IMG/VR virus record: IMGVR_UViG_3300028597_001076
Location: 1-23,136 of that record
Strand: one strand, 5' to 3'
Length of the DNA: 23,136 bases
Source: a virus
In this document: positions 1-23,136 of the stretch, piece after piece
Layout of the letters: each line of letters begins with the position of its first letter
How positions within the stretch are numbered: the first letter of the stretch is position 1
Translations under genes and position numbers: made by a program
Notes under the pieces: generated by a model
The model's database searches: none
The model's input: only the letters and a program-made list of their open reading frames with translations
What the model was told of the DNA's origin: nothing

Positions 1-45
1 TCAAATTAGGTGTGACATCTGATAATCCACTTGAGGTATGCCGCT

Positions 46-204
46 ATGAGCAGTGATCCAAGAGAACCGGGCGGAAGGAATCCAAATATCGCTACCGAGC
101 CAGACTCGGTGGATGACGACCCACTCATCGATGAGGAAGAAGATCGTGAGGAGGTCGAAACGCAGCGTGTAAATCCAGAAGAGGCGGATATGCCACATGA
201 GTAA
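46..204 (+). CDS. small acidic protein of unknown function (52 aa)
   Basis: The reading frame starts at an ATG with a GAGG ribosome binding site 9 nt upstream and ends in TAA, directly followed by a strong intrinsic terminator. The product is 52 residues and very acidic: a D/E-rich block (VDDDPLIDEEEDREE) fills the middle, with proline- and arginine-containing ends and no hydrophobic segment. It is therefore probably soluble and perhaps disordered. I do not recognise a named family; short, acidic, proline-rich ORFs of this kind are frequent in Pseudomonas genomes. A GATAAT at 21-26 could be a -10 element, but its -35 would lie outside the window. It may be the last gene of an upstream phage operon or a passenger gene. 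The opposite-strand ORF over the same bases looks like a shadow. Confidence 0.55.
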   Translation: MSSDPREPGGRNPNIATEPDSVDDDPLIDEEEDREEVETQRVNPEEADMPHE

Positions 205-224
205 CGCCCGTTGCCTTAGGCCAA

Positions 225-249
225 AGCCCAGCTTCCGCTGGGCTCTTTC
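225..249 (+). terminator. intrinsic terminator after the small acidic ORF
   Basis: A perfect 8-bp stem AGCCCAGC / GCTGGGCT (225-232 with 237-244) closes a TTCC tetraloop and is followed by CTTTC. It lies 20 nt after the stop of the acidic ORF and would insulate the late region from upstream transcription. Confidence 0.8.
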
Positions 250-250
250 A

Positions 251-486
251 TTCGGCTAGCCCGGGACCTTCTGGCCGGTATTCCTTATTCGTCGCCGCGA
301 AAACAAAGGTTGTCCATATGGAATAGCTCTGTTTTCATAGCAGCGTGTCCGGCTGGCAACGCAACGTGACACTGACAGCTCCCAGCCAAGGAGTTGGTGT
401 TTCCATTCTGCGAATGACGCTTCCACGCAGTGGCTGACCCAGCGTCCGACAATCATGCGGTAAGCTCCGGCTTCCGACTTACTTCG
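251..486 (+). other. non-coding leader of the late operon
   Basis: These 236 bases hold no credible gene. The only plus-strand ATGs open frames of a few codons, and the minus-strand frame crossing it reads through the terminator and the holin start. The position between two terminators and just ahead of the holin matches where λ keeps its late promoter and antiterminator-loading site. One weak σ70 candidate is TTGTCC (310-315), 17 nt, TTTCAT (333-338), with 4 of 6 matches in each box. I would not rely on it. I see no tRNA or riboswitch here. Confidence 0.45.
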
Positions 487-516
487 AAAGGCCCGCCACT
501 CAGGCGGGCCTTTTTC
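487..516 (+). terminator. strong intrinsic terminator just upstream of the holin
   Basis: An 11-bp perfect stem AAAGGCCCGCC / GGCGGGCCTTT (487-497 with 503-513) encloses ACTCA and runs into a T-tract. It ends about 30 nt before the holin start. Placed at the head of the lysis and head operon, it would stop late transcription unless antiterminated, like tR' of λ. That role is an inference from position. Confidence 0.85.
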
Positions 517-523
517 ATTTGCG

Positions 524-559
524 CTCCCGATAGCGGGAGGAACTGAGATGGCCCATATG
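524..559 (+). promoter_or_regulatory. hairpin covering the holin ribosome binding site, plus two start codons
   Basis: CTCCCG (524-529) and CGGGAG (534-539) form a 6-bp hairpin with an ATAG loop. The Shine-Dalgarno GGGAGG (535-540) for the ATG at 548 lies almost entirely in the right arm. A second in-frame ATG follows at 557. λ S uses the same combination (an RNA structure near the first start and two Met codons) to set the ratio of holin to antiholin. Confidence 0.55.
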
Positions 560-871
560 CCTGAGAAAGATCCCGGCCTTTGGGCCGCTGCGCTGGCTTG
601 GCTGGTCGCGCACCAACCCCAGCTTTCCACTGGCGGCATTGCCGCAGCCGTGGCCATGTTCCGGGTTGTTTATGGAGGTGGTCGAGGTCGAAAGGTTCTT
701 TTGGAGGGTGCTATCTGCGGCTTGATCGCGGTGAGCCTGCTGCCCGTGCTGGAGTACTTCGCCCTACCTGCCAACCTTTCAGTTTTCGCTGGGTGCATGG
801 TTGGCTTCATGGGGGTGGATAAGCTGCGTGAGTACTCCGATCGCTTCATGGGTAAGAAGGTGGAGAGCTGA
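548..871 (+). CDS. phage holin, λ S family
   Basis: This 107-residue protein should form the inner-membrane lesions that time lysis and release the endolysin. The family is recognised from its start (Met, then MPEK at residues 4-7, as in λ S MKMPEK), its length equal to λ S107, and three hydrophobic stretches at roughly 13-42, 50-68 and 76-92. It ends in a charged tail (SDRFMGKKVES) like the λ S cytoplasmic tail. Two in-frame Met codons, at residues 1 and 4, resemble the λ S107/S105 dual start. The extra residues here are only Ala and His, without the λ Lys2, so an antiholin form is possible but unproven. The ribosome binding site for Met1 is in a hairpin. The gene leads the late operon, 20 kb from the endolysin. 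Confidence 0.88.
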   Translation: MAHMPEKDPGLWAAALAWLVAHQPQLSTGGIAAAVAMFRVVYGGGRGRKVLLEGAICGLIAVSLLPVLEYFALPANLSVFAGCMVGFMGVDKLREYSDRFMGKKVES

Positions 872-874
872 TTT

Positions 875-1255
875 ATGCCGCCAAAGTCTAAGCGCCCCTG
901 TCGAGTACCTATGTGCCCCGGCAAGACAAGTGATAGCCACGGTTACTGCAGTGCGCATGCCTCACTCGCAATTGGTTGGAACAACCCGCGCCGTGGCACT
1001 GCTGAGCAGCGCGGCTATGACTGGGCATGGCGCAAGCTAGCTAAGGCGGTGCTCAAGCGTGACCGTTATCTGTGCCAGTGCCCTGACTGCAATGGTCGGC
1101 GCCTGCCGGCTACAGAGGTTGACCACCGCATACCGAAGTTTGAAGGGGGAACGAATGACCCATCCAACCTGTTTGCCATCAATGAAAACTGCCACAAGTT
1201 CAAAACGGCGGCAGAGTCGGCACGGGCGCGGTCAGGCCGTCCGCCTGGCGCGTGA
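875..1255 (+). CDS. phage HNH endonuclease
   Basis: The 126-residue protein has an N-terminal putative zinc site (Cys9, Cys14, Cys25, His28) and a C-terminal HNH nuclease fold. In the latter, Cys67/Cys69/Cys72 precede the DH pair (Asp83-His84), Asn98 lies in SNLF, and Cys106-His107 closes the metal centre. These match the ββα-metal layout with His84, Asn98 and His107 as HNH residues. HNH proteins next to terminase genes (HK97 gp74 is the known case) support terminase-mediated cutting during DNA packaging, and the position here, two genes before the terminase, fits that role. It starts 3 nt after the holin stop; the weak ribosome binding site GGAGAG overlaps the end of the holin gene. Freestanding homing nuclease activity is the alternative. 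Confidence 0.88.
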   Translation: MPPKSKRPCRVPMCPGKTSDSHGYCSAHASLAIGWNNPRRGTAEQRGYDWAWRKLAKAVLKRDRYLCQCPDCNGRRLPATEVDHRIPKFEGGTNDPSNLFAINENCHKFKTAAESARARSGRPPGA

Positions 1256-1259
1256 GGCA

Positions 1260-1544
1260 ATGCGTTTGCGCGAAAAAGCGATCAAGCGCAGCCGAAGTAC
1301 CGAGCTGATCCGCCATGGTGACTGGCACCTGGATCGAGCGCTGTACTGCTGGAAAAACATTCATAAGCTTGGAATTCCAGAGCTGATTTCGCGTGTTCTG
1401 CATGAGTTAGTGGCAGCAATCGACGCATACATGCATGCCGCTGACGGAGTGCCAGAGCGTCCGTTTACACATCTGGCTGCCTTAATCGATGGCGAGAGTC
1501 TGCGGGTAAAATTAGCGAAAAGTGGTCAAAAATCGGCCAAGTGA
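1260..1544 (+). CDS. hypothetical phage protein between HNH and terminase (94 aa)
   Basis: The ATG at 1260 follows the HNH stop by 4 nt and gives 94 residues. The N terminus is strongly basic (RLREKAIKRSR), followed by a mostly helical-looking body (residues 15-60) and a basic tail (KLAKSGQKSAK). I do not recognise the family. The start is uncertain: the GAGG at 1254-1257 is only 2 nt from the ATG, and the frame stays open upstream inside the HNH gene with another ATG at 1182 that lacks a ribosome binding site. Codon use and GC (roughly 50-55%) are lower than in the head genes that follow. The location beside HNH and terminase suggests a packaging accessory or DNA-binding role, which is speculative. 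Confidence 0.55.
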   Translation: MRLREKAIKRSRSTELIRHGDWHLDRALYCWKNIHKLGIPELISRVLHELVAAIDAYMHAADGVPERPFTHLAALIDGESLRVKLAKSGQKSAK

Positions 1545-1659
1545 GGGGGCAGGGCAAAATCTCTACAGCTCTCGTCGCTCTCCACCGATCGCCCAGCCTT
1601 TTTCACACACCCGCGAAATTAAAAAAAATCGCATTCCAGAAAATCGGGAGGCCTGAACG
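1545..1659 (+). other. AT-rich gap before the terminase; candidate packaging site
   Basis: This 115-bp gap has a pyrimidine-rich left half and an A-tract (8 A in a row, 1621-1628) in otherwise GC-rich DNA. GCGA (1612-1615) and TCGC (1629-1632) flank the A-tract as a short inverted repeat. It ends with the GGGAGG ribosome binding site (1646-1651) of the small terminase. In cos phages with this gene order, the cos or terminase-binding site lies here. No cos sequence is recognisable by eye. Confidence 0.25.
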
Positions 1660-2136
1660 ATGGGGCGACCCGCGAAACCTACCGCCCTCAAGCTGCTGCA
1701 GGGCAACCCCGGCAAGCGAAAACTCAAGAAGGACGGCCCCGCGCCGGCGCCGCTCGCGGAAACCCCAGACGCCCCGGAGTGGCTGGGGGAGTGGGCCATC
1801 GAGATGTGGGACACCATTGCCCCCTGGTTGACCCAGACCGGGATCATGACCCGCACCGACACGCACAACCTGGCGGTCTTCTGCGCCGCCTATGAGCGGT
1901 GGCGGTTGGCTGAGGCAGAAGTGGCCAGCAATGGCATCACCGTCGTGGACGCCAAAGGCGTGCTCAAGAAGAACCCCGCTTGTACCGTGATCAATGAGGC
2001 GCTGCGTCAGCTGGCCAGCTTCGGGGCAGCCCTCGGGCTGGACCCGGCCAGCCGTGCGCGCCTGATGGGCAGTGGCGGGCCGGAGAAACCAGAAAACCCG
2101 TTCATCGTGCTCAAAGGAGGGCGGGCCTCGAAGTGA
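1660..2136 (+). CDS. terS: terminase small subunit, P27 family
   Basis: The 158-residue protein should bind the packaging site and load the large subunit. The N terminus MGRPAKPTALKLLQGNPGKR is the signature opening of the P27-type small terminase family (Terminase_4), which usually continues with a proline-rich linker and a helical domain. Here PAPAPLAETPDAPEWLGE is followed by helices covering residues 45-140. GGGAGG sits 8 nt before the ATG, and the large subunit starts 8 nt after the stop. The C-terminal segment (GPEKPENPFIVLKGG) fits the family pattern. Confidence 0.92.
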   Translation: MGRPAKPTALKLLQGNPGKRKLKKDGPAPAPLAETPDAPEWLGEWAIEMWDTIAPWLTQTGIMTRTDTHNLAVFCAAYERWRLAEAEVASNGITVVDAKGVLKKNPACTVINEALRQLASFGAALGLDPASRARLMGSGGPEKPENPFIVLKGGRASK

Positions 2137-2144
2137 GTTAGGAC

Positions 2145-3881
2145 ATGGCCAGCTACCCGAACGTAAACGCGGCGAACAAGTACGCCCGCGACGTGGTGGC
2201 CGGCAAGATCCCGGCATGCAAGTACGTGCGTCGTGCCTGCCGGCTTCACCTGGATGACCTGGCCAAGTCAAAGAAGCGCGGCTTTCGCTGGGCCTTCGAC
2301 CGCGACACGGCCGAGCAGGTGGCGGTGTTCATCCAGCTGCTACCGCACGCCAAAGGCAAATGGGCGGCGCTGCGTGAGCTGATCAAGCTGGAGCCGTGGC
2401 AGCTGTTCATCTTCTGCAGCATCTTCGGTTGGGTCGACAAGAAGACCCGCCGCCGGCGGTACCGCGAGGTGTACATCGAGGTGCCGCGCAAGAACGGCAA
2501 GAGCGTGCTGGCCGCCGGCGTCGGCCTGTACATGCTGGTCATGGACGGGGAGTTCGGCGCCGAGGTGTATTGCGGTGCGACCACCGAGCGGCAGGCCTGG
2601 GAGGTGTTCAAGCCGGCGCGGCAGATGGTGCGACGCACCCCCGAACTGGTCGAGGCCTTCGGCATCCAGGTCGCGGCGAAGAACCTGTCGGTGATCGGTG
2701 ACGAAAGCAAGTTTGAACCGCTGATCGGCGACCCCGGCGACGGCCAGTCGCCGAGTTGTGCCATCGTGGATGAGTTCCACGAACACACTTCGGCCGCGCT
2801 CTACGAAACCATGCTGACCGGCATGGGCGCCCGCGATCAGCCGATGATGTTCGCCATCACCACGGCGGGCTACAACATCGCCGGGCCGTGCTACCTGCAG
2901 CGCGCCCAGGTGATCGACAAGCTGGATGGGACGGTGCCGAACGACGAGTTGTTCGGGATCATCTACACGATTGACGAGGACGACGACTGGAAAGACCCGG
3001 CGGTCCTGCGCAAGGCCAACCCCAACTATGGCGTCTCGGTCGGGGCTGAGTACCTGCTGAAACGCCAGGCTGATGCGACGCGTTACCCGTCACGGCAAAA
3101 CGCGTTCAAGACCAAGCACCTCAACATCTGGGTAAGCGCCAAGGAAGCCTGGCTGAACATGGCCGACTGGGAGGCGTGCGGTGACCCCACGCTGACCTTG
3201 GATCAGTTCCTGGGGCAACGCTGCTGGATTGGCATTGACCTGGCCAGCAAATCGGATATCTGCGCGGTGTCGCTGGTGTTCCTGGACAAGGTGGAGCTGG
3301 TCCCGGGGAGCGGCAAGTGGGTCAACCGCTGGACCATCTTCTGCAAGTCGTTCTTGCCCGAAGGCGCGATAGAGCGGGGCGGGCCGAACAAGGCCGCTTA
3401 CGAGGCCTGGGCCAATGCCGGGCTGCTGGAAATCTGCGACGGCGAAGAAATGGACTTCGACCTGGTGCGCGACATGGTGGGCGAATTCGCCGGCATGTTC
3501 GACGTGCAGGAGGTGGCCTACGACAAATGGCGCGCCACCCAGCTGGCCCACCAGCTGCAAAAGGACGGCGCCGAGGTGGTCGAAATGGGCGGCGGCGTGG
3601 CCAGCATGAACCTGCCCATGCGTGAGCTGGAAGCGGCGCTGCTGTCTGGCCGTATGCGCCACTGCAGCGACCCAGTATTGGCCTGGCAGGCCGGCAACGT
3701 CGTGGTGCGTCCGTTTAAGGGCTGCATCACACCGATGAAGGCCGACGAAGGCAAGACCGACATGCGCAAAATCGACGGCATTGTCGCCGCGTTGATGGCG
3801 ATGAACCGCGCCATGGTCAGCGAATTTGAGCCGGAAGGGCTGTTGGCCAGCCTGACCGAAGACGACCTATTAGCTATGTGA
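2145..3881 (+). CDS. terL: terminase large subunit (HK97-type, Terminase_1)
   Basis: This is the ATP-driven packaging motor and nuclease, 578 residues, the normal length for the group. Visible motifs in order are: adenine-contacting LEPWQ (82-86), Walker A PRKNGKS (114-120), Walker B CAIVDEFHEH (205-214, with Asp209 and Glu210), and coupling motif ITTAG (238-242). The C-terminal RNase H-like nuclease has acidic residues Asp365 (WIGIDLA), Asp371 and probably Asp544 (KIDGIVAAL). All expected catalytic elements are present, so it looks functional. An in-frame TAG at 2139 rules out a longer form; the ribosome binding site is weak, so it may be coupled to the small subunit. A P27 small subunit beside this type usually indicates cos packaging. 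Confidence 0.95.
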   Translation: MASYPNVNAANKYARDVVAGKIPACKYVRRACRLHLDDLAKSKKRGFRWAFDRDTAEQVAVFIQLLPHAKGKWAALRELIKLEPWQLFIFCSIFGWVDKKTRRRRYREVYIEVPRKNGKSVLAAGVGLYMLVMDGEFGAEVYCGATTERQAWEVFKPARQMVRRTPELVEAFGIQVAAKNLSVIGDESKFEPLIGDPGDGQSPSCAIVDEFHEHTSAALYETMLTGMGARDQPMMFAITTAGYNIAGPCYLQRAQVIDKLDGTVPNDELFGIIYTIDEDDDWKDPAVLRKANPNYGVSVGAEYLLKRQADATRYPSRQNAFKTKHLNIWVSAKEAWLNMADWEACGDPTLTLDQFLGQRCWIGIDLASKSDICAVSLVFLDKVELVPGSGKWVNRWTIFCKSFLPEGAIERGGPNKAAYEAWANAGLLEICDGEEMDFDLVRDMVGEFAGMFDVQEVAYDKWRATQLAHQLQKDGAEVVEMGGGVASMNLPMRELEAALLSGRMRHCSDPVLAWQAGNVVVRPFKGCITPMKADEGKTDMRKIDGIVAALMAMNRAMVSEFEPEGLLASLTEDDLLAM

Positions 3882-3890
3882 GCCCCTACG

Positions 3891-4034
3891 ATGAAATGGC
3901 TTCCTGAAAGTATCGGGACGGCAGGCTTTTGCCTGTTCGTCGCGGGCCTCTACGTCCAGTTCGGGGCGGGGGTGGCCCTGATGGTCGGTGGCGGCCTGCT
4001 GTTGGCCGGCGCCGCCAAGGCGGTGTGGCGATGA
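3891..4034 (+). CDS. tiny membrane protein between terminase and portal (47 aa)
   Basis: A 47-residue ORF fills the space between the large terminase and portal genes and overlaps the portal start as ATGA. It encodes a short amphipathic N terminus (MKWLPESIGT) followed by almost continuous hydrophobic sequence, with two possible membrane segments (about 10-24 and 27-44) split by a glycine-rich turn, and ends in KAVWR. Small single- or double-pass proteins occupy this slot in several siphovirus-type head modules, but their role is unknown and I cannot assign a family. The tight 4-nt overlap and lack of any other explanation for the gap support it as real. Confidence 0.65.
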   Translation: MKWLPESIGTAGFCLFVAGLYVQFGAGVALMVGGGLLLAGAAKAVWR

Positions 4035-5257
4035 TCCTGGGCGCGATGTTCGAGCAGCGCAGCAGCCTGGAGGTGCCCAGCACGCCGATGAACAGCAAGG
4101 AGCTGACCGAATACCTGTTCGAAGGGCAGGGCATCAGCGTCAGCCCGGCTTCGGCCATGCGCCTGACGGCGGTGTATGCGTGCATCTACGTGCTGTCCAG
4201 CTCCATGGCCCAGCTGCCGCTGAGCGTGTTGCGCAAGGTCAACGGGCGGATCGAGGTGGCCACCGACCACCCGGCCCATTACCTGCTGCACGATGAGCCG
4301 AACACCTGGCAGACCTCTTACCGCTGGCGGGAAACCAAGCAGGCCCATGTGCTCGGCTGGGGCAACGGCTACACCCGAGCGGTGCGCAGTCGTCGCGGTG
4401 AATTGCTGTCGCTGGAGATGCACGAGCCGCAACACACCAAACTGGTGAAGAACGGCAATCGCTGGGTGTACTCGACCCAGGACGAAGACGGCGCGCCGCT
4501 GGCGGTGTCGCCCGAGGACATGATTCACCTGCGCGCCATTGGCTCGCACCGGCGCATGGGGATCAGCCCCATTCGGCAGAACGCCGACACCATTGGCCTG
4601 GGCATGGCCACGGTGCGCTACGGCAAGGAGTTTTTCGAGGGCGGCGGCCGGCCCACTGGCCTGGTCACCGTCAAGGACGGGAAGCTGGATAACACCAGCT
4701 GGGAGCGCCTGAAAACGGTCTGGCGTGCCGCGGTGGAACGGCTCAAGCGTTCGGACAACAAGACCCTGCTATTGCCCGCCGACCTCGATTACAAGGCGCT
4801 GACCATCGCGCCCGAGGATGCGCAATTTCTCGAGACTCGCAAGCTGACCCGCAGCGAGATTGCCAGCATCTTCAACGTGCCGGCGCACATGATCAACGAC
4901 CTGGAAAAGGCCACGTTCTCGAACATCAGCGAACAGGCCATCCAGTTCGTGCGCCACACGGTCATGCCGTGGGTGAAGAACTGGGAGGAAGAAGTTAACC
5001 GCCGCGTCTTCACCCGCGCCGAGCGCATGGCCGGCTACTACGTCAAGTTCAACCTGGCCGGCCTGTTGCGCGGCACCCCAAAAGAGCGCGCTGACTTCTA
5101 CCGCATCGCCATTCAAGACGGTTGGATGAGCCGCAACGAAGTGCGCGTGCTGGAAGACCTCAACCAGCTGGAAGGCCTCGACTCGATGCTGCTCAACGTC
5201 AACACGCAGCTGCTCGGCGCCGACGGCAAGCCGTTACCCGTAACGAAGCAGGAATAA
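4031..5257 (+). CDS. phage portal protein, HK97 family
   Basis: The portal forms the dodecameric ring at the capsid vertex through which DNA is packaged and leaves. With the ATG at 4031, which overlaps the upstream stop, the product is 408 residues, typical for Phage_portal. A longer frame reaches back to 3929, but that part duplicates the small membrane ORF in another frame. Recognisable stretches are the early SASAMRLTAVYACIYVLSSS block, SPEDMIHLRAIG, the GLGMATVRYGKEFFEGGG block, and LTRSEIASIFNVPAHMI, all characteristic of this family. The C terminus carries one of the repeated GTTAC/GTAAC palindromes at 5232-5245, where the codons TTA and GTA stand out from neighbouring GC-ending codons. 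Confidence 0.94.
   Translation: MILGAMFEQRSSLEVPSTPMNSKELTEYLFEGQGISVSPASAMRLTAVYACIYVLSSSMAQLPLSVLRKVNGRIEVATDHPAHYLLHDEPNTWQTSYRWRETKQAHVLGWGNGYTRAVRSRRGELLSLEMHEPQHTKLVKNGNRWVYSTQDEDGAPLAVSPEDMIHLRAIGSHRRMGISPIRQNADTIGLGMATVRYGKEFFEGGGRPTGLVTVKDGKLDNTSWERLKTVWRAAVERLKRSDNKTLLLPADLDYKALTIAPEDAQFLETRKLTRSEIASIFNVPAHMINDLEKATFSNISEQAIQFVRHTVMPWVKNWEEEVNRRVFTRAERMAGYYVKFNLAGLLRGTPKERADFYRIAIQDGWMSRNEVRVLEDLNQLEGLDSMLLNVNTQLLGADGKPLPVTKQE
5232..5245. repeat. palindrome 1 of the GTTAC-n-GTAAC family
   Basis: CGTTACCCGTAACG inside the last codons of the portal gene, read as Leu-Pro-Val-Thr with codons TTA and GTA. It is identical to the copy at 7355-7368. Confidence 0.7.
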
Positions 5258-5260
5258 CCC

Positions 5261-5878
5261 ATGAGTGAATTCGAACAACGCATGCTGCAGGCGCAGCACT
5301 GCGAGCTTCGTGCTGTCCAGCCGGATGACCAGGGCAGCGCGCCGAAGATCGCCGGCTATGCCGCTGTCTTCAACCAGCGTAGCGACCTGCTGGGCGGCAC
5401 CTTCGTGGAGATCATCGCCCCGGGCGCGTTCGATGACGTGCTGAATCAGGACACCCGGGCGCTGTTCAACCATGACCCGACCTATCTGCTGGGCCGCACG
5501 GCCAGCGGCACGTTGCGCCTGACCGTGGATGAGCGCGGCCTGGCCTACGAAATCGACACGCCCAACACCCAGACCATCCGCGACCTGGTGGTCGAGCCGC
5601 TGCGCCGTGGCGACATGAGCGGCAGCAGCTTCGCCATGCGCGTGGCCAAGGGCGGCGATACCTGGCACGAGGAAAAGGACGGGCTGATTGTCCGCACCAT
5701 TTTCAGGATCGCCGAGCTGCGCGACGTAGGGCCGGTGGCATTCCCGGCTTACCCCGACTCCAGCGCTGCCCAGCGCTCCCTGACTGCCTGGAAGCAGGCG
5801 CAAACCGAAGGCGACGAAGCCCGCGCACATTTCGAGCGCGAGGCCCGCGAGCGCCTGCTTGACCTCAACGAACTGTGA
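5261..5878 (+). CDS. HK97-family prohead maturation protease
   Basis: The serine protease (peptidase S78/U35 type) cleaves the capsid delta domain during head maturation. The 205-residue protein shows the family landmarks: IAGYAAVFNQRSD at 30-42, the GAF region (APGAFDDVL), the catalytic His71 in LFNHDP, and the serine motif SGSSFAM around 120-126, with Ser123 before Phe the likely nucleophile. RDVGPVAFPAY gives the conserved end of the core. The tail is a charged helix (roughly 168-205). It starts 3 nt after the portal stop and precedes the capsid gene, the standard portal-protease-capsid order. Confidence 0.94.
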   Translation: MSEFEQRMLQAQHCELRAVQPDDQGSAPKIAGYAAVFNQRSDLLGGTFVEIIAPGAFDDVLNQDTRALFNHDPTYLLGRTASGTLRLTVDERGLAYEIDTPNTQTIRDLVVEPLRRGDMSGSSFAMRVAKGGDTWHEEKDGLIVRTIFRIAELRDVGPVAFPAYPDSSAAQRSLTAWKQAQTEGDEARAHFEREARERLLDLNEL

Positions 5879-5893
5879 TCCCAAGGGGGAGCT

Positions 5894-7117
5894 ATGACCC
5901 TGCAACAACTGAAAGAAGCCTATAACAAGCTGTCGGCCGAAATGCGCTCGCTGCACGAAACCACCCCGGACGACGGTTGGACCGGTGAAGTCCGTAGCAA
6001 GTGGGAAGGCATGAAAGCCGACCTCAAGGGGCTGCGCGAGAAGATCGAGCGCGAAGAAGAACTGCGCGCCCAGGATCAGAGCTTTGTCGAAGGTCTGGAC
6101 CGTGAGCGTCCGGCCGGCGCACCGAAGAACGAGGCGGAGGCTGAGCAGCGCAGCGCCTGGGATAACTGGGTGCGTCGCGGCCTGGAGTATCTGACCCCCG
6201 AGCAGCGTTCCGTGGTTCTGGAAATGCGTGCTCAAGGTACCAATCCGAACGAGGCGGGCGGTTTCACCGTGCCGACCACCCTGCAGGCCAAGGTGATCGA
6301 ATCGCTGGTGACCTACGGCGGTATTGCTTCGGTTTGCCAGCTGCTGCAGACCGACAACGGCGCGCCCATCGCCTGGGCCACCAGCAACGGCGGCGAGGAA
6401 GAAGGCGAACTGATCGGCGAGAACAAGCCCGCCGGCGAAAAGGATGTCGAGTTCGGCATGGGCACCATGGGGTCGCACACCATCAGCTCGAAGATCATCC
6501 GCGTCTCTGAACAGCTGCTGCAGGACTCGGGCATTGACATGGAAGGCTACCTGGCCGGCCGCATCGGTAAGCGCGTGTCGCGCACCCGTAACCGCCTGAT
6601 CGTCCAGGGCACCGGCGCCGGTGAAACCGCCGATGCGCCGGCGCAGCCGAAGGGCCTGGAATACTCGACCCCTCAAGGTGCCATGACCGCCAAGGCCACC
6701 GCGTTCACCTGGCAGGAGGTCAACAACCTGATTCACTCCATTGACCCGGCGTATCGTGCGGCCGCCAAGTTCCGCTTGGCGTTCAACGACAAGACGCTGC
6801 AGGCGATGGAAGAAATGGTGGACGCCAACAATCGTCCGCTGTGGCTGCCCGGCATCGACAGCGACCGTCCGGCCACCATCCTCAAGCATCAGTACGTGAT
6901 CGATCAGGCCATCGCCGATATCGGCGCCGGCAAGAAATTCATGTATGCCGGCGACTTCAATGAACTGGTGCTGCGCGCGGTGCGTAGCCTGACCCTCAAG
7001 CGCCTGGTGGAGCGTTACGCCGAGTATGGCCAGGTCGGCTTCCTGGCGTTCGTGCGCTTCGGTCTGGTGCTGCAGGACACGGCAGCCATCAAGCACCTGG
7101 TGGGCAAGACCGCCTGA
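5894..7117 (+). CDS. major capsid protein, HK97 fold
   Basis: This 407-residue protein builds the icosahedral head. Residues 1 to about 75 are a charged coiled coil (LQQLKEAYNKLSAEMRSL onward) that should serve as the internal scaffold, the delta domain. The mature part probably begins somewhere around residues 105-118, before NEAGGFTVPTTLQAKVI, a typical N-terminal arm for the family; the exact cleavage point is inferred. Further family features are SKIIRVSEQLLQDSGIDMEGYLAGRI and the C-terminal GDFNELVLRAVRSLTLKRL. A GGGGGAG ribosome binding site precedes the ATG closely, in line with high expression. Confidence 0.95.
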   Translation: MTLQQLKEAYNKLSAEMRSLHETTPDDGWTGEVRSKWEGMKADLKGLREKIEREEELRAQDQSFVEGLDRERPAGAPKNEAEAEQRSAWDNWVRRGLEYLTPEQRSVVLEMRAQGTNPNEAGGFTVPTTLQAKVIESLVTYGGIASVCQLLQTDNGAPIAWATSNGGEEEGELIGENKPAGEKDVEFGMGTMGSHTISSKIIRVSEQLLQDSGIDMEGYLAGRIGKRVSRTRNRLIVQGTGAGETADAPAQPKGLEYSTPQGAMTAKATAFTWQEVNNLIHSIDPAYRAAAKFRLAFNDKTLQAMEEMVDANNRPLWLPGIDSDRPATILKHQYVIDQAIADIGAGKKFMYAGDFNELVLRAVRSLTLKRLVERYAEYGQVGFLAFVRFGLVLQDTAAIKHLVGKTA

Positions 7118-7131
7118 CGGGAGGGTTGCCC

Positions 7132-7515
7132 ATGCTGAAGCTTGAGCAGATCAAGAGCCATTGCAAGCTGGAACTGGACGAAACCGAGGAAGACACGCTG
7201 CTGCAGGCCTACGCCCGCGCAGCACGTCGCCAGGTCGAGAAGGACAGCGGCCGGCGGTTGTACTGGGTCACGCTGCCGGCCGACGCGCCGGCAGACGCGA
7301 CCGGCAATGAAGCCTACCTGCGTGGGCTGCTGCCGATCGATGCGCGGGAGAACGCGTTACCCGTAACGGATGACGTGGAGCTGGCCATGCTGCTGTTGGT
7401 CGCTCACTGGCACCGCAACCGCGAGCCAGTCACCGAGTCGACTAGCAACGGCACCAAGGCGCTACCGCTGGCCTATGACGCCCTGGTGCAGCCTTATCGC
7501 TGGTTCACGCTGTGA
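7132..7515 (+). CDS. head-tail connector protein (gp6-like)
   Basis: The 127-residue protein resembles the HK97 gp6 connector family: an all-helical start (LKLEQIKSHCKLELDETEEDTLLQAY) with the usual pattern of a DNA-packaging-associated connector ring beneath the portal. The ATG at 7132 is preferred because GGGAGGG (7119-7125) lies 6 nt ahead; the TTG at 7126 would extend the frame by two residues with no spacing. It ends in GTGA shared with the next gene. It carries palindrome 2 (7355-7368), again translated as Leu-Pro-Val-Thr with TTA and GTA. Confidence 0.85.
   Translation: MLKLEQIKSHCKLELDETEEDTLLQAYARAARRQVEKDSGRRLYWVTLPADAPADATGNEAYLRGLLPIDARENALPVTDDVELAMLLLVAHWHRNREPVTESTSNGTKALPLAYDALVQPYRWFTL
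7355..7368. repeat. palindrome 2 of the GTTAC-n-GTAAC family
   Basis: CGTTACCCGTAACG in the connector gene, identical over 14 bases to the copy at 5232-5245, in an unrelated gene. Confidence 0.7.
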
Positions 7516-7886
7516 GGGAGCCGGAAGCGGGAGAACTGCGCACCCGAGCGGTGGTGCGCATCCGCAGCGACACGCCAAAAGGCTCTGCAAGCCTTGAGTC
7601 AAGTTTCGAGCCGGTGGCCAAACGCTGGTGCAAGATCGAGCCGTTAGGCACGGCCACCTACACCGGGTCGGTGCAGACCGGTACGACGATCACGCATCGC
7701 ATCTATTGCCGGTTCGTCCGTGACCTGGACACCCGGCACGAAGTCGTCGCCGGTGGCCGGGTGTTCCGCGTCAAGCGGGCTACCGGCATGCGTGGGCGGC
7801 AAGTGTGGTCGGTGATCGAGGTCGAGGAACTGCAGGCGGTGAATGCGCCGGCGGGAGGTAGCCGTGGCCAACTCCGTTTCAATTGA
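7512..7886 (+). CDS. head closure / head-tail joining protein
   Basis: The 124-residue protein starts at GTG, overlapping the connector stop as GTGA. It is a compact β-rich chain: an RTRAVVRIR opening, a KRWCKIEPLGT strand, THRIYCRFVRDLDTRHEVVAGGRVFRVKRA in the middle, and a WSVIEVEEL end. These match the Phage_H_T_join family (SPP1 gp16-like), which seals the portal after packaging and offers the docking face for the tail. The position directly after the gp6-like connector agrees. Its 3' end overlaps the following GTG start by 23 nt. Confidence 0.85.
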   Translation: MREPEAGELRTRAVVRIRSDTPKGSASLESSFEPVAKRWCKIEPLGTATYTGSVQTGTTITHRIYCRFVRDLDTRHEVVAGGRVFRVKRATGMRGRQVWSVIEVEELQAVNAPAGGSRGQLRFN

Positions 7887-8298
7887 CGGTTATTTGCATG
7901 TCGAGGGCTTCGACAAGTTCGACCAAGAGGCCTTCAACAAGCGGAAGATCCGCGCCGGCATGCGTAGGGTTGGCCAGCTGATCGCCGGCCGGGCGCAGAT
8001 GAATCTGGCGCTTGGCGGAGGCCAGGAGGGCTACCCCGTCAACCGCACTGGGGCCACCACCGAGTCGATCAACTTCAAGCTGTCCAGGTCGGGCTTTTTG
8101 GTGCGGGTTGCGCCCAACAAGACCGCGAGCATGAGGGAGTATTACCCGGCTTACCTGCACTACGGCGTGCGCCGCAAGTCGGGTGGCGGGTGGCGGATCA
8201 GGCCCCGCGACAACTACATGACCGACGCCCTGGTCGATAGCCGCGACGAGGTGCGGCGCATCCTGCAGCAGGCCTTTGCCGCCGCGCTGCTCAACTGA
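7864..8298 (+). CDS. HK97 gp10-like neck / tail completion protein
   Basis: With the GTG at 7864 (GGGAGG at 7853-7858) the protein has 144 residues; an earlier frame opening at 7843 lacks a spaced ribosome binding site. The sequence fits the HK97 gp10-like group: an N-terminal FDKFDQEAF segment, a long basic helix (KRKIRAGMRRVGQLIAGRAQ), a central VRVAPNKTASMREYYPAYLHYG block, then an R-rich loop with RIRPRDNYMTDALVDSRDEV, where such proteins carry a conserved Arg-Pro segment. The presumed role is at the neck, between head closure and tail terminator. Confidence 0.75.
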   Translation: MANSVSIDGYLHVEGFDKFDQEAFNKRKIRAGMRRVGQLIAGRAQMNLALGGGQEGYPVNRTGATTESINFKLSRSGFLVRVAPNKTASMREYYPAYLHYGVRRKSGGGWRIRPRDNYMTDALVDSRDEVRRILQQAFAAALLN

Positions 8299-8307
8299 GT
8301 ACCTGAC

Positions 8308-8907
8308 ATGAAAATCACGCCTGTGATCGAGCAGCTGCGCGCCTATGCGCCTGGCTTCGAAGGGCGCGTGGCCGGCGGTCTGGATTGGGACCCGACTGCC
8401 GACAGCGCCAAGATGCTCCCGCCGGCGGCCTATGTGATCGCTGTTGGCGACTCGGCCGACGAGCCGCAAGCGCAGAACGTTTACACCCAGGCCGTGCGCG
8501 ATGCCATCGACGTGTGTGTCGTGCTGCCGACCGACGATGAGCGCGGCCAGTCGGTAGCCGACGTGCTGCACGACGTGCGCGCCCAGCTATGGCGCGCCCT
8601 GGTGGGCTTCGAACCCGACGACGAATCGGGGCCGCTGCTGTACGACGGTGGTCAGTTGCTGCTGCTCGACCGCGACCGCATGGTCTACCGCTATCGCTTC
8701 TATGCCGATTTCCAGCTCGGCCGCTGGGAGCAAACCGGCGAGGGCAAACCGCAGACCTGGCAGGAATGGCAGCTGGCCGGCCTGCCGTCCCTGGAAGGCA
8801 TCGACACCCGTCTCGACTTCCTCAACCCCCTGAAAGACCCCAACGTCAACGCTCCCGGGCCAGACGGGCGGGTCGAGTTCACCATCCGCGAGGACTTGAA
8901 CCCATGA
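8308..8907 (+). CDS. tail terminator / gp37-like protein
   Basis: A 199-residue protein between the neck gene and the DUF2635 gene, the slot of Mu gp37. It opens with MKITPVIEQLRAYAPGFEGRVAGG, the characteristic start of gp37-like phage tail terminators, followed by a domain with ADVLHDVRAQLWRALVGFEP and a C-terminal extension that includes LDFLNPLKDPN. The family caps the tube and stops tail growth. It shares ATGA with the next gene. The move from HK97-like to Mu-like genes happens at or near this gene. Confidence 0.82.
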   Translation: MKITPVIEQLRAYAPGFEGRVAGGLDWDPTADSAKMLPPAAYVIAVGDSADEPQAQNVYTQAVRDAIDVCVVLPTDDERGQSVADVLHDVRAQLWRALVGFEPDDESGPLLYDGGQLLLLDRDRMVYRYRFYADFQLGRWEQTGEGKPQTWQEWQLAGLPSLEGIDTRLDFLNPLKDPNVNAPGPDGRVEFTIREDLNP

Positions 8908-9083
8908 CCACCATTCACCTCAAACCGGCCCGGGGGCGCGATTGCCCGATGCCGGATCAGCCGGGCAAGTATCTGCCGGCCGAGGGCGCTGCAGTGCCCC
9001 GTGATGCCTATTGGGAGCGCCGCATACTTGACGGCGACGCCCTGGAACAGAAGACCACCACCCGGGGGAGCAAAGCGCGATGA
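8904..9083 (+). CDS. DUF2635 family small tail protein (59 aa)
   Basis: The 59-residue ORF overlaps both neighbours by ATGA. It matches the DUF2635 pattern: an N-terminal HLKPARGRDCPMP segment, KYLPAEGAAVPRDAYWERRI in the middle, and LDGDALE before a basic tail. Genes of this family sit immediately before the sheath in Mu-like tails (Mu gp38 position). The function is unknown; tight coupling to the sheath suggests a tail or sheath assembly factor. Confidence 0.88.
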   Translation: MTTIHLKPARGRDCPMPDQPGKYLPAEGAAVPRDAYWERRILDGDALEQKTTTRGSKAR

Positions 9084-10576
9084 GCGTCAGTTTCAGCAAC
9101 ATTCCGAGCGACATTCGCGTGCCGCTGTTCTATGCCGAAGTCGACAACTCCATGGCCAACAGCGGCGGGTCCAGCCTGCGCCGGCTGATCGTCGGCCAGG
9201 TCAACGACGACGCCGAGAGCGAGGAAATCGGCCGCCTGGTGCTGGTGTCGAAGACCAGCGACGCCAAGGACATTGGCGGCACCGGCTCGATGCTCGCCGC
9301 CATGCATGCACGCTGGCGGGCCATCGACGTGGCCGGCGAGGTCTGGTGCCTGCCGCTCAAGGTGGCCACCGGCGCGACCGCGACCGCCACCGTTACCGTA
9401 ACGGGCAGCGTGGCCACCGCCGGCCTGGTCAATCTGTACGTGGCTGGCCAGCGCGTGCGGGCCGATGCGGTGGTCGGCGCCTCGGCCGAGGCCGTGGCGG
9501 CCAGCTTGGCGGCGGCCATCAATGCCGCCATTGACCTGCCGGTGACGGCCACGGCCGCCGCTGGTGTGGTCACCCTGCAGGCCAAGTTCAAGGGCGAGCT
9601 GGGCAACGATATCCAGGTGCAGCTGAACCGCCTGGGGCGCGCCAATGGCGAAACCACGCCGGCCGGCCTGACGGTGGTGGCCACGGCCATGACCAACGGC
9701 GCCGGCACCCCGGCTGTATCGGCGGCGCTGGCTGCACTGGGCGACGAAGAATTCGAGTTCATCGCCCAGCCCTGGACCGATGCCGACACGCTGGGTGCCT
9801 GGAAAACCGCCATGGACGACAGCGCCGGCCGCTGGTCCTGGGCGAAGCAGCTCTACGGCCATGTGTACAGCGCGCAGCGCGGCACACTGGGCCAGCTGGT
9901 CGCCGCCGGGCGGACGCGTAACGATCCGCATGTCTCCGTGCATGGCTTCGAGCGCGGCGTGCCGCAGCCGGCGTGGGAAGTGGCGGCGGCCTGGGCGGCA
10001 CGTACCGCCGTGTTCATCAGCGCCGACCCGGCGCGACCGACGCAGACCGGCGCGTTGACGGGCATCGACCCGGCGCAGGCGAGTGACCGTTTCACCCTGA
10101 CCGAGCGGCAGTCGCTGCTGACCAGTGGCGTGGCCACCGCTGTCTACAACGGCGGCAGCTACCGCATCGAGCGTGCCGTTACGACTTACCAGCGTAACGC
10201 CTATGGCCAGCCGGATGACTCCTACCTGGACAGCGAGACGCTGCACCAGTCGGCCTACGTGATCCGCTATCTCCGCAGCATCATCACCAGCAAGTACGGC
10301 CGCCACAAACTGGCCAACGACGGCACGCGCTTTGGCCCCGGCCAGGCCATCGTCACGCCGAAGGTGATTCGCGGCGAGCTGATCGCGGCCTATGGCGCGC
10401 TTGAGCGTGAGGGCATTGTCGAGAACGCCGAGGCGTTCAATCAGTACCTGATCGTCGAGCGCGATCCGAAGAACCCGAACCGCCTGAGTGTGCTGTTCCC
10501 GCCGGACCTGGTGAACCAGCTGCGCGTGTTCGCGCTGCTGTACCAGTTCCGCCTGCAGTACCTGGACGCGGCGTAA
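9080..10576 (+). CDS. contractile tail sheath protein (Mu gpL-like)
   Basis: The 498-residue product forms the contractile outer tail. The N terminus (VSFSNIPSDIRVPLFYAEVDNS) is the typical Mu gpL opening, and the C-terminal third (VIRYLRSIITSKYGRHKLANDGTRFG onward to LLYQFRLQYLDAA) contains the sheath core. A middle domain (about 95-220) is rich in Ala, Val and Thr and looks like an inserted β-rich surface domain. The ATG shares ATGA with the previous stop. The gene contains palindrome 3 (9391-9403), and a looser inverted pair CGTTACG/CGTAACG at 10178-10200. A terminator follows the stop by 18 nt. Confidence 0.95.
   Translation: MSVSFSNIPSDIRVPLFYAEVDNSMANSGGSSLRRLIVGQVNDDAESEEIGRLVLVSKTSDAKDIGGTGSMLAAMHARWRAIDVAGEVWCLPLKVATGATATATVTVTGSVATAGLVNLYVAGQRVRADAVVGASAEAVAASLAAAINAAIDLPVTATAAAGVVTLQAKFKGELGNDIQVQLNRLGRANGETTPAGLTVVATAMTNGAGTPAVSAALAALGDEEFEFIAQPWTDADTLGAWKTAMDDSAGRWSWAKQLYGHVYSAQRGTLGQLVAAGRTRNDPHVSVHGFERGVPQPAWEVAAAWAARTAVFISADPARPTQTGALTGIDPAQASDRFTLTERQSLLTSGVATAVYNGGSYRIERAVTTYQRNAYGQPDDSYLDSETLHQSAYVIRYLRSIITSKYGRHKLANDGTRFGPGQAIVTPKVIRGELIAAYGALEREGIVENAEAFNQYLIVERDPKNPNRLSVLFPPDLVNQLRVFALLYQFRLQYLDAA
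9391..9403. repeat. palindrome 3 of the GTTAC-n-GTAAC family
   Basis: CGTTACCGTAACG with a 1-nt centre, inside the sheath gene, read as Val-Thr-Val-Thr with codons GTT and GTA. Confidence 0.7.
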
Positions 10577-10594
10577 CCCTCATCGTTCAACCCC

Positions 10595-10618
10595 AGCCCG
10601 CCCAGTGCGGGCTTTTTT
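10595..10618 (+). terminator. intrinsic terminator between sheath and tube genes
   Basis: AGCCCGC (10595-10601) pairs with GCGGGCT (10607-10613) around CCAGT, followed by six T (10613-10618). It sits inside the tail operon. The tube ribosome binding site begins at once after the T-tract, so the site cannot be an operon end unless a promoter lies further downstream, and I see none. Confidence 0.82.
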
Positions 10619-10633
10619 ATGGGAGTGCCCTTT

Positions 10634-10981
10634 ATGGGTCAGAAAGTCGCGGGCACCTGCTTTGTGAAGGTCGACGGCGATCAGCTGGTGATCACCGGCG
10701 GCGTGGAATGCCCGCTGTCGGACACAAAACGCGAAACGATCACGCGGGGCTACTTCAAGGAAGAAGACCTGATCCCCTATGTGGTGGTCGATGCGGTGAA
10801 AACCGCCAATTTCCCTCGGGCCAAGCTGGCCAACGGGACCAATATGACCATCACCGCCGAGCTGGCAGACGGCTCGGTGTATGTGCTGAGCGGCGCGTAC
10901 CAAGTGGATGAGTCCAAAGTGACCGGCGATGACGCCAAGGTCTCGCTCAAATTCGAAGGCATCCAAGGAGACTGGCAGTAA
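10634..10981 (+). CDS. tail tube protein (Mu gpM-like)
   Basis: This 115-residue protein forms the inner tube. The start MGQKVAGTCFVKVDGDQL is the common opening of Mu-type tube proteins, and the body is β-rich (LVITGGVECPLSD, NMTITAELADGSVYVLSGAY) and ends in VSLKFEGIQGDWQ, all usual for the family. The ATG at 10634 is preferred over the in-frame ATG at 10619: GGGAG (10621-10625) is 8 nt ahead of it, while the earlier ATG directly abuts the terminator T-tract. The stop overlaps the next ATG by one base. Confidence 0.92.
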   Translation: MGQKVAGTCFVKVDGDQLVITGGVECPLSDTKRETITRGYFKEEDLIPYVVVDAVKTANFPRAKLANGTNMTITAELADGSVYVLSGAYQVDESKVTGDDAKVSLKFEGIQGDWQ

Positions 10982-11280
10982 TGACTATCGCAACCCACGA
11001 ACTCGCAACCCCGATCCAGGCCCACGGTGAGGAAGTCAAAGAACTGAACTTGCGCCGCCCGACCGTGCAGGAGTGCCGAGCCATCAAGGTGCTGCCGTAC
11101 AACCTCGGCGGCGACGGTTACCCGGTGGTCGACCTTGAGGCGGCGGCGAAGTACATCGCCGTGTGCGCCGCGATCCCGGCCAGCTCGGTCAACCAGCTGG
11201 AGCTGTCGGACCTGAACACCCTGGCCTGGATCATCGTCGGTTTTTTCATGCCCCAAGATTCGAAGCAGTCGGCGGCCTGA
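10981..11280 (+). CDS. tail assembly chaperone, short form (Mu gp41-like)
   Basis: The 99-residue short chaperone is recognised from its place between tube and tape measure and from its sequence: VKELNLRRPTVQECRAIK, with LEAAAKYIAVCAAIPASSVNQL and DLNTLAWIIVGFF, typical of the Mu gp41 group. AAGGAG (10965-10970) precedes the ATG. The slippery heptamer T TTT TTC (11241-11247) lies near the 3' end in the correct phase for a -1 shift, and a conserved-looking frame continues beyond the stop. This is the short, more abundant product of the pair. Confidence 0.88.
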   Translation: MTIATHELATPIQAHGEEVKELNLRRPTVQECRAIKVLPYNLGGDGYPVVDLEAAAKYIAVCAAIPASSVNQLELSDLNTLAWIIVGFFMPQDSKQSAA

Positions 11281-11420
11281 CCGAGCTGGCCTTCGACCTT
11301 GCCTGGTGGTGGAAAGCCACCCCGGGCGAGGTGCTGGGCTGGACCCTCGACACGCTGTTCGAGAGTGAGGAAAACGCGTGGCGCATCAACGCGCTGAATG
11401 GGGGAGGCGGTGGCGGATAA
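10981..11420 (+). CDS. tail assembly chaperone, -1 frameshift long form
   Basis: A -1 shift at 11245-11247 (TTT TTC to TTT TTT) would join codons 1-89 of the short chaperone to the frame ending at 11420. The predicted fusion has 146 residues: ...WIIVGFF then HAPRFEAVGGLTELAF and a tail with WWWKATPGEVLGWTLD. The extension ends in a glycine run, GGGGGG, overlapping the tape-measure start. λ gpG/gpGT and Mu gp41/gp42 use this arrangement, in which the long form recruits the tape measure. The extension has no start codon with a ribosome binding site of its own. Coordinates give the full span; one base (11247) is read twice. Confidence 0.8.
11241..11247 (+). promoter_or_regulatory. programmed -1 ribosomal frameshift slippery site
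   Basis: T TTT TTC with zero-frame codons GGT TTT TTC fits X XXY YYZ exactly. Both the P- and A-site tRNAs (Phe, Phe) can re-pair with TTT after slipping back one base. The zero frame stops 31 nt later, and the -1 frame stays open for 57 more codons. Confidence 0.82.
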
Positions 11421-13605
11421 ATTCCAACTCAAGGCGCTGATCACCGGCGTCGACAAGCTGTCGCCAGTGCTTAACGGTGTTCGCAAGAACGCCGCGGTGC
11501 TGCGCAAGCAGCTGAACAGCTCGGGCCTGGGCAAGATCACGTTCGGTGAGGCCCTGCAGGGCGGGGCGATAGCCGCCCCGTTCGTGATGGGCGTGAAAGC
11601 GGCCATGGGCTTTGAAAGCGCTATGGCCGATGTCAAGAAGGTGGTCAACTTCGAGTCGCCGGCGCAGTTCAAGGCGATGAGTGACGACGTGCTGGGCCTG
11701 TCCGAGCGCCTGCCCATGGCGGCCGAGGGCATCGCGCAGATTGTCGCCGCCGGCGGCCAGTCCGGCATTGCCCGGGAAGAACTGAACCGCTTCGCAGAAG
11801 ACGCGGTGAAAATGGGCGTCGCCTTCGACCAGACGGCCGAAGAATCTGGCTCGATGATGGCCAAGTGGCGCACGGCCTTCAAGATGAACCAGGATCAGGT
11901 GGTCACGCTCGCTGACCAGATCAACTACCTGGGCAACACCGGCGCGGCCAGCACCGGGCAAATCTCCAACATCCTGACCGCCATCGGCCCCTTGGGCGAG
12001 GTCGCGGGCGTCAGCGCGGCGCAGTTGGCGGCCATGGGCTCGACCCTTGCCGGTGTGGGTATTGCCCAGGATGTGGCCGCCACGGGTATCAAAAACTTCA
12101 TGCTGACCCTGACTGCCGGCACGGCGGCCACCAAGTCGCAGAAAGAGGCTTACAAGGCCTTGCGCCTGGATGCCAACGAGCTGGCCAAAGGCATGCAGAC
12201 GGACAGCGAAGGGACAATTAACCGCGTTCTGGAGACGCTGGCCAAGGTCGAGAAAAGCAAGCAGGCGGCGGTACTGACCAACCTGTTTGGCAAGGAATCG
12301 GTAGGGGCTATCGCGCCATTGCTGACCAGCCTGGGCACGCTGCAGAAGAACTTCAAATCGGTCGGCGACGAAAGTCAGTATGCCGGCTCGATGAACAACG
12401 AGTACGCCGCTCGAGCTGCGACCACGCAGAATGCCATGCAGCTGCTGCAGAACCGGGTCACGCGCCTCGGGATCACGGTCGGTAGCATGCTGTTGCCGCC
12501 GCTCAACGACTTCATGGCGACGGTGGGGCCGATCATCAGCAGTGTGACCAGCTTGGCCGGGGCGCACCCCTGGCTGATCAAGGGTTTGTTGGGCGCGGCC
12601 GTGGGCTTCACCGTGTTGCGCTTGGCCACGGCCGGGGCGACAGCGGCCTTATCACTGATGAACGGTGTGGCGAGCATGAGCCCAGTGGGCATGATCGTCC
12701 GGGGCATCGCCATCGCTGCCGGCGTTCTGATCGCCAACTGGTCGACCGTGGCGCCGTACTTCCAAGCGGTATGGGACAAGATCAAGGCCCCGGCGATGGC
12801 CGTGTGGGAGTGGATGAAAGCCGCTTTCGCCTGGCTGCCACTGGACCAGATCGCCGCCAACTGGGAGCCGCTGACGGCGTTCTTCGGCGCGCTGTGGGAG
12901 CTGATCAAAGCCCTGTCAGTGCCGTTCTGCGACTTCCTCAAAACCATGTTCGACTGGTCGCCGCTGGGTTTGATCATCAAGCACTGGGAACCCATCACCG
13001 GCTTTTTCAAAGGGATCTGGGACAGGCTGCGCCCCATCATCGAGCCGATGATGAAATTCCTGGGCTTCGACAGCGAGTCGAGCGGTGACGGTGTGATCAG
13101 CGCGGCGACGGCCAAGGTCAACGACTGGGCCGAGCAGCAGAAAGCGCGCAACGCCGCCGGCGAGCCGGTGCCGGGGGCACTGGTCAAGCCGATGGCGCAG
13201 CCGGTGCAGTTGATGCCCGAGGCCACCAGCGTGGCCAGCTTGATGCGCGCGCCGGACCAGCCGGGGCCATGGGCAGCGATGCCGCTGTCGGCCTCGGAGA
13301 TGGCCGAGCATGCGCAGGAAAGCCTGGCCAAGGGGCTGACCCCGGGGGAGGCGATGAAGCGCGCTGAAATGGGCCTGCCAGGGCAGAACAGCCTGGCAGC
13401 ACCTGCAGCGGGAGCCCTGGCCGCGTCGCGGGGCTCCCTGGTGCAGCAGGCGGCCCAGGCCAGTAAAGCCCAGCTGGAAGGGCAAATGGTCGTGCGCTTC
13501 GACAACGCTCCACCCGGCATGCGGGTGGAGCAGGCCGACACCAATCAACCCGGGCTGCAGGTCAGCCCACAAGTGGGCTACCGATCCTTGGGGAGGGCGT
13601 CATGA
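11410..13605 (+). CDS. tail tape measure protein (Mu-type)
   Basis: The 731-residue protein sets tail length and helps DNA passage. The start at GTG 11410 gives (M)ADKFQLKALITGVDKLSP, the usual opening of this family; an ATG at 11398 would add four residues but has no ribosome binding site, while GGGGGAGG lies immediately before the GTG. The first 350 residues contain the PhageMin_Tail core (AMGFESAMADVKKVV, MAAEGIAQIVAAGGQSGI, LTNLFGKESVGAIAPLL). A hydrophobic stretch lies around 380-400. After it come three Trp-rich repeats beginning near residues 443, 484 and 525, a period of 41 residues. At 0.15 nm per residue the length suggests a tail of about 110 nm, a generic estimate. Confidence 0.93.
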   Translation: MADKFQLKALITGVDKLSPVLNGVRKNAAVLRKQLNSSGLGKITFGEALQGGAIAAPFVMGVKAAMGFESAMADVKKVVNFESPAQFKAMSDDVLGLSERLPMAAEGIAQIVAAGGQSGIAREELNRFAEDAVKMGVAFDQTAEESGSMMAKWRTAFKMNQDQVVTLADQINYLGNTGAASTGQISNILTAIGPLGEVAGVSAAQLAAMGSTLAGVGIAQDVAATGIKNFMLTLTAGTAATKSQKEAYKALRLDANELAKGMQTDSEGTINRVLETLAKVEKSKQAAVLTNLFGKESVGAIAPLLTSLGTLQKNFKSVGDESQYAGSMNNEYAARAATTQNAMQLLQNRVTRLGITVGSMLLPPLNDFMATVGPIISSVTSLAGAHPWLIKGLLGAAVGFTVLRLATAGATAALSLMNGVASMSPVGMIVRGIAIAAGVLIANWSTVAPYFQAVWDKIKAPAMAVWEWMKAAFAWLPLDQIAANWEPLTAFFGALWELIKALSVPFCDFLKTMFDWSPLGLIIKHWEPITGFFKGIWDRLRPIIEPMMKFLGFDSESSGDGVISAATAKVNDWAEQQKARNAAGEPVPGALVKPMAQPVQLMPEATSVASLMRAPDQPGPWAAMPLSASEMAEHAQESLAKGLTPGEAMKRAEMGLPGQNSLAAPAAGALAASRGSLVQQAAQASKAQLEGQMVVRFDNAPPGMRVEQADTNQPGLQVSPQVGYRSLGRAS

Positions 13606-14951
13606 GTACCTGGCGGGATCAGCTGCACCCGGCCTCATTCCGGGGCGTGCCGTTCCACGTCGACAGCGACAGCATGCCGGCGGGACGGCGCACGCAAACG
13701 CATGAGTACCCGCAGCGGGACAAGCCGCTGGTGGAAGACCTGGGCCGCGTCACGCGGGAAATCAAGCTGGCCGCGTTTGTGATCGGGGAGGACTGCTATT
13801 TTCAGCGTGACAACCTGCTCAACGCCCTGGACAAGCCTGGGGCGGGGGAGCTGGTCCACCCCTGGTATGGCCGCCTGACAGCCACCGCGACGGTCTGTAG
13901 CGTCAGCCATGAGCGCCGCGAGGGCGGCATGGTCCGCTTTGACCTGGTGTTCGTGGAGGATGGCGAGAAGGGCTTTCCGGCCGGCGTACCGAACACGGCG
14001 CGGCAGTTGGAGGACTCATCGGAAAGCCTGCTGGAGTCGGCGATTGCCCGGTACAAGTCCGCTATGGCGGTGGTCAACCGGGCGCGCCTGGCCGTGGTCG
14101 CGCTGCAGAACGGTGTGGCCGGCGTGCAGATGGCCATTGCCTCAGAGCTTCGCCAGCTGACCGGCCTGGTCAGCTCGGTGGAGGCGCTGGCCGACATGCT
14201 GATCAACGCCCCGGGCAACTTCGCGGCGATGATCCGGGGGCAGTTCGCCAGTGTCGGCGGTAGTTCGCGGTCGTCCGGTTATCGCTGGGGGCCGTCGAGC
14301 GGCGGTGAGTCGGCCAGCCTGGAGGCCGATCCGGAGTTTGCCCGCACCGTCGCTGCGCTGCCCGAGGCGACGCCGGAGTTTGCCAGCTTCGCCGAGTCCG
14401 GCCGGGCCATCACGGGCCAGGTGGAGCAGGCCCGCCAGTTGGCCAACGCGCCGCCGCCGGCCGGAGGAGCCGACACCGCCGCCGTGGTCACCGCTGCCCG
14501 CGAGCTGGTGCGCGATGCGCTGATCGTGCTGGCCGTGCGCGAGGCGGTGGCCATGCCGGTGGTGCAGGCGCCCGAGCCGCTGACCGGATTTGCCACCCTG
14601 GAGCAGCAGGTAGTGGCCCCGATCCAGCGCCCCGAGGTGCCGGTGACTGCCGATGTGGTCGCACTGCGTGACGCTATCAGTGACGCGCTGTGGCTGGCCG
14701 CCCTGGCGTCTCCCGTCGAGCACGTCGAGCAGCTGGAGGCGGTGCGCAGCCAGGTGCGTGCGCACCTGACCGAAGTGGCCCGCGCCGGGGTGCGGCTGAG
14801 CGAGGTCACCACGCGGGAAAGCTTGCCGGCGGTGGTGCTGGCTTACCAGCGCTACGGCGATGCGACCCGCGCCGAGGAAATCGTTACGCGTAACAAGGTG
14901 CAGCACCCGGGCTTTCTGCCTGTGGGCGCGCTGACCATCGCTCGAGAGTGA
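13602..14951 (+). CDS. DNA circularization N-domain protein (Mu gpN-like)
   Basis: The 449-residue product begins with the DNA_circ_N domain: WRDQLHPASFRGVPFHVDSD, HEYPQRDKPLVEDLGR, FVIGEDCYFQRDNLLNALD, and HPWYGRLTATATVCSVSHER, all in the first 110 residues. The rest is helical and alanine-rich. Despite the old name, the Mu protein belongs to the tail base between tape measure and hub, and this gene is in that position. Its ATG shares ATGA with the tape-measure stop. Palindrome 4 (14882-14894) lies near the 3' end. Confidence 0.92.
   Translation: MSTWRDQLHPASFRGVPFHVDSDSMPAGRRTQTHEYPQRDKPLVEDLGRVTREIKLAAFVIGEDCYFQRDNLLNALDKPGAGELVHPWYGRLTATATVCSVSHERREGGMVRFDLVFVEDGEKGFPAGVPNTARQLEDSSESLLESAIARYKSAMAVVNRARLAVVALQNGVAGVQMAIASELRQLTGLVSSVEALADMLINAPGNFAAMIRGQFASVGGSSRSSGYRWGPSSGGESASLEADPEFARTVAALPEATPEFASFAESGRAITGQVEQARQLANAPPPAGGADTAAVVTAARELVRDALIVLAVREAVAMPVVQAPEPLTGFATLEQQVVAPIQRPEVPVTADVVALRDAISDALWLAALASPVEHVEQLEAVRSQVRAHLTEVARAGVRLSEVTTRESLPAVVLAYQRYGDATRAEEIVTRNKVQHPGFLPVGALTIARE
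14882..14894. repeat. palindrome 4 of the GTTAC-n-GTAAC family
   Basis: CGTTACGCGTAAC with a GC centre inside the gpN-like gene, read as Val-Thr-Arg-Asn. The final flanking G of the consensus is replaced by A. Confidence 0.65.
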
Positions 14952-14955
14952 ACCC

Positions 14956-16068
14956 ATGGACAACCAAAATGCTGTCACGCTGAGCGTGAACGGCCTGGAT
15001 TATCGCGGCTGGAAGAAAGTCAGCATCAGCGCCGGCATCGAACGCCAGGCCCGGGATTTTCGCCTGGGCGTGACGTGGAGCTGGCCGGGCCAGGTGCAGG
15101 AAATCCCGGTGCGCCAGGGCGACTGCTGCGAAGTGCGCATCGGCGCCGACCTGGTGCTGACGGGCTGGGTATTCAGCACGCCGATCAGCTACGACGCCCA
15201 CAGCGTCGAACGGTCGGTCGCCGGCCGCTCACTGACTGCCGACCTGGTGGACTGCTCGGCGGTGAACAAGCCCGGCCAGTGGCGCGGGCAGAGCGTGCAG
15301 AAAATCGTGCAGGCCCTGGCCGAGCCCTACGGTGTGCGGGTGCTGAGCGAGGTGGCGGAAACCACCAAGCTGGCCGACCACCAGATAGAACCGGGCGAAA
15401 CTGCCTTCGAGTCCATCGACCGCCTGCTGACGCTATCGCGGCTGCTGTCGACCGATGACGCCCGGGGGCGGGTGGTGATCATCAAACCGGGCAGCGCCGG
15501 CCGCGCCGTCGACCGCCTGGAACTGGGGCAGAACCTGCTGACCGGTAGCGCCGAGCTAGATTTCTCGGGGGTGTTTTCCGAGTACCGCGTCACCGGCCAG
15601 CGCTCGGGCACCGACACCGACTACGGCGAGAAGGCCAGCGAGGTGAAGGCCGGCGTCACCGATCCGCGTGCCACCCGGCGCCGGGTGCTGCTGATTCACG
15701 AAAGCGGCCAGATGACCCCGGAGCTGGCCCAGGCGCGGGCAAACTGGGAGCGCGGCAGCCGCATGGGCAAGGCGCTGACCCTGCGTTACAAAATCCAAGG
15801 GTGGCGGCAGTCCACCGGCGCCCTGTGGGTACCGAACATGATCGTGCGCGTGGTCGACCCGCTGATCGGCATCGACCGCGACATGCTCATCAGCGAAATC
15901 GAGTACGTGCTCGATGACGCCGGCACCGTGGCCAACATCGTGGTAGGTCCGCCGGATGGCTTCGACCCCGAGCCGAAAGACCCGCACAAGTCGCGCAAGC
16001 TCAAGAAGGGTGGCAAGGCCGACAACTTCGAATACCTGATCCCCGCTGACTGGAAGCCTGGCCAATGA
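14956..16068 (+). CDS. baseplate hub protein (Mu gpP / gp44-like)
   Basis: The 370-residue protein corresponds to the trimeric hub that links tube and spike (the P2 gpD and T4 gp27 group). Evidence is the opening VTLSVNGLDYRGWKKVSIS, AGDL-like core strands (VRQGDCCEVRIGADLVLTGWV), the block SVQKIVQALAEPYGVRVLSE and the central LSRLLSTDDARGRVVI. The C-terminal half has SGVFSEYRVTGQ and LTLRYKIQGWRQSTGALWVPNM. The C-terminal tail is basic (KDPHKSRKLKKGGK), then ends in DWKPGQ. It ends in an ATGA overlap with the spike gene, which fits its role as the spike's binding partner. Confidence 0.9.
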   Translation: MDNQNAVTLSVNGLDYRGWKKVSISAGIERQARDFRLGVTWSWPGQVQEIPVRQGDCCEVRIGADLVLTGWVFSTPISYDAHSVERSVAGRSLTADLVDCSAVNKPGQWRGQSVQKIVQALAEPYGVRVLSEVAETTKLADHQIEPGETAFESIDRLLTLSRLLSTDDARGRVVIIKPGSAGRAVDRLELGQNLLTGSAELDFSGVFSEYRVTGQRSGTDTDYGEKASEVKAGVTDPRATRRRVLLIHESGQMTPELAQARANWERGSRMGKALTLRYKIQGWRQSTGALWVPNMIVRVVDPLIGIDRDMLISEIEYVLDDAGTVANIVVGPPDGFDPEPKDPHKSRKLKKGGKADNFEYLIPADWKPGQ

Positions 16069-16574
16069 AACCCATGAGAAATTTTCTCGCCCGGGGCGTG
16101 GTCGCCCTGGTCGACGCCGGCCGCAAGCTGCAGGGCCTGCAGATGCGCCTCACCGCCGACGAAGTGAAAGACGGCATGGAGCACTTCGAGCCCTACGGCT
16201 TCACCTCAAACCCGCAGCCCGGCGCCGAGGCCCTGGCGGCGTTCCTGGGCGGCGACCGCTCCCACGGGGTGGTGGTCTGCGTGTCCGACCGGCGATTTCG
16301 CCTGCAGGCGCTCAAGAGCGGCGAGGTGGCCTTGTACACCGACGAGGGCGACCGGCTGCACTTCAAGCGCGACCGCGTGATCGAGATCGAGACGCTGACG
16401 CTCAAGGTCAAGGCCGAGACGGCCGTGGAGTTCGATACGCCGGTGATCCGCACCACGGGACAGATCGTTTCCAAGGGCGACCAGATCGCCGCCGGCGTCA
16501 GCCAGGTCAACCACCCGCACGCCGGCGTGACAGTGGGCACCCAGCAGAGCGGTAAGCCGGTGGTGACGGCATGA
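16065..16574 (+). CDS. baseplate assembly protein V / central spike (Mu gp45-like)
   Basis: The 169-residue spike pierces the outer membrane. Residues 1-70 hold the OB-fold part (LQGLQMRLTADEVKDGMEHF, then the FTSNPQPGAEALAAFLGGDRS block), and residues 80-140 form repetitive short β strands typical of a trimeric β-helix (VIEIETLTLKVKAETAVEFD). The end carries NHPHAGV with His150-Pro151-His152, an HxH pair that in P2 gpV and related spikes binds an iron ion at the tip. It overlaps both neighbours by ATGA. Confidence 0.92.
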   Translation: MKPMRNFLARGVVALVDAGRKLQGLQMRLTADEVKDGMEHFEPYGFTSNPQPGAEALAAFLGGDRSHGVVVCVSDRRFRLQALKSGEVALYTDEGDRLHFKRDRVIEIETLTLKVKAETAVEFDTPVIRTTGQIVSKGDQIAAGVSQVNHPHAGVTVGTQQSGKPVVTA

Positions 16575-16969
16575 CGCTGCTCGATGCCGAGTCCGAACGC
16601 GCCTGGCAGCGCGCGGTGGTGATCAGCCTGTTGACCTGGCGGCGCGCCGAGGCCGGCGACCTGCTGGACGACGACCAGCGTTACGGCTGGTGGGGCGACA
16701 CGTTCCCGACCCTGGCCAATGACCGCATTGGCTCCCGCCTATGGCAGCTGCGCCGGCGCACGCTGACCGACGACACGGTGCGCACGGCTGAGGCGTTCGC
16801 CCGCGAGGCGCTGCAGTGGGCGGTGGATGACGACCGGGTGAGCGCCGTTACGGTAACGGCGTCGCGCAAGGTCGACCGCCTCGACATGCAGGTGCGGGTC
16901 GGCCTGCGCGATGGCCCAGTGATTGATGTTCAACTAGACAAACTGTGGCAGGTGATCAATGCCGTTTGA
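16571..16969 (+). CDS. baseplate wedge protein gp46-like
   Basis: The 132-residue protein is the Mu gp46 (GP46 family) equivalent and is related to P2 gpW and T4 gp25, the small wedge that starts sheath assembly. Matching features are VVISLLTWRRAEAGDLLDDD, the RYGWWGDTFP block, GSRLWQLRRR, and AFAREALQWAVDDDRV, where gp25-like proteins have the helix that ends before a conserved strand. It shares ATGA with the spike gene and overlaps the gp47 gene by 11 nt. Palindrome 5 (16846-16858) lies in its 3' half, read as Val-Thr-Val-Thr. Confidence 0.9.
   Translation: MTLLDAESERAWQRAVVISLLTWRRAEAGDLLDDDQRYGWWGDTFPTLANDRIGSRLWQLRRRTLTDDTVRTAEAFAREALQWAVDDDRVSAVTVTASRKVDRLDMQVRVGLRDGPVIDVQLDKLWQVINAV
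16846..16858. repeat. palindrome 5 of the GTTAC-n-GTAAC family
   Basis: CGTTACGGTAACG with a 1-nt centre inside the gp46-like gene. It extends by one more pair to CCGTTACGGTAACGG. The centre is G where copy 3 has C, so the two are reverse complements. Confidence 0.7.
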
Positions 16970-17999
16970 AACCCCAACACTGCCCGCCCTGGTGGCCAGG
17001 GCACAGGCCGACTTGGCCGGCGGCAGCGCCCTGGTCCGCTCCGACGCTGAGGTGCTGGCCCGGGTGCTGGGCGCTGCGTCGTCCGGCCGCTACGGCCATC
17101 AGCGCTACATTGCGGACCAGATCCTGCCGGACACGGCCGACGACGAAACCCTGCTGCGCATGGCCCAGGCACGGCTTAAGCGCGGCCGCCTGGAGGCCGT
17201 GAAGGCGAGCGGGGCGGCCACCTTCACCGGCGCCGCCTCGGCGCTGCTCGATGCCGGCACGCTGCTGCAGCGCGATGACCAGGTGCTGTTCAGGGTACGG
17301 GCCTCGGTCAAGCTGGCCGGCACCGAAGGCGTCGCCCAGGTCGAGGCCCTGGAGCCGGGCGAGCTGGGCAACACGCCCGCCGGCACCCTGCTGCGCTTGG
17401 TGTCGCCGGTGCTGGGCGTCAATGACACCTTCACCGTGGCAGCGCCGGGCCTGACCGGTGGCACCGAGCAAGAGAGTATCGAGGCGCTGCGCGCTCGGGT
17501 GATTCGTTCGTACCGCGTCATTGCCCACGGCGGCAGCAAGAGCGATTACGAAACCTGGGCGCTGGAGGTCGCCGGGGTGACCCGGGCCTGGGTGGTGCGG
17601 CACTGGGTCGGGCCGGGCACGGTGGGGGTGTTCTTCGTGCGCGATGGCGATATCGACATCATCCCGAACGCCGAAGCCATCGCCGCGGTGGCCGCCTACA
17701 TCGAGCAGGAGCGGCCCGTTACGGCCGAGGTGTATGTGCTACCACCGGCAGAGAAGCCGGTGCAGTACCAGCTGTCAGTCACCCCGGACAGCAGCGCGGT
17801 ACGGCGCGCCGTGGAAGCCGCCCTGGTAGACCTGCACAACCGTGAATCGGAGCTGGGCGCCACGTTACTGGCCACCCACATTGCTGAGGCCATCAGCGGC
17901 GCCACGGGTGAGCGCGATCACAAGGTCGTCAGCCCGGTGGGCGATGTGCAAGCCGCGCCCAATGAGCTGCTGACCTACGGGGGTGTGCTGTGGTTGTGA
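16959..17999 (+). CDS. baseplate protein J (Mu gp47-like)
   Basis: The 346-residue wedge protein belongs to the Baseplate_J family (T4 gp6 / P2 gpJ). The N terminus FETPTLPALVARAQADL and the later segment RYGHQRYIADQILPDTADDE are typical of Mu gp47, as are the β-rich middle (VEALEPGELGNTPAGTLLRLV), GGTEQESIEALRARVIRSY, and GSKSDYETWALEVAGVTRAWV. The final third includes VGVFFVRDGD and a C-terminal TYGGVLWL. The gene starts inside gp46 by 11 nt, and its stop lies inside the start of gp48. Confidence 0.94.
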   Translation: MPFETPTLPALVARAQADLAGGSALVRSDAEVLARVLGAASSGRYGHQRYIADQILPDTADDETLLRMAQARLKRGRLEAVKASGAATFTGAASALLDAGTLLQRDDQVLFRVRASVKLAGTEGVAQVEALEPGELGNTPAGTLLRLVSPVLGVNDTFTVAAPGLTGGTEQESIEALRARVIRSYRVIAHGGSKSDYETWALEVAGVTRAWVVRHWVGPGTVGVFFVRDGDIDIIPNAEAIAAVAAYIEQERPVTAEVYVLPPAEKPVQYQLSVTPDSSAVRRAVEAALVDLHNRESELGATLLATHIAEAISGATGERDHKVVSPVGDVQAAPNELLTYGGVLWL

Positions 18000-18586
18000 G
18001 GACGGAGCGGGACTACTACGCCCACTTGTGCACGCTGCTGCCGCCGGGGCCGGCTTGGGATCGTGAGTTCAACCCAGGCGTTGACCAGGTGCTGCAGGCG
18101 GCGGCTCAGGAACTGGCCACCGAGGATCGCCGCGCCGCCGACCTGCTGGCCGAGAGCGAACCCGCCACGGTGCGCGAGCTGGTTCCCGACTGGGAGCGGG
18201 TTATGCACCTGCCCGACCCTTGTATGGGTGAGTCGCCGGCGTTCGCCGACCGGCAATTGGCCGTGCGCCGCCGGCTGCTGGAGGTGGGCGGCCAGACGCC
18301 GGCCTACTTCGTGGAGCTGGCTTTCTCGCTGGGCTACCGCAATGCCCGCGTGATCGAGCACCGGGCGCCGCGCTTCGGCCGGTCACGCTTCGGCTCGGCC
18401 CGCTTCGGCACCTGGGGCGCGCAATTCATGTGGACCCTGGAGACGGGGCCGCGCCTGGCCCAGGGCAGTCGCTTCGGTTTCAGCCATTGGGGCCAGACCT
18501 TCGGCGGTGCCGCCAACGGCGCGCTGGAATGCCTGGTCAGCCGCGCCGCGCCGGCGCACACCCTTGAATCAATCAACTACGGATAA
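17990..18586 (+). CDS. tail protein gp48-like (DUF2313)
   Basis: The 198-residue protein is the Mu gp48 counterpart, a baseplate component that connects the wedge to fibres. Characteristic parts are RDYYAHLCTLLPPGPAWDRE near the start, SEPATVRELVPDWERVMHLPD, the CMGESPAFADRQLAVRRRLL block and a Phe/Arg-rich segment (RFGRSRFGSARFGTWG). The start is uncertain: GTG at 17990 follows GGGGGTG by 4 nt, while GTG at 17996 overlaps the gp47 stop as GTGA, the pattern used across this operon. The difference is two residues. Confidence 0.9.
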   Translation: MVVRTERDYYAHLCTLLPPGPAWDREFNPGVDQVLQAAAQELATEDRRAADLLAESEPATVRELVPDWERVMHLPDPCMGESPAFADRQLAVRRRLLEVGGQTPAYFVELAFSLGYRNARVIEHRAPRFGRSRFGSARFGTWGAQFMWTLETGPRLAQGSRFGFSHWGQTFGGAANGALECLVSRAAPAHTLESINYG

Positions 18587-18592
18587 CGCGAT

Positions 18593-20284
18593 ATGGACTA
18601 CCCGAAACGCATCCCCAATGTCGGCTTGATCGGCGGCAGGTTCGCGGATGAAAACCCCAATACCGGCCAGCCTGGTTCGCTGATCCCGGCCGCGTGGGGC
18701 AACGCGGTCACCGATGAACTGTTGGCGGTGATCGAGGCCGCCGGCTTCACGCCGAGCGAAGACGACACCACCCAGCTGCTGCAGGCGATCCAGGGCCTCG
18801 CCGCAGGCGACGTCAAGCGCGCCGTGCGTGTGACCACCACGGGACCGATTGCCCTGTCTGGCCTGCAGACGATTGACGGCGTGGCACTGCTGGCCGGTGA
18901 CCGGGTGCTGGTGAAGGATCAGGCCAACGCCGCGCAGAACTGGATCTACACGGCTTCGGCCAATGCATGGTCGCGGGCGCTGGACGCGAACGAGAACGCC
19001 GAATGCACGCCGGGCCACCTGATCATCGTGCAATCCGGTGCGAGTTACGCCGGTTCGCTGTGGCAACTGACGAACACGACGCCCCCGCAGGTAGGCGCTA
19101 CGGCGCTGACGTTCGCTATGTTGCTGGGTAAAACCGGTGTGCCCGCCGGCAGCTACAACCAAGTGAGCGTGGACGCGTTGGGGCGAGTCACCGGCGGCAG
19201 CAACCCCACGACCCTTGCCGGCCATGGCATCACCGATGGATTGAAAAAAGGGCACCTCGGGCTTGGCGGGAAGATCGCCCCGGCAGGGCCGATCGACACC
19301 ATCGGGCTGGACGGCGGTTTCTATTCCTTCACGGATGGGCAAACGACCTTCGGCAATTACGCTTCGGTGTTGAACATCCCCTACATCACGGACGATTACG
19401 CGGCCCAGATTGGCTTCCTGTACTCGGGCGATGAACCGATCATTGCTGTGCGCTCGACCAAGACCTCTGAGCAGTGGGGCAAGACACGCACCCTATGGCA
19501 CAGCGGCAACTTTGATCCGGCGGGTTACTACACCCGCCCCCAGGTCGACGGGCTCTTATCCAAAAAGGCCAACTGGGCTATCACCCTCGGCGGCTACGGC
19601 ATCACCGATGCCTACACGATAGCCGAGGTCGACACGGCGTTGGCCGCCCGGTTGATGGTGGGTGCCGTCAGCCGGCAACAGCCGGTGCTTTCATCCCCTG
19701 CATCGGGATCGGAGTATGGCTCTGGCGCCCTGATCATCCGCGAGGCGCTGGAGGTGGGAGCTACGGATGGCCGAGAAATTTTCGCACCTGGTATCGGCTT
19801 CCACTGGTTAGGGCAGGTGGCCGGCAAGCTGGTGATGGACTCCATCGGCAAGTTGAAATGGAACGGACAGCCGCTACTGCTCGGTGCCATCGCCAGTCAG
19901 GACGAAGTCGAGAGCGGCAGCTCGGATACCAATGTGGTGACCCCGTTCAAGATGCGTCTGGGGTTCTCGATCCTCAAGGGCGGTGGTGGGGCAAACAACG
20001 CCATTGTTTTTCCCAGGTGGATGGGTAGTTTCATGATCCAGTGGGGCGTCCATGTCGCCAACTCGGCTGACGCGGAAACAACCGTCACGTTTCCCGTGGG
20101 TTTCAACGTCATACCGGCCTGTATTAGCGGCTTCACACACGACGGCGTCATGACCCAGTCGACTGCGACCTCTCAAGGGCGCTTACTCACTGCAACAGGT
20201 TTCCAATCTCGGCGTGAAGACATCATCAACAGTTCGTCATTTTCCGGCACTGCGTACATCAACTGGATTGCCGTCGGTTTCTGA
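18593..20284 (+). CDS. tail fibre protein with gp53-like receptor-binding C terminus
   Basis: The 563-residue fibre binds the host surface. Residues 1-70 (YPKRIPNVGLIGGRFADE onward) form the baseplate attachment region seen in Pseudomonas tail and R-pyocin fibres. Residues 78-178 hold a β-rich module (GLQTIDGVALLAGDRVLVKD). Short fibre repeats of the type TLaGyGITDa occur at 207-216 and 331-340. A further module occupies 238-312. The C-terminal 100 residues (from about 465) resemble the gp53-like fibre tip, ending WIAVGF. The 3' end drops from about 70% to about 50% GC, which suggests exchange of the tip. Its chaperone gene follows after 8 nt. Confidence 0.9.
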   Translation: MDYPKRIPNVGLIGGRFADENPNTGQPGSLIPAAWGNAVTDELLAVIEAAGFTPSEDDTTQLLQAIQGLAAGDVKRAVRVTTTGPIALSGLQTIDGVALLAGDRVLVKDQANAAQNWIYTASANAWSRALDANENAECTPGHLIIVQSGASYAGSLWQLTNTTPPQVGATALTFAMLLGKTGVPAGSYNQVSVDALGRVTGGSNPTTLAGHGITDGLKKGHLGLGGKIAPAGPIDTIGLDGGFYSFTDGQTTFGNYASVLNIPYITDDYAAQIGFLYSGDEPIIAVRSTKTSEQWGKTRTLWHSGNFDPAGYYTRPQVDGLLSKKANWAITLGGYGITDAYTIAEVDTALAARLMVGAVSRQQPVLSSPASGSEYGSGALIIREALEVGATDGREIFAPGIGFHWLGQVAGKLVMDSIGKLKWNGQPLLLGAIASQDEVESGSSDTNVVTPFKMRLGFSILKGGGGANNAIVFPRWMGSFMIQWGVHVANSADAETTVTFPVGFNVIPACISGFTHDGVMTQSTATSQGRLLTATGFQSRREDIINSSSFSGTAYINWIAVGF

Positions 20285-20292
20285 GGGTATTT

Positions 20293-20718
20293 ATGAGCAT
20301 TTGGGCTAAATGGGTCGAAGCGGATCAGCGGTTTTCGTTCGCCTTTCAAGATAACGGTGGGTCAAAAATTTCCCTCAAGAGACATGCAGAGTTGCTGGCA
20401 GCCGAAGCCACGGGCAAGTCGATAGCACTCGACAGCAATGGCGTTCCGACGTTGACAGATCCACAGCCACCCTCTGCTGAATTTTTGATGGATCGAGAGC
20501 GAGCCTGGCGCACCGCCGAGCTGTCGCGCTATGAGTGGGTAGTGGCCCGGCACCGCGACGAAGTGGAACTGGAAGGGACCACTACCATCACGGCGGACCA
20601 GTACGCCGAGTTGCAGGCCTACCGCCGAGCGCTGCGCGACTGGCCGGCCGCTGACTCATTCCCGACCGCTGAGCATCGGCCGCCTGCACCTAGTTGGCTA
20701 CCAAGCCTCATCCAATAA
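20293..20718 (+). CDS. tail fibre assembly chaperone-like protein
   Basis: The 141-residue protein has the C-terminal Phage_tail_APC pattern: MDRERAWRTAELSRYEWVVARHRDEVE (from about 66), TTTITADQYAELQAYRRALRDWP and a final FPTAEHRPPAPSWL. The N-terminal half (WVEADQRFSFAFQDNG onward) is different and less conserved. Such proteins usually follow the fibre gene and fold or trimerise its tip, so the pair is likely inherited as one unit. Consistent with this, the first half shares the low GC of the fibre 3' end. GAGGG (20283-20287) overlaps the fibre stop and serves as the ribosome binding site. A terminator lies at the stop codon. Confidence 0.85.
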   Translation: MSIWAKWVEADQRFSFAFQDNGGSKISLKRHAELLAAEATGKSIALDSNGVPTLTDPQPPSAEFLMDRERAWRTAELSRYEWVVARHRDEVELEGTTTITADQYAELQAYRRALRDWPAADSFPTAEHRPPAPSWLPSLIQ

Positions 20719-20743
20719 AGCCCCGCACTGACGGGGCTTTTTC
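20717..20743 (+). terminator. intrinsic terminator between tail fibre chaperone and endolysin
   Basis: AAAGCCCCG (20717-20725) pairs perfectly with CGGGGCTTT (20732-20740) around CACTGA, followed by a T-tract. It overlaps the chaperone stop codon and ends only 7 nt before the GGAG ribosome binding site of the endolysin gene. Confidence 0.85.
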
Positions 20744-20760
20744 TTATCTGGAGAAAACTC

Positions 20761-21213
20761 ATGATTCAATCCACTGCTCGTGGTGTACGCAACAACAACC
20801 CCGGCAACATCGACTACAACCCCCGCAACGCCTGGCAGGGGCAGCTGGGCGTCGAGGTGGGCGTGCCCAAGCCGCGCTTCGCCCGTTTCGACTCGCCCGA
20901 GAATGGCATCCGCGCCCTGGGCAAGCTGCTGATCAACTACCGCGGTAAGGACGGCATGCCCGACGTGGGCGAGAAGGGCATCGACACGGTGCTGGAAACC
21001 ATCAACCGCTGGGCGCCGAACAACGAGAACGACACCCAGGCCTATGCCGCCGCAGTGGCCAAGCGCCTTGGCGTGGGCACCACCGACCCGATCAACATCA
21101 AGGACCGCTCCACGCTGTGGCTGCTCGTGGAGAGCATCATCATCCACGAGAACGGCGGCAACCCGTACAAGGGCTCGATCATCGATGAGGGTGTGCGGAG
21201 GGCGCTGGCGTGA
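20761..21213 (+). CDS. putative phage endolysin (GxRNNNPGNI-type)
   Basis: The 150-residue protein starts RGVRNNNPGNIDYN and continues with FARFDSPENGIRAL, TINRWAPNNENDTQAYAAAV and VESIIIHENGGNPY. This pattern occurs in proteins of Pseudomonas prophages that are often labelled structural protein or lytic enzyme. Its place directly before the spanins, together with the absence of any other lysozyme-like gene in the window, argues that it cuts peptidoglycan. There is no signal peptide or membrane segment, so release through the holin is expected. Candidate acid residues are the Glu of PENG and of HENG; I cannot name the catalytic one. GGAG is 7 nt before the ATG. A virion-associated hydrolase is the main alternative. 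Confidence 0.72.
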   Translation: MIQSTARGVRNNNPGNIDYNPRNAWQGQLGVEVGVPKPRFARFDSPENGIRALGKLLINYRGKDGMPDVGEKGIDTVLETINRWAPNNENDTQAYAAAVAKRLGVGTTDPINIKDRSTLWLLVESIIIHENGGNPYKGSIIDEGVRRALA

Positions 21214-21572
21214 TTGCCTGGGCGCTGCGTTTCACCGGGGCCGGCCTGCTGATCCTGCTCGGCATGGTCGTCGGCGCCTGGGCCACCACACACCACTTCC
21301 GCCCGCTGCTGGACGACCAGCAGGACCTGGCTACCCAATGCGCCGCCGCCCGGGACAACCTAGCCGGTCTAGCGCAGGAGCAGGGCAAGGCCCTAGGCGA
21401 ACTGACCCTGGCCGCGAGCGCTCGCCAGGCCAGGGCGAAGCAGGCTGTGGACGAGGCTGCGGTCAGCGCCCAGGGCGACTTCGCCGCGGCGAACAGACTG
21501 CAGCAGGAGCGAACCCGCGGCGACCAGTGCGCGGCCGCCACCTCGATCATCGACAAGGAGCTGGGCTTATGA
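21210..21572 (+). CDS. Rz-like inner-membrane spanin
   Basis: The 120-residue protein has an N-terminal membrane anchor (residues 6-26, LRFTGAGLLILLGMVVGAWAT), then a periplasmic helical rod rich in Ala, Gln and charged residues with heptad character (roughly 35-110). The layout matches the i-spanin of Pseudomonas prophages (DUF2514-like lysis proteins). It starts at GTG, overlapping the endolysin stop as GTGA, with GGAGG (21197-21201) 8 nt upstream. Together with the lipoprotein downstream it would fuse inner and outer membranes in the last step of lysis. Confidence 0.85.
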   Translation: MIAWALRFTGAGLLILLGMVVGAWATTHHFRPLLDDQQDLATQCAAARDNLAGLAQEQGKALGELTLAASARQARAKQAVDEAAVSAQGDFAAANRLQQERTRGDQCAAATSIIDKELGL

Positions 21573-21910
21573 GGCTGGTGGGCAAATTGGGCTGCTGTGG
21601 GAGCGGAATTGTCATGGTCCGGGCTGCAAACCGCCTAGTCCGTGGCCTGGCCTGTGGGAGTGGGGTGGCGGGTATCCTGGCAATTTACGGGTGTTCTGGC
21701 CAAGTTGAACCGCAGATGCAGTACGTGCGCGTCGAGGTCCCGGTGGAGGTGCCGTGCCGGGCGCCTGAGGTCGCGATGCCGCCCTGGGCAGCTGCCGGCC
21801 TGCGCAAGACTGACAGCCTGGAGGTGAAGGTGCGGGCGCTGCTGGCCGAGCGCCGGCAGCGTATCGGATACGAGAAGCAACTGGAGGCAGGAACGGCGGT
21901 ATGCCGGTAA
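21569..21910 (+). CDS. Rz1-like outer-membrane spanin lipoprotein
   Basis: A 113-residue protein starting at an ATG that overlaps the Rz stop (ATGA), with AAGGAG 8 nt ahead. A lipobox-like AIYGC places the lipidated residue at Cys42. The chain after it has MQYVRVEVPVEVPC, a proline-rich PEVAMPPWAAAGL stretch and a helical VKVRALLAERRQRIGYEKQLE end, which is typical of separated o-spanins in Pseudomonas phages. The N terminus is long and odd, and a second ATG at 21614 (Met16, GGGAG 10 nt before) gives a more usual signal peptide of 26 residues. Unlike λ, Rz1 is not embedded in Rz; the two overlap by 4 nt only. Confidence 0.75.
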   Translation: MRLVGKLGCCGSGIVMVRAANRLVRGLACGSGVAGILAIYGCSGQVEPQMQYVRVEVPVEVPCRAPEVAMPPWAAAGLRKTDSLEVKVRALLAERRQRIGYEKQLEAGTAVCR

Positions 21911-21917
21911 CCGACCT

Positions 21918-22292
21918 TTACTCGCTTCGGGAGTAGTCGTCTGGTTGGTGATACTTGTCATAGCCTTGAGTGAATGCCTCGCCCAAGCCTGAAATTCTCT
22001 CTCTCGCGGGGAGGGTTAGCTTCGCGCTGATGTTGTACCAAGGGTAGACACCCTTGATATCCGGATGCATGGTCGCAGCGACCTCAACATCTGAGGTTGA
22101 CACGTACCGGCCTGCCCATTTCTCGATCATGTGCTTCAACGCAAACGTCCGCTGTTGAGGTCCCTTGATTTTCGTCTGAGCATCCAGCCACTCGTAAGCG
22201 AACCGGATGCAATCGTTATGCTCATGGAGGGGCTCGGATTGCTTATAAGTCGTTGCTTTCTTGCCTGCCTCAATCTGCTCATCTGAAATCAT
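21918..22292 (-). CDS. unknown minus-strand accessory gene (124 aa)
   Basis: This is the only credible minus-strand gene, converging on the o-spanin with a 7-nt gap. The ATG at 22292 (MISDEQIEAGKKATTYKQSE) is preferred because AAAGGGG lies 8 nt ahead; an upstream frame to 22397 has no ribosome binding site and unlikely content. The 124-residue product is soluble and has conserved-looking aromatic motifs (CIRFAYEWLDAQTK, HMIEKWAGRYVS, GVYPWYNISAKLTLP) and a polar tail. I do not recognise a family. GC is near 50%, below the structural genes, and the opposite orientation at the lysis end fits a moron, a gene expressed from the prophage. Its role is open. Confidence 0.72.
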   Translation of the reverse strand: MISDEQIEAGKKATTYKQSEPLHEHNDCIRFAYEWLDAQTKIKGPQQRTFALKHMIEKWAGRYVSTSDVEVAATMHPDIKGVYPWYNISAKLTLPARERISGLGEAFTQGYDKYHQPDDYSRSE

Positions 22293-22495
22293 GCGTAAAA
22301 CCCCTTTGGCGGTTGTGATGAGATCTGCAGCCGGCTGACAGGTAAGGCCAACCGGAGGACACAACAAATCTATCATGGCCCATGGCCATGGAGTCATGTA
22401 TCCCGCAGTACAGGATCAACCTCCCGCATATTTCCCATCCCTCCTGCTCGAGCTGAAAGGAAAGCCCGCCAAGCGGTTCTGGCCTGGCCATCCGT
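22293..22495. other. divergent intergenic region
   Basis: This stretch separates the minus-strand gene from the LexA-controlled pair. It contains CCATGGCCATGG (22380-22391), a perfect 12-bp palindrome within a run of three overlapping CATGG words. I see no reliable gene or clear minus-strand promoter in it; the frames crossing it look like shadows. Confidence 0.4.
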
Positions 22496-22525
22496 TTGGA
22501 TGTTCAAATTCTGTATCCATATACA
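22496..22525 (+). promoter_or_regulatory. candidate σ70 promoter overlapped by a LexA box
   Basis: TTGGAT (22496-22501), an 18-nt spacer and TATACA (22520-22525) form a plausible promoter for the gene at 22539. The -10 element lies within the LexA box, so bound repressor would block RNA polymerase. Confidence 0.5.
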
Positions 22526-22526
22526 G
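22511..22526. promoter_or_regulatory. LexA (SOS) box
   Basis: CTGTATCCATATACAG is a CTG-N10-CAG box that matches the gammaproteobacterial LexA consensus in all the critical positions, with six symmetrical bases on each side. It lies 12 nt before the ATG at 22539. Confidence 0.88.
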
Positions 22527-22538
22527 TATTGGTGCCGT

Positions 22539-22832
22539 ATGTACTTCCTCCTTGTTCGCCGCCGTGAGCGCGGTGTCGCCATCCCCAACGAAAAGCTCGC
22601 CAAGGTCAAGCCGCTGCGCGCAGACGTGCACATCGAGTACGGCCACAGCAAAGTGCTCGGGCGCCCGTGCATTGAGGCCTGGGTGTTCAACCCGACGCCG
22701 AGCGGCGACATCATCCCGCGCCTTCACGATGCCTGCGTCAACGGCATGGCCCAGATGGGCATGAACATCACCGGCTTCGAAGACATCGACGGCGTGCTGT
22801 ACTCGCAGTCGTGGTGGTGCCGTGTTGAGTAG
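22539..22832 (+). CDS. LexA-controlled protein of unknown function (97 aa)
   Basis: The ATG at 22539 lies just behind the LexA box; the longer frame from 22500 would translate through the box and is rejected. The 97-residue product has a basic N terminus ([10 protein letters not shown]), then [40 protein letters not shown] and a hydrophobic-aromatic end ([13 protein letters not shown]). I do not know its family. SOS control means it should be made after DNA damage, alongside prophage induction or host repair. It overlaps the next gene by 11 nt, so the pair is an operon. No membrane segment or catalytic motif is obvious. Confidence 0.75.
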
Positions 22833-23136
22833 GCTGGCCGGCATTCCGCGGCCTTGGCTCGACGAGTTATACGACGGCCCCGCCCTGGTCACCGACCCAG
22901 ACGGACGCGCCGCAGTGCTCAACGAAATGGCCTATGCCGCTCGCCGGCGGCAAGAGGTAGATGGCGGCACGCAGTCCGACATGCTGGAGCTTGCCGAGGC
23001 GGCCAGGACCTGGGCGCTACTCGAGCACGAAGAGGCCTGGGCCATCGGCCTGCTCAGGTTTGAATCTGGAGAGGAGTGGGAGAGGGACGAGCCAGGACGG
23101 ATCGTGGTCGGCAGATCGCCGCGGGAGGGGGTGTAA
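22822..23136 (+). CDS. second gene of the LexA-controlled pair, unknown function (104 aa)
   Basis: It starts at GTG inside the 3' end of the preceding gene and ends at TAA on the last base of the window. The 104-residue protein begins [20 protein letters not shown], followed by an acidic helical section ([20 protein letters not shown], about 54-73) and a charged, glycine-containing tail. No family is recognised. The weak ribosome binding site suggests coupling to the upstream gene, so it should share the LexA control. In my memory of Pseudomonas genomes such small SOS genes may precede SOS-associated functions, but what follows here cannot be seen. Confidence 0.7.

What the first reader, a model, noticed from the sequence alone, without database searches (positions are those of the whole stretch)
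22496..23136. Two-gene SOS cassette carried at the phage edge
A LexA box matching consensus overlaps the -10 of a promoter for two overlapping genes of unknown function, and the operon likely continues beyond the window. It would be switched on by the same signal that induces the prophage. The unit may be a phage-borne DNA damage response or a competition or defence module.
Basis: partly seen in the sequence, partly recalled or inferred. Interest (0 to 1): 0.58.

Follow-up and report, generated by a model that had tools for sequence, protein, structure and literature searches.

The report
LexA-controlled two-gene cassette of Pseudomonas prophages
A small pair of genes of unknown function, apparently held off by the host's DNA-damage repressor, is carried as a swappable cassette at the ends of many unrelated Pseudomonas prophages and on some plasmids, often beside DNA-damage genes, so it is probably a travelling DNA-damage-response module.

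Summary
The LexA box at 22511-22526 matches CTGTATNNNNATACAG at all 12 fixed positions (0 matches in 100 shuffles). A box with at most 2 mismatches lies upstream of 284 of 316 distinct relatives of gene 1, against 45 of 3,160 control stretches. Gene 1 (22539-22832; phrog_5560) and gene 2 (22822-23136; phrog_6137) form a real pair: gene 2 follows gene 1 in 104 of 116 close relatives; in another clade the order is reversed, in 72 of 72. The cassette moves alone: a 48-kb prophage in Pseudomonas peradeniyensis shares with the window only 22474-23130. There gene 2 ends about 118 bp before a 60-bp att-like repeat, so the operon probably does not continue. Relatives often carry a divergent SRAP gene sharing the box, or a UmuD-like peptidase; the window keeps a broken SRAP remnant. 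Gene 1 is predicted all-beta with no clear structural relative. Best reading: a mobile, LexA-repressed DNA-damage-response module. Its biochemical function is inferred; competition or defence has no support. Nothing was tested in cells.

The parts
22511..22526 (.). LexA operator CTGTATCCATATACAG, exact palindromic consensus
   Evidence: same position in relatives; the closest host genome has only 6 exact sites in 5.9 Mb, one of them this cassette's
22531..22534 (+). GGTG, probable short ribosome-binding site directly between box and start codon
   Evidence: G at -8 in 93 of 94 distinct upstream sequences, GGTG largely conserved; role inferred
22539..22832 (+). gene 1, 97 aa, phrog_5560, predicted all-beta protein with conserved QSWWC end
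   Evidence: ATG at this place in 93 of 94 distinct sequences; dN/dS median 0.10 over 2,173 pairs
22822..23136 (+). gene 2, 104 aa (GTG start), phrog_6137, predicted helical core with a disordered tail
22390..22431 (-). remnant of the first codons of a divergent SRAP gene, without a start codon and cut off after about 14 codons
   Evidence: intact copies lie here in relatives
21918..22397 (-). unrelated low-GC cargo ORF sitting where relatives carry the body of SRAP (true start uncertain)
   Evidence: not part of the cassette

Best explanation
A mobile SOS cassette made of a LexA-repressed promoter, gene 1 and gene 2. In the lysogen, host LexA holds the exact operator and keeps both genes off. 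After DNA damage, RecA-stimulated LexA cleavage frees the promoter and the two overlapping genes are made together. The proteins most likely act as accessory DNA-damage-response factors beside the SRAP (abasic-site), UmuD-type and UmuC machinery, helping the element or its host pass damaged DNA. Shown here by sequence: operator, its conservation, gene pairing, purifying selection, mobility as a unit, location next to an att-like repeat in a relative, association with SRAP and S24. Inferred: LexA binding, induction, joint action of the two proteins, and the damage-tolerance role.
For: Exact box, 0 in 100 shuffles. Box with at most 2 mismatches within 420 nt upstream of gene 1 in 284 of 316 distinct loci, against 45 of 3,160 control stretches. 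The same operator type precedes the host's own lexA (1 and 2 mismatches) and recA (2 mismatches). Gene 2 accompanies gene 1 in either order. SRAP lies upstream in 55 of 316 loci; 51 have its 5' end between -200 and -50, and 50 of these have exactly one box (at most 3 mismatches) in between. A UmuD-like S24 peptidase is directly adjacent in 26 of 316 (identity). In one genome gene 1 directly follows umuD-umuC (L182). On P. cerasi and P. syringae conjugative plasmids the order is SRAP, box, gene 1, S24, gene 2-like ORF, which shows that the module is not tied to phage growth.
Against: No enzyme, DNA-binding or repair domain is recognisable in either protein, and no fold match is convincing. In clade C (72 loci) no upstream SRAP or adjacent S24 was found, and gene 1 occurs without gene 2 in clade D (0 of 28), so neither the partners nor gene 2 are obligatory. 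32 of 316 loci lack a box with at most 2 mismatches; 5 of clade C are cut by the contig end, and some, such as L102, L136 and L200, are copies without the usual 5' end. Neighbourhood shows association, not function. No expression data were found.
Confidence: 0.5

Rival explanations
1. SOS modulator: gene 1 and/or gene 2 bind LexA, RecA or an S24 repressor and tune the SOS response or prophage induction, as DinI, PsiB, phage GIL01 gp7 or DdrR do.
For: Small proteins under LexA control, next to UmuD-like S24 proteins in 26 of 316 loci; two protein-binding-sized domains without enzyme motifs; precedents for small LexA or UmuDAb partners (GIL01 gp7, search listing; DdrR, search listing).
Against: No sequence match to any curated regulator family; most loci (290 of 316) have no adjacent S24 gene.
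Confidence: 0.25
2. Late phage helper: the genes assist lysis, excision or packaging and use LexA only for timing.
For: In the window the cassette follows the endolysin and an Rz-like gene and lies at the phage end; the integrase is close in the circular phage genome Medea1.
Against: Present on conjugative plasmids beside parAB, in a filamentous phage and after umuDC, and shared between prophages with no other DNA similarity.
Confidence: 0.12
3. Defence or competition module (toxin, abortive infection or superinfection exclusion) fired by DNA damage.
For: Prophage ends carry variable cargo, including a defence-like ATPase upstream of this cassette in L016 and Gabija in phage PfAC02b.
Against: Neither protein matches PADLOC; the recurrent partners are DNA-damage genes, not defence genes.
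Confidence: 0.08
4. LexA-controlled but selfish passenger: the pair persists because the cassette recombines well at phage ends, with little function for phage or host.
For: It moves as a sharp unit; partners vary; a few copies are broken.
Against: dN/dS median about 0.10 for gene 1 and dN well below dS for gene 2 point to protein-level function.
Confidence: 0.05

Closest known systems
umuDC/rulAB and SRAP SOS gene neighbourhoods (SRAP described in PMC3765255, passages read)
   Same: LexA-type box, S24 UmuD-like and SRAP neighbours in relatives, carriage by phages and plasmids
   Different: The two window genes are neither a polymerase, a UmuD nor a SRAP; the window cassette has no S24 or UmuC and only a SRAP remnant
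PP3901 of Pseudomonas putida (LexA-regulated prophage gene; passages read in PMC4595014)
   Same: Prophage gene under host LexA control in the same bacterial group, induced by DNA damage
   Different: Published PP3901 primer sequences are absent from loci L002-L106, so gene 1 there is not PP3901; its product was not compared
PA0922 of P. aeruginosa (LexA regulon, divergent from dinB; one passage read in PMC8944484)
   Same: Unknown gene of the Pseudomonas LexA regulon
   Different: Homology to gene 1 was not tested; no named sequence was at hand
Small SOS modulators: GIL01 gp7, DdrR (search listings), DinI, PsiB (recalled)
   Same: Small proteins tied to LexA, RecA or UmuD control on mobile elements or chromosomes
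   Different: No sequence similarity found; action unknown here
Bacteriophage P1 Ref (search listing)
   Same: Phage gene acting with the host SOS machinery
   Different: Ref is an HNH nuclease needing RecA; no such domain here

Membership tests
Host LexA (SOS) regulon | LexA operator matching the host consensus at the promoter | tested here: met
   Exact site at 22511-22526, conserved in relatives; host lexA and recA upstream regions carry the same motif
Host LexA (SOS) regulon | LexA binding and induction by DNA damage | not testable with these tools
   No experiment; no expression data found
umuDC/rulAB translesion operon | S24 UmuD and Y-family polymerase in the operon | tested here: not met
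   Neither lies in the window cassette; adjacent S24 in 26 of 316 relatives, gene 1 directly after umuC in one locus
SRAP (PF02586) | Intact SRAP domain with N-terminal Cys | tested here: not met
   Window has only about 14 codons without a start; intact in relatives
Known anti-phage defence systems (PADLOC) | Profile match | tested here: not met
   0 families for both proteins
DinI/PsiB-type SOS modulators | Sequence match to curated families | tested here: not met
   0 Pfam families for the window's gene 1 and gene 2 at E 0.1 and no such family among the matches listed for relatives (25 of 26 families shown for A3)
DinI/PsiB-type SOS modulators | Binding to RecA, LexA or UmuD | not testable with these tools
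   Needs an experiment
PH/EVH1/Ran-binding superfold (gene 1) | Same fold | tested here: inconclusive
   Best Z 5.0, rmsd 3.2, 69 residues; Foldseek best E 0.54
phrog_5560 / phrog_6137 | Profile match over most of the protein | tested here: met
   E 4.8e-37 (residues 8-97) and 1.9e-29 (residues 7-77)

The most novel reading that the evidence does not exclude
Gene 1 and gene 2 are two undescribed protein families that act together as a mobile SOS effector: a damage-tolerance or SOS-tuning complex that phages and plasmids of Pseudomonas exchange as a unit, in either gene order, and that can be extended with SRAP and a polymerase-free UmuD-like protein.
Probability: 0.4. Interest if true: 0.72.

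Novelty: new variant of a known kind. Interest (0 to 1): 0.52.

Why it matters
LexA-controlled extra genes on mobile elements are a known kind, but this pair is unusually common (gene 1 matches in 101 of 398 Pseudomonas species genomes), has no known domain, and keeps its operator and partnership across unrelated elements. [quoted passage not shown] The SRAP and UmuD partners make the question directly testable.

Tried and rejected
Continuation of the operon: rejected as likely, because a close relative reaches an att-like repeat about 118 bp after gene 2. In that genome the integrase downstream of gene 2 belongs to a second, tandem prophage, since the 60-bp repeat occurs three times and the first prophage has its own integrase at its left end.

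Alternative start of gene 1 at 22500 (110 aa): rejected, because it would place the box inside the gene and the ATG at 22539 is the conserved one.

Identity with PP3901: published primers not found in L002-L106. Families: Pfam, NCBIfam and PADLOC gave nothing for either protein apart from a sub-threshold DUF1153 match of gene 2. Solved-structure sequence search gave nothing convincing. Fold searches: gene 1 best E 0.54 in PDB and 0.38 in BFVD; gene 2 best E 2.8 in PDB; a PH-like arrangement at Z 5.0 is too weak to name a fold. A search of the relative's prophage for a LexA-like S24 repressor with a UmuD-type profile found none, which is not evidence of absence. Literature searches for a description of this pair; none of the listings named it. 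Only open-licence papers are held, and the P. putida LexA regulon paper (PMC2168638) is not among them, so an earlier mention is possible.

Counts: 352 loci entered the neighbourhood analysis and 316 remained after removing identical DNA from -60 to +240. L001 and L112 (duplicates) and L354-L371 were not in it. Loci were chosen by similarity to gene 1, so pairing rates describe gene 1 relatives, not all phages. Clade labels A-D follow the search that brought each locus in, not a tree; 57 mixed loci are labelled X. The gene finder used for neighbours was home-made, and profiles for SRAP, S24 and gene 2 were built from these loci.

Full report
What is there. The window is a 23,136-base virus record holding the late half of a Pseudomonas-type prophage with a contractile tail: holin, terminase, sheath, baseplate hub, endolysin. 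At its right end lies an exact LexA operator, CTGTATCCATATACAG, at 22511-22526 (0 exact matches in 100 shuffles). Gene 1 (22539-22832) starts 12 bases after the box with a conserved GGTG in between, and gene 2 (22822-23136) overlaps it by 11 bases. The proteins match phrog_5560 and phrog_6137, both of unknown function. No consensus sigma-70 promoter was found by scan, so the claim that the box covers the -10 element is plausible but weakly based.

More than chance. Relatives came from four scans of viral contigs, one scan of genome contigs, all hits titled Pseudomonas apart from one titled Pantoea, phage and plasmid records and genome searches. Of 316 distinct loci, 284 carry a box with at most 2 of 12 mismatches within 420 nt upstream of gene 1 (89 exact), against 45 of 3,160 control stretches of the same length from the same loci. 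In close relatives the box starts 28 or 29 bases before the ATG in nearly all. In the genome of the closest named relative only 6 exact boxes exist in 5.9 Mb, one of them this cassette's; the upstream regions of that host's lexA and recA hold weaker versions of the same motif. The genes evolve under purifying selection (median dN/dS of gene 1 0.10 over 2,173 pairs; gene 2 dN 0.07-0.18 against dS 0.43-1.39 in nine comparisons).

A two-gene unit in either order. Gene 2 follows gene 1 in 104 of 116 distinct clade A loci. In clade C, carried among others by contigs with P2-like late genes (my reading of the proteins printed), a gene 2 homologue precedes gene 1 in 72 of 72, with the box before gene 2 in 63 (at most 2 mismatches); 5 more are cut by the contig end. 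In clade B gene 2 follows directly (20 of 43) or after a UmuD-like gene (10 of 43). Clade D (28) has gene 1 without a recognised gene 2. The third gene of the P. cerasi plasmid operon also matches phrog_6137 weakly (E 1.1e-4).

It moves as a cassette, and it is at the edge. The prophage of P. peradeniyensis that holds the relative L082 shares with the window only 22474-23130, at 90% identity. There a 60-bp repeat lies about 118 bp after gene 2, 48.35 kb upstream, and again 39 kb downstream; with an integrase just inside the left copy, this reads as attL and attR of one prophage and a second prophage in tandem. The repeat looks like the 3' end of a tRNA-Ser gene (recalled pattern); ARAGORN finds a tRNA-Ser at the matching place in L085 and L095 but none in L082. 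So gene 2 is the last phage gene in this relative, and the operon most likely ends there. For the window's own phage this is inferred. Other close relatives do share some upstream lysis DNA with the window (for example L004, L005, L018), so the cassette does not always travel alone: 53 of 105 loci had no other upstream match within the fetched 4 kb.

Partners. SRAP (PF02586) lies upstream in 55 of 316 loci; in 51 its 5' end falls between -200 and -50, and 50 of these have exactly one box in the gap, so one operator probably serves both directions. A UmuD-like S24 peptidase is adjacent in 26 of 316; umuC is directly upstream of gene 1 in L182 and within about 5 kb in L106, L149 and L289, with fragments in L093/L115 (Y-family hits). 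The window once had the SRAP arrangement: about 14 codons of SRAP remain on the minus strand at 22390-22431 without a start codon, and a low-GC ORF (21918-22397) occupies the place of the rest. A published analysis already noted SRAP beside umuDC and in temperate phages (PMC3765255, passages read).

Distribution. Gene 1 matches occur in 101 of 398 genomes of the genus, some of them fragments, but in only 3 of 369 genomes drawn from the class, one of them the starting genome. Besides tailed prophages it occurs on conjugative Pseudomonas plasmids and in a filamentous phage.

What the proteins look like. Gene 1 is predicted as an all-beta domain (mean pLDDT 95.6, 119 sequences) with the invariant or nearly invariant end QSWWCR; gene 2 as a helical core with a low-confidence tail (mean 82.5). 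No structural match is convincing, and no family beyond the PHROGs was found.

How it most likely works. Host LexA represses; damage activates RecA; LexA is cleaved; a strong operator would make this a tightly held, later unit (general knowledge of SOS boxes, recalled). The recurrent partners suggest a role in tolerating or processing damaged DNA; a role in tuning LexA, RecA or UmuD-type proteins is the main rival. A phage-only function is made unlikely by the plasmids, and a defence role has no support. All steps after the operator sequence are inferred.

Compared with the known. LexA-controlled genes of unknown function exist in a P. putida prophage (PP3901; PMC4595014, passages) and in P. 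aeruginosa (PA0922; PMC8944484, one passage). The cassette therefore belongs to a known kind, SOS-controlled genes on mobile elements, but its two protein families, its order swap and its pairing with SRAP and polymerase-free S24 genes were not named in the listings of the searches made here.

Noticed in passing
window 21918-22397 (-): Low-GC cargo ORF (about 53% GC against 60-70% around) that replaced most of a SRAP gene; distant relatives (37-41% identity) in Plesiomonas and Brevundimonas phages.
   Followed up: partly
L082 region, P. peradeniyensis contig (L356-L361): Two prophages in tandem at one 60-bp tRNA-like repeat, 48 kb and 39 kb long.
   Followed up: partly
L110 and L111, plasmids of P. 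cerasi and P. syringae: A 116-aa UmuD-like S24 protein with no umuC next to it, inside the cassette, beside parAB.
   Followed up: partly
L109, filamentous phage PfAC02b: A gene 1 relative with a box of 2 mismatches, near Gabija defence genes.
   Followed up: no
L016 453-2411 (-): A 652-aa ATPase resembling defence ATPases (PADLOC ATPase-Toprim, AriA) in the cargo slot between lysis genes and the cassette.
   Followed up: no
L182: Order SRAP (reverse), umuD, umuC, gene 1: gene 1 as apparent third gene of a umuDC operon.
   Followed up: partly
L082 3717-3926 and many clade A loci: A small ORF (phrog_9523) sits just upstream of the cassette in 75 of 116 distinct clade A loci; function unknown.
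   Followed up: no
L369 and L370: The closest host genome has two LexA-type proteins; only the first has boxes of this consensus nearby.
   Followed up: no
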